64,000 bases of DNA from Nioella sediminis (lineage in GTDB: Bacteria; Pseudomonadota; Alphaproteobacteria; Rhodobacterales; Rhodobacteraceae): NCBI RefSeq assembly GCF_001879695.1, contig NZ_MNBL01000115.1:1-64000 (forward strand), written 5' to 3'. The notes under the pieces were generated by a model that saw only the letters and a program-made list of their open reading frames with translations, did not search any database and had not been told where the DNA came from. The position numbers and the translations under genes are program-made. Positions 1 to 64,000 of the stretch are shown here, one piece after another (the first letter of the stretch is position 1; each line of letters begins with the position of its first letter).

Positions 1-646
1 CGAGCCGGGGTCCGGTCGCCCGCAGCTTGTCCAGCTTGGCTTGCAGCGATTCCGGGCCCGGATAAATCCAGTTCAGATCCTCGTCGGACACCTTGACGAT
101 GTCGGTCAGCCGCAGCATCCGGGCCAGACGGTCGCGGTAGCGATCCACATCCTTGATGAAACCGGGACGGATGTTCGGGTCCATCATGACCGCGCGTCCC
201 GCAGCTTCGCGTTCCGCGAGCGCAGCATAGGTGTCGGCGCAGGGTTCCACGGCAAGGCTGATGCCGCCAAAGAACAGCGCGCTGACCTCGTCCGACAGGT
301 TTGGCAAATCCTCGGGCCGGATCATGCGACCGGCAGAGCTTTCATCGAAAAAGGAATAGCTCGCATGTCCATCGGTCAGCTTGACGAAGGCCAGCGTCGT
401 GGGCCGGTCGGACCGGATAACGCGGGTCGTATCCACGTGGCTGGCGCGCAGGGCCTCATCCAGCTGCTGTCCGAACATGTCAGTCGACAATCCGGTGATC
501 ATCCCGGTCTGCACCCCGAGCCGCCCAAGCGCGATGGCGGTATTGAACACCGCGCCACCGGAATGGGGTACAAATCCGTCTTTACCCCCTTCAATTGTCG
601 GGCTTGGGATCATGTCGATCAGGGCTTCGCCACAGCAGAGGATCAT
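1..646 (-). CDS. frk: PfkB-family sugar kinase, probable fructokinase (3' end outside window)
   Basis: Reads leftward and runs off the left edge, so only about 215 N-terminal residues are present. The start ATG (644-646) has AAGGA about 10 nt upstream and lies 18 bp after the frcK stop. The N-terminus GEALIDMIP and the PfkB signature GGAVFNTAIALGRLG (about residues 30-44) place it in the ribokinase/fructokinase family; the C-terminal ATP/anion-hole signature is off the window. As the last visible gene of the fructose transport operon it most likely phosphorylates imported fructose in the cytoplasm. Substrate is inferred from context; another keto-sugar or 2-keto-3-deoxygluconate kinase activity is possible. 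Confidence 0.85.
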   Translation of the reverse strand, partial: MILCCGEALIDMIPSPTIEGGKDGFVPHSGGAVFNTAIALGRLGVQTGMITGLSTDMFGQQLDEALRASHVDTTRVIRSDRPTTLAFVKLTDGHASYSFFDESSAGRMIRPEDLPNLSDEVSALFFGGISLAVEPCADTYAALAEREAAGRAVMMDPNIRPGFIKDVDRYRDRLARMLRLTDIVKVSDEDLNWIYPGPESLQAKLDKLRATGPRL

Positions 647-664
647 GGGTTTTCAGTCCTTCGG

Positions 665-1291
665 TCAGTTGGAAATGGTCAGATCGGCGGGCAAGCTGTT
701 GGCCAATACCAGATCCGCATTGGGCATGTCGTTGGCATCACGCCGAGCCACGGCTTGCGCCTCGGGCAACCCGTGATCCAGCCAGCGCTGCAAAAGACGA
801 TGCGCCAGAACCTCGCGCGGGGTGTCGATGGCAATGGCCTGTGCCCATAGCGGTCGGAGCTCGGACCACGGTGCGTCTTTCAAGAGCAGGTAGTTACCCT
901 CAAACAGCACGAACTCCGTATCGGATGGAAGATGCGCCGCGCCCGCGATGGCGATGTCGCGGTCCCGGTCGAAGACGGGGTAGATCACGTCCTCACCCGC
1001 TGCGATCCGGCGCACCAGATGCAGGAAGCCCGCCGCGTCGAAACTGGGCGGCGCGCCTTTCCGATCAAGCAATCCGCGTTGCATCAGGATGGCATTGTCC
1101 AGATGAAACCCGTCCATGGGAACCACGGCAGCGGATCGCCCGGCCTGCCGCAATTCCGAACACAGAGCCGCCGAGACCGAGGATTTCCCCGATCCCGGCG
1201 GCCCCGCGACCGCGATCAACTTGCGTGAGCCCTTGAGTGCAAGCAGATGCGGCAGGGTGGTTTGGGCAGTATCTTCAGGCCGCGACGGCAT
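665..1291 (-). CDS. frcK: FrcK-like P-loop kinase of the fructose uptake operon
   Basis: 208 residues. A P-loop GPPGSGKSS lies at residues 30-38 and a DGFHLDN motif at 60-66, as in the uridine kinase/pantothenate kinase-like nucleoside-kinase fold. Its start overlaps the end of frcA by 17 bp, so the two are translationally coupled. The same order (binding protein, permease, ATPase, kinase) is known for the Sinorhizobium frcBCAK locus, where FrcK belongs to the operon but its exact substrate is not firmly settled. Cytoplasmic. The family is clear; the reaction (sugar, nucleoside or other) cannot be read from the sequence. Confidence 0.8.
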   Translation of the reverse strand: MPSRPEDTAQTTLPHLLALKGSRKLIAVAGPPGSGKSSVSAALCSELRQAGRSAAVVPMDGFHLDNAILMQRGLLDRKGAPPSFDAAGFLHLVRRIAAGEDVIYPVFDRDRDIAIAGAAHLPSDTEFVLFEGNYLLLKDAPWSELRPLWAQAIAIDTPREVLAHRLLQRWLDHGLPEAQAVARRDANDMPNADLVLANSLPADLTISN

Positions 1292-2048
1292 CGGGCTGCA
1301 TTGCTCCTGTCATCAGGGCCACCGCGTCCGACATGCTGACCTCTTTCGGATCAACAACCGTCAGGCGTTTGCCCAAGCGGTGGATGTGAATCCGGTCGGC
1401 CACCTCGAACACATGTGGCATGTTGTGGCTGATCAGAACCACCGGCGTGCCCCGCGACCGCACGTCCTGGATCAGTTCCAGAACCTTGCGGCTTTCCTTG
1501 ACGCCAAGCGCCGCCGTGGGTTCGTCGAGGATGATGACCTTGGACCCGAAGGCCGCCGCGCGAGCCACCGCCACCCCCTGACGCTGACCGCCCGAGAGGG
1601 TTTCCACCGCCTGGTTGATGTTCTGGATCGTCATCAGGCCCAGTTCCGACAGTTTCGCGCGGGCGAAATCCTCCATCGCCTTATGGTCAAGCATCCCCAT
1701 GTACTTGCCCATGAAGCCGGGCTTCTTCAGCTCTCGTCCCACGAACATGTTGTCGGTGATCGACAAGGCGGGCGACAGGGCCAGCGTCTGGTAGACGCAT
1801 TCGATCCCGGCCTCGCGTGCTTGAAGGGGAGAGCTGTAGCTGACCTCCTGCCCTTCCAGCGTGATCCGGCCCTCGTCTGGGGTCACAGCACCTGAAATCG
1901 CCTTGATGAGCGAGGATTTCCCGGCCCCGTTATCGCCGATCACCGCGAGGATTTCCCCCGGCATCAAGTCGAAATCGGCGTTGTCGAGGGCGGTGACGCG
2001 GCCATAGCGTTTGACCAGTCCGCGGGCTTGCAAGATTGGGTTCGTCAT
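1275..2048 (-). CDS. frcA: Fructose ABC transporter, ATP-binding protein
   Basis: 257 residues from the ATG at 2046-2048, which overlaps the frcC stop as ATGA; an upstream in-frame start would lie deep inside frcC and was rejected. A single ABC domain: Walker A GDNGAGKSS (38-46), signature LSGGQRQ (151-157), Walker B VIILDEP (171-177) and switch His208. Most sugar ABC ATPases of this class are double-domain proteins of about 500 residues; the single-domain form matches FrcA of rhizobia. It energises FrcC at the inner membrane face. Confidence 0.9.
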   Translation of the reverse strand: MTNPILQARGLVKRYGRVTALDNADFDLMPGEILAVIGDNGAGKSSLIKAISGAVTPDEGRITLEGQEVSYSSPLQAREAGIECVYQTLALSPALSITDNMFVGRELKKPGFMGKYMGMLDHKAMEDFARAKLSELGLMTIQNINQAVETLSGGQRQGVAVARAAAFGSKVIILDEPTAALGVKESRKVLELIQDVRSRGTPVVLISHNMPHVFEVADRIHIHRLGKRLTVVDPKEVSMSDAVALMTGAMQPDAVAA

Positions 2049-3121
2049 GCCGAAACCTTTCTGATCCATTGGTCGACCGCGACCGCGATGATGATAAGCC
2101 AGCCGATGGCGAAGACCTGCCACAGCACATCCACACCAGCCAAGCGCAGCCCCGACTGGAACACGCCCACGATGAGCGCGCCGAAAAGCGCCCCCATGAT
2201 CGAGCCGCGCCCGCCGAAAAGCGAGATGCCCCCGATCACCACAGCGGTGATGCTTTCAAGGTTGCCTTCGTAGAAGCTCTGCGGAGAAATCGAGCCCACA
2301 CGCCCGATAGACGCCCATGCCGCCAGCGCGCAGATGAAGCCCGCCAGCATGTAGACCTGCCGCAGGGTGCGGTCGGTGCGGATACCGGCCAGTTCGGCGG
2401 CTTCCTTGTCGTCCCCGATCATGTAGACGTGGCGGCCCCAGGCGGTCTTGTTCAGCACGTACCAGAGCACGACGAAGATCACGATCATCAACAGCACGCC
2501 ATAGGTGACGCGGGCCGAACCGATCGTGAAGCTGAGACCGAAGAACTTGAGCAGCGGCGCCGTGGCGTCGATATCCTGACCACGAATGGACTGCGCACCC
2601 GACAGCCAAAGGTTTAGCGCGAAGAAGATGTTCCAGGTGCCAAGCGTGGTGATGAAGGGCGGCAGTTTGACCTTGGTGATCAGCAAGCCGTTCATGTATC
2701 CGGCCCCGATGCCGCCTGCAAAGCCGATCAGCAACGCCAGCGGCGCGGGAACGCCAAGCTCCACGGCCAGCTTGCCGGAAATCACGCTCATCAGCACCAT
2801 GATGGCCGCGACCGACAGGTCGATCCCGGCGGTGATGATCACCAGACTTTGCGCGGCGGCGAGGATCCCGATGATCGAGACCTGCTGCATGATCAGCGTC
2901 AGGTTGAAGGGTGTGAAAAACCGGTCGCCCGCGATCAGGCCAAAGGCCAGAACGGCCACGACCAGTACGATCACAGGCACCAATGTGGGGTTTCCGTGCA
3001 GAACATGCTGTAGCGTGCCGACCACGCCGCGGTGGCTGTCTTCGAATTCTGCAACGGATGTATCGCTGGAGGTCAGGACACTTTCGAAATCCCGGTCCGA
3101 CGTAGAGTTTTGATCCGCCAT
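2045..3121 (-). CDS. frcC: Fructose ABC transporter, permease
   Basis: 358 residues from the ATG at 3119-3121, which has a good GGAGAGGA ribosome site just upstream. The sequence is a BPD_transp_2 (RbsC-like) permease with about 8-10 hydrophobic segments, including one beginning VPVIVLVVAVLAFGLIAG, and the family loop IRGQDIDATAP. It forms the inner-membrane channel for FrcA and FrcB. It lies 123 bp downstream of frcB, and its stop overlaps the frcA start by 4 bp. Sugar specificity is inferred from operon synteny with frcBCAK, not from residues. Confidence 0.88.
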   Translation of the reverse strand: MADQNSTSDRDFESVLTSSDTSVAEFEDSHRGVVGTLQHVLHGNPTLVPVIVLVVAVLAFGLIAGDRFFTPFNLTLIMQQVSIIGILAAAQSLVIITAGIDLSVAAIMVLMSVISGKLAVELGVPAPLALLIGFAGGIGAGYMNGLLITKVKLPPFITTLGTWNIFFALNLWLSGAQSIRGQDIDATAPLLKFFGLSFTIGSARVTYGVLLMIVIFVVLWYVLNKTAWGRHVYMIGDDKEAAELAGIRTDRTLRQVYMLAGFICALAAWASIGRVGSISPQSFYEGNLESITAVVIGGISLFGGRGSIMGALFGALIVGVFQSGLRLAGVDVLWQVFAIGWLIIIAVAVDQWIRKVSA

Positions 3122-3244
3122 GTCATCCTCTCCGACCATATCCGCACCGGCCTGTACCATGCAGGTCAGGCGGGGATGCGGCAATGATTTTGGGGTGTAG
3201 GGGGTGGGGCGGCACAAGCGGCCGCCCCGGGAGAGTTGCAGGGA

Positions 3245-4279
3245 TCAGCCCCAGCAAAGTTCCAGCGCTTCTTCCGAGGTGATCGACTCGATGCCCTCTA
3301 CCGGGCTGTCCGTCACCAGCATCACGCCGGTGTTGAAGAAGTCGAGCCCTTCGGAGTTCTCGGGCAGGCTGCCGTCTTCGGCATACTGGGCAATCGCCTC
3401 GATCCCGAGCGACGCCATGCGCAGCGGGAACTGCATGGAGGTCGCGCCGATGACACCGGCGGCCACGTCCCGGACACCGGCACAGCCGCCGTCAACCGAC
3501 ACGATCAGCGCCTGGTCCTGAAGACCGAAAGCCTGCAGCGCGGCATAGGCACCGGCGGCGGCAGGTTCGTTGATGGTGTAGACCACGTTGATTGACGGAT
3601 CGATCTGGAGCAGGTTCTCCATCGCGGTGCGGCCGCCTTCTTCGTTGCCGTTGGTGACATCGTTGCCGACGATCCGTTCATCGGTTTCGTCGCCGATGTC
3701 GGTCGGGTCCATCACGTCGATGCCGAAACCGGTCAGGAAGCCCTGATCGCGCAGGTAGTCGACCGACACTTCCGAGGGGTTCAGGTCCAGCAGGCCGATG
3801 CGGGCATCTGCGGCAGCGTCGCCAAGCGTTGCAGCGGCCCAGGCCCCGATCAGGCGGCCGGCTTCGAAGTTGTCGGTCGCGAAGGTAGCGTCTGCGGTAT
3901 CCGCAGGCTCGAACGGGGTGTCGAGCGCGATGACCAGCAGGCCGGCTTCGCGCGCCTGACCGATGACCGGCGCAAGGGCGCGGGAATCGGACGGCGTGAT
4001 CAGGATACCGGATGCCCCGGCGGCAATGCAGGTTTCAACCGCTGCCACCTGGCTTTCAACGTCGCCATCGATGGCGCCAGCGTAGGTTTGCAGGTTGATG
4101 CCTGCGGCCTCGGCGGCCTCGGTCGCACCTTCACGCATCTTCACGAAGAAGGGGTTGGTGTCGGTCTTGGTGATCAGGCAGGCGGTGATCGCGTCGCCAT
4201 GCGCATCCGCATGGGCGGCCCCGGTCATCGCCAGAGCGGCCGCGCCACCCATCATAAGGGCCTTGAAGGTCTTGGTCAT
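3245..4279 (-). CDS. frcB: Fructose ABC transporter, periplasmic substrate-binding protein
   Basis: 344 residues. The start at 4277-4279 is preceded by GGAGGAAG. Residues 1-25 form a Sec signal peptide ([18 protein letters not shown]..., cleavage near AHA/DA). The rest is a Peripla_BP_4 ribose/fructose-type binding protein with the usual [12 protein letters not shown] opening strand. First gene of the leftward operon frcB-C-A-K-frk and divergent from frcR. The 155-bp gap to frcR carries a large palindrome that is the likely repressor site. Confidence 0.9.
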
Positions 4280-4357
4280 GTCTTCCTCCCAGAAAGTATC
4301 AAAGAAGGGCGCCTCATCGCCCCATGACATCTTGAATGCCTCGACTCCCGGTCCGCT

Positions 4358-4392
4358 GTCAATAAATAAATCACTCTTATTTAATTATTGAC
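4358..4392. promoter_or_regulatory. Candidate FrcR operator, 35-bp AT-rich palindrome
   Basis: Between frcB and frcR. The left arm starts GTCAATAAATAAAT at 4358 and the right arm ends TTTAATTATTGAC at 4392; 14 of 17 base pairs around the centre at 4375 are symmetric. It is far more AT-rich than the surroundings and resembles the TTATTT...AAATAA operators of ROK-family repressors such as Mlc/NagC. It sits 79 bp upstream of frcB and 43 bp upstream of frcR, so it could control both. Confidence 0.65.
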
Positions 4393-4434
4393 GTCTTGCC
4401 TTGCGCCTCACAATATCCCAGTGGGGAGACCACC

Positions 4435-5640
4435 ATGACCGATACCACTGAAAAACCGGCGCAGGCCGTTGCCACCAAGGAAACGCGCGGCACGAACCAG
4501 ACCGGCATGCGGGCGCAGAACGAACGCCTTGTGCTGACCCTGATCCGCCGCCACGGCGCGTTGGCCAAGGCAGAGATTGCGCGGCTGACCGGGCTGTCGG
4601 CGCAGACCGTATCGGTGATCATGCGCAGCCTCGAAGACGAGGGGCTGTTGCTGAAGGGGGAACCGATGCGCGGCAAGGTCGGCCAGCCCTCGGTGCCGAT
4701 GCGGCTAAACCCTGAAGGGGCCTATTTCCTTGGCCTAAAGGTCGGTCGCAGGTCGGCAGAGATGATCCTGACGGATTTTCTGGGCCAGATCATCGCGCGG
4801 CGAAAACAGATCTATGCCTATCCCGATTTCAGTGACGTTCTGGCATTCTCGCTGGACGCCGTGGACGAGCTTCGGCTTTCCCTGCCCGCCGACCGGCGCC
4901 CGCGCATTGCAGGACTCGGTATCGCAATTCCGTTCCAGTTGTGGGACTGGGCCCGCATGATCGGCGTGGAGCCGGGCAAGATGGCCGCCTGGCAGAGCCG
5001 TGATCTGCTGGGGGAACTGTCGGGCACGCTGGACATGCAGGTCTATCTGCAGAACGACGCCACATCTGCCTGTAGTGCAGAACTGGTCTTCGGCACCGGT
5101 GAACAGCCCGCGAATTTCCTCCATGTCTTCATAGGCTTCTTCATCGGCGGCGGGGTGGTTCTCAATGGCACGCTGTTCACCGGTCCGACGGGCAATGCCG
5201 GGGCGATCGGCCCGATGCCGGTGGTGGACCTGGGCGGGCAGACCCGGCAGCTGATGGATCTGGCGTCGCTGGTGGTGCTGGAACGCCGGTTGACCGAGGC
5301 AGGGTTGGATAGCGGAATGCTGTGGGACAGCCCCGAGGGGTGGGACATGCCCGAGACCTTGCTGAACGAATGGACGGCAGAGGCTGCGAATGCCATCGCA
5401 CGTGCTGCCCATTCCGCCATGTCGGTGATTGATTTCGAGGCGATCAAGATCGACGGATGGATGCCGGAGAACCTGCGAAACGCGCTTGTTCGCGAAGTGC
5501 GGGCACGCTTTGACGGGCTCGATTTCACCGGGTTGGAACGGCCCGTTGTCGAGACAGGCACCGTCGGCGCCGATGCGCGGTCCCTCGGCGCGGCCAGCCA
5601 GCCGCTGCTCGGGCGGTTCCTGATCGGCTATACGATCTGA
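4435..5640 (+). CDS. frcR: ROK-family transcriptional repressor of the fructose operon
   Basis: 401 residues from ATG 4435, with GGGGAG just upstream; a TTG 39 bp earlier is in frame but has no better ribosome site. Residues 28-75 are a winged helix-turn-helix (AKAEIARLTGLSAQTVSVIM). Residues 90-395 are a ROK sugar-kinase-like sensor domain. The Cys-rich zinc motif usual in ROK proteins (CxCGxxGC) is absent where expected after GAIGPMPVVD, so zinc binding is unlikely. Divergent from frcB, as in rhizobial frcR-frcBCAK. Likely represses the operon and is relieved by fructose or a phosphorylated derivative. Confidence 0.85.
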   Translation: MTDTTEKPAQAVATKETRGTNQTGMRAQNERLVLTLIRRHGALAKAEIARLTGLSAQTVSVIMRSLEDEGLLLKGEPMRGKVGQPSVPMRLNPEGAYFLGLKVGRRSAEMILTDFLGQIIARRKQIYAYPDFSDVLAFSLDAVDELRLSLPADRRPRIAGLGIAIPFQLWDWARMIGVEPGKMAAWQSRDLLGELSGTLDMQVYLQNDATSACSAELVFGTGEQPANFLHVFIGFFIGGGVVLNGTLFTGPTGNAGAIGPMPVVDLGGQTRQLMDLASLVVLERRLTEAGLDSGMLWDSPEGWDMPETLLNEWTAEAANAIARAAHSAMSVIDFEAIKIDGWMPENLRNALVREVRARFDGLDFTGLERPVVETGTVGADARSLGAASQPLLGRFLIGYTI

Positions 5641-5642
5641 CG

Positions 5643-6605
5643 TCAGAGAACTCCGGCGCGTAGGCAGTCGTGGATGTGCAGAAGGCCGAGGGGCGTGCCG
5701 GTTTCGTCCAGCACGAACAGCGCGGTGATGCGGCCGGACATGAGGCCCACGGCCTCGGCTGCCAATGTATCGGGGGCGATGACGCGGGGATTCTGCGTGG
5801 CGACCTGACCGGCGGTCTTGCCCATCAGCCCCTCCATGTTGCGCCGCAAGTCGCCGTCGGTGACGACCCCGGTCAGCCTGCCGCCCTCGGTCACGCCCGC
5901 GATGCCGAAGCCCTTTTCGGTCATCACCAGCAGCACGTCTGGCATGGGCATATCGGCGGGAACCAGAGGCAGGGCCGCGCCCGAATGCATCAGCTGTGCC
6001 GCCGTCGCCAGCTGCGCGCCGAGCTTGCCGCCGGGGTGGAAGGTGCGGAAGTTTTCCGCCACGAACCCGCGTCGTTCCATAACCGCCACGGCCAGCGCAT
6101 CACCAAGCGCAAGGGTCAGCGTGGTCGAGGTGGTGGGCGCCATGCCGATAATGCAAGCCTCTGGTTCATTTGGCAAAATCAGCCGCAGATCAGCGGCTTT
6201 CATCAGCGTGCTGTCGGGGTTCCTTGATATCCCGATCATCGGGATCGCGAACCGCGCGACATGGGCGACGATGTCGCCCAGTTCCGAGGTTTCCCCGGAA
6301 TTCGAGATCAGGATGCAGAGATCCTCTGGCGTGATCATGCCAAGATCGCCATGGCTCGCCTCGGCCGGATGCACGAAATAGGAGGGCGTGCCGGTGGAGG
6401 CGAGGGTGGCGCTGATCTTGCGGGCGATATGGCCGGATTTGCCCATGCCGGACAGGATCACGCGGCCCTTGACGGTGAGGATCGCCTCGACCGCGGCCTC
6501 GAAATCGGCGGGCAGAGCCTCGGCCATGCGGGCCACGGCCTCGGCCTCTATGCGCAGGACACGGGCGGCGGTTTGGCGGATCAGATCGGGATCGGGGCGG
6601 GTCAT
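5643..6605 (-). CDS. kdsD: Arabinose-5-phosphate isomerase (KdsD/KpsF family)
   Basis: 320 residues, the usual length. An SIS domain occupies about residues 45-175, with GMGKSGHIARKISATLASTG (53-72) and the HPAEASHGDLGM loop; two CBS domains follow (about 205-320). The enzyme interconverts ribulose-5-phosphate and arabinose-5-phosphate, the first step to Kdo for lipopolysaccharide or capsule. It ends 2 bp from the frcR stop, tail to tail. A run of three 11-bp repeats lies about 70-105 bp upstream of its start. Confidence 0.9.
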   Translation of the reverse strand: MTRPDPDLIRQTAARVLRIEAEAVARMAEALPADFEAAVEAILTVKGRVILSGMGKSGHIARKISATLASTGTPSYFVHPAEASHGDLGMITPEDLCILISNSGETSELGDIVAHVARFAIPMIGISRNPDSTLMKAADLRLILPNEPEACIIGMAPTTSTTLTLALGDALAVAVMERRGFVAENFRTFHPGGKLGAQLATAAQLMHSGAALPLVPADMPMPDVLLVMTEKGFGIAGVTEGGRLTGVVTDGDLRRNMEGLMGKTAGQVATQNPRVIAPDTLAAEAVGLMSGRITALFVLDETGTPLGLLHIHDCLRAGVL

Positions 6606-6677
6606 GGGGAGAGGATTAGCCTATCTGCGGGGCGAAGGTCAGGGGAAATCTATCAGGCAGAATGCCCGTCACCGCCC

Positions 6678-6710
6678 GTACACCCCCCGTACACCCGCTG
6701 TACACCCCCC
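6678..6710. repeat. Three tandem 11-bp repeats (GTACACCC...)
   Basis: Units at 6678-6688, 6689-6699 and 6700-6710: GTACACCCCCC, GTACACCCGCT, GTACACCCCCC. The 11-bp period is about one helical turn, so each GTACAC faces the same side of the DNA. A fourth partial unit (GTGCAG) follows. The repeats lie upstream of kdsD (start 6605). They could be a regulator-binding array or simple slippage; nothing else in the sequence decides. Confidence 0.6.
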
Positions 6711-6758
6711 GTGCAGACAGGAGGTCGGTTTCGCCGCCTGCCGGCGTCGACCGGGGAG

Positions 6759-6906
6759 CGGCCCTCCTCAACCCCCCGCTTACGCGGGAGGCCTCGTCGG
6801 TCCGCGTTGCCACGGACATGTCGAGAGGGTCATGCGAAGGGCCGGGCGGAACCGAGGGTGGCAATGTCGGGACGCCTCCGGCGGAGGTATTTTTGCCAAG
6901 ATGAAG
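6759..6906 (-). repeat. Bipartite dispersed element, copy A (3' side of betA)
   Basis: Together with the 11-bp repeats this fills the gene-free stretch 6606-6911. Read in the direction of betA (minus strand), block 2 (6906-6869) begins 5 nt after the stop codon with TTCATCTTGGC, an A-run and a CCTCC-GCC-GGAGG hairpin. After a 53-nt spacer, block 1 (6815-6759) follows. Both blocks recur at 22267-22416 in the same order and orientation relative to the gene upstream. Block 1 (in plus-strand sense) contains a hairpin CCCGC-TTAC-GCGGG that is replaced by CCGGC-TTGC-GCCGG in copy B. Confidence 0.8.
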
Positions 6907-6911
6907 CAGGC

Positions 6912-8603
6912 TCAGGGTCGCCGGTCGGCGGCCTTGACGGTGGTCTGCCAGTCAGGGTGAATCCAAGGCTCGCGGTTGGAACGAGGCAACATACCCTTGC
7001 CGAGAATGTGGTCGGCCGCCTTTTCACCCGTCATGATCGAGGGACCATTGAGGTTGCCATTGGTGATGCGCGGAAAGATCGAACTGTCGGCGACGCGCAG
7101 GCCATCCACGCCGATCACGCGGGCTTGCGGATCGACCACGGACAGGGGATCGTCTGCCGCGCCCATCTTGCAGGTACCGCAGGGGTGGTAGGCGCTTTCG
7201 GCTTCTTCTCGGATGAACTCGTCAAGCTCCTCATCGGTCTGCACGTGGCTGCCCGGCTGAATCTCCTTGCCGCGATAGTCATCAAAGGCGGGCTGCGCAA
7301 AGATCTCGCGGGTCAGACGGATGCAGTGGCGGAAGTCTGTCCAGTCGTCGGGATGGGACATGTAGTTGAAGAAGATGTTGGGTGCGTCGTTCGGATCGCT
7401 CGATGTGAGCGTGATCGCGCCGCGCGATTTCGAGCGCATCGGGCCGACATGGGCCTGGAAGCCGTGGCCCTCTGACGGGGCGGTGCCGTCATAGCGCACG
7501 GCCATGGGCAGGAAGTGATACTGGATATCGGGATAATCGACGCCGGGGCGGGACCGCAGGAAGGCGGCGCTTTCGAACTGGTTCGAGGCGCCAAGGCCGG
7601 TATGCGTCGCCAGCCACTGAGTTCCGATGACGCCCTTGCTGATCAGGTTCCAGTATTTATAGAGCGTGATGGGCTGGGTACAGGCCTGCTGGATGTAAAG
7701 CTCCAGGTGGTCCTGCAGGTTCTGGCCGACGCCGGGACGATCGGCGATGACCTCGATCCCGTGCTCGGCCAGATGCGCGGCGGGGCCGATCCCGGACAGC
7801 ATCAGGATCTTGGGCGAGTTGATGGCGGAGGCCGCGACGATGACCTCTCGATTGGCCTTCACCACCTCGATCTTGCCATTTCGGTCGATCTCGACCCCGG
7901 TCGCGCGGCCATCCTCGATGATCACCCGGCGCACGTAGCAGCGCATCAGGTTGCAGTTGGGCCGCTTCAGCGCGGGTTTCAGATAGGCATTGGCCGCCGA
8001 CCAGCGCTGGCCCTGCCAGACGGTCTGTTCCATCGGGCCGAAGCCTTCCTGTTTTTCGCCATTATAGTCGTCGGTCAGCTCGTACCCCGCCTGCCGCCCG
8101 GCCTCGACGAAAGCCTGGAAGAGCGGGTTGGTGCGGGGGCCGCGCGTGACATGCAGGGGGCCGCTGGTGCCGCGCCAGGTGGGGTCGCCGCCATGGCCGC
8201 CATCGTGCCAGTTTTCCATACGCAGGAAATAGGGCAGCACATCGGCATAGGCCCATCCGGTCGCGCCGCTGTCGTTCCAGTGGTCATAGTCGCGCGCATG
8301 GCCGCGCACATAGACCATGCCGTTGATCGAGGAGGACCCGCCGATGACCTTGCCGCGAGGGCAGACGAGGCTGCGGCCCCCTAGATGCGGCTCGGGCGCT
8401 GTTTTGAAACCCCAGTCATACATCGCCATGTTCATTGGGTAGGACAGCGCGGCGGGCATCTGGATGAAGGGGCCCTTGTCCGACCCGCCGAATTCCAGCA
8501 CCAGCACCGTATGCTTGCCGTCCTCGGACAGGCGGTAGGCCATGGCAGACCCGGCCGAGCCGGAGCCTATGATGACGAAATCGGCCTGGCGCGCCGTTGG
8601 CAT
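6912..8603 (-). CDS. betA: GMC-family FAD oxidoreductase, probable choline dehydrogenase
   Basis: 563 residues, typical of BetA. It has the FAD-binding GSGSAGSA at residues 13-20, the GMC signature [20 protein letters not shown], the catalytic His in [10 protein letters not shown], and the C-terminal block [19 protein letters not shown]. It would oxidise choline to betaine aldehyde at the membrane for osmoprotection or choline catabolism. The usual partners betI, betB and betC are not adjacent. It is followed downstream by ProC-like and OYE-like genes on the same strand, so a broader methylated-amine or alcohol substrate is possible. Confidence 0.8.
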
Positions 8604-8745
8604 CTTTGCTTTCCCTTTGAAATGCTGGCCGGATCGGGCGGCCAGAACCCGTTACCGCCAAATTGACCCGGCGCAGGGGGCTTCCGGCGGAAAATTGCGA
8701 CCGGTTTCAATGAAAATGCGACGGTTCGTGAGGTTGGGCGTCACG

Positions 8746-9477
8746 TCACTTGCCCGATTCAGCCAACTTCTCCAGCCCGCGCCTCAGGGCTGCGGGCATC
8801 TGTTCGGCATCCATATGTTCGCGCAGCCGGGCATTATAGCCGCCGGGGGAACTGAGTGCCTGCAACAGCGGCGCAAGGTCGTTTGACATCAGGTTGGACC
8901 CGACCAGCACGCGCAGGAAATCCTCAGCCAGAGCGGGGTCGCTGACCTTTGGTGCGATCCACTGTGCGGCATCGGCAACCATTTTGACGGCGGGCGACAG
9001 CACCGCCTGCGCCGCCAGGTAGGCCATCATTTCCGCGTCGTTTTCGACGGAATAGACACTGTTTGCGGGCGTGAAGAGCGTGTCGATCAGATCGGTCTTC
9101 CCCAAGGAAATGATGGGAGAGCCCCCCTTGGAGATGCCGGGAAAGGGCAGCATCAGGGCAACCGGCGTGGCGGGGGCAAGCAGTGGCGCAAGTGTTTCCA
9201 GCGAAACGCCCGCGATGAAGGAAATCACCCTTTGACCGGCGTGAAAGCGCAGCGTCGGCAGCACGGTGGCGGCCTGATCCGGCAGCAGCCCAAGGAACAG
9301 AACGTCGCTGGCATCGACCACGCCCTGGTTGTCCGCAACCGAAACGCCAAAGCGGGCGGCCAGATCGGCGGACCTTGAGCGGCTGCGTTCCGAGACGGTG
9401 ATCTGGTGGCCGTCGCCTGCGATGCCCTCGACCACCGCGCTGGCGATGGTGCCGGTTCCAATAAATCCAAGGCGCAT
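8746..9477 (-). CDS. ProC-like NAD(P)-binding oxidoreductase (pyrroline-5-carboxylate reductase family)
   Basis: 243 residues. A Rossmann GFIGTGTIASAVVEGI lies at residues 4-19, followed by an F420_oxidored/P5CR fold. The C-terminal P5CR dimerisation signature is degenerate (SPGGYNARLREHMDAEQ near residue 210), so it is a family member rather than a certain proline biosynthetic enzyme. It begins 1 bp after the stop of the OYE-like gene upstream, so the two are one transcript. Given the partner it may handle proline or a proline-like imine; this is inference. Confidence 0.7.
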   Translation of the reverse strand: MRLGFIGTGTIASAVVEGIAGDGHQITVSERSRSRSADLAARFGVSVADNQGVVDASDVLFLGLLPDQAATVLPTLRFHAGQRVISFIAGVSLETLAPLLAPATPVALMLPFPGISKGGSPIISLGKTDLIDTLFTPANSVYSVENDAEMMAYLAAQAVLSPAVKMVADAAQWIAPKVSDPALAEDFLRVLVGSNLMSNDLAPLLQALSSPGGYNARLREHMDAEQMPAALRRGLEKLAESGK

Positions 9478-9478
9478 G

Positions 9479-11524
9479 TCAGAGATCCTTCATCAGCCGC
9501 AACGCATCATAGATCGCCGCGTGGGTGTTGCGGGAGGAAACCGCATCGCCGATGCGGAAAAGCTGGAAGGCGCCCTCGGGGTTCGTGCAGATCGCCTGCG
9601 GGCGACCGTTGAGGAAGGCATCCTGATCCAACTCGCCCCGGTTCACGGAGTCTTCCTTGAGGTCGAAATAGAGATCGGCCAAGGGCCGCGTGCCGTAGTT
9701 CACCACGATCTGATCGTAGCGTTGTTCATGGCTGTGGCCGCTGTAGTCGGTGCCGATGGTGGCCACCAAGGCATTGCCATCCCGCCGCACGCCAAGCAGG
9801 CGGCGGGTGACGGTGAAGGTGGTCTTCTTATTCTGCAACGCGCGCATGTAGGGGACGAGGTTCATACCCATGATCTCTGGCGCGAAGCTGCGATCGGGGG
9901 TCATGATTTCCACGGTCGATCCGGCGTTCGCCGCGACCTCTGCCGCCATCAGGGCCGGGTGATCGCCCGCCTCGTCATAGATCAGCACATTGTCCGCCGG
10001 GCGCACATCGCCGGAAATCAGATCCCATGCGCTGACCACAAGGTCGCTTTCGCCCCGCTGTTCATGCAGCGCGGTGGAGGGCAGGCCGCCGGTGGCAACC
10101 ACGACGATATCGGGGCTTTCCGCGCGGATGTCCCCGGCCTCGGCCCATGTGTTGAACCGGAACTCCACGTCGCGGGCGGCGCATTGGGCCATGCGCCAGT
10201 CGATGATGCCGATCATCTCGCGCTTGCGGGGGTTCTGCGCGGTCAGCAGCACCTGCCCGCCGGGCCGGTCGGCGGCCTCGAACACCGTCACGCGGTGGCC
10301 GCGTTCAGCAGCGACGCGAGCGGCCTCCAGCCCGGCGGGACCGGCCCCGGCGATGACCACCCGTTTGCGTTCGCCAGCGGGGGAAATCACCTGCGGCATG
10401 GTCAGTTCGCGCCCCGTGGCCGGGTTGTGGATGCAGAGCGCCTCTCCCCCACCATAGATACGGTCGAGGCAATAGGTGGCGCCGACGCAGGGGCGGATGT
10501 CATCCTCGCGCCCCTCCATGATCTTCTTCACGATATGCGGATCGGCCATGTGGGCGCGGGTCATGCCGACCATGTCGAGAAGGCCGGCGGATACCGCGTG
10601 GCGCGCCGTCGCCACATCGGGGATGCGCGCGGCGTGGAAGGTGGGCATGCCGGTTTCAGCGCGGATCGACCCGGCAAGGTCCAGATGCGGGGCGGAGCGC
10701 ATGCCCTGAATGGGGATCATGTCGGTCATTGCCGGATCGGTGTGGATGCGGCCCCGGTTCACGTTGAAGAAATCGACCTGGCCCGTGTCGCGCAGCAGTT
10801 TGGCGATCTCCAGCCCCTCTTCCGGGGTGATCCCGCCCGGCTCCGCCTCATCCGCGCCAAGGCGGATGCCGACGATGAAGTCATTGCCCACCCGCGCGCG
10901 CACTTCGGTTAGAATATCCAGCGTGATCTGGAGGCGCGAGCGCAGGCTGTCCGCCCCATATGGCCCCTCCATCCGGTTGGTCAGGGGCGACCAGAACTGA
11001 TCCTGCAGATGGCCATGGGCGATCAGCTCGATCCCGTCCATGCCGCCCGCCTGCATCCGTTCCGCCGCGTCGCCGTAATCGCGGATCACGCGGGCGATGT
11101 CCCAATCCTCCATCATCTTGGGAAAGAAGCGATGCGCCGGTTCTCGGTCGTCGGTGGGGCCGATGGAGGGCAGCCAGTCGCCCTTGCTCCACCCTGTCCG
11201 GCGGCCCAGATGCGTCAGCTGAATCATCGCCGCGCAGCCATGTTCGTGCAGCCCGTCGGTCAGCCGTCTGATCCACGGCACCACCTCATCGCGATAGGCC
11301 AGCACGTTGTTGAAGGCGGGCGGGGAATCGCGCGACACCACGGCCGAGCCCGCCGTCAGCGCCAATGCCACACCGCCCTTCGCCCGTTCCACGTGATAGG
11401 CGCGGTAGCGGTCCTTGGGCATGCCATCCTCCGGGTAAGCCGGTTCATGCGCGGTGGTCATGATCCGGTTGCGCAGGGTCAGGTGTTTCAGCTGGTAGGG
11501 TTGCAGCAGGGGATCGTTGCTCAT
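9479..11524 (-). CDS. OYE-type NADH:flavin oxidoreductase, N-methylproline/TMA-type demethylase-like
   Basis: 681 residues in the two-part layout of 2,4-dienoyl-CoA reductase and trimethylamine dehydrogenase: an FMN TIM barrel (1-340), a short iron-sulfur region, then a FAD/NAD(P) Rossmann domain (GAGPAGLEAA at 393-402). The cluster region keeps Cys346, Cys352 and Cys364, but the expected second ligand is Ala349. The overall sequence resembles proteins annotated as stachydrine/N-methylproline demethylases. With the ProC-like gene immediately downstream, a route from N-methylproline to proline is plausible. A divergent TetR regulator probably controls the pair. Confidence 0.75.
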   Translation of the reverse strand: MSNDPLLQPYQLKHLTLRNRIMTTAHEPAYPEDGMPKDRYRAYHVERAKGGVALALTAGSAVVSRDSPPAFNNVLAYRDEVVPWIRRLTDGLHEHGCAAMIQLTHLGRRTGWSKGDWLPSIGPTDDREPAHRFFPKMMEDWDIARVIRDYGDAAERMQAGGMDGIELIAHGHLQDQFWSPLTNRMEGPYGADSLRSRLQITLDILTEVRARVGNDFIVGIRLGADEAEPGGITPEEGLEIAKLLRDTGQVDFFNVNRGRIHTDPAMTDMIPIQGMRSAPHLDLAGSIRAETGMPTFHAARIPDVATARHAVSAGLLDMVGMTRAHMADPHIVKKIMEGREDDIRPCVGATYCLDRIYGGGEALCIHNPATGRELTMPQVISPAGERKRVVIAGAGPAGLEAARVAAERGHRVTVFEAADRPGGQVLLTAQNPRKREMIGIIDWRMAQCAARDVEFRFNTWAEAGDIRAESPDIVVVATGGLPSTALHEQRGESDLVVSAWDLISGDVRPADNVLIYDEAGDHPALMAAEVAANAGSTVEIMTPDRSFAPEIMGMNLVPYMRALQNKKTTFTVTRRLLGVRRDGNALVATIGTDYSGHSHEQRYDQIVVNYGTRPLADLYFDLKEDSVNRGELDQDAFLNGRPQAICTNPEGAFQLFRIGDAVSSRNTHAAIYDALRLMKDL

Positions 11525-11623
11525 GTCCGGCCTCTCGCGGGTGATCGGGACGATGGTTCGGGGGAATCGACATACCTGTCAAGTTGATTGCCGGGGGGCG
11601 GGGTGGCATGCTACCGCTGGCGC

Positions 11624-12256
11624 ATGGCAATCCAGAAACCCGACAAGTCCCATGGCTGGCGCGGCTCTGCCGATCTTTGGATCGACGCAGGCTATCAGCT
11701 GCTGATCGATGGCGGAGTCGAGGTGGTGAAGGTGATGCCCCTGGCCAAGGCGCTTGGGCTGTCGCGGACCAGTTTCTACTGGCACTTCCAGGACCGGGAC
11801 GCGCTGCTGGAGGCGATCATCGACCGGTGGGAGGCGAAGAACACCGGCAATCTGGTGGCACGCTGCAATGCCCCTGCCGGGTCGATCTGCGCCGCTGTCT
11901 TCAACCTGTTTGACTGCTGGATCGACGAGGACTTGTTCGATTCCCGTTTCGACCTGGCGATCCGCAATTGGGCCCAGAATGACGAGGCGCTGATGGCGCG
12001 GGTGAAAGCCGCTGACAGCGCCAGACTGGCCGCCATGCGCGCGATGCTGGAACGCCATGGGCAAAGCCCCGCCATGGCCGCGACACGGGCCAACACGATG
12101 ATCTTCACACAGGTGGGCTATTACACCATGCGGTTGGGGGAATCGGTGCCGGACCGGCTGGACCGGATGCCGCCCTATGTAGAGGTTTTCACGGGTGAGG
12201 CCCCGAGCGAGGCGGAAATCGCCGAATTCTTCGCCCGCCACGGGGCGAAACGCTAA
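11624..12256 (+). CDS. TetR-family transcriptional regulator
   Basis: 210 residues from ATG 11624; an earlier ATG (11588) adds a cysteine-containing stretch outside the domain. The helix-turn-helix is at residues 38-57 (LAKALGLSRTSFYWHFQDRD), and the remainder is a ligand-binding/dimerisation domain. Divergent from the OYE-like gene with a 99-bp gap that contains a TTGACA-like hexamer on the minus strand, so it probably regulates the OYE/ProC pair and itself. Ligand unknown. 44 bp ahead of fbpB but functionally unrelated by appearance. Confidence 0.85.
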   Translation: MAIQKPDKSHGWRGSADLWIDAGYQLLIDGGVEVVKVMPLAKALGLSRTSFYWHFQDRDALLEAIIDRWEAKNTGNLVARCNAPAGSICAAVFNLFDCWIDEDLFDSRFDLAIRNWAQNDEALMARVKAADSARLAAMRAMLERHGQSPAMAATRANTMIFTQVGYYTMRLGESVPDRLDRMPPYVEVFTGEAPSEAEIAEFFARHGAKR

Positions 12257-12300
12257 GGCGTGCTTGTGCCTTTCCTACCCCTTGGCCTAGATGCAGCAGT

Positions 12301-13980
12301 ATGAAACTCCGCCGCCATAACTCCGGTCACTGGATGGCTGTCCTGGCCTGGCTTGCTGCCGGGTTGTGCCTGCTGCCGATTGGCGCGGTGACATTGGCGG
12401 CGCTGACGGGCGGGCTGGAAACGGTCACCGATCTCGCGCAGACCGTGCTGCCCCGATACACCCGCGCGACCCTGACCATGGTGCTGATCGTGGCCACCGG
12501 AACCGCTGTCATCGGGACGGGCACGGCATGGCTGGTGACCATGACGCGCTTTCCCGGCCGCCGCGTGCTGGAGATTGCGCTGGCCCTGCCGCTGGCCTTC
12601 CCGGCCTATGTGCTGGCATATGCCTACACGGATTTCCTCGACCATCCCGGATGGGTACAGACCACCTTGCGCGACCTGACGGGCTGGGGCCCGCGCGATT
12701 ACTGGTTTCCGGAAATCCGGTCTCTGCCGGGTGCAGCGATGATGCTGACGCTGGTGCTCTATCCATACGTCTACCTGCTGGCCCGCGCAGCGTTTTTGCA
12801 GCAAAGCGCAACGGCCTATCTGGCCGCCCGCACCCTGGGTCGCGGCCCGTGGAGCGCGTTCTTCCGTGTCAGCCTGCCCATTGCCCGGCCCGCCATCGCG
12901 GGCGGCGTTCTATTGGCGATCATGGAAACCATCGCGGATTTCGGCACCGTCAGCTATTTTAACGTGCAGACCTTTGCGACCGGCATCTATCAAAGCTGGT
13001 TCTCCTTCGCTGACCGGGGGGCTGCCGCGCAACTGGCGCTTTGCCTGCTTATGGCAGCCCTGGTTCTGGCGGCGCTGGAACGGCGGCAACGCGCAAGCCA
13101 GCGCCATCATGGCGCGGGGCGCCGGTTCGAGGTGCTGGACCCGCCCGTGCTGCGTGGCGGACGCGCGGCGCTGGCGGTGATCTTTTGTGCGCTGCCGGTG
13201 GTTCTAGGGTTCCTGCTGCCAGCCGGACTGCTGGTCTGGATGGGGCATGACAGTTTCGGCATCATTCTGGGCGACCGGTATCTGGGCTTCCTGCAGAACT
13301 CGCTGACGCTGGCCTCGGTCGCGGCGCTTTTCACCGTAACGGCTGCGGTCTTTCTGGGCTTCAACGCACGGCTGCATCCCAACCGGGCCAACAAGACCGC
13401 GATCGGCATCGCGGGTCTCGGCTATGCGGTGCCCGGCGGTGTGATCGCCGTTGGCCTGATCGTGCCCTTTGCAGGGTTCGACAACGCGCTGGATGCCTGG
13501 ATGCGCGAGACCTTCGACATCTCGACCGGCCTTTTGATCACCGGGTCGATCTGGCTGCTGGTCATGGCCTACATGGTGCGCTTCATGGCCGCTGCCCTGT
13601 CGGCCTATGACGCGGGCCTGTCTACCATCAACCCCAATATCGACGCCGTGGCGCGGACACTTGGCCGCTCACCCTCGACCATGCTGAGGGGCGTTCACCT
13701 GCCGATCCTGCGGCCAAGCCTGCTGACCGCCCTGCTGATCGTCTTCGTCGATGTGATGAAGGAACTGCCCGCGACCCTGATCATGCGGCCCTTCAACTAT
13801 GACACGCTGGCGGTTCAGGCGCACCGGCTGGCGGCGGATGAGCGGCTGGCAGAAGCGGCGGTGCCGAGCCTGGTGATCGGCCTGGTTGGGCTGTTGCCGG
13901 TGATGATCCTGTGTTGGGGTCTGGGGCGCGAGGACCGGACGGAAGCGGAATTCATCCCCGATCCGCAGATCGCCGAGTGA
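12301..13980 (+). CDS. fbpB: Ferric-iron ABC transporter, fused double permease
   Basis: 559 residues with about 12 membrane segments in two BPD_transp_1 halves. Each half carries an EAA loop for the ATPase: AARTLGRGPWSAFFRVSLPI and VARTLGRSPSTMLRGVHLPI. This duplicated arrangement is typical of FbpB/SfuB/AfuB iron permeases. It faces fbpA tail to tail across a palindrome cluster. No ATP-binding subunit (FbpC) is in the window, so it must be encoded elsewhere. Confidence 0.88.
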   Translation: MKLRRHNSGHWMAVLAWLAAGLCLLPIGAVTLAALTGGLETVTDLAQTVLPRYTRATLTMVLIVATGTAVIGTGTAWLVTMTRFPGRRVLEIALALPLAFPAYVLAYAYTDFLDHPGWVQTTLRDLTGWGPRDYWFPEIRSLPGAAMMLTLVLYPYVYLLARAAFLQQSATAYLAARTLGRGPWSAFFRVSLPIARPAIAGGVLLAIMETIADFGTVSYFNVQTFATGIYQSWFSFADRGAAAQLALCLLMAALVLAALERRQRASQRHHGAGRRFEVLDPPVLRGGRAALAVIFCALPVVLGFLLPAGLLVWMGHDSFGIILGDRYLGFLQNSLTLASVAALFTVTAAVFLGFNARLHPNRANKTAIGIAGLGYAVPGGVIAVGLIVPFAGFDNALDAWMRETFDISTGLLITGSIWLLVMAYMVRFMAAALSAYDAGLSTINPNIDAVARTLGRSPSTMLRGVHLPILRPSLLTALLIVFVDVMKELPATLIMRPFNYDTLAVQAHRLAADERLAEAAVPSLVIGLVGLLPVMILCWGLGREDRTEAEFIPDPQIAE

Positions 13981-13983
13981 CAG

Positions 13984-14070
13984 GAAAAATCTTCCGGAAG
14001 ATTTTTCAGGGCCTCAAAATTCTTGAAGGAAGAATTTTCTGACACGGAAGAATTTTCTCGAAAATTCTTC
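13984..14070. repeat. Cluster of three consecutive palindromes after fbpB
   Basis: (i) 13984-14007 is a perfect 24-bp palindrome centred on CTTCC/GGAAG. (ii) AAAATTCTT at 14016-14024 pairs with AAGAATTTT at 14030-14038 over a 5-nt loop. (iii) GAAGAATTTT at 14047-14056 pairs with AAAATTCTTC at 14061-14070. Arms of (ii) and (iii) are interchangeable, since AAGAATTTTC occurs in both, so alternative pairings compete. The tract is AT-rich compared with its surroundings. It may terminate fbpB or protect 3' ends. Confidence 0.75.
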
Positions 14071-14082
14071 TTGGTGCGACGC

Positions 14083-14111
14083 AAAAGGGGCGCCCAACCG
14101 GGACGCCCCTT
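14083..14111 (-). terminator. Rho-independent terminator of fbpA
   Basis: AAGGGGCG (14085-14092) pairs with CGCCCCTT (14104-14111). Read on the minus strand the stem is followed by TTTTGC, and it lies 24 bp beyond the fbpA stop. This is a conventional intrinsic terminator for the leftward fbpA transcript. Confidence 0.8.
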
Positions 14112-14134
14112 GGTTCTGTTGATGCGTGATGACC

Positions 14135-15151
14135 TTACGGCCAGCCGACCTGATTGAAGATGCGCTGCGCCGTGCCAAGGTTGGCCGCCACATCCGACAG
14201 ATCGACATCATCGGCGACGAATTCCCCCAGACCGGCCAGTTCTTCGACCATCTCGACGCCTTCGACCGCAGGGTATTCGTTGTTCCCGGAAGAGAAATAG
14301 ACCTGCGCCGAATCGGAAGCGAGATATTCGAGGAAGGCGACGGCAGCCTCCCGGTTCGGGGAATGCACGGCCACTCCGGCACCCGATACGTTCATATGCG
14401 CGCCATTGCCATCCTGATCGGGGAAGACATAGCCGATCACATCCAGATGCTCGGTGACGCCATCAACCTGATCACGCAGGGACCGGACATAGTAGTAGGT
14501 ATTCGACACGGCCACACCGCATTCACCCGAAGCGACGCCGCGGATCTGGTCGGTGTCGCCGCCCTGCGGCGAGCGGGCAAAGTTGCGCACCACGCCCTCG
14601 GCCCAGTCACGGGCGGCGTCTTCGCCCTCATGGGCGATGATCGAGGCCAGCAGGGTCTGGTTGTAGGTGTTGGTCGAGGACCGGATGCAGACCAGCCCTT
14701 CATAGGCAGGATCGGCCAGATCGGCATAGGTTGCGGGGGGCGTGTCCACCAGGTCGGTGTTGTAGAAGAGGATCCGCGAGCGCTGCGAGAAGCCGAACCA
14801 GCGGTTTTCGGCGTCTTGCAGGTTCGCAGGGATGCGCGCTTCCAATACATCGCTGTCGACCGGCTGCAGCAGCCCGGCGTCGACGGCGCGGTTCAGGCGG
14901 GACACGTCAACGGTGATGAAGATATCGGCGGGGGAGTTGCGGCCCTCGGCCTGCATGCGCGCCATCAGCTCATCCGCGTCGCCCTCGATGCGGTTGATGG
15001 TGATGCCCGTCGCCTCTTCGAAGCCGGAATAGAGCGCCTCGTCTGTGTCATAGTGGCGAGACGAATAGATATTGAGTTCCTGCGCGGTGGCCATGGTTGC
15101 GGTGCTGGCAAGGATGCTGGCGGCGAGAAGGGTGGAAATCGGTCGGGTCAT
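14135..15151 (-). CDS. fbpA: Ferric-iron-binding periplasmic protein
   Basis: 338 residues with a signal peptide (cleavage near ATA/Q at 22-24), a mature start QELNIYSSRHYDTDEALY typical of FbpA/FutA, and the iron-ligand tyrosine cluster SNTYYYVRS (Tyr219-221). It captures Fe3+ in the periplasm for FbpB. Upstream of its start, at -34 to -50, is a CCGAGT-N5-ACTCGG box, which fits iron control. The ribosome site AAGGAC lies about 9 nt before the ATG. Confidence 0.9.
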   Translation of the reverse strand: MTRPISTLLAASILASTATMATAQELNIYSSRHYDTDEALYSGFEEATGITINRIEGDADELMARMQAEGRNSPADIFITVDVSRLNRAVDAGLLQPVDSDVLEARIPANLQDAENRWFGFSQRSRILFYNTDLVDTPPATYADLADPAYEGLVCIRSSTNTYNQTLLASIIAHEGEDAARDWAEGVVRNFARSPQGGDTDQIRGVASGECGVAVSNTYYYVRSLRDQVDGVTEHLDVIGYVFPDQDGNGAHMNVSGAGVAVHSPNREAAVAFLEYLASDSAQVYFSSGNNEYPAVEGVEMVEELAGLGEFVADDVDLSDVAANLGTAQRIFNQVGWP

Positions 15152-15184
15152 TCTGTCAGTCCTTGTCCGTCCTTGATCAATAAA

Positions 15185-15201
15185 CCGAGTATTTCACTCG
15201 G
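15185..15201. promoter_or_regulatory. Iron-box-like palindrome 1 (CCGAGT-N5-ACTCGG)
   Basis: Perfect 6-5-6 inverted repeat: CCGAGT ATTTC ACTCGG. It overlaps the expected promoter of fbpA. The ACTCGG half-sites resemble IscR type-1 sites and the box predicted upstream of Rhodobacterales iron-uptake genes. The assignment to a particular regulator is from memory of that family and is inference. Confidence 0.6.
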
Positions 15202-15245
15202 ATAAGCGCGGACATATCACGCCCATGAAACGAGTCAAGCAATTC

Positions 15246-15262
15246 CCAAGCAAATTACTCGG
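15246..15262. promoter_or_regulatory. Iron-box-like palindrome 2 (imperfect)
   Basis: CCAAGC AAATT ACTCGG has the same 6-5-6 layout as site 1, with 4 of 6 pairs kept. Its centre is 61 bp from that of site 1, about six helical turns, so both sites face the same side. It lies on the MFS-gene side of the divergent region. Confidence 0.45.
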
Positions 15263-15332
15263 AAAACGTTCCCGCTTGTGCACCTGTTAAGCTTCGGTGC
15301 AGGGTGAGCCAGCTTTCGAGAGGGAGGAAAGC

Positions 15333-16508
15333 GTGACCCCCGGCATGATCTTCCTGGTGCTGGCCTATGTGCTTAGCCAGTTCTACCGCGCTTTCCTGGC
15401 GGTGCTGTCCCCGGTTCTTGGGGTCGAAATCGGCGCGGGCGCAGAAGATCTCGCCATGGCCTCGGGCCTGTGGTTCGTGACCTTTGCCGCGATGCAAATT
15501 CCCGTGGGATGGGCGCTGGACCATATCGGGCCACGGCTGACTTCGTCGGTGTTGCTGGCGCTTGGCGGCGCGGGTGGCGCGGCGATCATGGCGACGGCAC
15601 AGGGGCCGGGTTGGGTCGCGGTGGCGATGATGCTGATCGGGGTGGGCTGTTCGCCGGTTCTGATGGCGAGCTACTACATCCTCGCGCGCGATTACCCCGC
15701 CGCCGTCTTCGCCACCTTCGCGGGCGTCATCCTGGGCACCGGGTCGCTTGGCAATATCGGCGCGGCCCTGCCGCTGGCCTGGGCGGTGGAATCCCTAGGC
15801 TGGCGCGAAACCATGTGGGGCATGGCCGCCGTCACGCTGATGATCGCGGCGGCGCTGGCGGTATTTGTCCATAACCCCGCCAAGGCCGATCACAGCCAGA
15901 AAGGATCGCTGCTCGACCTGCTGAAGATCCCGGCCCTGTGGTTCATCCTGGCGATCATGTTCGTGAACTATGCCCCTGCGGCGGGCATAAGGGGCCTGTG
16001 GATCGCGCCCTACCTGGAGGATGTCTATCAGGCCGAGATCGGGCGGATCGGCACCGCGTCGCTGGTCATGGGCTTTGCCATGATCGCGGGCAACTTCTTC
16101 TACGGGCCGCTCGACCGCGTGTTCGGCACCCGCAAATGGGTGATCTTTGCCGGCAATCTGGTGTCCGGCCTCTCGTGCCTCGCGCTTTGGGCCTGGCCCG
16201 ACGGGTCCGAGATCCGGTCCATCGCCGTCATGGCCGCCGTGGGATTCTTCGGAGCGACCTTCCCCGTCATCATCGCCCATGGTCGCAGCTTCGTGCCGCC
16301 GCATCTGGTGGGCCGGGGCGTGACGCTGCTGAACCTATTCGGCATTGGCGGGGTGGGGATCATGCAGTTTGCCAGCGGCCCGGTCTTTGCGCGCCTGTCT
16401 GTCGGGGCGACCCCGGCAGAGGCCTATAGCCAGCTTTTCGGCCTCTTTGGCCTGATGATCCTGCTTGGCTGCGTCGTCTACCTGTTCAGCACCGACCGCA
16501 CTGGATAG
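15333..16508 (+). CDS. MFS transporter
   Basis: 391 residues from GTG 15333, which has GGAGG 5 nt upstream; an earlier GTG at 15297 lacks a site. About 12 hydrophobic helices, with PVGWALDHIGPRLT in the loop after helix 2 as in MFS motif A. Substrate not predictable. It diverges from fbpA across two iron-box-like palindromes, which hints at coregulation with iron uptake, for example an iron-chelate or siderophore-related carrier. That is only context. Confidence 0.75.
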   Translation: MTPGMIFLVLAYVLSQFYRAFLAVLSPVLGVEIGAGAEDLAMASGLWFVTFAAMQIPVGWALDHIGPRLTSSVLLALGGAGGAAIMATAQGPGWVAVAMMLIGVGCSPVLMASYYILARDYPAAVFATFAGVILGTGSLGNIGAALPLAWAVESLGWRETMWGMAAVTLMIAAALAVFVHNPAKADHSQKGSLLDLLKIPALWFILAIMFVNYAPAAGIRGLWIAPYLEDVYQAEIGRIGTASLVMGFAMIAGNFFYGPLDRVFGTRKWVIFAGNLVSGLSCLALWAWPDGSEIRSIAVMAAVGFFGATFPVIIAHGRSFVPPHLVGRGVTLLNLFGIGGVGIMQFASGPVFARLSVGATPAEAYSQLFGLFGLMILLGCVVYLFSTDRTG

Positions 16509-16528
16509 CCCTTTTCCGCAGCGCATAA

Positions 16529-16559
16529 CCGGTTTTCGCCGCATTGCGGCGGGAAACGG
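16529..16559. terminator. Hairpin after the MFS gene
   Basis: The arms at 16529-16542 (CCGGTTTTCGCCGC) and 16546-16559 pair over a 3-nt loop, with 11 Watson-Crick and 2 G-U pairs in 14. There is no T-run after it, so it is either a rho-independent-like terminator without a tail or a 3'-end stabiliser. Confidence 0.45.
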
Positions 16560-16630
16560 GTGGCCATCCGGGGCCATGACAGGTATGGCCGCGATCAAAC
16601 GCGAACAATTCCTGACGGAGACTTCCCCTC

Positions 16631-18121
16631 ATGTCCCCGGACTTCCTTCCCCGGATGCGGGCCGAATGGCTTGGCAACATCCGTGCCGACCTGCTTTCCG
16701 GCCTTGTCGTGGCGCTGGCGCTGATCCCCGAGGCCATCGCCTTTTCGATCATCGCGGGCGTCGACCCCAAGATCGGGCTTTATGCCTCGTTCTCCATCGC
16801 CGTGATCACCGCCATCGCGGGCGGGCGGCCCGGCATGATCTCGGCCGCCACCGCCGCGACCGCCGTTCTGATGGTGACCTTGGTGCGCGATCACGGGCTT
16901 GAGTACCTGCTGGCCGCGACGATCCTGGCGGGCGTTTTGCAGGTCGGGGCCGGGATGCTGAAACTGGGCAGCGTCATGCGGTTCGTCTCGCGGTCCGTCA
17001 TGACCGGCTTCGTCAATGCGCTGGCGATCCTGATTTTCATGGCGCAACTGCCGGAACTTATGGGCGTGCCGTGGATGACCTATGTGATGGTCGCTGCCGG
17101 GCTCGCCATTATCTACCTCTTCCCCTATGTCACCACCGCGATCCCCTCGCCGCTGGTCTGCATCATCGCGCTGACTGCCGTGGCCCTGACCTTCGGGATG
17201 GACCTGCGAACCGTGGGCGATATGGGCGAGTTGCCGGATACCTTCCCGGTCTTCCTGCTGCCCGACATCCCGCTGAACCTGGAAACCCTGATGATCATCC
17301 TGCCCTATTCGGCCGCTGTCGCTGCCGTGGGCCTGCTGGAAAGCCTGATGACCGCGCAGATCGTCGATGACCTGACCGACACCACGTCGGACAAGAACCA
17401 GGAATGCATCGGCCAGGGCGTGGCCAATTTCTGCACCGGGTTCATCGGCGGCATGGCCGGTTGCGCGATGATCGGCCAGTCGATGATCAACGTGAAATCC
17501 GGCGGGCGCGGGCGGCTGTCGTGTTTCGTGGCGGGTGTTGTTCTGCTGCTGCTGGTGGTGCCTTTCGATTTCATCGTGTCGGTCATCCCGATGGCGGCGC
17601 TAGTGGCGATCATGATCATGGTCTCGATTGGGACGTTTAGCTGGTCCTCGATCAAGGATCTGCGCACCCATCCGCGCTCCTCCTCCATCGTGATGCTGGC
17701 GACCGTTGTGGTCACGATCTACACCCACAACCTCGCCATCGGCGTTCTGACCGGCGTGCTGCTGTCGGGCATCTTCTTCGCGGGCAAGATCGCGCAGCTT
17801 TTCGCCGTCACGTCCGAGCTGTCGGAGGATGGCAAGACCCGCACCTATCACATCCACGGGCAGCTGTTCTTTGCCTCGGCGGACCAGTTTGCCGCCGCTT
17901 TCGACTATGGTGAGGTGCTGGAAAATGTCGTGATCGACGTCACCCGCGCGCATATCTGGGACATTTCTTCGGTTGCGGCGCTGGACATGGCCGTGCTCAA
18001 ATTCCGCAGGGATGGGGCCGAGGTCGAGCTGAGGGGCATGAACGAGGCGTCTTCCACCATCGTGGACCGGCTGGCCGAACATGACAAACCGGGCGCGATG
18101 GACCGCCTGATGAGCCACTGA
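16631..18121 (+). CDS. SulP-family anion transporter with STAS domain
   Basis: 496 residues. The Sulfate_transp core (about 10-370) begins [20 protein letters not shown], the usual SulP opening, and a STAS domain (about 390-490) contains the [17 protein letters not shown] loop. The substrate may be sulfate or bicarbonate (BicA-like); sequence alone does not decide. An UspA gene follows 11 bp downstream, a common pairing. The window also holds sbtA, a second candidate bicarbonate carrier. Confidence 0.85.
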
Positions 18122-18132
18122 GGAGACCCCGC

Positions 18133-18984
18133 ATGAGCAAGATCATCGCATTGGTGGATGGCTCCATCTATTCCGAAAGCGTCTGCGATCACGCGGCCTG
18201 GGTGGCCAAGGGCAAGGGATGGCCGGTGGAGGTCATCCATATCCTGGGCCGCAGGGATGAAAGCGCCGATCCCCGCAATCTGTCCGGCAATATCGGCCTT
18301 GGCGCACGCACCGCGCTTCTGAATGAACTGGCCGATCTGGATGCGCAGCGGTCCAAGCTGGCGCGCAAGCGCGGACAGGCGATCATCGAGGACGCGTCCG
18401 AACGGATCGGCGCCGAGGGCGTCGAGGTCACGGGCCGGTTGCGGATCGGCGATCTGGTCGAAACCCTGCGCGAAGCCGAGGCGGATGCCGATCTGGTTAT
18501 CGTCGGCAAACGCGGCGAGGCCGCCGATTTCGCGTCGATGCATCTGGGCAGCAACCTGGAACGCGCGGTGCGGTCTTCGACCAAACCCGTTCTTGTCGCC
18601 TCGCGTGCCTTCCAGCCGGTCAAGAAGCTGCTGGTCGCCTTCGACGGCGGCCAATCGGCGCTGAAAGCGGTGGACCATATCGCAAGGTCAGAGCTGTTCG
18701 CAGGCCTCTCCATCCACCTGCTGACGGTCGGGTCCGAGACCACGGAAGCCAAACGCGCCATCGAAGGCGCGGCGGCGCTCTTGAAAGGCGCGGGCTATTC
18801 CGTGACCTCGGAAATCGTGCCGGGCCAGCCCGAAACCCTGATCGCGGACCGCGCCGAAGCGCATGATTTCGACCTGCTGATCATGGGCGCCTATGGGCAC
18901 AGCCGCATCCGTAACCTGTTCATCGGATCGACCACGACCGAGATGATCCGCGCCTGCAAGGTCCCGGTGCTGCTGTTCCGGTAA
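18133..18984 (+). CDS. Universal stress protein with two tandem UspA domains
   Basis: 283 residues, two Usp domains (about 1-150 and 158-283). The second keeps the ATP-binding pattern GAYGHSRIRNLFIGS; in the first (GKRGEAADFASMHLGSNLE) it is recognisable. Cotranscribed with the SulP transporter, so a role sensing or tuning that transporter is likely. Its start has GGAGA about 7 nt upstream. Confidence 0.85.
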   Translation: MSKIIALVDGSIYSESVCDHAAWVAKGKGWPVEVIHILGRRDESADPRNLSGNIGLGARTALLNELADLDAQRSKLARKRGQAIIEDASERIGAEGVEVTGRLRIGDLVETLREAEADADLVIVGKRGEAADFASMHLGSNLERAVRSSTKPVLVASRAFQPVKKLLVAFDGGQSALKAVDHIARSELFAGLSIHLLTVGSETTEAKRAIEGAAALLKGAGYSVTSEIVPGQPETLIADRAEAHDFDLLIMGAYGHSRIRNLFIGSTTTEMIRACKVPVLLFR

Positions 18985-19049
18985 CGCCCTTTCGCCCTCG
19001 TCCGATTCCCCCTATCGTCCAGCAAACGGCGAACGAGGGGAGAAGGTCG

Positions 19050-20024
19050 ATGACAGGCAATTCGGACAGGTTTCTGCTGCTGTCGGATGACGTGCTGCAG
19101 GGGCTCGGCATTTCGGGTACCGAGATTGTCGACGCGATCGAGGCCGCCATCCTTCAGGACGCGGCGGGCCAGATCCTGACCGCGCCCAAATCCGCCGTGG
19201 TGCCCGAAGGCGGGCGCTACATGATGACGACGCTGTCAACCTCCGATGATCCGGATCTGACCATCGTGAAATCGGTCATGGTCAGTCCCCGCAACCCCGA
19301 CCGGGGCCGCCCCGGCATCGACGGCGCGATCCTGATCCAGGACAGCGAAACCGGGCAGATGCGGGCATTGGCGGAGGCGGGCTGGATCACCGGGGTGCGC
19401 ACCGCGGGCCTTTCCGCCGTCGCAGCGCGCAGGCTGGCCAACCCGGCCTCGCAAAGTATCGCCTTCATCGGCTGCGGGGTGCAGGCGCGCAGTCATCTGG
19501 CGATCTTCAACGACCTCTTCCCGCTGTCTTCGATCCGGGCTTATGGGCGCGGGCAGGCGAATATCGACAAGCTTTGCGATATGGCGACGGGCCTGGGCCT
19601 GTCTGCCGAGGTGTTCGACGACCCCCGCGCCGCCATCGAGGGCGCTGACCTGATCGTGACCTCCGTCACCCTGAATTATGAAATCGAGCCCTTCCTGAAC
19701 GCCGAGTGGCCCAAGCCCGGCGCCTTCGCCACCATCACCGACCTTGCCCTGCCCTGGCAGCAGGACAGCATGACCGCCTTCGGGCCGCTTTTCGTCGATG
19801 ATCTGGTGCAGGAGGAGGCAAGCCCGAAAAAGCTGGTCGATCCCTCGCTGGTCAAGGGCGATCTCAAGACCCTGCTGACCACCGGGCCGGGGGAGTTTGC
19901 CGACGACGCCCGCCGCGCCTTCGTCTTCCGGGGTATCGCCATCGGAGATTTCGCCATTTCCCGGCTTGCGTACTTGCGCGCGGTCGAGGCAGGCGCGGGG
20001 CAGGATGTGGGCTGGTCCGACTAA
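19050..20024 (+). CDS. Ornithine cyclodeaminase / mu-crystallin family protein
   Basis: 324 residues. The substrate-binding region contains KSAVVPEGGRYMMTTLS and a KSVMVSPRNPDRGRPGIDG loop; the Rossmann motif FIGCGVQARSHLAIF lies near residue 140. The family includes ornithine cyclodeaminase, alanine dehydrogenase and ketimine reductases, and the exact amino acid is not resolvable. GAGGGGAG ribosome site upstream. It ends 4 bp before the imuB stop, tail to tail. Confidence 0.85.
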   Translation: MTGNSDRFLLLSDDVLQGLGISGTEIVDAIEAAILQDAAGQILTAPKSAVVPEGGRYMMTTLSTSDDPDLTIVKSVMVSPRNPDRGRPGIDGAILIQDSETGQMRALAEAGWITGVRTAGLSAVAARRLANPASQSIAFIGCGVQARSHLAIFNDLFPLSSIRAYGRGQANIDKLCDMATGLGLSAEVFDDPRAAIEGADLIVTSVTLNYEIEPFLNAEWPKPGAFATITDLALPWQQDSMTAFGPLFVDDLVQEEASPKKLVDPSLVKGDLKTLLTTGPGEFADDARRAFVFRGIAIGDFAISRLAYLRAVEAGAGQDVGWSD

Positions 20025-20028
20025 CCGC

Positions 20029-21708
20029 CTACCCGAAATCCCCCTGGCAGAACCAGCCGCCCGACACCACGCCGCCATGGGCGTAGAAGAGCCACAGCCG
20101 TTCCCCGGTTTCGGTTTCCACCCGCCAATAATCACGCACGCCGCTGCGCCAGTTGGGATCGTCCAGCCACCATTCCGGCGCGATCCGCTCCGGCCCCATT
20201 CCGCCTAGCGTCGCGAAATTCCGCCCCCGCCAGCGGAACCGCGCGGGCAGGTCGGGCCGGTCCTCGGCCTGCACAGGTTCGGGGCGGAACAGCGTCAGCG
20301 GGCGGGGCCGGGGGCAACGCGGCCAGTCCTTCGCCGGGTCCGACCACGCGGCGGCCAGCGTGATCGCGGTCTTTTCCGGGATATGGCTTTCGGCCGGGTG
20401 CTGGCGCGTGATCGCCTCCAGCCCCACACGGGCGCCGATCCGGGCCATCAGATCCTCCAGCCCCGTATCGCGCCCCTGCCGCGCGGCGGCGTCTTCCGTG
20501 GCAGCCAGCCCGCCCTTCAGCTGCCGCGCGTGAACAGGCTCCGTCACCGAGGCCACCAGCCGCAGCGTGTCGATGCCGAAACCGGGGTCGATATCGCCCA
20601 GTTTCATCGCCAGAAGCGGGCGGATGCGGTCGGGCTCTGCCCCCGGACGCGCCAGCCCCACTTCCACCGCCTCCGTCCTCCCTTCGGCCAGCATCAGTTC
20701 CAGCCGCACCCGCCGCGCGCCCCTGCCCTTGGCCCGCAGCTTGTCGCACAAGGGCGGCAACAGCCGGTCGATCCCCGCCAGAATATCCTCCTCCAGCCCA
20801 ATGGGCTCCGGCAGGCTGAGGCGCAGCGCGAAATGGGTCTCGGGCCGGGCGGGGGCGATCGGTTCCGGCTCCAGCCCCAGGGCCTGATCCAGCCGCCGTA
20901 CCACCCCTTGCCCGAAACGCCGGGCCAGCGTGGCGCGCGGTGGCCCCAGCAGGTCACCGATCCGGTGCAGCCCCAACCGGTGCAGCCCGGCCACCGTCGC
21001 GGGGTCCAACCGCAACGCCGCAATGGGTAACCCCCCGATGGCGGCCCGCGTCTGCCCCGGCGGGGCAATCGGCGCGGCACGGCCGGTGACATCGCGCGCA
21101 GGCGCTGCGCCGCCCTTGGTCCAGTGCCGCCGCTTGCCCGCGCGCGACCGGGTCGCCCGCGCTTCCTGGTCGATGGCATCGCCATTGCGCGTACTGCCCG
21201 CCCCCTGCCCCGCATAGCGCGCCAGTGCCCAGGCCGCGCCGCCCGTATCCGCCAGCCCCGCCCGCACCGACAGGCGCAGCGCCGCGCAATCCGCCTCCAC
21301 CTGCGCGATCAACGCCGCCTCGCCACCGAACAGATGCGCACAGCCCGTCAGGTCGATCATCAGCCCCTCGCGCCCCTCCTCCGACACCCAGGGGGAAAAC
21401 TTGCCCGCCCACCGGCGCAGCAATGTCAGGAAAGCAGCCTCGCGCAGCCGGTCGGCGGACCGGGTCTGCAGGTCCGGGCACAGCGCCCGCGCCTCGGCCA
21501 GCGGCAAGCCATGTGTCAACCCCGCCGCCGAGGCCTCGAACGACAGCGAGGACAGCACCCGCGCATTGCCCACCTCCTCGACCACGGCCAGCGGCTTGTC
21601 GCACAGCCCCCGGTCCAGCCGCTGCAGATGCTCGGCGGCCAGCCGTGGAAACCACAGCGACAGGATCCGGCGGCGCGGATCGGGGCGGTTGGGGGCAGAT
21701 AGGCTCAT
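20029..21708 (-). CDS. imuB: ImuB, catalytically dead Y-family polymerase-like SOS mutagenesis protein
   Basis: 559 residues. The sequence follows the Y-family fold, but the catalytic acidic residues are missing: the first motif reads LSLWFPRLAAEH (16-27), and the palm motif reads MIDLTGCAHLFGGE (117-130) instead of the S-x-D-E type. This is characteristic of ImuB, which links ImuA and DnaE2 to the beta clamp in damage-induced mutagenesis. Here the usual imuA upstream and dnaE2 downstream are absent: a MOSC gene diverges upstream and an OCD-family gene converges downstream. A LexA box sits 14 bp before the start codon. Confidence 0.9.
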   Translation of the reverse strand: MSLSAPNRPDPRRRILSLWFPRLAAEHLQRLDRGLCDKPLAVVEEVGNARVLSSLSFEASAAGLTHGLPLAEARALCPDLQTRSADRLREAAFLTLLRRWAGKFSPWVSEEGREGLMIDLTGCAHLFGGEAALIAQVEADCAALRLSVRAGLADTGGAAWALARYAGQGAGSTRNGDAIDQEARATRSRAGKRRHWTKGGAAPARDVTGRAAPIAPPGQTRAAIGGLPIAALRLDPATVAGLHRLGLHRIGDLLGPPRATLARRFGQGVVRRLDQALGLEPEPIAPARPETHFALRLSLPEPIGLEEDILAGIDRLLPPLCDKLRAKGRGARRVRLELMLAEGRTEAVEVGLARPGAEPDRIRPLLAMKLGDIDPGFGIDTLRLVASVTEPVHARQLKGGLAATEDAAARQGRDTGLEDLMARIGARVGLEAITRQHPAESHIPEKTAITLAAAWSDPAKDWPRCPRPRPLTLFRPEPVQAEDRPDLPARFRWRGRNFATLGGMGPERIAPEWWLDDPNWRSGVRDYWRVETETGERLWLFYAHGGVVSGGWFCQGDFG

Positions 21709-21721
21709 GTGGCAGCATGAT

Positions 21722-21736
21722 GTTCATGTTATGTTC
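21722..21736 (-). promoter_or_regulatory. LexA (SOS) box, GTTC-N7-GTTC
   Basis: GTTC at 21722-21725 and 21733-21736 are separated by exactly seven bases, matching the direct-repeat LexA site of Alphaproteobacteria (GAAC-N7-GAAC on the imuB strand). It lies 14 bp upstream of the imuB ATG and about 60 bp upstream of the divergent MOSC gene. Strong support for DNA-damage induction of imuB. Confidence 0.85.
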
Positions 21737-21794
21737 CATATGTAGCGTCCAGCGGGGCTGGAGTCGAGTCCGCCTCCCGTGTCACGCTCACCCC

Positions 21795-22265
21795 ATGGAA
21801 CCGCTCGCAAGCCTCACCGCCCGCTTCCCCCGCCCCGGTCGCGTCGACTGGATCGGGTTGCGCCCCGCGCGGAAGGCGACCATGCAGTCGGTCCCCCGGA
21901 TCGACATTCTCGACCATGGCCTCGCAGGCGACCACGCCCGCCCCGGAAAGCGCGCCGTGACCCTGATCCAGGCCGAACACCTGCCGGTCATCGCCGCACT
22001 TGCAGGGCTTTCGCAGGTTTCCCCCGAAACGCTGCGGCGCAACCTCGTGATCTCCGGCCTCAACCTCTCGGCCACCCGCAACCGCATCCTCACGACCGGC
22101 ACCGCCCGCCTGCGAATCACCGGCCCCTGCGCCCCCTGCTCGCGGATGGAGACGGCGCTCGGCCCCGGAGGCTACAACGCCATGCGCGGCCATGGTGGCT
22201 GGTGTGCAGAGGTTCTGACACCCGGTCCGCTCGCAATCGGGGCCATGCTCACAGTCGAGGCCTGA
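21795..22265 (+). CDS. MOSC-domain protein
   Basis: 156 residues from ATG 21795. The single MOSC fold contains LDHGLAGDHARPGKRAVTLI and the conserved Cys segment ITGPCAPCSRMETALGPGG. Family members bind molybdenum cofactor or transfer sulfur and act in molybdoenzyme maturation or N-hydroxylated base reduction. The protein is slightly shorter than YiiM. Divergent from imuB; whether the LexA box also affects it is unknown. The dispersed repeat copy B begins 1 nt after its stop. Confidence 0.85.
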   Translation: MEPLASLTARFPRPGRVDWIGLRPARKATMQSVPRIDILDHGLAGDHARPGKRAVTLIQAEHLPVIAALAGLSQVSPETLRRNLVISGLNLSATRNRILTTGTARLRITGPCAPCSRMETALGPGGYNAMRGHGGWCAEVLTPGPLAIGAMLTVEA

Positions 22266-22266
22266 G

Positions 22267-22416
22267 TTTCATCTTGGCAAAAAATACCTCCGCCGGAGGC
22301 ATCCCTTCGCCTCAAAGCAGAGCCACCGTCACACCCTGCAGACCACCCGTACCACAGTCCCGTGGCAACACGGACCGACGAGGCCTCCGGCGCAAGCCGG
22401 GGGTTGAGGAGGGCCG
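22267..22416 (+). repeat. Bipartite dispersed element, copy B (3' side of MOSC gene)
   Basis: Block 2 (22267-22305): TTTCATCTTGGC, A-run, CCTCC-GCC-GGAGG hairpin. Spacer 54 nt. Block 1 (22360-22416), 57 bp, matches copy A in inverse orientation with four substitutions. Two of these (C to G and G to C) fall on opposite sides of one base pair in the hairpin stem and preserve pairing. Same position directly after a stop codon as copy A. Confidence 0.8.
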
Positions 22417-22451
22417 TTCCCGCCGCGACCTGCCCTGCAGGGCGCAAGACC

Positions 22452-23801
22452 TCAGCCGCGCCGCAGACGCCTCAGCAAAGCCTCGGACGCATAGCCATCC
22501 GGCACCAGCCCCTCGGCGGCCTGGTATTCGCGCACTGCCTGGATCGTCAATGGCCCGACGATCCCGTCAATGCGCTCGGTGGAGAATCCCGCCGCCGTCA
22601 GGCGCCGTTGCAACTCGAACCGCTCGTCATTGGTCAGCGCCCGATCCTGCCGGGGCCAGCCGCCGCGAAAGGCAGGTCCGCCGCCGATCCGGTCGGCCAG
22701 ATGACCCACCCCGATCACATAGGCGTCCGCCGGATTGTAGGTCTCGATCACGTGGAAGTTTTCATAGATCACAAGCGCCACGCCCGTATGCCCTGCCGGT
22801 AGCAGGATCGAGGAGGGCCCGTGTTCCGGAACCAGACCGCCACCGCGCGCCAGCCGCACACCCATGGCGTTCCAATGGGCCGCATCGCGCTGGATCAGCT
22901 CACCGCTCTGCGAGAAATCGAAATCGTCCGGCAGCTCCACTTCCAGCGCCCAGGGCTGGCCGTGGGTCCAGCCGTTTTCCGACAGATACCGCGCGGTCGA
23001 GGCCAGTGCGTCAGCAGGATCATCCCCCCAGATATCGCGCCGCCCGTCGCCGGTGAAATCCACCGCATGGGCCAGGAAACTGGTTGGCATGAACTGCGTA
23101 TGCCCCATCGCCCCCGCCCATGATCCCTGCATGTGGTCGGGGGCGATATCGCCCGCCTGCAAGATGCGCAGCGCCGCCAACAGCTCGGTCTCGAAGAACT
23201 CCGCCCGGCGGCCCTCATATGCCAGCGTCGCCATCGCCTCGATGATCGGCACCGATCCGCGGAAGCTGCCATAGGCGCTTTCCAGCCCCCAGACCGCCGC
23301 CACGATCTCGGCCTCGACCCCATAGCGCCGTTCGATCGCGTCCAGCGTGTCGCGATGCTCCCGCAGGGCCGTGCGCCCGTTGGCAATGCGCGTATCCGAC
23401 GCGGCGCTGTCCAGATAATCCCACAATGTCCGCGAGAATTCCGACTGGTTGCGGTCACGCTCGATCACCCTTTCATTCAGCGTCACCCCGGCAAAGGCCC
23501 TGTCGAGCGTCTGCTGGCCGATGCCTTCCGCGCGGGCACGGCGTGAAAACTCGGAAACCCATGCCCGGAAGCCAGCGGAGCTGACCGGCTCGGCCAAAGG
23601 CGTTTCGGGGCGGGCGGCCAATGTCACCATGCGCATGGCCGGACGCAAGGACACGTCAACTGCCAGCCCGCTTGGCGTCACGCTTTGCAAACTGTCTTCC
23701 GCCGGGCGGGGCAAGGGCCGCATGGTGGCAGTGGGCGTGGCCCCGGCAGCACTTGCCGCCAGAACCAGGATTGCGGTCAGGAATAGTCTCGGCGTCAGCA
23801 T
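22452..23801 (-). CDS. Lytic murein transglycosylase (MltB-type) with peptidoglycan-binding domain
   Basis: 449 residues from ATG 23799-23801, the start that gives a signal peptide (MLTPRLFLTAILVLAASAAGA). An SLT_2 domain holds the catalytic Glu in WGLESAYGSF and the GSWAGAMGHTQFMPTSF motif. A C-terminal PG_binding_1 repeat (about 385-445) ends VPDGYASEALLRRL. It cleaves glycan strands in the periplasm. No lipobox is visible, so it is probably soluble rather than a lipoprotein like MltB. Confidence 0.88.
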   Translation of the reverse strand: MLTPRLFLTAILVLAASAAGATPTATMRPLPRPAEDSLQSVTPSGLAVDVSLRPAMRMVTLAARPETPLAEPVSSAGFRAWVSEFSRRARAEGIGQQTLDRAFAGVTLNERVIERDRNQSEFSRTLWDYLDSAASDTRIANGRTALREHRDTLDAIERRYGVEAEIVAAVWGLESAYGSFRGSVPIIEAMATLAYEGRRAEFFETELLAALRILQAGDIAPDHMQGSWAGAMGHTQFMPTSFLAHAVDFTGDGRRDIWGDDPADALASTARYLSENGWTHGQPWALEVELPDDFDFSQSGELIQRDAAHWNAMGVRLARGGGLVPEHGPSSILLPAGHTGVALVIYENFHVIETYNPADAYVIGVGHLADRIGGGPAFRGGWPRQDRALTNDERFELQRRLTAAGFSTERIDGIVGPLTIQAVREYQAAEGLVPDGYASEALLRRLRRG

Positions 23802-23955
23802 GCTCGTGCCTGTATGATTGCTTGTCCCGCAGTATACGCGCTTCCCGGTTTCGAAAGAAGCACCGGCCCCACGCCTTCGGCGGAGCCTCGCCGGCAAGTC
23901 TCTGCCAACACCGTTACCAAAAGCTGAACAGCGCGAAAGGACTTGCGCCCGCCTC

Positions 23956-24744
23956 ATGGCCGGATATCTCAGGGGAATGTCGATTGATCCTGATTCAGAA
24001 CGCCCGATCGTTTTTCTTCACCTGCCCAAAACAGGTGGTCAGACCATTCACCACAGCGTCGGCGCGCTTTTTGGGGAACGGAACATCTCGCCCTACCGGC
24101 TGCAATCCCATGTTCGGGACGGGGCGACATTTCCGCCGGAATACCGCATGCATTCGGGCCATCTGCACTGGCGCGACCTGGAAAACGTGCCCGGCGATCC
24201 GTTTTCCTTCATGGTTCTGCGAGACCCCCGTGAACGGCTTGGGTCCTTCTTCTTCTTCATGCGGGAAGAAGCACGCAGGTCGCGCGATGCCAATGGGGTG
24301 GACTCTCTGCCACCGGCGCAGCGCGCCCTGCTAAACGGTGCATCTGCGCTTTTCTTTTCCAAGGACCCGCAAATTCAGCTGGCCGTGCGGGAAAGGTGGT
24401 CCAACCTGACCCTGACCTATCTGGCCTTGCGCAGCCTGATCCGGCGCGGAACCCTCGCAGATGCCCCATTGGCCGACCTTCTGGCGTTGGCCGAGGAAAA
24501 TAGCCGCAAGCTGACCGCGATCTACCGGTTCGGAGAGTTCGAGAAGATCGAGGATGACATCGAAGCAAGTTTCGGGACACGACCGGATATCGTGACCAAG
24601 CACGCCAACCCCGGCCCGCTGGATCGCTCTCGCAGCCGCTGGCAGGCGCTTTTGGACGAATTGGACAGCGATGCGCAGCGCAGCGAGATGGAACGCCACG
24701 TTGCCGAGGATCTGAACGTGATGGAGCGGATCACCTTCCGCTAG
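23956..24744 (+). CDS. Sulfotransferase-family protein
   Basis: 262 residues from ATG 23956 (GAAAGGA about 12 nt upstream); a second ATG at 23977 has its purine run too close. The PAPS 5'-phosphosulfate loop is FLHLPKTGGQT (20-30) and the 3'-phosphate motif is VLRDPRERLGSF near residue 95. Family sulfotransferase_2-like; the acceptor (polysaccharide, lipid or other) is unknown. Its last 4 bp overlap the end of rnr, which converges from the right. Confidence 0.75.
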   Translation: MAGYLRGMSIDPDSERPIVFLHLPKTGGQTIHHSVGALFGERNISPYRLQSHVRDGATFPPEYRMHSGHLHWRDLENVPGDPFSFMVLRDPRERLGSFFFFMREEARRSRDANGVDSLPPAQRALLNGASALFFSKDPQIQLAVRERWSNLTLTYLALRSLIRRGTLADAPLADLLALAEENSRKLTAIYRFGEFEKIEDDIEASFGTRPDIVTKHANPGPLDRSRSRWQALLDELDSDAQRSEMERHVAEDLNVMERITFR

Positions 24745-26996
24745 CGGCGCTTGCGCAGCACCTTCTTCTTGACCTTGGCGGCCTTGGCACGCGCCTTGCC
24801 CGCCTTTCGCCTTGGCCCCGCTCCGCGCCCGTGGCGCGCCCCGCGCGGCACGGATTTTCCGTCGATCTCCACCAGTTCCAGCGTCATGCCGCCGGTAACC
24901 GGCACCGCCTCGGCCAGTTTCACCGTGACCCTCTGACCAATGCCGATGGTCAGGCCGGTATCGGCCCCCACAAGGGTCTGCGCCTCGGCGTCGTGATGGA
25001 AATACTCCCGCCCGAGCGCCCGCATAGGCAGCAGCCCGTCAGCGCCCGTGTCATCCAGCTTCACGAAGGCCCCGAACCGGGCGATGCCGCTGATCCGACC
25101 GGTAAAGCTTTCGCCCACACGTTCCGACAGGTAGGCCGCCAGATACCGGTCGGTGGTGTCGCGCTCGGCCATCATCGACCGGCGTTCGGTGTCCGAAATG
25201 TGCTTTGCAATGTCGTCGAGCCGCTCGATTTCCTCGGCCGACAACCCGTCGCGCCCCCAGCCATGGGCAGAGACCAGCGCCCGGTGGACGATCAGGTCGG
25301 AATAGCGCCGGATGGGCGAGGTGAAATGCGCGTATGCCTTCAACGCCAGCCCGAAATGGCTGAAATTCTCGGGGCTGTAATAGGCCTGCGTCATCGACCG
25401 CAGGGTCGACATGTTGATCAGCTCGTCGAACTCCGTGCCTTCGGCGGCGGCAAGCAGGCTGTTCAGGTGCCGGGTCTGCAGCACCTGCCCCTTTGCGAGG
25501 TTGAAGCCGCTGGCCTGCGCCGTTTCACGCAGGGCGGCGATCTTGTCGGGGTTCGGTTCCTCATGCACCCGGTAAAGCTGCGGCGTTTTCAGGCGGATCA
25601 GTTCCTCGGCGGCGGCGACATTGGCCAGCACCATGAACTCCTCGATCAGCTTGTGGGCGTCCAGCCGGTCCTTGAAGGCCACAGATGTCACCTGCCCCTC
25701 GTCCGACAGGATGATCTGGCGCTCTGGCAGGTCCAGTTCCAGCGGCTGGCGTTTTGCCCGTGCCAGTTTCAGCGCGCCATAGGCGGCGAAGAGCGGTTTA
25801 AGAACCGGCTCGACCAGCGGCGCGACCTTGTCATTGGGGTGCCCGTCGATGCCGTTCTGAACCTCTTGATAATTCAGCGAGGCAACAGACCGCATCAGCC
25901 CGCGCACGAAGCGGTGCCCGATCTTTTCTCCTTGCGCGTTGATCACCATGCGCACCGCCATGCAGGCGCGCGGTACACCTTCATGCAGGGAACACAGGTC
26001 GCCCGACAGCCGGTCGGGCAGCATCGGCACAACGCGATCCGGGAAATAGGTGGAGTTGCCGCGCTTGCGTGCCTCGCGGTCCAGCGCCGAGCCGGGGCGC
26101 ACGTAATGGGCGACATCGGCAATGGCGACCCAGATCACGAAGCCCCCGGGGTTCTTCGGGTCGTCATCTTCATGGGCAAGGCAGGCATCGTCGCGGTCGC
26201 GCGCATCGACCGGGTCGATCGTCAGAAGCGGCATGTCGCGCAGGTCTTCACGGCCCGACAGCCCGGCGGGTTTGGCCGCATCAGCCTCGGCGATCACGTC
26301 GTCGGGAAAATCGTCGGGGATGCCATGCTGGTGGATCGCAATCAGCGACACCGCCTTGGGCTGGCTCGGATCGCCAAGCCGCTGGACAATGCGCGCCTTT
26401 TGCAGGCCCATGCGCCCCTTGGGGCCGGATTGTTCGGCTTCGACCAGTTCGCCATCCCTGGCACCCTCGGTGGCGGCGGCGGGCACCATCCATTCCTTGT
26501 CCGCGCCCTTGTCGATCGGCACGATCCGCCCGCCTTCGGCCCCCTTGCGAAAGATGCCGAGGATCTTGCGCGGATTGGTTCCGATGCGCCGGATCAGCCG
26601 CGCGATATATTGGTGATCCTCGCCCTCGACCTCCTGCATCCGGGCCAGGATGCGGTCGCCTTCCCCAAGTGCAGGGTCGGTTGCCTTGGCGCTGAACAGG
26701 ATGCGGGGTTCCGGCCCCTCGCCCAGCCATTCCAGAGGGCGGCAGAACACATCGCCCAGATCATCGGGCGCCAGCACCTGCAGCACGGCGACAGGCGGCA
26801 GCCGGTCCGGGTCGCGATAGGTCTTCTTGCGCTTTTCCAGATGGCCCTCGGCCTCCAGCTCCCGCAGGATGCGCTTGAGGTCGATCCGCGCGGCGCCCTT
26901 GATGCCGAAGGCACGGGCGATATCGCGTTTCGAGGCATGGCCGGGATTGTCGGAAATCCAGGCGAGGATCTGGTCTTTTGTGGGGATCTGGCTCAT
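24741..26996 (-). CDS. rnr: Ribonuclease R
   Basis: 751 residues: an N-terminal winged-helix region (1-70), cold-shock-like domains, the RNB catalytic domain with the metal-binding motif TIDPVDARDRDDA, an S1 domain (about 635-720), and a strongly basic tail ending KKKVLRKRR. A processive 3'-5' exoribonuclease that degrades structured RNA and takes part in rRNA quality control. Length and domain order are normal. Confidence 0.93.
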   Translation of the reverse strand: MSQIPTKDQILAWISDNPGHASKRDIARAFGIKGAARIDLKRILRELEAEGHLEKRKKTYRDPDRLPPVAVLQVLAPDDLGDVFCRPLEWLGEGPEPRILFSAKATDPALGEGDRILARMQEVEGEDHQYIARLIRRIGTNPRKILGIFRKGAEGGRIVPIDKGADKEWMVPAAATEGARDGELVEAEQSGPKGRMGLQKARIVQRLGDPSQPKAVSLIAIHQHGIPDDFPDDVIAEADAAKPAGLSGREDLRDMPLLTIDPVDARDRDDACLAHEDDDPKNPGGFVIWVAIADVAHYVRPGSALDREARKRGNSTYFPDRVVPMLPDRLSGDLCSLHEGVPRACMAVRMVINAQGEKIGHRFVRGLMRSVASLNYQEVQNGIDGHPNDKVAPLVEPVLKPLFAAYGALKLARAKRQPLELDLPERQIILSDEGQVTSVAFKDRLDAHKLIEEFMVLANVAAAEELIRLKTPQLYRVHEEPNPDKIAALRETAQASGFNLAKGQVLQTRHLNSLLAAAEGTEFDELINMSTLRSMTQAYYSPENFSHFGLALKAYAHFTSPIRRYSDLIVHRALVSAHGWGRDGLSAEEIERLDDIAKHISDTERRSMMAERDTTDRYLAAYLSERVGESFTGRISGIARFGAFVKLDDTGADGLLPMRALGREYFHHDAEAQTLVGADTGLTIGIGQRVTVKLAEAVPVTGGMTLELVEIDGKSVPRGARHGRGAGPRRKAGKARAKAAKVKKKVLRKRR

Positions 26997-27047
26997 GCCC
27001 TTGGCCTAGCACGGGCCAAGGGGCGCGTCATGCGGAAAACAGGGGGC

Positions 27048-27788
27048 TCAGGCGGCCTGCAGGTGCTTGGCGATCCGTTCCTGAAGGTCACGTCGGGCAC
27101 GGGTGACGAACTGTTCGTGATCATGGGCCAGCGGTCCGAGCGCCTTCTTCGCGGGCTTGCGCAGCTTGCCCAGGGCGATGCCGTAAAGGATGCCCGGCAG
27201 GAAGAAACTGGCGAATTTCGTACCCTCATCGCGCAGCAGCGTTTCGATATTCAGAAGCGCATCGAAGACGAGGTTGGAATCGTGGAACAGGACCACGCAA
27301 TCCTTGGCCATGTATTTGCGAAGATTTAGGAAATCGCGAAAGGCGGCCGTATTGGTATGCTCCCCGTCAATCATGCCAAGGACATGATCCTTCGGCACGT
27401 CGTAATGCGCCAGATCGCCCGCGTCGCAGTCATAGGTGCGCATCTTGGTCAGGCAGTCGATGGGCAGAATGACAGCAAGTCCGTCGATCATCCGCTCGGT
27501 GGAATTGCCCTCGTAAACCGCATCCCGGCCCCGTTCGTCGCGCAGCACCTCGGGGCGTAGATCGACCGAGGAAATGCGGGTGCAGGCCGGGTCCGCCAGA
27601 TGTGGCACAAGGCTGCCGCCGAGATGTGAGCCGATCTCGATATAGCTGTAATCGCCCACCTGATCGCGCAGGAAATTCTGCACCGCCAGCAGCGTTGCCT
27701 TGTCCTTGTTGGTGGTCTGGCTCTTGATCTGAAAGACCGAGATATCGCCGTCCTGAATCCGTGAAAGAAGATCGTCCCTGTCGATCAT
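27048..27788 (-). CDS. Class I SAM-dependent methyltransferase-like protein (Methyltransf_24 type)
   Basis: 246 residues. SAM-fold signatures: YSYIEIGSHLGGSLVPHLAD (about 48-67), SSVDLRP, and DHVLGMIDGEHTNTAAFRDF, which resembles the GxIDGxHxY motif of CmcI/Methyltransf_24 proteins. Substrate unknown; such proteins often modify sugars or surface glycans. It stands alone between rnr and the DUF2064 gene on the same strand, 57 bp from the latter. Confidence 0.65.
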   Translation of the reverse strand: MIDRDDLLSRIQDGDISVFQIKSQTTNKDKATLLAVQNFLRDQVGDYSYIEIGSHLGGSLVPHLADPACTRISSVDLRPEVLRDERGRDAVYEGNSTERMIDGLAVILPIDCLTKMRTYDCDAGDLAHYDVPKDHVLGMIDGEHTNTAAFRDFLNLRKYMAKDCVVLFHDSNLVFDALLNIETLLRDEGTKFASFFLPGILYGIALGKLRKPAKKALGPLAHDHEQFVTRARRDLQERIAKHLQAA

Positions 27789-27845
27789 GCCTGCCTCTGT
27801 CTGGTTGCCGGGGTCTCTGCCCCCTGTGACTGCTCAGGCGGAATC

Positions 27846-28445
27846 TTAACCAATCAACCCCTTCGCGGCAATCTTTCTGCGATATAGGTCGCCTGCGCTG
27901 TCCACATCTGCCAGTATATCGACCAGCGCAACGCGCCGGCTTTTCAGCGATTCCATGCTGTCTTTCAACGCATGGGGTCCCGACCAACGGACATCTCGCA
28001 GGAACCCGCACGGGGCGGGGCGCGGTCCTTGACCGATCAGCCAGTAGCCGCCGTCGGGGGCGGGACCGAACACTGCGTCAGCGGTCGAAAGAGCGTGTAG
28101 GGCGCGGGCCAGATGGGTTCTGGTGATGCCGGGAATATCGCTGCCGATGACCAGAACCGGACCGGGCAGAGCCAACAGCCGCGCCATGCGCGCACCGAGG
28201 TCGCCTGTTCCTTGCGGGATGCGCGGCAGATCACCCGGCCAGACGCGGCTGGCCAGCCCTTCCGCATCCGGGGACACCGCCAGAGCCAGCTGCCAGCGCG
28301 GGTCACGCAACCGGCGCAGAAGGCACGTCACTTGGTGCCGATACCACCACGCCGCCGGAACCGAGCCGATGCCCCGAGCCAGCCGCGTTTTGACCCGGCT
28401 GGGGCGCGGTTCCTTCACCATCACGACGACGGTGGGGCGAATCAT
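27846..28445 (-). CDS. DUF2064 / TIGR04282-type nucleotidyltransferase-fold glycosyltransferase-like protein
   Basis: 199 residues. The opening [20 protein letters not shown] is the glycosyl/nucleotidyl-transferase loop of this family; [10 protein letters not shown] and [13 protein letters not shown] follow. Homologues are annotated as arsenosugar-biosynthesis glycosyltransferases, but no arsenic genes are nearby. It overlaps the dapE stop by 4 bp (ATGA), so it is translated with dapE. Function in this context unknown. Confidence 0.75.
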
Positions 28446-29584
28446 TGGGCGAAGTAGTCGCTCAGAATGCGGGCATAGATGCGTTTCAGCGCGTGAATAT
28501 CCTCGATCCAGACCCGTTCATCCACCTGGTGCATCCGGTGCCCGACAAGGCCGAACTCCACCACCGGGCAATGCGATTTGACAAATCGCGCGTCAGAGGT
28601 ACCGCCGGTGGTCGAGAGGACCGGGGTCTGGCCGGTCTCCGCCGTGACGGCCTTGCTGACCAGCTCGGACAGCTCCCCCGGCGGGGTCAGAAACGCCTCG
28701 CCCGAGATTTTCACCTCCATCCCGATCTTTACGCCGGTTTCTTCGGCCACCTTGTCGGCCTCCGCTTGCAGCCAGTCGGTCAGGCTCGCGCCTGTGTGCA
28801 GATCGTTGAACCGGAGGTTCACCGCCATCCGGGTTTCCGCCGGAATCACGTTGGTGGCGGGGTTTCCGGTGTCGATGGTGGTCACCGAACAGGTCGAGGG
28901 ATCGAAATGATCGGTCCCTTCATCCAGCACATGCGCCGACAGCCGATGCGCCAGCAACGCCACCGCAGGCATCGGGTTCAGCACCTTGTGCAGATAGGCC
29001 GAATGCCCCTGCTTGCCCTTCACGGTGAACCACGCGGACATGGAGCCCCTGCGCCCGATCTTGATCATGTCGCCAATGGTTTCCGGGCAAGTGGGTTCGC
29101 CGACAATACAGGCGCTCATCTTCTCGCCCTCGGCCTCCATCCAGTCGAGCAGGGCAATGGTGCCGTCGGTCGAGGGGCCTTCCTCATCGCCGGTGATGGT
29201 CAGCACGATGGCCCCGTCAGGCGGCGTGTCGCGCACGAAATCAATCGCCGCCGCGGCAAAGGCCGCGACCCCCGATTTCATATCGGTCGCCCCGCGCCCG
29301 TAGAGCCAGCCTTCCGCCTCTTCCGCCCCAAACGGCGGGTGGGTCCAGGCATCCGCGTCGCCGACCGGCACCACATCCGTGTGACCATTGAAGCCGAATG
29401 TCTTTGCATGACCCTTGTCGCCCCACCGGGCATACAGGTTCGACACCTCACCGCGGTCGACCCGAATGCAGGTAAACCCCGCCTCGGACAGAACCCGCTC
29501 CAGCAACACAAGGGCCCCGCCTTCTTCCGGCGTGACCGAGGCGCAGCGCACCAGATCGGCGGTCAGTTTCTGCGGGTCGGTCAT
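28442..29584 (-). CDS. dapE: Succinyl-diaminopimelate desuccinylase
   Basis: 380 residues from ATG 29582-29584 with GGAG about 10 nt upstream. An M20 metallopeptidase with ligands His68 (NGHTDVVP), Asp101 (GATDMKSG) and Glu134/135 ([11 protein letters not shown]). It removes succinate from N-succinyl-LL-diaminopimelate in lysine and cell-wall precursor synthesis. dapD, an earlier step of the same branch, is 6 kb away and separately transcribed. Confidence 0.93.
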
Positions 29585-29804
29585 GGCTTGGCTCTCCTCT
29601 GTTCGGGTGTCACAGCGATAGACCTGTGGCCCGCGGGACTCAAGCACACGCCGGGACGCGCAAGGGCTTAACTTGTGACAAGAACAGGGCTATTCTGCGA
29701 CAAAACAAAGAATGACAGGCATTATCGGCGCAGAGAACGCACCAGCAGGCAGGTGCATTCCCACGTTATCCGCGACGATCATGCCGATGAATGGGGCAGA
29801 GCAC

Positions 29805-31385
29805 ATGCCAGTCACGGCAAGTGAACTTACGATTGATACGCGTGCAACGGCCAATGAAATGGCCGAAACCATTTTTGGCGACGGTGTCACCGTTGTCAGC
29901 GCGTCCTATTCGGGCGACCGCAATTCATCGGGCATCTGGTCCGATGGCGATACGACCTCGCCCAATGCCACGCCGTCCGATTCCGGTGTGATCCTGTCCA
30001 CCGGGCGGGTCCGCGATTTCACCAACTCCTCGGGCGATCCGAACGTCAGCACCAGCACCTCAACCAACACGCGTGGCGTCAACAACGATTCCGCCTTTAA
30101 CGCGCTGGCCGGGACCAGCACCTATGATGCTGCCATCCTGGAGGCGGATTTCATCCCCGATGGCGATACGCTGACAATGCAGTTCACCTTCGCGTCCGAG
30201 GAATACCCGGAATATGTAGGGTCGATCTTCAACGATGCGGTCGGGATCTGGATCAACGGGGTCGAGGTCGCCTCGCCCGTCTTCCAGATCGCCCAGATCA
30301 ACAACGTCAACAACTCGTCCAACGAAACGCTCTACGTCAACAACACCGATGACAGCGCCAATACCGAGATGGACGGCTATACCGTGACGCTCTCGGTGAT
30401 GATGACGGTCAATCCGAACCAGGTGAACACCCTCCGGCTTGGCATCGCGGATGTTGGCGACAGCAGCTACGATTCCGCCATTCTGGTTGCTGCGAATTCG
30501 GCTCAGGGAAGCGTTTTTGCCAATGACGACACGGCCACATTCTCGGGCTATGGGGATATTTCCGTCGATGTGATCGCCAATGATCAGGCCGCGAATACGA
30601 TGGTGGTGACCCATATCAACGGGCAGGCCGTCAATGTCGGCGACACGGTGACGCTCAGCAACGGGTTTGACGTTACGCTTCAGGCCGACGGCACCCTGCT
30701 GGTCGAGGCACCCACCGGCTACACGCCCCCGACGACGCCAGAGGATTTCACCTTTTCCTACACGGCTGCGGCTGGCGGGGGTGCAGGCATTTCCGACACT
30801 GCCTTCGTCACCATCACCACGATCCCCTGTTTCGTGGCGGGCACCCGGATCCGCACGGACCGGGGCGATATCCCGGTCGAGGCGCTGCGCGTCGGCGACC
30901 TTGTGGAAACCCGCGACAACGGGTTGCAGCCCATCCGCTGGATCGGCAATCGCACGGTCGAGGCCACTGGCAAGTTCGCTCCCATCGTCATCGAACGCGG
31001 CACCATGGGGTTTCATGACACCCTTGTTCTGTCGCCGCAGCACCGGGTGCTGGTCAGTCACCACATGGCCGAACTGCTGTTTGGCGAGGAAGAGGTTCTG
31101 GTCGCGGCAAAGGACCTGGTCAATGACTGCTCGATCCGGGTGCGCGAAGGCGGCACGGTCGAGTATTTCCACCTGCTCTTTGACGAACATCAGATCATCT
31201 GGTCCGAGGGATTGCAGACCGAAAGCTTCCATCCCGGACCTGTGACCCTGTCGGGCTTTGACGATGCGGTGCGCGACGAGATCATCTCACTTTTCCCGGA
31301 TCTGGACCTGACAACCGGCCAAGGCTACAGCGCATCGGCCCGTCCCAGCCTGCGCAGCTATGAGGCCGCGGCCCTTTTCGGCTGA
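29805..31385 (+). CDS. Choice-of-anchor L / Hint-domain protein, probably secreted
   Basis: 526 residues from ATG 29805 (MPVTASELTIDTRATANEM, a typical start of the family); an earlier ATG at 29781 has no ribosome site. Residues 1-190 form the choice-of-anchor L domain (VTVVSASYSGD, FASEEYPEYVG). A Gly/Asp/Asn-rich beta region follows to about 335. A Hint domain starts at Cys342 (PCFVAGTRI) with SPQHRVL as the second motif. No N-terminal signal peptide; type I or other leaderless export is likely. The preceding 220-bp gap holds a CTTGT-G-ACAAG palindrome (29672-29682). Confidence 0.8.
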   Translation: MPVTASELTIDTRATANEMAETIFGDGVTVVSASYSGDRNSSGIWSDGDTTSPNATPSDSGVILSTGRVRDFTNSSGDPNVSTSTSTNTRGVNNDSAFNALAGTSTYDAAILEADFIPDGDTLTMQFTFASEEYPEYVGSIFNDAVGIWINGVEVASPVFQIAQINNVNNSSNETLYVNNTDDSANTEMDGYTVTLSVMMTVNPNQVNTLRLGIADVGDSSYDSAILVAANSAQGSVFANDDTATFSGYGDISVDVIANDQAANTMVVTHINGQAVNVGDTVTLSNGFDVTLQADGTLLVEAPTGYTPPTTPEDFTFSYTAAAGGGAGISDTAFVTITTIPCFVAGTRIRTDRGDIPVEALRVGDLVETRDNGLQPIRWIGNRTVEATGKFAPIVIERGTMGFHDTLVLSPQHRVLVSHHMAELLFGEEEVLVAAKDLVNDCSIRVREGGTVEYFHLLFDEHQIIWSEGLQTESFHPGPVTLSGFDDAVRDEIISLFPDLDLTTGQGYSASARPSLRSYEAAALFG

Positions 31386-31473
31386 GTCACATTCTTTCCA
31401 CATTTCCGAACGACTTCGGCCCCAACTCCACGGATATGATCCAATCCAGTGGAAAGAGGGGCATTGTTTCGGC

Positions 31474-32493
31474 ATGAGCTGGCTGGCGATCTGGGATGGA
31501 CGGAGACTGACGCATTTCGATGCGCGGGCGCGTATGGCGGACCTGTCCCATGGCACTATTCGCTTTGAAATGACGCTCAGGGGCGAACTTCAGGTGCCCG
31601 CAATCCTGTGGCAAGGCCGTACCGGCACCGCCCGCGACCTGCGCATCATCTGCCGCCCGAACGGCACGGTCTGCGTCGAACAGGGTGCGTTCCTGTTTGA
31701 AACCGACGCCGGTTTCCTGTTTTCCCGCGAGCCGCTGCTGTTGCATTTTTTGTGGGACCGGTTGGGAAAGACCGGCCAGCTTGTCCTGACCAATGGCCAG
31801 ACCGGCAACCGCGTCGTCACCCATACCGGCAGCATCGCCCCCAACAGCCTTGCCGAGATTGTGCCGGAAACCCCCGGCCCCATGGTGTCTGTCGCCTATG
31901 CGGGCGTCGCCAACCATCCGTTACCTGACACATCATTGCCGGGCATCGCGGGCGACACGCGGGTTCAGACCCCGACCGGCCCGATGCGCGTGGCCGACCT
32001 GCAACCGGGTATGTGCATCCTGTCGCAAAGCGGCGAGGAACAGACCATCCGCTGGATCGGCCAGACCGATCTGCTGGCCCGCGGTCCCTCTGCCCCGATC
32101 CGCCTGCGTGCGCCCTATTTCGGCCTGACCGAAGATATCGTCGTCTCCCGCAACCAGAAACTGCTGCTCAGCGGCAGCGAGGTCGAGTATCTGTTCGGAG
32201 AGGAGCAGGTGCTTGCCCGTGTTGAAGATATCCGCCGCGCCAGCGCCGCGCAGATTTGCCTCGAACAGCCCATGGTCACCACCTATCACGTTCTGCTGGA
32301 CGATCACGATTGCCTGCTGGCAGGCCGCTGCGCCTTGGATACGGCCCTGTTGGCGGATGTGCTGGAAGCGACCGGAAAATCCTCCGCCCGCCTGGCGGAC
32401 CCGGATCGCGTTCCGGCCTGGACCGTGATCGACCGCGCCGGGGCTCAGGCCTATCTGGGGATGCTGGCCCAGAACCGGTCCTTCGCAGCCTGA
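31474..32493 (+). CDS. Hint-domain protein lacking the catalytic cysteine
   Basis: 339 residues from ATG 31474. The N-terminal ~145 residues are a beta-rich domain (FDARARMADLSHGTIRFEM...). The remainder aligns with the Hint region of the upstream protein: PGIAGDTRV against PCFVAGTRI, RWIGQTD against RWIGNRT, and YLFGEEQVL against LLFGEEEVL. Gly157 replaces the nucleophilic Cys, and the motif-B His is Gln (VSRNQKLLL), so autoprocessing should be lost. It starts 88 bp after the first Hint gene; probably cotranscribed. Function unknown. Confidence 0.7.
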   Translation: MSWLAIWDGRRLTHFDARARMADLSHGTIRFEMTLRGELQVPAILWQGRTGTARDLRIICRPNGTVCVEQGAFLFETDAGFLFSREPLLLHFLWDRLGKTGQLVLTNGQTGNRVVTHTGSIAPNSLAEIVPETPGPMVSVAYAGVANHPLPDTSLPGIAGDTRVQTPTGPMRVADLQPGMCILSQSGEEQTIRWIGQTDLLARGPSAPIRLRAPYFGLTEDIVVSRNQKLLLSGSEVEYLFGEEQVLARVEDIRRASAAQICLEQPMVTTYHVLLDDHDCLLAGRCALDTALLADVLEATGKSSARLADPDRVPAWTVIDRAGAQAYLGMLAQNRSFAA

Positions 32494-32500
32494 CGCAGGT

Positions 32501-32887
32501 TTATCCGGCTTCGTACAGCTCCAGCGGCAGCCCGTCCGGGTCGCTGAAAAAGGCAAACGTGCGGCCCGTCAGTTCATCCACACGGATCGGCTCGACCGCG
32601 ATCCCCTGCGCCTCCAGCCAATCTCTGGCAGCCGCCACATCTGCAACCCGAAACGCCAGATGCCGCAGCCCCTGCGCTTCGGGATAGGAAGGCCGTGCGG
32701 GCGCATCGGGAAAGCTGAACAGCTCGATTTGCGATCCATCGGGCAAGGCAAGGTCCAGCTTCCAGGATTGCCGCTCGGCCCGGAACGTCTCGGCCACAAC
32801 CCGCAGCCCCAGAATATCCACATAAAACGCCCGGGACCGCGCGTAATCGGCGCAGATGATCGCGGCATGGTGGATGCCCTGCAACAT
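32501..32887 (-). CDS. VOC/glyoxalase-family protein (GloA2/YaeR-like)
   Basis: 128 residues, one complete vicinal-oxygen-chelate domain. Metal ligands can be read as His6/7 (GIHHAAI), Glu in SQIELFSF, His in GLRHLAFRV and Glu in LPLELYEA. The family dismutates or cleaves small metabolites using a divalent metal; the YaeR-like subgroup has no firmly known substrate. It ends 8 bp from the Hint gene stop, tail to tail. Confidence 0.8.
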   Translation of the reverse strand: MLQGIHHAAIICADYARSRAFYVDILGLRVVAETFRAERQSWKLDLALPDGSQIELFSFPDAPARPSYPEAQGLRHLAFRVADVAAARDWLEAQGIAVEPIRVDELTGRTFAFFSDPDGLPLELYEAG

Positions 32888-32896
32888 CGGCTGGCC

Positions 32897-33232
32897 CTAG
32901 TCGTCCCCGTCGCCGAAATAGGGCGTCATCTGCGCCACGATGACAGAGTTTTCGTCCGCCGCGCGCTGCATCAGAGCGACCTCTTCCTCGGGGATCTCAT
33001 GGCCCAGCTCGCGCCGTTCTTCCAGCGTGCCATAGCCCTGCACATCGAGCGGCGCCAGGTCCGCCTGTTTCAGAATCGCCACGGTTTCGCGCACCGCCTC
33101 GGCTTCGTCCACGCCAGAGGCATAGATCATCAGCCCCGCACCGGTGGCACCCTTGGGCAAGCCGTCACCCGCCTTGCGGCCAACCTCGACCACAAGCGTA
33201 TAGACCTGTTGCTGTTTCTTTTCCTTTGCCAT
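32897..33232 (-). CDS. Conserved hypothetical protein, 111 aa
   Basis: No signal peptide or membrane segment. A basic start (MAKEKKQQQVYTLVVEV), then a mixed alpha/beta region with SGVDEAEAVRETVAILKQADL, ending acidic (YFGDGDD). It precedes the VOC gene by 9 bp on the same strand, so the two are cotranscribed. I do not recognise the family; composition and codon use match the neighbours, so it is probably a real cytoplasmic protein. Confidence 0.65.
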   Translation of the reverse strand: MAKEKKQQQVYTLVVEVGRKAGDGLPKGATGAGLMIYASGVDEAEAVRETVAILKQADLAPLDVQGYGTLEERRELGHEIPEEEVALMQRAADENSVIVAQMTPYFGDGDD

Positions 33233-33318
33233 GACCTGCGCCTAGACGCCTGCGCGCGTCCGGTCAAGCAGGGCCTTGGCCATTGACGCGGGCCGCGCTT
33301 CGTTTCATCCCTTAACCC

Positions 33319-33918
33319 ATGACCGACCTGCGCCGCCGCATCGCCTTTCCCAAGGGCACCGTCCTGTTTCAGCCGGGACAGGCCTGCCCTGGTCTGGTGC
33401 TGCTGGACAAGGGGACCATCAAGGTCACGCTTACCGCTGCCAATGGACGAGAGGTGGTTCTGTACCGCGTCAGCCCCGGCGACATGTGCCTTCAAACCTT
33501 CGCCTGTCTGGTCGAGGGTCGTAGCTATTCCGCCGAGGGTGTGGCCGAAACCGATCTGGAGGGCGAGCTGGTCCCGCCCGACCGGTTCCGCGCCCGGCTG
33601 GAAACCGACCCTGCCTTTCGCGATCTTGTCTTCTCTGCCGTCGCCAACCGCTTCGGCGAATACGAGCGGCTGATCGAGGACGTGGCGCTGACCGGGTTCG
33701 ACGCGCGGCTGGCGCGCGTGCTGCTGCGGTTGGCGAATGATATGGGTGAGGTCCATGCGTCGCACAACGCGCTGGCCACGGAAACCGCCTCAGGCCGGGC
33801 CTTCGTCAGCCGCCGCATGGCGGAAATGGCGCGGGCGGGGCTGGTGGAACAGCAGCGTGGCGGGGTGCGGGTGCTGGACCGGGCCGGATTGGAACGGATT
33901 GCCGCAGAGGAACGGTGA
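33319..33918 (+). CDS. Crp/Fnr-family transcriptional regulator
   Basis: 199 residues. A cyclic-nucleotide-binding-like domain (about 1-110: FPKGTVLFQPGQACPGLVLLDKGTIKV) and a C-terminal winged helix (about 135-195: TASGRAFVSRRMAEMARAGLVEQQ). No N-terminal Fnr-type cysteine cluster, so it is not an oxygen sensor of the Fnr kind. The DUF2892 gene follows 75 bp downstream; such pairs often respond to sulfide or redox stress, but that is inference. Confidence 0.85.
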   Translation: MTDLRRRIAFPKGTVLFQPGQACPGLVLLDKGTIKVTLTAANGREVVLYRVSPGDMCLQTFACLVEGRSYSAEGVAETDLEGELVPPDRFRARLETDPAFRDLVFSAVANRFGEYERLIEDVALTGFDARLARVLLRLANDMGEVHASHNALATETASGRAFVSRRMAEMARAGLVEQQRGGVRVLDRAGLERIAAEER

Positions 33919-33993
33919 CTCTGTCACCGCCGCCGGGCGGGCACCGGCACTATAATCCCTCCATATCGCAAGCCTCTTGAAAGGAGACGCGCC

Positions 33994-34194
33994 ATGCCTC
34001 GCAACGAAGGTAATCTCGACCGCGCCCTGCGCATCATCGCGGGCCTCGTCCTCATCGCCCTGGTCTTCGTCGGACCTCAGACCAACTGGGGCTGGATCGG
34101 CATCGTGCCGCTGGTAACCGGCCTTGTGGGCTTCTGCCCGCTCTACCGCATTCTGGGCCTGAACACCTGCCCGCTGTCGCAGCGTCAGGGCTGA
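33994..34194 (+). CDS. DUF2892 (YgaP-type) small membrane protein
   Basis: 66 residues: NxGxxDRALRIIAGL start, two hydrophobic helices, and the conserved FCPLYRILGLNTCP ending with two Cys. Same family as the membrane tail of YgaP, often linked with rhodanese/sulfide metabolism. The gap before it carries a consensus TATAAT (33951-33956), though no good -35 lies at the right distance, and AAAGGAG as ribosome site. A strong hairpin follows the stop. Confidence 0.8.
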   Translation: MPRNEGNLDRALRIIAGLVLIALVFVGPQTNWGWIGIVPLVTGLVGFCPLYRILGLNTCPLSQRQG

Positions 34195-34200
34195 ACAGAA

Positions 34201-34234
34201 ATCCCCCGCCTTCGGAGCAAGGAAGGCGGGGGAT
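34201..34234. terminator. Strong hairpin terminator after the DUF2892 gene
   Basis: ATCCCCCGCCTT (34201-34212) and AAGGCGGGGGAT (34223-34234) form a perfect 12-bp stem with a 10-nt loop. No clear T-run on either side. It lies between converging genes, so it can serve both. Confidence 0.75.
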
Positions 34235-34268
34235 CATCATGGGCCGTGCTGTTCAGGGACAGTGGGGC

Positions 34269-35033
34269 TCAGCGCCGGCCCATGAAATCGCTGCTGACGG
34301 AGCCATGAAAGCAGCGCGGGAAAAACGGATAAGTGTCGGTGGCGAAATAGGTCAGCGTGCCGTTGACTACGGCGGCGTTGCATTCATCCAGATTGCCGCT
34401 GCCCGCCACATAGACCCAGTCTTCCTCATAGGTGCCGTCATAAGACCCATAAGGCGCGCTGTTCCGCGTGCCGGACCGCAGCTGCCAGCCGGATTGGGCC
34501 CCGTCGCCTAAATAATGGATCTCGAACCCATCGGCGGCCCAGCCGATCAGGCTGCTCGATTGCGATCCCACAAGGCTCTCTGACACGCCGTGATAGTGGT
34601 AGAGCCCCCGGTGATCCACATGGGCGTTCTCGGCATCCATCCCCAGCATGTCCGCGGCCCCCATCCCTTCCAGCCGCCATCCCGACGACGGGTCGCGTGA
34701 AAAGCCACGCGGGCTGCTGGCATCATAGAAATCAGCCGTGCCGGGGCGGAACAGGATACCGGTGACAGAAATGCCCGAGCTTTGGACATCTTCGGTTATC
34801 AGGCCGGTGGCCTCAGGCTCCGCATCGACGCAGACACGGGTGGTCTGTTCAGAGAAACTGTTGGGGTTGCCCGGGTTCGGGAAACGCCCGATATCGTGGT
34901 TCGGGCTGGAGTTTGAGGTGACGCAAAGCCTGTAACCCTCCAGCCTGATGTCCACCTCGTTCTCATGGGCCCCGCTTGCCTGCGCCCACGGGCCAAGCCC
35001 AAGGGCAAGGGTCAGTATCAGGGACTTCCTCAT
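34269..35033 (-). CDS. YHYH-domain secreted protein
   Basis: 254 residues from ATG 35031-35033, with GGAGGA upstream. Signal peptide 1-22 (LILTLALGLGPWAQASGA). The family motif is DHRGLYHYHG around residue 135, followed by GWAADGFEIHYLG. Probably periplasmic or secreted; biochemical function unknown. Alone on its strand. Confidence 0.8.
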   Translation of the reverse strand: MRKSLILTLALGLGPWAQASGAHENEVDIRLEGYRLCVTSNSSPNHDIGRFPNPGNPNSFSEQTTRVCVDAEPEATGLITEDVQSSGISVTGILFRPGTADFYDASSPRGFSRDPSSGWRLEGMGAADMLGMDAENAHVDHRGLYHYHGVSESLVGSQSSSLIGWAADGFEIHYLGDGAQSGWQLRSGTRNSAPYGSYDGTYEEDWVYVAGSGNLDECNAAVVNGTLTYFATDTYPFFPRCFHGSVSSDFMGRR

Positions 35034-35111
35034 CGCGCGTCCTCCTCGGCGGGTCATGCCGGGTAACACGCGAAGGTTGCGCTGTTCCGTCGATTTTTTA
35101 CGAAGCGGCTT

Positions 35112-35363
35112 TTAGCGGCCGCGCAACTGCCGGGCGCCCCAGATGATCAGGCAGGCCCCGGCAAAGCCGACAAGGCCTTGTGAAATCCAGGTGGGCGAGG
35201 CGCTGATCCCCACCAGCCGCAGGAGGAAGTTGGCAACGATGGCGCCGACGATCCCAAGGATCACATTGGCAACCAGCCCGGTATCGGCCCGCATAAAGGT
35301 GCTGGCGACCCAGCCTGCCAACCCGCCGACGACAATCGCCGCGATCCATCCCAAACCTTGCAT
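35112..35363 (-). CDS. GlsB/YeaQ/YmgE-family small membrane protein
   Basis: 83 residues with three hydrophobic helices: GWIAAIVVGGLAGWVAS, LVANVILGIVGAIVANFLL, and GLVGFAGACLIIWGA. The family is annotated as stress-response or transglycosylase-associated membrane protein. It lies after the dapD palindrome cluster. No clear operon partner. Confidence 0.85.
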   Translation of the reverse strand: MQGLGWIAAIVVGGLAGWVASTFMRADTGLVANVILGIVGAIVANFLLRLVGISASPTWISQGLVGFAGACLIIWGARQLRGR

Positions 35364-35434
35364 TCCAGATGCTCCAAATCGTTTCGATGCGGGAACATTA
35401 TCACAAGGTCATCGAGGGGTTGCACCGAAAATCA

Positions 35435-35501
35435 CCGGGCGGGGGACGCGTTTTCGAAAACGCGTTTGAAAGGCGCTTCGAAGCGCCTTCCACCCGCCCG
35501 G
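35435..35501 (-). terminator. Nested palindromes after dapD (three-way-junction shape)
   Basis: Outer arms CCGGGCGGG (35435-35443) and CCCGCCCGG (35493-35501) enclose two perfect 20-bp palindromes: 35446-35465 (ACGCGTTTTC/GAAAACGCGT) and 35470-35489 (AAGGCGCTTC/GAAGCGCCTT). Both have TTCGAA at the centre. Read in the dapD direction the outer stem is followed by TGATTTTC. It begins 14 bp beyond the dapD stop. Likely a terminator or 3'-end barrier, with cruciform potential in DNA. Confidence 0.75.
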
Positions 35502-35514
35502 CCAAACCGTCGGA

Positions 35515-36342
35515 TCAGTCCCGAAGCAGCTCGTTGATGCCGGTCTTGGAGCGGGTCTGCTCATCCACCCGCTTCACGATCACGGCGCAGTAAAGGTTGA
35601 TCCCGTTCTTCGACGGCATGGAGCCTGCCACGACCACCGAATAGGGCGGCACCTCGCCATAGGTCACGCTGCCGGTTTCACGGTCCACGATCTTGGTGGA
35701 TTTGCCGATGAAGACCCCCATGCCAAGGACCGAGCCCTCGCGCACGATGCAGCCTTCCACCACCTCGGACCGCGCCCCGATGAAGCAGTTGTCCTCGATG
35801 ATCGTCGGGCCCGCCTGCATCGGCTCCAGCACGCCGCCGATTCCGACACCACCCGACAGGTGCACGTTTTTGCCAATCTGGGCGCAGCTGCCCACCGTGG
35901 CCCAGGTGTCAACCATGGTGCCGCTGTCCACATAGGCGCCCAGGTTCACGAAGGAGGGCATCAGCACCACGCCCGGTGCGATATAGGCCGATTTGCGCAC
36001 CACGCAGTTGGGCACCGCGCGGAAGCCCGCCGCACCCCATTCATTCTCGCCCCAGGTCGCCCATTTGCTGTCGACCTTGTCCCACCAGCTGCCGCCCTGG
36101 GCGCTGCCGGACTGCATTTCCATATCCTTCAGGCGGAAGCCCAGAAGCACCGCCTTCTTGGCCCACTGGTTCACATGCCAGTCGCCATTGTCCTGCCGTT
36201 CAGCGACGCGCAGGCTGCCACTGTCGAGCGCATTGAGCGTGTCCTCGATGGCCTCGCGGGTTTCGCCGGTGGTGGCGGGGGTGATCTGGTCGCGCGCGTC
36301 CCAGGCGGCTTCGATGGCTGCTTCCAGCTGAGCGTTGGACAT
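35515..36342 (-). CDS. dapD: 2,3,4,5-Tetrahydropyridine-2,6-dicarboxylate N-succinyltransferase
   Basis: 275 residues, the normal length, from ATG 36340-36342 with GGAGGG upstream. The N-terminal helical domain is followed by left-handed beta-helix hexapeptide repeats ([20 protein letters not shown], then [14 protein letters not shown]). It uses succinyl-CoA to block the amino group of tetrahydrodipicolinate in the succinylase branch of lysine/DAP synthesis; dapE acts later in the same branch. Confidence 0.95.
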
Positions 36343-36501
36343 TGGTCCCTCCGAAATGTCTTGGTCCCGGGCGCTATATCGGACGGGGGGCGTCGGCTCA
36401 ATCAGCAATAACACCTCTCACATCCATGCGATGACGGGTTTCCTCCTCCTACTGCTCAAGGTAGCGTCGGACCCTGGCCCAAGACCGAAAGGAAACGAGT
36501 G

Positions 36502-37347
36502 ATGCATGACGACGCCCGCGACGGGCTGTTCCGCGACGCCCATACCGATATCGAAACCGCCCGCCATGTGCCGGACACGCCGCAGACACGCGCCCCGGCC
36601 TACCGGCTGGCCTTTACGGACGACGATTTCATGTGCCGGGACGAACTGCGGCCCGTGCGGTTGCAGCTGGAACTGCTGAAGCCGCAGATGATCATGGATG
36701 AATACGGCGTTAAATCGACCATCGTGATGTTCGGTGGGGCCCGCATCCCCGAGCCGTCCAAGGCCGACAGCGCGCGCACCCAGACCCTGAGGGACCTGTC
36801 GCACTATTATGACGAGGCCCGCAAGTTCGCCCGGATCGTCACCGAACGCAGCCTTAACAACGGCCAGCATGACAGTATCATCGTCACCGGCGGCGGCCCC
36901 GGCGTGATGGAGGCGGGCAGTCGAGGTGCAGCGGATGCGGGGGGCGTCTCGATCGGGCTGAATATCGTGCTGCCGCATGAGCAGGCACCCAATGAGTACG
37001 TGACGCCCGACCTGTGCTTCAACTTCCACTACTTCGCCATCCGCAAGATGCATTTCCTGATGCGGGCCAAGGCGATCACCATCTTTCCGGGCGGATTCGG
37101 CACGCTCGATGAGATGTTCGAGAGCCTGACACTGATCCAGACCGGCCGGATGGAGCGGGTGCCGTTCCTGCTGTTCGGCCGTGCCTTCTGGGAAAGGATC
37201 ATCAACTGGGGGGCTCTGGCCGACGCGGGCACGATCAGCCCCGAAGACCTTGACCTCTTCCGCTTTGTCGAAACGGCGGAAGAGGCCGTGGAGATCATAG
37301 ATAGCTGGGGCGACACCGCGCGCCGGGGCGATATTCCGGGGCGCTAG
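36502..37347 (+). CDS. LOG-family (TIGR00730) protein
   Basis: 281 residues from ATG 36502; the GTG three bases earlier is equally possible (AGGA upstream). Contains GGGPGVMEAGSRGA and the family hallmark PGGFGTLDEMFE. LOG proteins hydrolyse nucleoside 5'-monophosphates to base and ribose phosphate (cytokinin-type phosphoribohydrolase) and were once misannotated as lysine decarboxylases. The N-terminal ~70 residues are an extension seen in larger LOG proteins. Divergent from dapD. Confidence 0.85.
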   Translation: MHDDARDGLFRDAHTDIETARHVPDTPQTRAPAYRLAFTDDDFMCRDELRPVRLQLELLKPQMIMDEYGVKSTIVMFGGARIPEPSKADSARTQTLRDLSHYYDEARKFARIVTERSLNNGQHDSIIVTGGGPGVMEAGSRGAADAGGVSIGLNIVLPHEQAPNEYVTPDLCFNFHYFAIRKMHFLMRAKAITIFPGGFGTLDEMFESLTLIQTGRMERVPFLLFGRAFWERIINWGALADAGTISPEDLDLFRFVETAEEAVEIIDSWGDTARRGDIPGR

Positions 37348-37359
37348 GCCGCTCTGGCA

Positions 37360-38412
37360 TCACCAGCCGATCAGAAATTCGGCCAGCGCGATCCACGCCG
37401 GGATGCTAAGAATGGCAACCGGCGTGCCCAACCCCGTGGAGGTGCCCACATAGGCCGAGGGGTTCGCCTCTGGCAGCGCACCGCGCAGGGTCGGCGGGCC
37501 GGAAATGTCGGAGCTTGAGGAGGCCATGACGGCCAGCAGCACCACACCGCCAGCAGAAAACCCCGTCAGTTCATGCGCGATCATCCCCGCGCCGAACCCA
37601 ATGGCACCGTGCAAAATCGGCCCCGCGATCCCGTAGAGGATATAGGCATGCGCCACCCGCTTCAGCTCCGCCAGCCGGGCCCAGGCCTCCATCCCCATGA
37701 CCAGCATCAGGATCGACAGGAAGCCCCGGAAGAGCGGCTCGTAGAAGCCATGGAAGACCGAGTCGGCATTGGCCAGCAACCCGATCACCAGACCCAGCAA
37801 CAGCGCGGAAATCGCGGGGCTGCGGAACGTGTCGGTCAGGATGTCGCCCAACATGCCCCTCTCCAGCCCGTCGATCTGCGCGCCGCCCCCGCCAAGCGCG
37901 ACGGTCCCGCCGCCCGTGGCCACCGCCTTGCGCGCCACGCTGACCCGCGCCAGCACGATGGCCGTGACCAGCGCCGCGATGTCCATGAACGGGTAAAGCG
38001 CGCCGATGAAGCCCTCGTAGGGGATCTGCTGTTCATCCAGCATCACCATCCCCGCGGCGAGGGTGGAGGCAGAGACCGCCCCGAAAAGCCCCGCCGTCGC
38101 CAGCCCGTCCACCTTCGACACGCCGTTCAGTCGGGCCAGCGTCCGGCTGCCGATCAGCACGATGGCGATCCCCACCAGCACCGCCAGCACGCCGGGCACG
38201 ATCAGCGCCCAGAAATCCGCCTCGCGCACGGAAATCCCCGCGCTGAGCCCCACCTTCAGCAGCAGCACCAGCACGATGAACTTGTAGACCGCGTCGGGCA
38301 CCGTCAGGCGGCTGCCAAGCGCGGCGATCAGAAGCCCGCCCAGAAGGAAGGCGAGCGTGGGGTTGCGCAACTGTTCAAGGATCGTTGCGGTGATGGTTGC
38401 GATCAGGTCCAT
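37360..38412 (-). CDS. sbtA: SbtA-type sodium-dependent bicarbonate transporter
   Basis: 350 residues, about ten hydrophobic helices in two inverted halves, with a central loop rich in Gly (GGGTVALGGGGAQIDG). Matches of note: NPTLAFLLGGLLIAALGSRLTVPD at the start and ASSSSDISGPPTLRGALPEANPSAYVGTSTG near the end. SbtA imports HCO3- with Na+. No SbtB (PII-like) gene is adjacent. A LysR regulator diverges upstream across 95 bp. Confidence 0.85.
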   Translation of the reverse strand: MDLIATITATILEQLRNPTLAFLLGGLLIAALGSRLTVPDAVYKFIVLVLLLKVGLSAGISVREADFWALIVPGVLAVLVGIAIVLIGSRTLARLNGVSKVDGLATAGLFGAVSASTLAAGMVMLDEQQIPYEGFIGALYPFMDIAALVTAIVLARVSVARKAVATGGGTVALGGGGAQIDGLERGMLGDILTDTFRSPAISALLLGLVIGLLANADSVFHGFYEPLFRGFLSILMLVMGMEAWARLAELKRVAHAYILYGIAGPILHGAIGFGAGMIAHELTGFSAGGVVLLAVMASSSSDISGPPTLRGALPEANPSAYVGTSTGLGTPVAILSIPAWIALAEFLIGW

Positions 38413-38471
38413 GGCATATCTCTCCGTTTGGATCTGCGCTTGGCTACCGCCGCCAGGTAGGAATAAAAAAT

Positions 38472-38489
38472 ATATCTTTTTTCTGATAT
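38472..38489. promoter_or_regulatory. Inverted repeat in the sbtA-lysR gap
   Basis: ATATC (38472-38476) and GATAT (38485-38489) flank 8 bases in a very AT-rich stretch between the divergent genes. Position and symmetry suit a LysR-type site, although the spacing is not the classical T-N11-A. Confidence 0.4.
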
Positions 38490-38507
38490 GGTTCTATTTT
38501 CTAAAAC

Positions 38508-39386
38508 ATGGGCCCTCTCAACTATCACCACCTGCGCTATTTCCGAGAGGTCGCCCGCTTAGGCCACCTCGGTCGTGCGGCCGAGCGGCTGAATCTCTCG
38601 CAATCGGCCATGTCGATCCAGATCCGCCAGCTGGAAGACCGTCTTGGCCACAAGCTTTTCGACCGGGTCGGGCGGCGGCTCGAACTGACGGAGGCCGGGC
38701 GCATCGCGCTGGACCACGCCGAGCGGATTTTCTCGGCAGGAGAAGACCTTGTCGCCACACTGAACCGCACCAACACCACCAATCCGCCACTCCGCGTCGG
38801 CGCGCTCTCCACCCTATCACGTAACTTCCAGCTGCACTTCCTGCGCCCCGCGCTGGCCAAGAATTGCGACGTGGCGCTTAGGTCCGGCAACACGCGCACG
38901 CTGCTGGCCGATCTCGCGGCGCTGGCGCTTGACGTGGTGCTGACGACCGAGGTTCCGGCCAGCGATCAGGGCGTTGATTTCGCCGCGCAGCGTCTTGCGG
39001 AACAGCCCGTGCAGCTTCACGGGTCGCCCGAGCGGCTGCGCCACCCCAGCCTGCGCGCGCTTTTGGGAAACGAACCACTGATCCTGCCCACGGAAAACAC
39101 CATTCGCGCGGGCATGGATAACCTTCTGGCGCGACTTCAGATCAGCCCCCGCATCGCCGCCACGGTGGATGACATGGCCATGGTCCGCCTGCTGGCGCGC
39201 GAAGGCGTGGGGCTGGCTGTCGCGCCCGCCGTGGTTCTGGCCGACGAAATCGCCTCTGGCCGCATCGTCACGGCCGCCTTCGACCTCAGTATATCGGAGC
39301 CCTTCTACGCCGTCACCGTCCCGCGCCAGTTTCCGCACCCGGCGCTGGCGACGCTTCTGGCAGGCGGGAACGTCACTCCAGAATAA
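38508..39386 (+). CDS. LysR-family regulator, probably of sbtA
   Basis: 292 residues. The N-terminal helix-turn-helix (5-63: YHHLRYFREVARLGHLGRAAERL...) is closest in feel to NhaR-like LysR proteins; the effector domain runs about 90-285. Divergent from sbtA, so the likely target is bicarbonate or sodium-linked transport. Its last 14 bp overlap the end of the downstream convergent gene. Confidence 0.85.
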   Translation: MGPLNYHHLRYFREVARLGHLGRAAERLNLSQSAMSIQIRQLEDRLGHKLFDRVGRRLELTEAGRIALDHAERIFSAGEDLVATLNRTNTTNPPLRVGALSTLSRNFQLHFLRPALAKNCDVALRSGNTRTLLADLAALALDVVLTTEVPASDQGVDFAAQRLAEQPVQLHGSPERLRHPSLRALLGNEPLILPTENTIRAGMDNLLARLQISPRIAATVDDMAMVRLLAREGVGLAVAPAVVLADEIASGRIVTAAFDLSISEPFYAVTVPRQFPHPALATLLAGGNVTPE

Positions 39387-40254
39387 TCTCGACAAGTTCC
39401 GTCGGCAGGATCGGGCTGAAATTGTCGTCCGACACCATGCTGGCCACCAGCCTGCCCTGCCCGTCACGCCAGACACTCAGCCCTTCGAGATTCGAGAACC
39501 CGCCATGGGGCGACTGCCAGACCACATCGCTCCCGGCCATGCCCTCCGCCGTCACCTCGAAGCGGCGGATTTGATTGGCAAAACCAAAGAGCAAGCTGAA
39601 ATCCCGCTCCAGCAGGTAAAACCGCCCCCGGTCATCGAAATCCGCCCCGACGGGCAGAAATCGCCCCACGCGCGGGATGCTCCAGCTCTCGTCCCACGCC
39701 CCGTTGGCATAGCGAAACAGCGGAAAGTCCGTATCCCAATCGCCCGACCGTTCCGGAAGGGTATAGAGCGTCCCTTCGGCATCCACCGCCAGCGCTTCTA
39801 GCGAGGCATTGGGCTGCAACGCGGCAAATCCCTCTGCGGCAGGCAGGATCGTGTCGCCATGCGCGTGATGCAGCACGACGCGGTGATCCCCCTCAAACGA
39901 CAGGAACATCCGGCCATCTTCCGCAATCGCCAGCCCCTCGCTGTCCCGTGCCGCCCGGCCCCCGCGATAGCCGTCCCTTGCATGCAGCAGCTCTGGCTCC
40001 GCCAGGGCCAGCGCCACCACGCGCCCGGCCCCGTTGCGGGTGATCTGCCCCCGGATCAGCGCCCCGCGATCCGACAGCGCCACCAGTCCGGCACCACCAT
40101 CGGTGATTTCAACCGCTGACAGCCCGCCGACCAGATCATGATCGGACCGGATCGCAAAGGCCCCGAGCACGCCCGGTTCCTGCGCAAAAGCGGTGAGGGC
40201 AATCCCCGCGGCCAGCGCCGCCGTCAGGGCGAGCTGACCAGAACGCGGCTGCAT
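39373..40254 (-). CDS. Esterase-like-activity-of-phytase family secreted protein
   Basis: 293 residues from ATG 40252-40254, chosen because it gives a signal peptide (LALTAALAAGIALTAFAQE). The sequence is a beta-propeller-like Phytase-like domain with DSEGLAIAEDGRMFLSFEGDHRV and a FSNLEGLSVWRDGQG motif. Function unknown beyond family. This start overlaps the mepA coding end by 31 bp; a later start would lose the leader. Confidence 0.75.
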   Translation of the reverse strand: MQPRSGQLALTAALAAGIALTAFAQEPGVLGAFAIRSDHDLVGGLSAVEITDGGAGLVALSDRGALIRGQITRNGAGRVVALALAEPELLHARDGYRGGRAARDSEGLAIAEDGRMFLSFEGDHRVVLHHAHGDTILPAAEGFAALQPNASLEALAVDAEGTLYTLPERSGDWDTDFPLFRYANGAWDESWSIPRVGRFLPVGADFDDRGRFYLLERDFSLLFGFANQIRRFEVTAEGMAGSDVVWQSPHGGFSNLEGLSVWRDGQGRLVASMVSDDNFSPILPTELVEIILE

Positions 40255-41147
40255 TGGTTCGGCAAATCGCTCAGCATGATTTCCCCGCGCACGGGGGGCG
40301 GACGGTTCGGATCGGGCTGCGGGGGTGGCGGATTGAGGATATTGCGCTGCCAGGCTCGCGCCTCGTCGCAACCGTCGCCCGGCGGCGGTGCGACCTGTTC
40401 CACGCAATCGGGCGATCCGTCGGGGCAGTGCAGGCGCACGTGGAAATGATAGTGATGCCCGTGCAGGGGCCGGATCTGGCGCAGATAAGACCGGTCGCCG
40501 GTTTCATTGTCGCACATCCAGACCTTGGCACCGGGGAACACGAAAATACGCGCCACGCGCGGATCGCTGGCTGCCTCTCGCAGCAGGTGCCAGTGCTGTT
40601 CGGTCCAGTTCTCGCCCACATAGGCCCCGCGCGCCCGGCGGGTCGAGATCGACGACAGGCTTTCGCGCTCTGCTTCGGTCAGGTCAAGCCGGTCGGGCGG
40701 CAGCATCCAGATATCGGCATCCAGCCCCGACTGGTGGCTGGCGTGCCCGGTCAGCATCGGCCCGCCACGCGGCTGCGCCATGTCGCCCACATAAAGCCCC
40801 TCCCACCCCGGCAGGGTCGCCGCAAAGCGGGACAGGTCCTGCACGAAATCGAGCATCTCGGGATGCGCCCAGTTGCGGTTGCGGCTGAGCCGCATGGCCT
40901 GCCAGGTCGGGCCTGTTTCGGGCAGCTCCTCCGCCCCCTGGATACAGCCCCGCGCATATCCGCCATAGACCCGCGCCTGCCCGTCGGATGAATCCAGCAA
41001 GTGGCCGAACAACCGCCGCGCCGGGGTCGCGCTCATGGTGGAAAGCGTCACGCGCTGTTCCTGGTTCAGGGGCGGGTCCGGGCTGTCCCCGGCACAGGAG
41101 GACAATGCAATCGCACAAAATCCGGCAAACAGGGCGCGTCGTAGCAT
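40224..41147 (-). CDS. mepA: Penicillin-insensitive murein endopeptidase (MepA), lipoprotein
   Basis: 307 residues from ATG 41145-41147. Lipobox LSSC at 15-18 predicts a lipoprotein. Zinc-ligand motifs HASHQSGLDAD and HGHHYHFHVRL are those of peptidase M74. It cleaves D-alanyl-meso-DAP crosslinks in the periplasm. Its ATG overlaps the stop of the upstream MFS gene by 1 nt (TGATG). Confidence 0.92.
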   Translation of the reverse strand: MLRRALFAGFCAIALSSCAGDSPDPPLNQEQRVTLSTMSATPARRLFGHLLDSSDGQARVYGGYARGCIQGAEELPETGPTWQAMRLSRNRNWAHPEMLDFVQDLSRFAATLPGWEGLYVGDMAQPRGGPMLTGHASHQSGLDADIWMLPPDRLDLTEAERESLSSISTRRARGAYVGENWTEQHWHLLREAASDPRVARIFVFPGAKVWMCDNETGDRSYLRQIRPLHGHHYHFHVRLHCPDGSPDCVEQVAPPPGDGCDEARAWQRNILNPPPPQPDPNRPPPVRGEIMLSDLPNQCSRVLVSSP

Positions 41148-42514
41148 CAGGCGCTTTCTCCGTTGGGCTTTACCCAAATCAACATAACCAATCCAAGGCA
41201 GAATAGCGCAATCAGCGGGGTGACCCCAAGCCTTTGGTTGTTGGTGATGTCAGTCGTCACCGCAATCAGCCACGGTGCAAGGAAGGTCGTGGCCTTGCCC
41301 GACAGGGCATAAAGCCCGAACGCCTCGGTCATGCGTTCCTGATTGGCCTGCTTGGTCAGCATGTTGCGGCTGGCCGACTGAATGGCCCCACCCGCAGCCC
41401 CGATCAGCAGGCCTGCAACATAGAACAGTTGGTCGGGCAGAGACGACCCCTCGGCAACCGGCATTCCAAACACGGCCTCGGGCGACAGGCCCACGATCAG
41501 GCAGGCGGTGAAGATCAGCACCACGCAGCACACCACGATCACCGGCATTGGTCCGTATTTCCGGTCCGCCAGCCCGCCGATCCACGCGAAGACCGCGCCC
41601 GAGATGGCGGCGAGGATGCCAAAGATCCCCACCTCCATGATCGACCAGTCCAGAACGCCAAGCGCGTAGATCCCGCCGAACGTATACATCCCGTTCAGCG
41701 CGTCGCGGTAGAACATGGAACTGCCCAGATAGGCCAGCAGGCTGGGATGGCGCGGCAGGCCCTTGATGGTGTGCCACAGCTCTCTCAACCCCTCGCCGAT
41801 CCGGTAATGGGCGCCCTCATGCGGGGGGGCTTCCTTTACCCACAGGAAGAAGGGGATCATGAACACCGCATACCATAGCGCCGTCAGCGGCCCGACCACG
41901 CGGGTATCAGCCCCGGTCGCGGGATCGAGGCCCAGAAGCGGTTCGATCCCGGCCATGGTCAGCCCGTTATCGCCTGCCTGGAACACCACCAGCATGATCG
42001 CCAGCGCGACCACCCCGCCAATATAGCCAAAGCCCCAGCCAGAGCCCGAGATGCGCCCCAACTCCTCTTTCGGGCCCATGGTCGGCAGATAGGCATTGGT
42101 GAAGATCGTGGCGAACTCCATCCCGATCAGACCCATCCCGAAGAAGATCAGCGCCCAGGTGGTCGAGAAATCCTGTGGGGCCGTGTACCAGCAGCCCCAG
42201 GCCCCCACGACATAGAGCGCGGAGAAAAGCCAGATCCAAGGCATCCGCCGGCCCGATGTGTCCGCCACGCTGCCCAGGATCGGCGCCAGCAGCGCGATCA
42301 TCACCCCGGCAATGGTCAGCCCGTAGCCCCACAGCGCCTGTGCCTCGGCCTCGGCGGCCTGCTCGCTCATGCCTCCAGCCATCAGCGCCTCGGCGGCGGT
42401 CTGGCCGAAATAGGGGCCGAAGATGAAGGTCAGCATCAGCGTGTTATAGGGCTGGCTGGCCCAGTCGAAGAAATACCAGCCCCAGATGCGTTTTTTCAGT
42501 GTTACGTCCGCCAT
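41147..42514 (-). CDS. MFS transporter, UMF1/YxiO-like
   Basis: 455 residues, about 12 helices. The start (WGWYFFDWASQPYNTLMLTF) is the hallmark of the UMF1 group related to autophagy protein Atg22, proposed to export amino acids or peptides from compartments. Translationally coupled to mepA, which suggests handling of murein-derived peptides or amino acids. That link is inferred from operon structure. Confidence 0.8.
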   Translation of the reverse strand: MADVTLKKRIWGWYFFDWASQPYNTLMLTFIFGPYFGQTAAEALMAGGMSEQAAEAEAQALWGYGLTIAGVMIALLAPILGSVADTSGRRMPWIWLFSALYVVGAWGCWYTAPQDFSTTWALIFFGMGLIGMEFATIFTNAYLPTMGPKEELGRISGSGWGFGYIGGVVALAIMLVVFQAGDNGLTMAGIEPLLGLDPATGADTRVVGPLTALWYAVFMIPFFLWVKEAPPHEGAHYRIGEGLRELWHTIKGLPRHPSLLAYLGSSMFYRDALNGMYTFGGIYALGVLDWSIMEVGIFGILAAISGAVFAWIGGLADRKYGPMPVIVVCCVVLIFTACLIVGLSPEAVFGMPVAEGSSLPDQLFYVAGLLIGAAGGAIQSASRNMLTKQANQERMTEAFGLYALSGKATTFLAPWLIAVTTDITNNQRLGVTPLIALFCLGLVMLIWVKPNGESA

Positions 42515-42583
42515 GTCCCGCCCCTCATGTCCCGTGCAGGCAGAATTCAGACATTGGGGGAGTTTGGCAATGAAAAAGGCAGA

Positions 42584-43114
42584 TTACCTTGCAGGCGGCC
42601 AGGGTCTGATAGCATCGGCATCAATCCAGGCCTGCACCCAATCGGGCAGGGACGGTGATTGCCGGTCGATCCCCAAAGCCTCGGCCACCCGGTCCATCGG
42701 GACGATCCCGTTGCGGTCCGTCACGGCCGATCGATAGACAATCTGGTTGCAGCAGGTCGGCCCCTTCCACATGCTCTGCTCCAGATAGATGAACCGGTCA
42801 TCCCAGCCCACCACCCGGCTCAGCATCTCGACCCGCTCAAAGGCCCGGATCCGCGCCCGGTAGCGCACCGAAGCGCCCGCCATGGTCAGCCCCCAGCGCT
42901 GTTTGCGCAGCAGCTCAACCAGCCCGGTTCGCCGCGCAAGCGGAATGCGGCCGAGATCATAGATCGTCAGGGTGCGCCCGTTGTTCAGCTCCATCCACAG
43001 GTCGATATCCCAGGGCCAACAGCGATGATGGCTGACATGGGTTCCGGTCACCGGCAGGGCTGGCGCATTGCGGGTCACCGCCAGCTGATAGACCATCCGG
43101 GCAAAGGGATACAT
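42584..43114 (-). CDS. Acyl-CoA thioesterase (4HBT hot-dog fold)
   Basis: 176 residues. The hot-dog segment WPWDIDLWMELNNGRTLTIY has the D-x-(N) arrangement of the 4HBT/TesC-like group. No signal peptide. It hydrolyses an acyl-CoA thioester, chain length unknown. Monocistronic by spacing (69 bp from the MFS gene). Confidence 0.8.
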   Translation of the reverse strand: MYPFARMVYQLAVTRNAPALPVTGTHVSHHRCWPWDIDLWMELNNGRTLTIYDLGRIPLARRTGLVELLRKQRWGLTMAGASVRYRARIRAFERVEMLSRVVGWDDRFIYLEQSMWKGPTCCNQIVYRSAVTDRNGIVPMDRVAEALGIDRQSPSLPDWVQAWIDADAIRPWPPAR

Positions 43115-43256
43115 CGGACAAACCTTGTAGTGGCAGACAGGGCCACAGAACCCCGCCCGGCCCCGGGGTCAACAGGCTCCGTTGCGTCACGCCCTTGCCA
43201 ATGCGGACCCTCCCCCTTACCTGTGGGCTGGTTTCGAGCAAAGGAAAGCGCCCGCC

Positions 43257-43544
43257 ATGCTGTCGATCATTCAGATCCTCTTGATGCTGATCAGCGTCGC
43301 CAAGTTCATCATCATCGCCCATATCATCATGAGCTGGCTGATCAATTTCGGCGTCCTGAACATGCACCAGCCGCTGGTGGCGCAGATCTGGCGCGGCTTG
43401 AACCAGTTGCTGGAGCCAATCTACGGCCCGATCCGCCGCCGCCTGCCCGACATGGGCGGGCTCGACCTTGCACCGCTGATCGTGATCCTTGGCCTCTTCG
43501 CCGCAGAAATCCTGATCCGCAACAACGCGGTCTATTTCATCTGA
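43257..43544 (+). CDS. YggT-family integral membrane protein
   Basis: 95 residues from ATG 43257, with AAGGAAAG upstream. Two hydrophobic segments flank a loop NQLLEPIYGPIRRRLPDMGG, the YggT signature. The family has roles in envelope or cell-division-site processes but no fixed reaction. A GC hairpin follows the stop. Confidence 0.88.
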   Translation: MLSIIQILLMLISVAKFIIIAHIIMSWLINFGVLNMHQPLVAQIWRGLNQLLEPIYGPIRRRLPDMGGLDLAPLIVILGLFAAEILIRNNAVYFI

Positions 43545-43583
43545 GGTCTTTCTGCCGGACCCGAATGGCCCGGCTGAAAAACA

Positions 43584-43603
43584 GCGGGGGGCAGAGCCCC
43601 CGC
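43584..43603. terminator. GC-rich hairpin between yggT and the aldo-keto reductase gene
   Basis: GCGGGGG (43584-43590) pairs with CCCCCGC (43597-43603) over a 6-nt loop. It lies 40 bp after the YggT stop and 3 bp beyond the stop of the convergent gene. Bidirectional terminator candidate, no T-run. Confidence 0.55.
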
Positions 43604-43605
43604 GC

Positions 43606-44529
43606 CTACCCCATGTCGCGCGGATCGCCCGTCGCCCAGGCCACCCCGTCGCCCCGGTCCATCGCGGCCATAAGGTCCATGTCCTGCCGCGATATCTCGA
43701 AGCTGAACAGATCGAGGTTCTGCCTCATGCGATCCACATTCGTGCTTTTTGGCAGAACGGGATACCCGCTTTGCACGCCCCAACGCAGCAGCAGTTGCGC
43801 TTCAGAGACGCCGTAGCGGGCAGCCATCGTCTTGAAGGGCGACTCTGCGCTTTGGCTGTCGGCCTTCATCTCTTCCGTCTTGGCAGAGTTCTGCCCCGGC
43901 TCTGCCCGCCAGGTCGACAACGGCACCAAAGAGCTGTAGGCGATCGGCAAGATGCCCTCGGCCCGCAGGAAGGCAACAAGATCGGGCTTCTGCGACCATG
44001 GGTGCAGTTCGATCTGGTTCGCCTCTGGCAATGGCAGACCGGCGGCGCGGATTTCTTCGATATGTGCCTCGGTGTAGTTGCTGACACCGATGGCCCGTAC
44101 CAACCCCTCGGCCTTCAGGTCGCATAGTGCCTGCCATTGCTCCACCCTCCTATCCGCACCAGAGGGCGCGTGGATCAGGTAGAGGTCGATCACATCCAGA
44201 CCGAGCGCCGTGCGGCTGGCCTCGAAGGCCGTGCGAGTCTCGTCATACCCCTTCGGCGGATCCCCCCAGGCGGCATTCCCGGGCCACAGTTTGGTTGTCA
44301 CGAACAGGTCGTCACGGGACAGGCCAGCGCGGGAGATCCCGTCGGCAATTCCGGCCCCGACTCCGGCCTCGTTGTGATAACCGGCTGCCGTGTCGATATG
44401 GCGGAAACCGACAGATATCGCATCGGACACCACGCCCGCCGCGTCATCGTCAGCAATCAGGTATGTGCCAAAACCGACGGCGGGTATGTGGATGTCACCA
44501 AGTGCAAAGCGTGACTGGAGGGGTGTCAT
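43606..44529 (-). CDS. Aldo/keto reductase (2,5-diketo-D-gluconate reductase / DkgA type)
   Basis: 307 residues from ATG 44527-44529 with GAGGAG upstream. The catalytic tetrad is readable: Asp46, Tyr51, Lys80 and His120 (HIDTAAGYHN, VTTKLW, YLIHAP). NADPH-dependent reduction of aldehydes and ketones in the cytoplasm. An AraC regulator of YqhC type diverges upstream, as with dkgA in enterobacteria, which suggests aldehyde-stress control. Confidence 0.88.
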   Translation of the reverse strand: MTPLQSRFALGDIHIPAVGFGTYLIADDDAAGVVSDAISVGFRHIDTAAGYHNEAGVGAGIADGISRAGLSRDDLFVTTKLWPGNAAWGDPPKGYDETRTAFEASRTALGLDVIDLYLIHAPSGADRRVEQWQALCDLKAEGLVRAIGVSNYTEAHIEEIRAAGLPLPEANQIELHPWSQKPDLVAFLRAEGILPIAYSSLVPLSTWRAEPGQNSAKTEEMKADSQSAESPFKTMAARYGVSEAQLLLRWGVQSGYPVLPKSTNVDRMRQNLDLFSFEISRQDMDLMAAMDRGDGVAWATGDPRDMG

Positions 44530-44599
44530 ATCAGGTCTCCTCTTTGTTGAGGTGACCATATGGGTCCGCTGAAAACCGTGCTTGCCTGATCTTCCAAAC

Positions 44600-44627
44600 G
44601 ATTTGTCAAATCCTGCGAAGGTCGCAG
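44600..44627. promoter_or_regulatory. Two adjacent inverted repeats between AKR and AraC genes
   Basis: GATTTG-T-CAAATC (44600-44612) and CTGCGA-AGG-TCGCAG (44613-44627) lie back to back without a gap. Both are perfect. They are about 70 bp upstream of the reductase start and 55 bp upstream of the regulator start. Candidate operator sites. Confidence 0.6.
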
Positions 44628-44681
44628 AATTTTCACCAAGGCCCCGGATCGTCTGTCATGATGAGACGAGGAGGCCGAACA

Positions 44682-45548
44682 ATGCGAGAGACAGGGCTTG
44701 ATTCCCTTATTCAGAGACTGAGAAGTACCGATCAACGGGCGCTTCCCGGGGGCGTTTTTCCCGTGAAAGAGTCGCAACCACGGCTCATCGAGGCCAGTGT
44801 CTACAACCCCGTCATTTGCCTGATCCTTCAAGGATCGAAAGAAACGACAAGCCACAGGGGCACCGTATATCTTGCAGAAGGGGACATGCTGGTTGTATCC
44901 CATGATACGCCGGTAACGGCCCGGATCATACAGGTGCCGTATCTGGCACTGATCATGCCCATTGACCTGACGCGGATCCGGTCGCTTGCGGACAGCCTGC
45001 CGGATCGTCCTTTGCCGGATTCCGCCGGAACCGGGGTCATGCGCTCTGCCGTTGCCGACAAGGCCCTGTTGCAGACGCTTGAACGGCTGCTTGCACTGGA
45101 ACCGGGGTCTGCCGATGACAAGGTCCTGACACCCTTGCTGTTGACCGAACTGCACTATCGCCTGCTCATCTCGCCCGCCGGGGGGATGCTGCGCCGGCTG
45201 CTGTCGCCCACCAGTCAGGAAAGCCGGATCGCGCGCGTCGCGTCCCTGATCCGGCGCAATTATGCTCAACCCCAGCGCCTGCCCGATCTGGCGCGTGAGG
45301 CGGGGATGGGACAATCGGCCTTCCATCAGCATTTCAAGGCGCTGACGGGAACCACACCTTTGCAGTTCCAGAAGGATGTGCGCCTGTCAGAGGCGCTCCG
45401 CCTGTTGGAAGAGGGCACGCAATCCGTCACGCAGGTGGGCTTCGCCGTGGGCTATGAAAGCCCCGCGCAGTTCAGCCGTGAATTTTCGCGCCGGTTTGGA
45501 CGGCCCCCGCAGCAAGTGCTGAAACAACCGCTATCCGCCGCGGAATAG
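44682..45548 (+). CDS. AraC-family regulator (AraC_N type, YqhC-like)
   Basis: 288 residues from ATG 44682, with GAGGAGG upstream. The N-terminal AraC_N domain (about 20-165: LIEASVYNPVICLILQGSKE) is followed by two HTH motifs (190-285: LPDLAREAGMGQSAFHQHFKAL and VTQVGFAVGYESPAQFSREF). Divergent from an aldo-keto reductase, so it likely activates that gene in response to toxic aldehydes. It ends 3 bp from the next convergent stop. Confidence 0.87.
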   Translation: MRETGLDSLIQRLRSTDQRALPGGVFPVKESQPRLIEASVYNPVICLILQGSKETTSHRGTVYLAEGDMLVVSHDTPVTARIIQVPYLALIMPIDLTRIRSLADSLPDRPLPDSAGTGVMRSAVADKALLQTLERLLALEPGSADDKVLTPLLLTELHYRLLISPAGGMLRRLLSPTSQESRIARVASLIRRNYAQPQRLPDLAREAGMGQSAFHQHFKALTGTTPLQFQKDVRLSEALRLLEEGTQSVTQVGFAVGYESPAQFSREFSRRFGRPPQQVLKQPLSAAE

Positions 45549-45551
45549 CGA

Positions 45552-47114
45552 TCAGCGCAGCCAGACCTCGACACGCCGGTTCACCGCGCGCCCTGCCTCG
45601 CTGTCGTCGCAGGCCATGGGCAGCGCTTCGCCAAACCCCGCGACCCGCAAGGTGACGCGGTTCAGGTCGCCCTCTTCCGCTGCAGCGATAACCGCCAGCC
45701 GCACCGCTTCGGCCCGCCCGCGTGACAGGCGCAGATTGGCCCCGGCACTGCCCTGCCCGTCGGAAAAACCCACGAACACCAGTTCACGCCCATCAAAGGC
45801 CCCCCGTTCAATCGCCCGCGCCAGCCGCGACACTGCGGACAGAGACTGTGGGTCAAGCTCGGTCGTGCCTTCCTCGAACCGCAGCGTCGTCGACAGGCGT
45901 TCTGCCCCGGACATGGCGGTGACGAGGTCTTGCAAATCCTCCAGCGCAATCTCCTCACCTGCTGCGATCACCGCATTGGCCAGCCGCTCCCCCTGTGTGG
46001 CCAGCGGTTGTAGGGTGATCCCCTGATTGACGAAGCCAAGGCGGCGGATCACCCGGTCGGCCTCGGCGCTTTCGAAGAACCGCATGAAATCGCGCACCAG
46101 TTGCGGCATACGCCGAACCGGAAGGTACATCAGCAAGGGCGCGGTCAGCGGGTAGTCTTCGGATTTCAGGCTGCTCGCCGTAGCGTGCTGAACGAAGCCG
46201 CAGGCGCCGCGCAGAGGCAGCATGCGGGCATTGCCGGTGCGGGAAAATCGCCCGATGCCGATGGCATAGGGGTCGCGGGCCACGGCGTCGGCAAGGTCGG
46301 TGGCGTCGCTATGCCGTTCAGCGCGATCACTGGCGTTCAGCCCGAACGGCGACATGATCCGCACCGCGACGTCCTGCGCATGGCCGCTTTCGGGATCCAT
46401 CAGGTGCAGCGCAATGGGGGCATCCGGGCCGCCGATCTGCTGCCAATTGCTGATCTCTCCTGCGAAGATACGGGCCAGGTCCTCCAGCGACAGGGCATCG
46501 ACGGGGTTGCTGGCCGCGACCAGCGGCACCAATGCATCCAGCGCCAGAACCCGGCTGCGCGCGACCATGGACAGATCGCCCTGATCGGCGGCTTCTGCGG
46601 CGTCTTCCTCTGCTTCATCGGGTTCCCGCAGCGCAAGCGCCACATCGGTATCCCGGTCCAGCAGCGCCTGAAGACCCGCATCGGTGGTGGTCGAGGTCAC
46701 GTAGAACCGGGCGGCGAGCACCTCATCCTCCCCGCGCATCAGGGCAAAGAGCGAGCGGTTTTCCGCAAGGATCTGCCGCCGGACGGTCATGTCACGGGCG
46801 GCAGCGAAGCGTTCGATGAGGGCGGGGAAGAGTTGCTCGGCAATCACCGGCGCCCCCATGAACCGCACCTCGGCCACGTAGTTCTGCAAATCCGGGCAGC
46901 CGGGGCCCCGACAGGTGACGCCCTGCGCATTGACGGTCAGCGGTCCGAAGATCGAGTCGATCCGGTAATATTCGCCGTCGAACCCTATGATCGTGCCCGA
47001 CAATTCCACCGATCCATCGAGCGAACGAAGCTCCACATCCTGGGCGGAGGCGAAGCAGGTCGTCATCAAAACGGTAAGAGCGGCCAAAACGGCCGCCCTG
47101 ACTTGAACAATCAT
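45552..47114 (-). CDS. Substrate-binding-protein-like / OmpA-domain fusion
   Basis: 520 residues. Signal peptide 1-24. A small beta region (25-75) precedes a PstS-like periplasmic binding fold (about 80-350, including LSLEDLARIFAGEISNWQQIGG). A C-terminal OmpA peptidoglycan-binding domain (about 400-520) has the LSRGRAEAVRLAV and NRRVEVWLR motifs. Probably a cell-wall-tethered periplasmic binding protein. No transporter genes are adjacent. Whether it binds phosphate cannot be judged from sequence. Confidence 0.75.
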   Translation of the reverse strand: MIVQVRAAVLAALTVLMTTCFASAQDVELRSLDGSVELSGTIIGFDGEYYRIDSIFGPLTVNAQGVTCRGPGCPDLQNYVAEVRFMGAPVIAEQLFPALIERFAAARDMTVRRQILAENRSLFALMRGEDEVLAARFYVTSTTTDAGLQALLDRDTDVALALREPDEAEEDAAEAADQGDLSMVARSRVLALDALVPLVAASNPVDALSLEDLARIFAGEISNWQQIGGPDAPIALHLMDPESGHAQDVAVRIMSPFGLNASDRAERHSDATDLADAVARDPYAIGIGRFSRTGNARMLPLRGACGFVQHATASSLKSEDYPLTAPLLMYLPVRRMPQLVRDFMRFFESAEADRVIRRLGFVNQGITLQPLATQGERLANAVIAAGEEIALEDLQDLVTAMSGAERLSTTLRFEEGTTELDPQSLSAVSRLARAIERGAFDGRELVFVGFSDGQGSAGANLRLSRGRAEAVRLAVIAAAEEGDLNRVTLRVAGFGEALPMACDDSEAGRAVNRRVEVWLR

Positions 47115-47135
47115 GAAGCGTGGTGCCGGTGAAGA

Positions 47136-48161
47136 TCAGTTTGAAGCGACTCTCAGGTCATGCAGCAGATTTTGCAACACCAGATAGTCTCCCACAGCGT
47201 CACAGCCCGGAAGGGTGAAGGTCAGCTCGATGACCGCAACGCGCCCGTCTTCTTCCAGTTCGAGGGTCCGGGCCAGCGTATCCTGCCCACAGTTTGCCTC
47301 GGTCACCGGGGCCTCGATGGACAGGCGCACGTTGCCGTTTCCATCCAGCGTGTCGCGCGGGAAGGAATAGATTTGCGCAAGCATCGGGTTCTCGACATCG
47401 GCGCTTCCCACCTGCATGACGAACCCGCCTTCACCGGCTACGGCCCGATCCACGCTGCCGGCGTGATCCAGCCAGATATGACCGGGATCGCCATAGGTGG
47501 CGCCGAATTCCATGGCGTGCAGTTCCAGCGCGCGATCTTCGTTCCATTGCAGGCCGACACGGTAGTAGCTGTCGAGATCCGGCACGATGGCAAGAGAGGA
47601 GTCGCTGGCACCGTCGGGCATGCGGACGGTGAAGAAGGCCGGGTTTTCAAAGACCGGCACATCCATGGTCAACAGGCCCATCACATCAGTGCGACCCGTC
47701 AGGTTCAGACCGGAATGCTCGATGATCACCCGCGAATGGGGCTGGCAGGGGTCCATGATATCGAGCGCCACGATGGCACCTTCGCTGGCCGAGGTGCTGA
47801 CGGTCAAACCGCAAGGCAGGCCGAAGGGGCTGAGCGCCTGATCGGTCATGGTGGTGGCATCCGATGCCTGAGCGAGCCGTTGCGGCTGCGGCAAGGCGGG
47901 CGCTTCGGGTGCCTCCACGGGCAGGGCAAGGGCCGGGGCCGGGGTCTCAATCGGGGTACTTGCCCCGTTTGATCCGGTGCTGGCGGATGTCAGAACCGTT
48001 ACCTCGGGCTCTGCGCTTGCCTGGCCCTGGATCAGCTCTCGCATGGTTTCGATGTTCAGCGGGCGAATGTTGGAGGAACGCGCCTCGGTCATCAGCGCGC
48101 CAAAGGTCAGCGCACCCAATCCGATGGTCGCAATGGCAATAATACGGGGCGAGATATTCAT
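47136..48161 (-). CDS. Hypothetical secreted or anchored protein
   Basis: 341 residues from ATG 48159-48161 with GGAG upstream. An N-terminal hydrophobic helix (IIAIATIGLGALTFGAL) acts as leader or anchor, then a Pro/Ala-rich linker (about 55-105), then a beta-rich domain with paired cysteines (GLPCGLTV...DPCQPH, and EANCGQ...LPGCDAV). It lies 21 bp upstream of the OmpA-fusion gene, so the two are cotranscribed envelope proteins. I do not recognise the family. Confidence 0.65.
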   Translation of the reverse strand: MNISPRIIAIATIGLGALTFGALMTEARSSNIRPLNIETMRELIQGQASAEPEVTVLTSASTGSNGASTPIETPAPALALPVEAPEAPALPQPQRLAQASDATTMTDQALSPFGLPCGLTVSTSASEGAIVALDIMDPCQPHSRVIIEHSGLNLTGRTDVMGLLTMDVPVFENPAFFTVRMPDGASDSSLAIVPDLDSYYRVGLQWNEDRALELHAMEFGATYGDPGHIWLDHAGSVDRAVAGEGGFVMQVGSADVENPMLAQIYSFPRDTLDGNGNVRLSIEAPVTEANCGQDTLARTLELEEDGRVAVIELTFTLPGCDAVGDYLVLQNLLHDLRVASN

Positions 48162-48242
48162 GACGGTCTCCGGCTCACTACCCGGAAACAATCCCGCTCA
48201 ATTGGGGCGATATTGCGGAGATGCGGGGGAAATGCAGGGGAA

Positions 48243-49061
48243 TCAGGTGCTGCGGTCGCCAAGGCTGTCCAGATAGGCGGCAAAACTGAACCGGCTTGTG
48301 ACGAGCGCAGAGAACGCGTCGAACACCGCCTGCGGATCGAAGGGCGTGTCAGAGCCGAGCAGGTGGTAATGCAGCCCGGCCTCGAACCCCGGATCGAGCG
48401 GTTCAGAGACAACGGGCGTCCCACAGACATAGGCGCTGAGAAGGCGAGGCGCTTCGGTATAGATGCCGTCCTCGAAATGGATATTGAGAACGGCGCTATG
48501 GGCACGGATCATCTGATCCAGATCGTCGAAGAAGGTGCCATCCGCGACCATAGCCACCTTGAACCGGTCGATGCCTTGCAACACGCCCTTGCGCCGTTTG
48601 CCACCGGTCCAGCCGAAGAACAGGATCTCGTCTCGCGTGGGCGGCGTGTAGGGGTGAGGGGTGGCGGGGAATATATGCGGGCCAAAGCTCAACTTGCGGC
48701 GGTTTTTTGGCAGCCCAAGTTCTGCGTCATAGAAGGCGGTATTATAGGCCGACAGGTCCAGTACCCGATGCGACCGGCGCACGGCCTTGAGGATGCGTTG
48801 CAGGTTGGACCGTTTACGTGAGGGCCAGAGCGCGGCGCCACCGGCCTCGAAAAGCTGCTCGGTCTGAATCGCTATGCGAAAGCCGGGGCGGGACCAGGCA
48901 TCGCCGAACTCCTGATGCACGCCGCAATAGACCGTGGTGGGCGGCCCGTCGCAGGCCGCGTCCGGCAACCCGTTCAGAATATCGCGTGCCATCTGGTCCA
49001 GGACCGGGTGGACTGACAGAAAAGTCAGGCTGCCACGGGTCCGCTCGAACAGCTCCGCCAT
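48243..49061 (-). CDS. Glycosyltransferase-like hypothetical protein
   Basis: 272 residues, no signal peptide. A C-terminal segment IYTEAPRLLSAYVCGTPVVSEPLDPG resembles the nucleotide-sugar half of GT-B glycosyltransferases (E-x7-E type region), with FFGWTGGKRRKGV before it. The N-terminal half is not recognisable. Distant GT-B relative is the best guess. It begins 24 bp from the secA stop on the same strand. Confidence 0.5.
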   Translation of the reverse strand: MAELFERTRGSLTFLSVHPVLDQMARDILNGLPDAACDGPPTTVYCGVHQEFGDAWSRPGFRIAIQTEQLFEAGGAALWPSRKRSNLQRILKAVRRSHRVLDLSAYNTAFYDAELGLPKNRRKLSFGPHIFPATPHPYTPPTRDEILFFGWTGGKRRKGVLQGIDRFKVAMVADGTFFDDLDQMIRAHSAVLNIHFEDGIYTEAPRLLSAYVCGTPVVSEPLDPGFEAGLHYHLLGSDTPFDPQAVFDAFSALVTSRFSFAAYLDSLGDRST

Positions 49062-49085
49062 GTCAGCCTGCCTGTCTTGTCCCGG

Positions 49086-51803
49086 TCACAGGCGGCCGTG
49101 ACAGTGCTTGAACTTCTTGCCAGACCCACAGGGGCAGGCATCGTTGCGGCCGGGATTGCCCCACGTATCGGGATTGTTTTCGTCGAAACCGGGCGCGGCG
49201 TTGGAATCCGGGTCCGGCCCCGCTGCGGCGGCAGAGGCAGCGTCGGCAGCGTCCAGAGCGGCAGCCTGGGTCGCGGCCTGACGTTCCTGCATCTGGCGCA
49301 TGATTTCCTGCTGCTGTTCCGGGGTCAGTGGCTGAATGCGGCTCAGCTTCTCGGTCACATCTGCGCGCAACCCGTCGAGCATCATCTCGAACAGCTGGAA
49401 GCCCTCGGTCTTGTATTCGTTCAGCGGATCGCGCTGCGCGTAGCCCCGGAAACCGACGACCGAGCGCAGATGTTCCAGCGTCAGCAGATGTTCGCGCCAT
49501 TTGGTGTCGATGGTCTGCAACAGAAGCTGCTTCTCGATCTGGCGCATGTTTTCCGGGCCGAAATCCACGGCTTTCTTCGCCATTTGCTCGTCCGAGGCCT
49601 GCGCAATGCGTTCGCGCATCACGTCATCATCAACGCCTTCTTCATCACCCCATGCCTGTACCGGCAGATCCAGCGCCATGGCCTTCTTGATGGCCTCGTG
49701 CAGGCCGTCCGTGTCCCACTGATCGGCATAAGACCGCGGCGGCATGTAGGTTTCGATGATATCGTCAATCACCTGATGGCGCATGTCGCGGGTGATTTCG
49801 TTGATATCCTCGGCGGCCATGATCTCCAGCCGCTGGCCGAAAATGGCCTTTCGCTGGTCGTTCATCACGTCATCGAACTTGAGCAGTTGTTTCCGGATGT
49901 CGAAGTTGCGGCCTTCAACCTTGGCCTGTGCCCGTTCCAGAGACTTGTTCACCCAGGGGTGAACGATGGCTTCGCCCTCCTGAAGCCCGAGCGTGGACAG
50001 CATCTTGTCCAGCCGTTCGGACCCGAAGATGCGCATCAGGTCATCTTCCAGCGACAGGAAGAAGCTGGACCGGCCTGGGTCCCCCTGACGGCCTGACCGG
50101 CCGCGCAGCTGGTTGTCGATGCGGCGGCTTTCGTGGCGTTCAGTGGCCAGAACAAACAGCCCACCTGCGTCCTTCACGGCCTGTTCATCGGCTTCATGCG
50201 CCTCTTCGATACGCGCGCGGATCTCATCGGGGTGGCCTTCGGGATCGGCGGCGATGGCCTCCATGATCTTGAACTCGACATTGCCGCCGAGTTTGATGTC
50301 GGTGCCGCGACCAGCCATGTTGGTGGCGATGGTCACGGCCCCAAGTTTGCCCGCATCGGCAACGATCTGCGCTTCCTGTTCGTGCTGGCGCGCGTTCAGG
50401 ATGTTGTGGGGCAGCTTGGCCTGGGTCAGCATCTGGCCCAACATTTCCGATTTCTCGATGGATGTGGTGCCGACCAGAACCGGCTGGCCCTTTTCATGGG
50501 CGGCGCGGATTTCCTCGACGATGGCTTCGTATTTCTCGCGCCCCGTGCGGTAGACCTTGTCATCCTCGTCGATCCGGGCGATCGGACGGTTGGTGGGCAC
50601 CTCGACCACGCCAAGACCGTAGATCGACATGAATTCCTCGGCCTCGGTCGCGGCGGTGCCGGTCATGCCGCCAAGCTTGTCATAAAGGCGGAAGTAGTTC
50701 TGGAAGGTCACGCTGGCCAGCGTCACGTTTTCGGGCTGGATGCTGACACCCTCCTTCGCCTCGATTGCCTGATGCAGACCATCGGACAGGCGGCGGCCCG
50801 CCATCATGCGGCCGGTGAATTCGTCGATCAGCACCACCTCGCCGCCACGGACGATATACTCCTTGTCCTTGGTGAAGGTCTTGTGGGCGCGCAGCGCGTT
50901 CGTTGCGTGGTGCACGATGGTGGTGGATTCCGGGTCATAGAGGCTTTGCCCCTCAGGCAGGATGCCGACCTCCAGCAGTTTTTCTTCCAGGAAATCGTTG
51001 CCCTCGTCGGTATAGGTCACCTGACGGGTCTTTTCGTCATGGGTGTAATGCTCGTCCTGAATGAACGGCATCACCTCGTTCATCTTTGTGTAGAGGTCAG
51101 AGCGGTCATCGGACGGGCCCGAGATGATCAGCGGGGTCCGCGCCTCGTCGATCAGGATCGAGTCCACCTCGTCGACAATCGCGAAGTTGTGACCGCGCTG
51201 CGCCATGTCCGACAGGTTGGCGCGCATGTTGTCGCGCAGGTAGTCGAAGCCAAGCTCGTTATTGGTCGCGTAGGTGATATCGGCCTTGTAGGCCTCGCGC
51301 TTTTCGGCGTCGGGCTGACGCGGGTAGACGACGCCGGTGGTCATGCCAAGCGCGGTGTAGACCTTGCTCATCCACTCGGCGTCCCGCTTGGCGAGGTAGT
51401 CGTTGACGGTAACGATGTGCACGCCCTTGCCGGTCAGCGCGTTCAGATAGGCGGGGAAGGTGGCGACGAGGGTCTTGCCCTCACCCGTCTTCATCTCGGA
51501 AATATTGCCCTGATGCAGGAAGATTCCGCCCATAAGCTGCACGTCGAAAGCCCGCAGGCCAAGGGCGCGGCGGGCGGCTTCGCGGCAGTTTGCGAAGGCT
51601 TCGGGCAGCAGGTCGTCCAGGCTTTCGCCATTCTGAGCCCGGTTCCGCAGTTCGGCTGTCTTTTCAACGATCTGCGTGTCGGTGAGCTTCTCGAACTCGG
51701 GCTCCAGCGCGTTGATCTTTTCGACAGTGGGGCGCGTGTTTTTGACCTTGCGATCATTGGGCGTGCCGAAGACCTTCTTCGCGAGTGTTCCGAGACCGAG
51801 CAT
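49086..51803 (-). CDS. secA: Preprotein translocase ATPase SecA
   Basis: 905 residues from ATG 51801-51803 ([13 protein letters not shown]), preferred over an upstream in-frame start that would add 36 unrelated residues. Walker A MKTGEGKT at 104-111, DEAD-type [15 protein letters not shown], and the C-terminal SecB/zinc motif [14 protein letters not shown]. Drives Sec-dependent export through SecYEG. Divergent from the prolyl isomerase gene across 216 bp in which I see no other gene. Confidence 0.97.
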
Positions 51804-52019
51804 ATGTTTATCGCCTTCCGCGCCGTCACGCCGCGTGTTGCGGCTGCAATCTGCCAAACCTTTGGGCATCGGGTTGTCCGGCACCTTGCGGGCGTCTAAA
51901 ACGACCCCCAAGTCAGGCCGGGCCCCAATGCCAAACCAGAGTTGGACATAAGGGGCTGTCGGAAATGTGTCAACGCGGCCGGGAGTCCTTCGCGGCCATC
52001 CAACATGGGAAACTCTTCA

Positions 52020-52853
52020 ATGACGAAACGAATTCTTGCCGGTGCGGCCCTGTCCGCGCTTATGATCACACCCGCCATGGCGCAGGATGCGGACACGGTG
52101 CTTGCAACGATCAACGGTCAGGACATCACGCTTGGCCATATCATCGTGGCGCATTCGCAACTGCCCGAGCAATATCAGGCGCTGCCCGATGACGTGTTGC
52201 TGACTGGCATTCTGGAACAGCTGGTGCAGCAGGAAATCGTGGCCACCGCCGCGCGGGACGACCTGTCCGCCGCCATGCGTCTTGGGCTGGAAAACGAAGA
52301 ACGCGCCTATGTCGCAGCCCTGACGCTGGACGAGATCGCCCTGGCCGAGATTCCGGCAGAAGAATTGCAGGCCGCCTATGACGCCGAATTCGGCGAGATG
52401 GAGGCCGTCACCGAATACAACGCCTCGCACATCCTGGTGGAAACCCAGGAAGAGGCGCTGGCGCTGGTCGAGGAACTGGAAGGCGGCGCAGACTTCGCGG
52501 AACTGGCGCGTGAACACTCCACCGGCCCCTCCGGCCCCAATGGCGGGCAGCTTGGCTGGTTCACAGCCGGCATGATGGTGCCGTCCTTCGAAGAAGCGGT
52601 CTTTGCGCTGGAAGTCGGCGAGGTCTCGCCCCCCGTCGAAACCCGCTTCGGCTGGCACGTCGTCATCCTGAATGACAGCCGCGACCAGGCTGCCCCGGCG
52701 CTGGAAGAGGTGCGCGAGCAGCTGGAAGAGGGACTGCGCCAGGCCCGCGTCGATGCGCATATCGAATCCCTGACCGCAGCGGCCGAAATCGACCGTCCGG
52801 AGCTTGACATTGACCCGGCTCTGATCCGCAATCTCGATCTGCTGGACAACTGA
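52020..52853 (+). CDS. Periplasmic peptidyl-prolyl isomerase (parvulin/SurA-PrsA type)
   Basis: 277 residues from ATG 52020. Signal peptide 1-22 (LAGAALSALMITPAMAQ). An N-terminal SurA-like helical part, then a rotamase domain (about 130-230: NASHILVETQEEALALVEEL, GGQLGWFTAGMMVPSFEEAV, TRFGWHVVIL). Assists folding of exported proteins, which suits its place opposite secA. argJ starts 19 bp after the stop. Confidence 0.88.
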   Translation: MTKRILAGAALSALMITPAMAQDADTVLATINGQDITLGHIIVAHSQLPEQYQALPDDVLLTGILEQLVQQEIVATAARDDLSAAMRLGLENEERAYVAALTLDEIALAEIPAEELQAAYDAEFGEMEAVTEYNASHILVETQEEALALVEELEGGADFAELAREHSTGPSGPNGGQLGWFTAGMMVPSFEEAVFALEVGEVSPPVETRFGWHVVILNDSRDQAAPALEEVREQLEEGLRQARVDAHIESLTAAAEIDRPELDIDPALIRNLDLLDN

Positions 52854-52872
52854 TTTGCCACAAGGGGCGGGC

Positions 52873-54261
52873 ATGGCCAAGAAAGACAAGAAGGCGAAAC
52901 ACGGCAAGGCAACCGGAGAGGTGGCCGAGCTGAAACGCAAGCTGAACAAACTGCGCAAGAAGCTCAAGGCCGAGCGAGAGAGCACTGAGGCCAGCCCACC
53001 CGCGACAACACCGGCGCCCGCGGTTTCCCCGCTGGCGCCGAAGGACGGGTTCCCGTCGATTCCGCCTATCGAGGGCCTGCGCCTGTCGGGTGTTGCCGCT
53101 GGCGTGAAATACAAGGGCCGCAAGGATGTTATGCTAGCGGAACTTGCGCCCGGCAGCACGATTGCGGGCGTCTTTACGCGGTCGTCCACCCGGTCCGCGC
53201 CGGTGCTGGATTGCGAGGCCAAGCTTGCAGCGCTGAAACCCGGCGCGGCCAAGGGCTTTGCCTTTATCGTCAACGCGGGCAATTCCAACGCCTTCACCGG
53301 CCATGCCGGGCAGCAGACCGTGGACGAGGTCACCGGATCGCTGGCGCAGATGATGAACCTGCCCAAGGGGCATGTGTTTTCATCCTCCACCGGCGTGATC
53401 GGGCAACCTCTGCCGCCCGAAAAGATCACCCATGCCCTGACCGACCTGCGCGACGGGCTTGCCGAGGGCAACTGGGAAGACGCCGCGCGCGCCATCATGA
53501 CGACCGACACCTTCCCCAAGGGCGCGGTTCGCCAGGTGGAACTGGACGGCCAGACCGTGACGATCGCGGGCTTTGCCAAGGGATCGGGCATGATCGCGCC
53601 GGATATGGCGACGATGTTGGGCTATGTCTTCACCGATGCCGCCGTGACGCAACCTGCGCTTCAGGCGATGCTGAAATCCGGCACGAATGTCAGCTTCAAC
53701 GCGGTGACGGTGGACAGCGACACCTCGACATCTGATACGGTTCTGGTTGCCGCCACCGGCATGGCTGGCAATAGCCCGATCACATCCGCCCGGACCGAGG
53801 CGGGGCGGGCCTTTGCCGCAGGGCTGACCGAGGTGTTGCAGGATCTCGCGTTGCAGATCGTGCGGGATGGCGAGGGCGCGACGAAACTGGTCGAGGTTCG
53901 TGTGACCGGGGCGAAATCCGCCCGCGATGCCGACAAGGTGGCCCGCGCGATTGCCAATTCGCCGTTGGTGAAAACGGCGATTGCGGGCGAAGATCCCAAC
54001 TGGGGCCGGATCGTCATGGCCGTGGGCAAATCGGGCGCTGCGGCGGATCGGGATCTGCTGAACATCCGTTTTGGCGAAATCCTCGTGGCTGAAAAAGGCT
54101 GGGTCGCGGAAAGCTATACGGAAGAGGCGGGCGCGGCCTACATGAAACAGGAAGAACTGGTCGTTGCCGTGGATATGGGTCTTGGCAGCGGCGAGGCGAC
54201 AGTCTGGACCTGCGACCTGACCCATCAATACATCACCATCAACGCGGATTACCGATCTTGA
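52873..54261 (+). CDS. argJ: Bifunctional ornithine acetyltransferase / N-acetylglutamate synthase
   Basis: 462 residues from ATG 52873 with GGGGCGGG upstream. The ArgJ body (about 60-462) has the autocleavage site APDMATML, with Thr247 as nucleophile of the beta chain. Unusual is the N-terminal ~55-residue extension, very Lys-rich and coiled-coil-like (KRKLNKLRKKLKAER) with a Pro/Ala linker; standard ArgJ is about 405 residues. Transfers acetyl from N-acetylornithine to glutamate in arginine synthesis. Confidence 0.93.
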   Translation: MAKKDKKAKHGKATGEVAELKRKLNKLRKKLKAERESTEASPPATTPAPAVSPLAPKDGFPSIPPIEGLRLSGVAAGVKYKGRKDVMLAELAPGSTIAGVFTRSSTRSAPVLDCEAKLAALKPGAAKGFAFIVNAGNSNAFTGHAGQQTVDEVTGSLAQMMNLPKGHVFSSSTGVIGQPLPPEKITHALTDLRDGLAEGNWEDAARAIMTTDTFPKGAVRQVELDGQTVTIAGFAKGSGMIAPDMATMLGYVFTDAAVTQPALQAMLKSGTNVSFNAVTVDSDTSTSDTVLVAATGMAGNSPITSARTEAGRAFAAGLTEVLQDLALQIVRDGEGATKLVEVRVTGAKSARDADKVARAIANSPLVKTAIAGEDPNWGRIVMAVGKSGAAADRDLLNIRFGEILVAEKGWVAESYTEEAGAAYMKQEELVVAVDMGLGSGEATVWTCDLTHQYITINADYRS

Positions 54262-54656
54262 AAACCGTTCTGGTGTCCGCCGTTGCGCTGATCGACCCTG
54301 ACGGGCGCGTGCTGCTGGCACAGCGCCCCGAGGGCAAGTCGATGGCCGGCCTGTGGGAGTTTCCGGGCGGCAAGGTCGAACCGGGCGAAACGCCCGAGGC
54401 GGCGCTGATCCGCGAGCTGCACGAGGAACTGGGCATCGACACCTGGGAAAGCTGCCTGGCCCCACTGACCTTCGCCAGCCACACATATGACGACTTCCAC
54501 CTGTTGATGCCGCTCTTTGCCTGCCGCAAATGGCAGGGCATCGTTACGGCGCAGGAAGGGCAGCAGTTGGCCTGGGTCCGGGCGGCTCAATTGCGGGATT
54601 ACCCGATGCCTCCAGCAGACATTCCCCTGATCCCGATCCTTCGCGATTGGCTGTAA
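54258..54656 (+). CDS. mutT: 8-oxo-dGTP diphosphatase (MutT), TTG start
   Basis: 132 residues. The Nudix box starts at GGKVEPGETPEAALIRELHEE (23-residue consensus intact). The start is TTG at 54258, overlapping the argJ stop as TTGA; no in-frame ATG precedes the Nudix strand. Cleans oxidised guanine nucleotides. Translationally coupled to argJ. Confidence 0.92.
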   Translation: MKTVLVSAVALIDPDGRVLLAQRPEGKSMAGLWEFPGGKVEPGETPEAALIRELHEELGIDTWESCLAPLTFASHTYDDFHLLMPLFACRKWQGIVTAQEGQQLAWVRAAQLRDYPMPPADIPLIPILRDWL

Positions 54657-54762
54657 ATAGCCATTTCCCCCACAAACCTATCCATTGGGATGGCCGCAAA
54701 CCTAGTGACTTTCTACCAGAATCGCTTAACGTGATCACTTCACTCGGCTCTGGGGAGAGGCC

Positions 54763-54894
54763 ATGATCAAGACCATCGTCATCGGGTCCTGCGTTTCCGT
54801 GCAGGGCACATTCGTTAAGGCGCTTGCGAACGGGCATGTTGTCGTGCGGGTCGGCCAGACCGAATTCGCTGGCCGCCCGGTGGTTGCCGCCTAG
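54763..54894 (+). CDS. Small conserved-looking protein, 43 aa
   Basis: Starts MIKTIVIGSCVSVQGTFVKA at ATG 54763, with GGGGAGAGG 3-10 nt upstream, and ends with TAG at 54892. The sequence looks like a small beta-barrel or nucleotide-associated peptide (VSVQG, GHVVVRVGQ). I recall similar short proteins beside hemH in Rhodobacterales but cannot name a family. Its stop codon overlaps that of hemH on the other strand: the four bases CTAG serve both. The 106-bp gap before it shows a GTGATCAC palindrome and no other gene. Confidence 0.6.
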   Translation: MIKTIVIGSCVSVQGTFVKALANGHVVVRVGQTEFAGRPVVAA

Positions 54895-55931
54895 ATCCAG
54901 CCAGACAGGTTTACGTCGATCACGTCCGCGAGGGCAGAGATGTGAGCCGCCTCGTCGTTGAGGCACGGGATATAGGTAAACTGTTCTCCGCCGGCCTCTT
55001 CGAAGCTTTCCTTGATCTCTTCGTTGATCTCTTCCAGCGTCTCGATGCAATCGGCTGAGAAGGCAGGCGCAATGACAGCGATCCGCTTTTTGCCCGCCTC
55101 CGCCAGCCGCGCGACCTCCTCGACCGTGTAGGGTTTCAGCCATTCCTCGGGCCCGAATTTCGACTGGAAGGTGGTGACGATCTGGCTCTTGTCCCAGCCC
55201 AACCGCTCGCGCAGCAGACGCGTCGTCTTCTGGCATTGGCAGTGGTAGGGATCGCCCTGCATCAGGTAGCGTTCCGGCATCCCGTGATAGGAGGCGACCA
55301 GAATGTCCGGTTTCTCTTCCATCGCCGCATAGGCCTTCTCCACCGATCCGGCCAGCGCCTCCACGTAAGACGGATGATCGAAATAGGCGGGCAGGGTGCG
55401 GACCGATGGCTGCCATGCCTCTTCCATCAGCGCGCGGAAGAACTGGTCATTCGCAGTGGCGGAGGTTGCACCGGCATATTGCGGGTAGAGCGGCACGAAC
55501 AGGATCTTGTCGCAGCCCGCCTCGACCATCGCCCGCACCTTCGATTTCGTCGACGGGTTGCCGTAGCGCATGCAGAAATCGACCATCACCCTGTCGCCGT
55601 GCCGTTCCTGCATCTCGGCGACCATCTTGGCGGTCTGATCCTTGGTGATGGTCATCAGCGGGCTTTCGCCCTTGTCGTGATTCCAGATCGACTTGTAGGC
55701 CGCGCCGGAACTGAAGGGCCGCTTGGTCAGGATGATCGCCTGAAGGATCGGCTGCCATTTCCAGGCGGGGTAGTCGATCACGCGCTTGTCCGACAGGAAC
55801 TCGTTCAGATAGCGGCGCATCGGCCAGTAGCTGTAATCGTCGGGCGTACCGAGATTGGCGAGCAGGACGCCGATCTTCCCGAATTTGACGGGCGGATGGT
55901 CTGCGGGGGCGTGCGGCAGAGCTTGGGTCAT
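54891..55931 (-). CDS. hemH: Ferrochelatase
   Basis: 346 residues. N-terminal GVLLANLGTPD, catalytic His in SYHGMPERYLMQGDPYHCQCQ, and FVPLYPQYAGATSA. Inserts Fe2+ into protoporphyrin IX, the last step of haem synthesis. The ATG overlaps the stop of the upstream NDUFAF5-like gene by 4 bp, so they are coupled. Confidence 0.95.
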   Translation of the reverse strand: MTQALPHAPADHPPVKFGKIGVLLANLGTPDDYSYWPMRRYLNEFLSDKRVIDYPAWKWQPILQAIILTKRPFSSGAAYKSIWNHDKGESPLMTITKDQTAKMVAEMQERHGDRVMVDFCMRYGNPSTKSKVRAMVEAGCDKILFVPLYPQYAGATSATANDQFFRALMEEAWQPSVRTLPAYFDHPSYVEALAGSVEKAYAAMEEKPDILVASYHGMPERYLMQGDPYHCQCQKTTRLLRERLGWDKSQIVTTFQSKFGPEEWLKPYTVEEVARLAEAGKKRIAVIAPAFSADCIETLEEINEEIKESFEEAGGEQFTYIPCLNDEAAHISALADVIDVNLSGWI

Positions 55932-56800
55932 TCCTGGCCTCTTTTGTTCAGTACCGGCACGGGCCGGGCGGTTTCATCGAATTCGGTTGTGTCCAGCGCC
56001 TCGGCCAGCCTTGCGGCGGCGGATCCGGGGCGAAGCGGTTTCTGCTGGCTGTCATGCGGGCTCCAGCCCGTCAGGAACACCAGTTCAAATGTCGCGGCGA
56101 TGCGGTCGTCCTCGGCCGGGAATCTCTCGGCGTAGATTTGTGCGGCCCGGGCAAAAAGGGCGCGGGGCGGGGTGGCCTTGTGGCGCGCGGCGAGCGCATT
56201 CGTCTCGCCCATATCCCGCAAATCGCGCAGCAGGTGGAACAGGGTCTGATAGGTCACTCGCTGCGGCAGGCGGTCGGCGACGGGCAGCGACAGGCCAGCG
56301 CGGCCCAGAAGCCCGCCGAGGTCGCGGATCTCGCCCATCGGGGCCACGCGGGGGGACAGCCCGCCCATGACCTCGCTCTCGGCCTGCGCCAGCGCGGTGC
56401 GCAGCTCGTTCAGGGTCTCGCCCCCCAGCATCGTCACCATCAGTAGCCCGTCGGGCCGCAGCGCGCGGCGGCATTGCACCAGTTGCCCCACCGGGTCCTC
56501 TGCCCAATGCAGGCCCATTACGTGAAGCACGAGATCATGCGCGCCGGGGTCCAGCGCCAGCAGGTCGGAATCAGGCACGACCACCGCGCCGGGCAGGAAA
56601 TCGGCCCACAGGTCCGGAAAAGGGGTCACGATCGCAGGCGATGTAAACGTCCTGTTAACGTCGAGCAGTCTTTCCTGAAGTTCGAACCGCGCCTCGTCAT
56701 GCAGAAAACCCGCCCGATCCAGCCGCGCGCGGGCGCGATGGCGGGACAAGGCCTCTTGATCAATCAGCTTAGGCCGGGTCATGTCAGTCTTGGCGGTCAT
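55928..56800 (-). CDS. NDUFAF5/BioC-like methyltransferase-fold protein without a SAM motif I
   Basis: 290 residues from ATG 56798-56800; an ATG 18 bp later is also possible. The C-terminal two-thirds match the NDUFAF5 pattern: LHWAEDPVGQLVQCRRALRPDG, MLGGETLNELRTALAQAE, GGLSPRVAPMGEIRDLG and TGWSPHDSQ. Where SAM enzymes have VGCGxG it reads SPAIVTPFPDLW (54-65), so SAM binding by the usual loop is doubtful. In mitochondria NDUFAF5 hydroxylates a complex I arginine. Coupled to hemH. Confidence 0.7.
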   Translation of the reverse strand: MTAKTDMTRPKLIDQEALSRHRARARLDRAGFLHDEARFELQERLLDVNRTFTSPAIVTPFPDLWADFLPGAVVVPDSDLLALDPGAHDLVLHVMGLHWAEDPVGQLVQCRRALRPDGLLMVTMLGGETLNELRTALAQAESEVMGGLSPRVAPMGEIRDLGGLLGRAGLSLPVADRLPQRVTYQTLFHLLRDLRDMGETNALAARHKATPPRALFARAAQIYAERFPAEDDRIAATFELVFLTGWSPHDSQQKPLRPGSAAARLAEALDTTEFDETARPVPVLNKRGQE

Positions 56801-56824
56801 GTCGCAGCAACCTAGGGGGCCGGG

Positions 56825-57547
56825 ATGAAATTGCAAACGGCTGTGAATGCGGTGTTTCCGCCCGATTGCGTCTGTTGCGGTGCGCCGGTCGAGACGGAGT
56901 TCGGCCTCTGCGCAAATTGTTGGAGCGATACGCCCTTCATCAACGGCCCTTCCTGCGACCAATGCGGCACACCCCTGCCCGGATCTGACCCGGATGAGGG
57001 CCTGCGCTGCGATGACTGCATGACCATCGCACGTCCCTGGGATAAGGGGCGCGCTGTCTTCACATATTCCGGCAATGGGCGAAAGATGGTTCTGCGCCTG
57101 AAACACGGCGACCAGCCCGCGATTGCACGTGCGGCGGGCAAATGGATGGCCGCCAAGGCGGGGCCATTGATGAACGACAATACCGTGATCGTGCCCATCC
57201 CCCTGCACTGGTGGCGGCTGTTTCGCCGCAAAGTGAACCAGTCGGCGCTGCTGGCACAGGCGCTGGCCAATGAAACACAGGCCTTCTTTGCCCCGGACGC
57301 GTTGAAACGCATCCGCAAGACCGCCAGTCAGGACGGAAAGGGCCGGGAAGAACGGTTCGAAAACCTGCGCGATTCCATCCATCCGCATCCCAAGAGGGGC
57401 CATATTCTGGTGGGCCGCGATATCCTGCTGGTCGACGACGTGATGACCTCGGGCGCCACCTTTGCCGCCGCCGCGCAAGCCTGCCATGACGCAGGCGCAG
57501 AGAACGTTCGCGTGATGGCACTGGCGCGCGTGGCCAAGGATGCCTAA
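56825..57547 (+). CDS. comF: ComF-family phosphoribosyltransferase-like protein
   Basis: 240 residues. An N-terminal zinc-ribbon with paired cysteines (CVCCGAP, CANC, CDQCG, CDDC), then a PRTase fold with DILLVDDVMTSGATF at about 197-211. In naturally transformable bacteria ComF acts in DNA uptake; most homologues are of unknown role. The gap to the divergent NDUFAF5-like gene is 24 bp. Confidence 0.87.
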   Translation: MKLQTAVNAVFPPDCVCCGAPVETEFGLCANCWSDTPFINGPSCDQCGTPLPGSDPDEGLRCDDCMTIARPWDKGRAVFTYSGNGRKMVLRLKHGDQPAIARAAGKWMAAKAGPLMNDNTVIVPIPLHWWRLFRRKVNQSALLAQALANETQAFFAPDALKRIRKTASQDGKGREERFENLRDSIHPHPKRGHILVGRDILLVDDVMTSGATFAAAAQACHDAGAENVRVMALARVAKDA

Positions 57548-57586
57548 CTAGGGGGCCGAACAGGACGATTTTTCGGGACCAGACCT

Positions 57587-57844
57587 ATGCAGACTGTTGA
57601 AATCTACACCTCGCCCTTCTGTGGCTATTGCCACGCGGCCAAGCGGTTGCTGTCGGACAAGGGCATCAGCTTTGCCGAGTATGACGTGGCGCGCGCGCCT
57701 GAGAAGCGGCAGGAAATGCTGAGCCGCGCCAATGGCCGCCACACCGTGCCGCAGATTTTCGTGGGCCAGACCCATGTGGGCGGCTACGATGACATGGCCG
57801 CGCTCGACCGCGCGGGGAAATTGGACAAACTGCTGCAGGGCTGA
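57587..57844 (+). CDS. grxC: Glutaredoxin 3
   Basis: 85 residues. CGYC active site at 12-15 and the cis-Pro loop HTVPQIFVG. Reduces disulfides and glutathione mixed disulfides. The amidase gene begins at the next base after its stop. Confidence 0.93.
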   Translation: MQTVEIYTSPFCGYCHAAKRLLSDKGISFAEYDVARAPEKRQEMLSRANGRHTVPQIFVGQTHVGGYDDMAALDRAGKLDKLLQG

Positions 57845-58678
57845 ATGCGCGCCGCGATTTTGCAGATGTGCTCCTCGGACGATCCGGGGGAGAATGCCAA
57901 AACGGTTCTGGCGGCGATGGCAAAGGCCAAGGCCGCCGGGGCCGACATCCTGCTGACACCGGAAGTCACCAATTGCGTGTCCCAGAGCCGCAGCCATCAG
58001 GCGGCGGTTCTGCACCCGCAGGATAGTGACCCGACCCTTGCCGCCGTTCGTCAAGCGGCGCAAGAGGCGGGCCTCTGGGTGCTGCTCGGCTCGCTCGGGC
58101 TGCAATCGGGCGATCCGGATGGGCGCTTTGCCAACCGGTCCTTGCTGATCTCTGACACCGGCGACATCGCCGCGTGGTACGACAAGATCCACATGTTCGA
58201 CGTGAACGTGACGGAAACCGAGACGTTCCGCGAATCCGACGGCTACCGCCCCGGCGACCGCGCCGTGGTGGCAGACACCCCTTGGGCGCGGTTTGGCCTG
58301 TCCATCTGCTACGACATGCGCTTCGCCTATCTTTACCGGGATCTCGCCAAGGCGGGCGCGCAGGTGCTGACCGTGCCTGCCGCGTTTTCCCCCGTAACCG
58401 GCAAGGCCCATTGGGAAACGCTGTTGCGGGCGCGGGCCATCGAAACCGGCTGTTTCGTCATCGCGCCCGCGCAGACGGGCGACCACAATGTCAGCCGAGG
58501 CAAACCCCGCCAGACCCATGGCCACAGCCTTGTGGTGGCCCCATGGGGCGAGGTTCTGCTGGATGCGGGCACCGAACCGGGGCTGCATGTCATTGACGTG
58601 GACGTCAAAGAGGTGGACAAGGCACGGGGGCGTGTGCCCTCGATCCGACATGACCGGCCCTATACTTTGGTGACATGA
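57845..58678 (+). CDS. Nitrilase-superfamily amidase (Nit1/Nit2-like)
   Basis: 277 residues. Catalytic triad Glu40 (LTPEVTN), Lys114 (YDKIHMFDV) and Cys155 (ICYDMRF). The YDKIHMFDV/CYDMRFAYLYR pattern is that of deaminated-glutathione amidase or omega-amidase type enzymes. Directly after grxC, which supports a glutathione link. Overlaps the MarR start by 4 bp. Confidence 0.87.
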   Translation: MRAAILQMCSSDDPGENAKTVLAAMAKAKAAGADILLTPEVTNCVSQSRSHQAAVLHPQDSDPTLAAVRQAAQEAGLWVLLGSLGLQSGDPDGRFANRSLLISDTGDIAAWYDKIHMFDVNVTETETFRESDGYRPGDRAVVADTPWARFGLSICYDMRFAYLYRDLAKAGAQVLTVPAAFSPVTGKAHWETLLRARAIETGCFVIAPAQTGDHNVSRGKPRQTHGHSLVVAPWGEVLLDAGTEPGLHVIDVDVKEVDKARGRVPSIRHDRPYTLVT

Positions 58679-59124
58679 GCTCTAACGACGATCCCCTAGC
58701 CATTGCCCTGTTCTCTGAACTGTTCATGGCCGACCAACTGGCGCGGTCCCTGCTGAGCAAGGCGCTGCCCAAGGGGATGGAGCTGAGCCATTTTTCCGTG
58801 CTGAACCACCTGGCCCGGTCGAACGAGGAACGCAGCCCAGCGCAACTGGCGCGGCTGTTCCACGTCACGCGCGGGGCGATGACCAACACGCTGAACCGGC
58901 TGGAGATCGCGGGCCACGTGCATATCCGCCCCGACTGGGACGACGCCCGCCGCAAATTCGTGGCAATCAGCCCCTCCGGCCGCGCCGCCCGGGACGCCGC
59001 CCTGCAAACCATCGCGCCCATCCTCAGCCGCACCGTCCAGGAAGTCGGCGCCGACCGGGTGAGAGCCGCCCTGCCAGTCATCCGCGAAATGCGGATCGAA
59101 CTGGAAGTCGCGCAGAAGGATTGA
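58675..59124 (+). CDS. MarR-family transcriptional regulator
   Basis: 149 residues. The winged helix is at about 55-100 (ARLFHVTRGAMTNTLNRLEIAGHV), with the DDARRKFVAISPSG wing. Coupled to the amidase by an ATGA overlap, so it probably responds to a related metabolite or to thiol/phenolic stress. Last gene of the grxC-nit-marR run. Confidence 0.87.
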   Translation: MSSNDDPLAIALFSELFMADQLARSLLSKALPKGMELSHFSVLNHLARSNEERSPAQLARLFHVTRGAMTNTLNRLEIAGHVHIRPDWDDARRKFVAISPSGRAARDAALQTIAPILSRTVQEVGADRVRAALPVIREMRIELEVAQKD

Positions 59125-59425
59125 GGGGGACGTTTCGTGCCTCTAACGGCTGCTCAGAGGCCAACCTTGACATTGCCCGCGCAGACTCAAGGCCGAAGCC
59201 CGACGCGCATCGCCGACGCGCCCCCACGCGGAGGCGATTTGGCTGATGCAGGCGCGCCGCAGTGAAGTTGCGCGGATTGGGCTGACATAAACTGCCTGCT
59301 TCCAAAGTCGGATCGCCCCCGCGCGCGTCGTCGATACGCGGCTTATCTCCGGGCCGGCACCGATGTTGTCGTTCGTACTGCGGACGCCGGTTGGCATCCG
59401 CATGGTCTTTCGTAGTCGGTGCCGA
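59125..59425. other. Gene-free stretch after marR
   Basis: About 300 bp between convergent genes. A short open frame can be read on the minus strand, but it has no ribosome site, an Arg/Ser/Ala-heavy composition and no recognisable motif. No hairpin stands out. It may be decayed coding sequence or an intergenic repeat remnant. Confidence 0.5.
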
Positions 59426-60223
59426 TCACGCCTCCACCGGTGAAACTGCCCGCCGATAGAGATGCCATGTGGTGTGGCCAAGGATCGGCAGAGTGAAGAT
59501 CAGGCCCAGGAACGCGGGGACCAGCGACAGCATTATGGTCACCGAGATGGTCGCGGCCCAGGTCAGCATGACGCCCTTGTTCTCAACCACGACGCGGATG
59601 GAGGTGAGCATGGCGGTCACGAAATCAAGCTCCCGGTCCAGCAGCATGGGCATGGCAATGACGGTCACGGAAAACAGGACCGCCGACAGGCCCGCGCCGA
59701 CGACCGTTCCAACGGCAAGGAAGGTCCAGCCCTCCGGCGTGAAGAACACGATGCTCAGAAACCCATCAACATCCGAGAAAGATGCATCCTGCAGGATGAT
59801 CGCGAGCCACAGCCGGATCTGGTAGACCCACACCCAGAAGATGAACAGGGTGGTGAAGGCCATCCACCCCAGTTCGCGTTTCCGCTGATCGGCCATGACC
59901 GTGAGGATATCCGACCAGCCGAAATGTTCCCCCCTCTGCATCCGTCGGGACATTTCATAAAGCCCGGCGGCGGCGAACGGTGCGACCAGCGGGAAGCCCA
60001 CGGCGGCAGGGATGACCATCCAGATCTTGCCAAGCCAGACGAGCGCCCAGATGAAGAGAATACCGAACAAAGCGTAGAACAGGCCGAAAAAGCCGCTCAT
60101 GACCGGGCGCGCCAGAAAGTCGGAAAACCCAGCTTTTAGTGACTCGGTGATATCTTCCTTGGTCACCTTGTTGACTGCGAGCGTGGCCGGCTGGCGTGGG
60201 GCCTCTGTGGTCTTGGTTGGCAT
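59426..60223 (-). CDS. DUF2189 integral membrane protein
   Basis: 265 residues from ATG 60221-60223, with GGAGGAG upstream. Six or so hydrophobic helices (FFGLFYALFGILFIWALVWL, GFPLVAPFAAAGLYEMSRRMQ, and others). The family is found in Proteobacteria near cytochrome or redox genes but has no known function. The gap to ubiG (60224-60450) shows nothing notable. Confidence 0.8.
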   Translation of the reverse strand: MPTKTTEAPRQPATLAVNKVTKEDITESLKAGFSDFLARPVMSGFFGLFYALFGILFIWALVWLGKIWMVIPAAVGFPLVAPFAAAGLYEMSRRMQRGEHFGWSDILTVMADQRKRELGWMAFTTLFIFWVWVYQIRLWLAIILQDASFSDVDGFLSIVFFTPEGWTFLAVGTVVGAGLSAVLFSVTVIAMPMLLDRELDFVTAMLTSIRVVVENKGVMLTWAATISVTIMLSLVPAFLGLIFTLPILGHTTWHLYRRAVSPVEA

Positions 60224-60450
60224 GGCATACTCCTCCCAAAGCATGGTGCCGGGATGATCTCTCGACCAACGGATCGGGTGACGGCGGAGACATCCCTCCT
60301 CCGCCAAGAAGTTTGCAACAGGTCAGGAATTGAGGCAAGGCGTGCGAATTGCCACCGCTTCTCTCGGCGGCGGTATCGCTCTGGCGCCAGATTTTCTTGA
60401 GGTTGGTCCGCATGCACCGGCGCTGGTAGTCCCGATCGGAGAGCGGGGAT

Positions 60451-61200
60451 TTACCGCTTCACGCTCGCCGTCACGTAGTTGACGCTCAGGTCGCGGTCCG
60501 AGATGGACCAGCGCCAGCTGATGGGGTTGAAGACGAAGCCCTTGCGGTCCACCGGGTCTAGCCCGGCCGTTTCGATCAGAGCAAACAGCTCGTCGGGCGT
60601 GATGAACTTGTGCCATTCATGCGTGCCCTTGGGCAGCCAGCGCATCACGTATTCAGCGCCGACAATGGCCAGCGCGAAGCTTTTCGGGTTCCGGTTGATC
60701 GTCGAACAGATCATCAGACCGCCCGGTTTCAGCAGCTGCCGGCAGGCGGTCAGGTAGGCCTGCGGGTCGGCGACATGCTCGACCACTTCCATGTTCAGGA
60801 CCACGTCGAACTGTTCTCCAGCTTCCGCCAGAGCCTCGGCGGTCGTGTGGCGATAGTCGATCTCGAGCCCCGATTGTTCGGCGTGCACCTGCGCCACGGG
60901 AATGTTGCGTTCGGCCGCATCGGCCCCCACGACCGTGGCCCCAAGCCGCGCCATCGGTTCCGACAGCAACCCGCCGCCACAGCCGATATCCAGCAGGCGC
61001 AGCCCATAGAAAGGCCTGGCATCGCGCAGGTCGCGCCCGAATTCCGCGGCAATCTGCGCGGTAATATAGTCCAGCCGGATCGGGTTCATCATGTGCAGGG
61101 GCGCGAACTTGCCCTTCGGATCCCACCATTCCGCTGCCATGGCCTCGAACTTGGCGATTTCAGCGTCATCAACAGTATTCGTGGCGCTGTTCATGGACAT
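60451..61200 (-). CDS. ubiG: Ubiquinone biosynthesis O-methyltransferase
   Basis: 249 residues, normal length. SAM motif [20 protein letters not shown], UbiG signature [23 protein letters not shown], and [12 protein letters not shown] near the end. Catalyses two O-methylations in ubiquinone synthesis. Divergent from pip across 66 bp that contains a TATATA element. Confidence 0.94.
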
Positions 61201-61266
61201 CCCCTTCCGATCTTGTCATCGTGGCAGGCATAGCAGACCCACCCCATCGGTCTATATAGGGGAAAC

Positions 61267-62256
61267 ATGGACAAATTCTCCGGCCAAAAGCGCGCAGGCG
61301 CCTATCTCTACCCGCCGATCGACCCGTTCGATCAGCGGATGCTGGATGTGGGCGACGGGCATCAGATCTATGTGGAGCAATGCGGCAATCCCGATGGCGC
61401 GCCGGTCGTGGTGCTGCATGGCGGGCCCGGTGGCGGCTGCAGCCCGGCGATGCGGCGCTATTTCGACCCCGAGGCGTTTCGGGTGATCCTGTTCGATCAG
61501 CGCGGCTGCGGACGGTCGCGGCCCCATGCGTCCACCAAGGACAACACGACCTGGCATCTGGTGGCGGATATCGAGCGGATCCGGACGGTGCTTGGCATCG
61601 ACAGATGGGCCGTCTTTGGCGGCAGTTGGGGCGCGACCTTGGCCCTGGTCTATGCGGAAACGCATCCCGAGCGGGCGGCGTTCCTGGCCCTGCGCGGTGT
61701 CTTCCTGTCAACACAGCGAGAGCTCGACTGGTTCTATGGCGGTGGCGCGGGGCAGTTCTGGCCGGAACAATGGGCGCGGTTCTCGGCGCTGATACCGGAG
61801 GATGAACGCGGCGACATGATCGCGGCCTATAACCGGCGGCTGTTTTCCGGCGACCTGATGGTCGAAACCCGCCATGCCCGCGCCTGGTCGGCCTGGGAAA
61901 ACGCGCTGGCCTCGGTTGAAAGCGACGGCAATCCAGGCGAGGCCCCGGCGGATTACGCCCGCGCCTTCGCCCGGCTGGAGAACCACTATTTCGTCAACAA
62001 GGGCTTCCTGCAGGAAGATGGCCAGATCCTGCGCGACCTGCCGAAGATCGCCCATATCCCCGGCGTCATCGTGCAGGGCCGCTATGACATGATCTGCCCG
62101 CCCCGGTCGGCGCATGACCTGGCGCAGGGCTGGCGGTCTGGTCGGCTGCATATGGTCCGCGCGGCGGGGCATGCGCTATCGGAACCCGGTATCAGCTTTG
62201 AGCTGGTGCGGGTGATGAAGCAGGTCGGGCAGAACCGTGGGAAATTCGGGCTTTAG
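61267..62256 (+). CDS. pip: Proline iminopeptidase
   Basis: 329 residues, alpha/beta-hydrolase. HGGPGGG oxyanion region, nucleophile elbow GGSWGATL, DQRGCGRSRPH, and C-terminal His in AAGHALSEP. Releases N-terminal proline from peptides. Cytoplasmic, monocistronic. Confidence 0.92.
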   Translation: MDKFSGQKRAGAYLYPPIDPFDQRMLDVGDGHQIYVEQCGNPDGAPVVVLHGGPGGGCSPAMRRYFDPEAFRVILFDQRGCGRSRPHASTKDNTTWHLVADIERIRTVLGIDRWAVFGGSWGATLALVYAETHPERAAFLALRGVFLSTQRELDWFYGGGAGQFWPEQWARFSALIPEDERGDMIAAYNRRLFSGDLMVETRHARAWSAWENALASVESDGNPGEAPADYARAFARLENHYFVNKGFLQEDGQILRDLPKIAHIPGVIVQGRYDMICPPRSAHDLAQGWRSGRLHMVRAAGHALSEPGISFELVRVMKQVGQNRGKFGL

Positions 62257-62263
62257 GGTCTGA

Positions 62264-62629
62264 TCAGTCGAACTGCACCAGGGCCGCCTCGAACGGGCCT
62301 TTGCTGATCACAGCAGTATGATGCCCCTTTCCGTGGGTATCCTCCATCCGCCAGACATCGCCCTTGCAGATTTCCCGTGCTTCGCCGTCGCTGGCCGTGA
62401 CTCGGACCGCGCCGCCAAGGCAGAACAGCGTCTGTCGCTTGGGAGTGGGATGGATGGGTTCGTCCCACCCCGGATCGAGCCGCAGGAAGACAGTGGTCTT
62501 GGCTGCTTCCACCTCGGAAACGAAAATCGCCTTGGCGGGTGGGGCAAAGGTCCGCTCCTCCAGCGGCACTTCGACCGTGCGCCAGTGGCTTTCGCCGTCA
62601 GCGCTGGCGTAGAGATTGTGATAGTGCAT
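62264..62629 (-). CDS. Cupin-fold protein
   Basis: 121 residues from ATG 62627-62629 with GGGGAAAA upstream. The single jelly-roll contains IHPTPKRQTLFCLGGAVRVTASDGE, which covers the cupin core. The second metal-motif His is weak, so metal binding is uncertain. 14 bp downstream of the YdcZ-like gene on the same strand. Confidence 0.7.
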   Translation of the reverse strand: MHYHNLYASADGESHWRTVEVPLEERTFAPPAKAIFVSEVEAAKTTVFLRLDPGWDEPIHPTPKRQTLFCLGGAVRVTASDGEAREICKGDVWRMEDTHGKGHHTAVISKGPFEAALVQFD

Positions 62630-62643
62630 GTCGTTTTCCCCAA

Positions 62644-63087
62644 TCAGCGAAACGTCACAAGGTATACGCCACCTATCACCAACACCGCCCCCAGAACCTT
62701 GCCAATGGTCAGGTCGCTTGCGGGCACCCCGAACAGGCCGAAGTAGCCAAAGACCAGCCCGGCCAGAACCTGCCCTGACACCAGCAAAACGAAAAACGCC
62801 CCGATGCCGATCCGCGGGATCAGGAAGCTGGACCCGATGATCATGCCCGCGCTCATCACGCCCGCTGTCAGCAACCATAGCGGCAGGGTGCCGATGCCGC
62901 GAAACTGTTCCATCCGGCTGCCGCTGGCGATGGCGATGATGACCGAGGAGATTAGGGCAACAGCGAAGAAGGGCACGTTTGCCATCGGGCCTGATCCCAG
63001 GATGCGAGCCGTTTGCGTGATCATTGGCAGGTAGATCGAGATGATTGCCCCCATCAGAAGTGACAGGGCAATGAGATAAATGGACAT
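62644..63087 (-). CDS. DMT/YdcZ-type (DUF606) membrane protein
   Basis: 147 residues, five hydrophobic helices, with the family ending VLGAVLVIGGVYLVTFR. DUF606 proteins are half-size drug/metabolite-transporter relatives that often act as dimers. Only 38 bp separate it from the dnaE2 stop. Confidence 0.82.
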   Translation of the reverse strand: MSIYLIALSLLMGAIISIYLPMITQTARILGSGPMANVPFFAVALISSVIIAIASGSRMEQFRGIGTLPLWLLTAGVMSAGMIIGSSFLIPRIGIGAFFVLLVSGQVLAGLVFGYFGLFGVPASDLTIGKVLGAVLVIGGVYLVTFR

Positions 63088-63125
63088 GAGTTTCCCCCCT
63101 TTCGCATCAGGTGCGTGTGGAAAGG

Positions 63126-64000
63126 TTAGCGCATTTCCCGCTCAGGTTGATGCGTTTTCCCTGTTGCGCCCAAGTTCAGCCCCGGGCTCAGCAGATGCCG
63201 GATCAGCGCCACCGGGTGGCTGCGCAGGGTCAGGCGCATGGATACGTAATCCTCCACCACCTGTTCGCCCTCGGTCATTTCGGGCAGCGTGACCTCGGGT
63301 TCCTCGATCGCCTCGCCATCCATGTCACCGGTGAAAAGCGGTAGGGGTTCGGCGGGCAGCAGCGCCTTGGCGGCCCAGAGCGCGTCGCGCCGCGACAGCC
63401 CGATCCCGGCGAAAGCGTCCGCCTCGGCCAGCACCGCCAGCGCGCGGGCGGGCAGACCGGCACGGCGCCACACATCCTCGACCGCTTGGTAGCCATTGCC
63501 GCGCGCGGCGGCCAGCCAGCGGGCGTCCTCCTCTCGCATCGACCGGATCTGCCGAAACCCGAGCCTGAGCGCCAGCCCGCCCCGCCCGTCGGGTTCCATC
63601 ACGTTGTCCCAGTAGCTTTCGTTGACATCGACGGGCCGCACCTCGACCCCGTGTTCGCGGGCATCGCGCACAATCTGGGCGGGGGCATAGAACCCCATGG
63701 GCTGCGAATTCAGCAGCGCACAGGCGAAAATGCCGGGGTGGTGGCGCTTGATCCAGCTGGAGGCATAGACCAGCAGGGCAAAACTGGCGGCATGGCTTTC
63801 GGGAAAGCCGTAACTGCCGAACCCCTCTATCTGGGAAAAGCAGCGTGCTGCGAACTCCTCGTCATAGCCCCGCTCGCGCATGCCCCTCATGAAAAGCGTG
63901 CGGAAATCGCTGACATTGCCATGTTTCTTGAACGTGGCCAGCGACCGCCGCAGCCGGTCCGCCTGATCGGGGGTGAAGCCCGCGCCGATAATGGCGATCT
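63126..64000 (-). pseudogene. dnaE2: Error-prone DNA polymerase DnaE2, C-terminally truncated (5' end outside window)
   Basis: About 291 codons visible, running off the right edge. The sequence is characteristic of DnaE2: FGSYGFPESHAASFALLVYASSW, SQPMGFYAPAQIVRDAREHGVEV and LALRLGFRQIRSM. It stops at MRLTLRSHPVALIRHLLSPGLN followed by a short unrelated tail (GATGKTHQPEREMR). The OB-fold domain and about 150 or more residues normally present are missing, and the next gene lies 38 bp away. It may be inactive or altered. It is separated from imuB by 41 kb. Confidence 0.75.

Follow-up and report, generated by a model that had tools for sequence, protein, structure and literature searches.

The first 64,000 nucleotides of contig NZ_MNBL01000115.1 of Nioella sediminis (this whole stretch is called the window below) contain two copies of a sequence made of two separated blocks, which raises the question of what kind of element this is and what it does at the ends of genes. 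The initial annotation had placed the blocks at 6759-6815 and 6869-6906, with inverted counterparts at 22360-22416 and 22267-22305, and had counted four differing positions between the 57-bp blocks, two of them exchanging one base pair; coordinates and counts were both confirmed, and the shuffled window gave no block matches. The placement directly after a stop codon holds for the genes on the block 2 side, betA/GMC (6912-8603, minus strand) and a MOSC gene (plus strand, ending at 22265), and has to be extended for copy 2, whose other end adjoins the stop of a convergent gene for a lytic transglycosylase (22452-23957, minus strand). The strand originally read proved to be the wrong one: the strand that can fold, which we term the R strand, runs in the sense of betA at copy 1 (minus) and of MOSC at copy 2 (plus). 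The parts of the two copies are as follows.

6869-6906, minus strand: block 2 of copy 1 (UUCAUCUUGGCAAAAAUACCUCCGCCGGAGGC...), directly after the betA/GMC stop codon (6912-6914)
6818-6868, minus strand: C-rich spacer of copy 1, sequence not conserved
6805-6814, minus strand: hairpin H1 of copy 1, CGU[GGCA]ACG (in other copies CAU[GGCA]AUG or CGC[GGCA]GCG)
6758-6805, minus strand: long helix P1 of copy 1, with two tandem G.A motifs and a GUAA loop, including the CCCGC/GCGGG stem of the initial annotation
6731-6750, minus strand: hairpin SL1 of copy 1, UCG-A-CGCC[GGCA]GGCG-G-CGA
6670-6717, minus strand: tail of copy 1 made of 11-nt units (GGGGGGTGTAC)n, a feature of a minority of copies
22267-22305, plus strand: block 2 of copy 2, directly after the MOSC stop codon (22265)
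22306-22357, plus strand: C-rich spacer of copy 2, with a C skew of +0.49 over the 55 nt preceding the core
22361-22370, plus strand: H1 of copy 2, CGU[GGCA]ACA
22370-22417, plus strand: helix P1 of copy 2, with outer pairs ACGG/CCGU instead of GCGG/CCGC
22426-22447, plus strand: variant SL1 of copy 2, different in sequence and ending 4 nt before the transglycosylase stop codon

By searching the 3.96-Mb genome with a covariance model of the core, we found 77 copies at E<0.01, which puts the overall number at about 75. A pattern for block 2 matched 69 places genome-wide, against none for the reversed pattern. The possibility that the two blocks are independent repeats never found together was refuted, as 48 of the 69 block 2 matches lie at most 260 nt from a core (0.7 expected by chance) and the second block is present in 48 of 74 core copies. 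The other 21 block 2 sites have no detected core, so block 2 is also a separate module, and the family is modular. Alignment of 24 genomic copies extended the conserved unit by about 28 nt beyond block 1 as originally drawn, on the 6731 side, where a third hairpin lies; conservation spans from that outer end through the end of the second block, giving a core of about 92 nt within a full multi-part element of about 180 nt. Block 2 itself consists of a pyrimidine-rich start and a small hairpin. A transcript of the R strand would thus carry, in order, the stop codon of the R-read gene (if present), block 2, the linker, H1, P1 and SL1.

In this fold, H1 is a small hairpin whose GGCA loop is near-invariant across genera, on stems of CGU/ACG, CAU/AUG or CGC/GCG. 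P1 is a helix of about 22 positions (GCGGCCC-GA-S-GA-GG-CCnn-loop-nnGG-UU-GA-S-GA-GGGCCGC) with an invariant inner tandem (G.A in 64 of 65 copies, A.G in 65 of 65, and 17 of 17 in other genera) and an outer tandem G.A replaceable by Watson-Crick pairs on both sides. SL1 has the consensus UCG-A-CGCC-loop-GGCG-G-CGA. The tetraloops are GNNA, often with C in the third position beside A, and GNA triloops also occur. The stem quoted in the initial annotation keeps its pairing, not as a stand-alone 5-bp hairpin but as the centre of P1, and it reads CCCGC-GUAA-GCGGG because the folding strand is the opposite one.

The proposal of a conserved RNA structure, first made from a single compensatory pair, was borne out by covariation across 65 copies and 17 more from five other genera. 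Double-changed pairs numbered 9 of 30 (2.8 in shuffles) among the first 22 copies (alignment A2), 23 of 30 (14.6 in shuffles) among the 65 copies (A5), and 18 of 28 (8.4 in shuffles) among the 17 copies from other genera (A6). In each alignment, none of 500 shuffles, which keep the relatedness of the copies, reached the observed number; the signal was also destroyed by sliding the pair partners, and neither this control nor the independent genera are affected by relatedness. The strand is well marked too, with 114 G.U against 6 A.C cells and 280 G.A/A.G cells against 1 C.U/U.C on the R strand of the 65 copies, and the many C.A pairs of the strand first read turn into G.U on its reverse. Although the alignment was fitted to an R-strand model, its stems are nearly gap-free and the same G.A and G.U pairs appear in other genera, so that comparison among copies establishes both the fold and its strand. 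Two candidate structures were rejected: a fold on the strand first read, with a consensus energy for the block 1 region of -12.8 kcal/mol against -28.9 kcal/mol on the reverse and with A.C replacing G.U, and a 5-bp H1 stem (CCGUG-GCAA-CGCGG), which clashes with P1 and is unsupported, the 3-bp H1 with the GGCA loop covarying instead. No Rfam family (release 15) scored above its gathering threshold in the window, loose thresholds returned nothing credible (one chance match, E 1.4, near copy 1), and literature searches found no description of the element. We are almost certain that this is a real structured element family at gene ends, uncatalogued before in Rfam or the papers searched.

Dispersed intergenic repeats in bacteria are commonly taken for decaying mobile relics. 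When we compared the genome with that of Nioella sp. MMSF_3534, whose flanking sequences are about 94% identical, all 33 compared loci were occupied in the same place. Substitutions amounted to 3.9% in the core, 4.1% in block 2, 13.8% in the spacer and about 5% in the mostly coding flanks; the spacer inside the element diverges 3.5 times faster and so acts as a built-in control that shows selection locus by locus. From the difference between 3.9% and 13.8% in these two species it follows that the element is selected and vertically inherited. Standard pairing survived at 21 of the changed stem cells (at 9 through a double swap) and was lost at 7. Locus-specific variants are common to both species, so the copies are not homogenised. 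Mobility, as a MITE or active element, was rejected on the lack of empty sites and of a Y1 transposase: the Y1/REP transposase profile PF01797 had no match in the genome, while control genomes were positive. Viral contigs and plasmids held no copies at the sensitivity used.

The core string also occurs in Nioella ostreopsis, N. sp. MMSF_3534, N. nitratireducens and two further Rhodobacteraceae. Among genus-level relatives, two species carry 62-67 copies and others 14-29; outside the genus, two genomes (G236 and G271) have 13 copies each and three more have 1-2, with no core copy at E<=0.001 in 288 of the 295 family genomes searched. Several of the copies in other genera, though not all, stand at the same gene pairs as in Nioella: G271 has the loci of L058, L061, L076 and L050 between the same genes and on the same sides, G236 those of L049, L019 and L085, and G016 that of L054. 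Since matched mutations have kept the fold at the same gene pairs across genera, the element probably has a genuine function in terminating or protecting messages.

The 3'-end location first noted for two copies extends to large numbers of them genome-wide. Flanking genes were called by a codon-usage scan, which may miss short or RNA genes, and on this basis the SL1-side gene is directed towards the element in 50 of 63 copies (p=3e-6), its stop codon usually 1-9 nt away, and the block 2-side gene does so in 42 of 59 (p=0.0015), its stop codon most often about 92-95 nt before the core. Convergent junctions make up 32 of 57, and in 17 of 59 copies no gene enters the element on the R strand.

Rho loading sites are characterised by an excess of C over G. 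The linker between block 2 and the core keeps its length (interquartile range 56-57 nt) while its sequence turns over, with 47% C and 20% G. Comparison across loci establishes this composition: C exceeds G in 41 of 41 linkers, with a skew of +0.40 (sd 0.12) against +0.03 in other 3' UTRs at the same loci (n=137), and among 236 linker substitutions C was lost 70 times and gained 66 times, so the composition is at balance despite the turnover of sequence. A 78-nt window with C/G>=2 was present in 63% on R, 0% on F and 10% in coding sense controls, and predicted folding of the linker was -9.6 kcal/mol on R against -18.0 kcal/mol on F, no better than shuffled. The linker is thus C over G and weakly structured across some 60-80 nt of the transcribed strand, as in Rho terminators. 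Its skew holds in G236 and is weak in G271 (about 0.15) although the core is present there, so the core may serve a separate function.

On these grounds we favour, tentatively, a 3'-end or termination module whose linker resembles a Rho loading site and whose hairpins would block exonucleases, in a role like that of REP/BIME elements. We infer the action of Rho from the linker composition: the linker would load the Rho helicase, and R-direction transcription, whether from a convergent gene or antisense, would consequently end around the junction. After Rho termination, transcripts are trimmed from the 3' end until a stable structure is reached (PMC12350095), and P1 and SL1 would form the barrier halting 3'-to-5' exonucleases, so that the message end is fixed and stabilised. 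Some copies may also terminate intrinsically, at a G/C hairpin and T run further downstream. Resemblance to rut sites lies in a C-rich, G-poor stretch before the transcript end and in 3' ends that trimming leaves at stable structures (PMC12350095), but rut sites are degenerate, whereas the Nioella linker has a fixed length and is flanked by two conserved blocks at dozens of places. Several observations, the weak linker skew of G271 among them, weigh against this reading. The linker is equally C-rich (0.34 versus 0.34) in the 17 of 59 copies that no gene enters on the R strand, where only antisense transcription could be ended. P1 is unnecessary for termination itself, because Rho normally unwinds hairpins. 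Lastly, block 2 with TATTTTT resembles an intrinsic terminator on the other strand, in copy 1 only and with an unconserved T run.

One alternative is a bidirectional intrinsic terminator, with block 2 (CCTCCGGCGGAGG-TATTTTT) acting on the strand first read, the tail G/C hairpin and T run on the other, and H1-P1-SL1 merely stabilising 3' ends. A terminator-like site at 6874-6893 on the plus strand and the position between convergent genes in 32 of 57 junctions agree with it, but the T run is variable (TATTTGGGCC is common), no site was scored at copy 2, the repeat tail is found in just 17 of 65 copies, and lone block 2 often lies between co-directional genes in the opposite sense; we consider it unlikely.

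A small RNA or 3'-UTR-derived regulator is rather unlikely too. Here H1-P1-SL1 would be set free as a stable RNA, binding a protein through the tandem G.A and GGCA loop or pairing with targets, as the strong strand-specific structure, the near-invariance of H1 loop and tandem G.A across genera, and the existence of the element where no gene enters it might suggest. About 75 near-equivalent loci per genome would be unusual for a trans-acting regulator, however, and there is no Rfam match and, at either window copy, no sigma-70-like promoter (a search that did not cover other promoter types).

The structure could also work as DNA, given that C-GNNA-G and C-GNA-G loops and tandem G.A pairs are stable in DNA as well. 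The R strand would then fold as single-stranded DNA, as the domesticated relic of a single-stranded DNA transposon or as a polar chromosome motif. The GNNA tetraloops and GNA triloops suit the hairpin preferences of DNA at least as well as those of RNA for GNRA, and orientation tracks strand skew, both local (28 of 31) and contig-level (22 of 31). Against this stand the lack of a Y1/REP transposase in the genome, of empty sites among 33 loci and, at the sensitivity applied, of copies on plasmids or viral contigs, as well as orthologous copies that are old and selected locus by locus, and we regard a DNA element as quite improbable.

The skew deserves separate description. Measured in MMSF_3534 as gene-corrected third-position skew, the local excess of C falls on the R strand for 28 of 31 copies; the flanking sequences in six genomes show the same, the orientation bias by contig-level skew is 22 of 31 (p=0.03), and oppositely oriented copies 10-16 kb apart have opposite local skew as well. 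Over about 3 kb, the gene-corrected GC3 skew of a gene correlates with that of its neighbours in any orientation (G003 contigs, L131-L170), and r is about 0.3 below 3 kb, also far from elements. In the window (1-64000), GC skew flips near 18 kb and 46 kb. A local GC-skew footprint caused by the element was rejected, because neighbour-gene skew is correlated far from elements too and because orthologous genes elsewhere, including a few sampled from G008, a genome without the element, keep part of the skew; as the skew is locally correlated anyway and partly kept in orthologues, we do not claim the element as its cause. Reading the skew decay as a trace of gene-transfer agents or uptake sequences was dropped on the same grounds. 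What remains is the match of orientation to local skew. Should the G-rich strand be the leading one, the strand that folds would mostly be the one read head-on to replication. The approximately 75 modules might then carry their structured Rho-loading strand on the C-rich, putatively lagging strand and end transcription that runs head-on to replication, antisense transcription included, however the neighbouring genes are oriented. Such polar, replication-oriented termination is distinctly improbable; if true, structures encoded throughout the genome would guard against head-on conflicts. A neutral dispersed repeat whose stems are kept alike by gene conversion or template-switch mutation, as the similarity of copies within the genome and their location at contig ends might suggest, is scarcely credible, being largely refuted already by the divergence results (locus-specific variants persisting between species, an internal spacer diverging 3.5 times faster), by G.A mismatches and a G.U asymmetry that palindrome correction would remove, and by the junctions kept across genera.

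Among known systems, REP/BIME elements come closest to the module we favour, with tens to hundreds of hairpin-forming intergenic copies, often at 3' ends; the literature (PMC3733652) attributes to REPs roles in termination, mRNA stabilisation and supercoiling. The Nioella element shares the high extragenic copy number (77 copies) and 3'-end enrichment (50/63 and 42/59). REPs, however, are palindromes of 20-40 bp with a GTAG or CGTC tag and a link to Y1 transposases, whereas the aligned Nioella copies have no GTAG at the stem base and units of 92 nt to about 180 nt, and the element is multi-part, combining an invariant tandem G.A and a C-rich linker with a fold specific to one strand and orthologous loci across genera. 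It is REP/BIME-like in position and in its probable role but lacks the defining features of that family and is not a member of it. The HRC-28-1 motif of Polynucleobacter (PMC8632094) is likewise a multi-stem RNA in putative 3' UTRs with a neighbouring gene in opposite orientation, but its 33 examples lie near particular genes and end in an intrinsic terminator, as against about 75 loci per genome and a core without a conserved terminator. The HRC-8-4 motif (PMC8632094), an intergenic hairpin RNA of the same order, Rhodobacterales, is found mainly at cco operons, is intrinsic-terminator-like and forms no dispersed family. The precise strand and the same gene junctions, kept across genera, offer a comparative handle on how messages end between convergent genes in Alphaproteobacteria, and the defined fold, with its tandem G.A between conserved blocks, allows a binding protein to be looked for.

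Several variants of the modular architecture were observed. Block 2 alone occurs between co-directional genes, 30-80 nt upstream of a start codon (L272, L277, L280, L283, L284), some of these sites being preceded by GTTAACCTTAACGC or its reverse. In places, core-less block 2 precedes other hairpin arrays, and at L276, L279, L281 and L289 the array GAAGGGCC-TTCGAA-GGCCCTTG..GAAGAGGTTTCGAAACCTCTTC comes after it. At ten loci (L059, L061, L078, L174, L175, L177, L179, L189, L191, L197), an alternative upstream module replaces block 2 before the same core, consisting of a hairpin GGxCCTGT...AACAGGACC or GGCCCTGAAG...CTTCAGGGCC followed by TCTCAGC. Some cores have a GGGGTTTGGGGCTGGCCCCAAGC hairpin instead of H1, and a second sub-family in G004 (L176, L180, L184, L186, L188, L192, L196) has an TTTGGGGCTGGCCCCAAGCGG-like hairpin in its place, directly before a P1 that keeps the tandem G.A. 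Repeat tails were found in 17 of 65 copies as 11-nt units (GGGGGGTGTAC or AGGGGGTGTAC) after SL1, on the 3' side; several end by closing up as a G6...C6 hairpin followed by a T run (CACCCCCC-T-run hairpin), a possible intrinsic terminator on the R strand. The element also seems to break the draft assembly, since many contigs end inside or beside copies (in G000: C8, C9, C13, C20, C22, C24, C29, C145 and C146).
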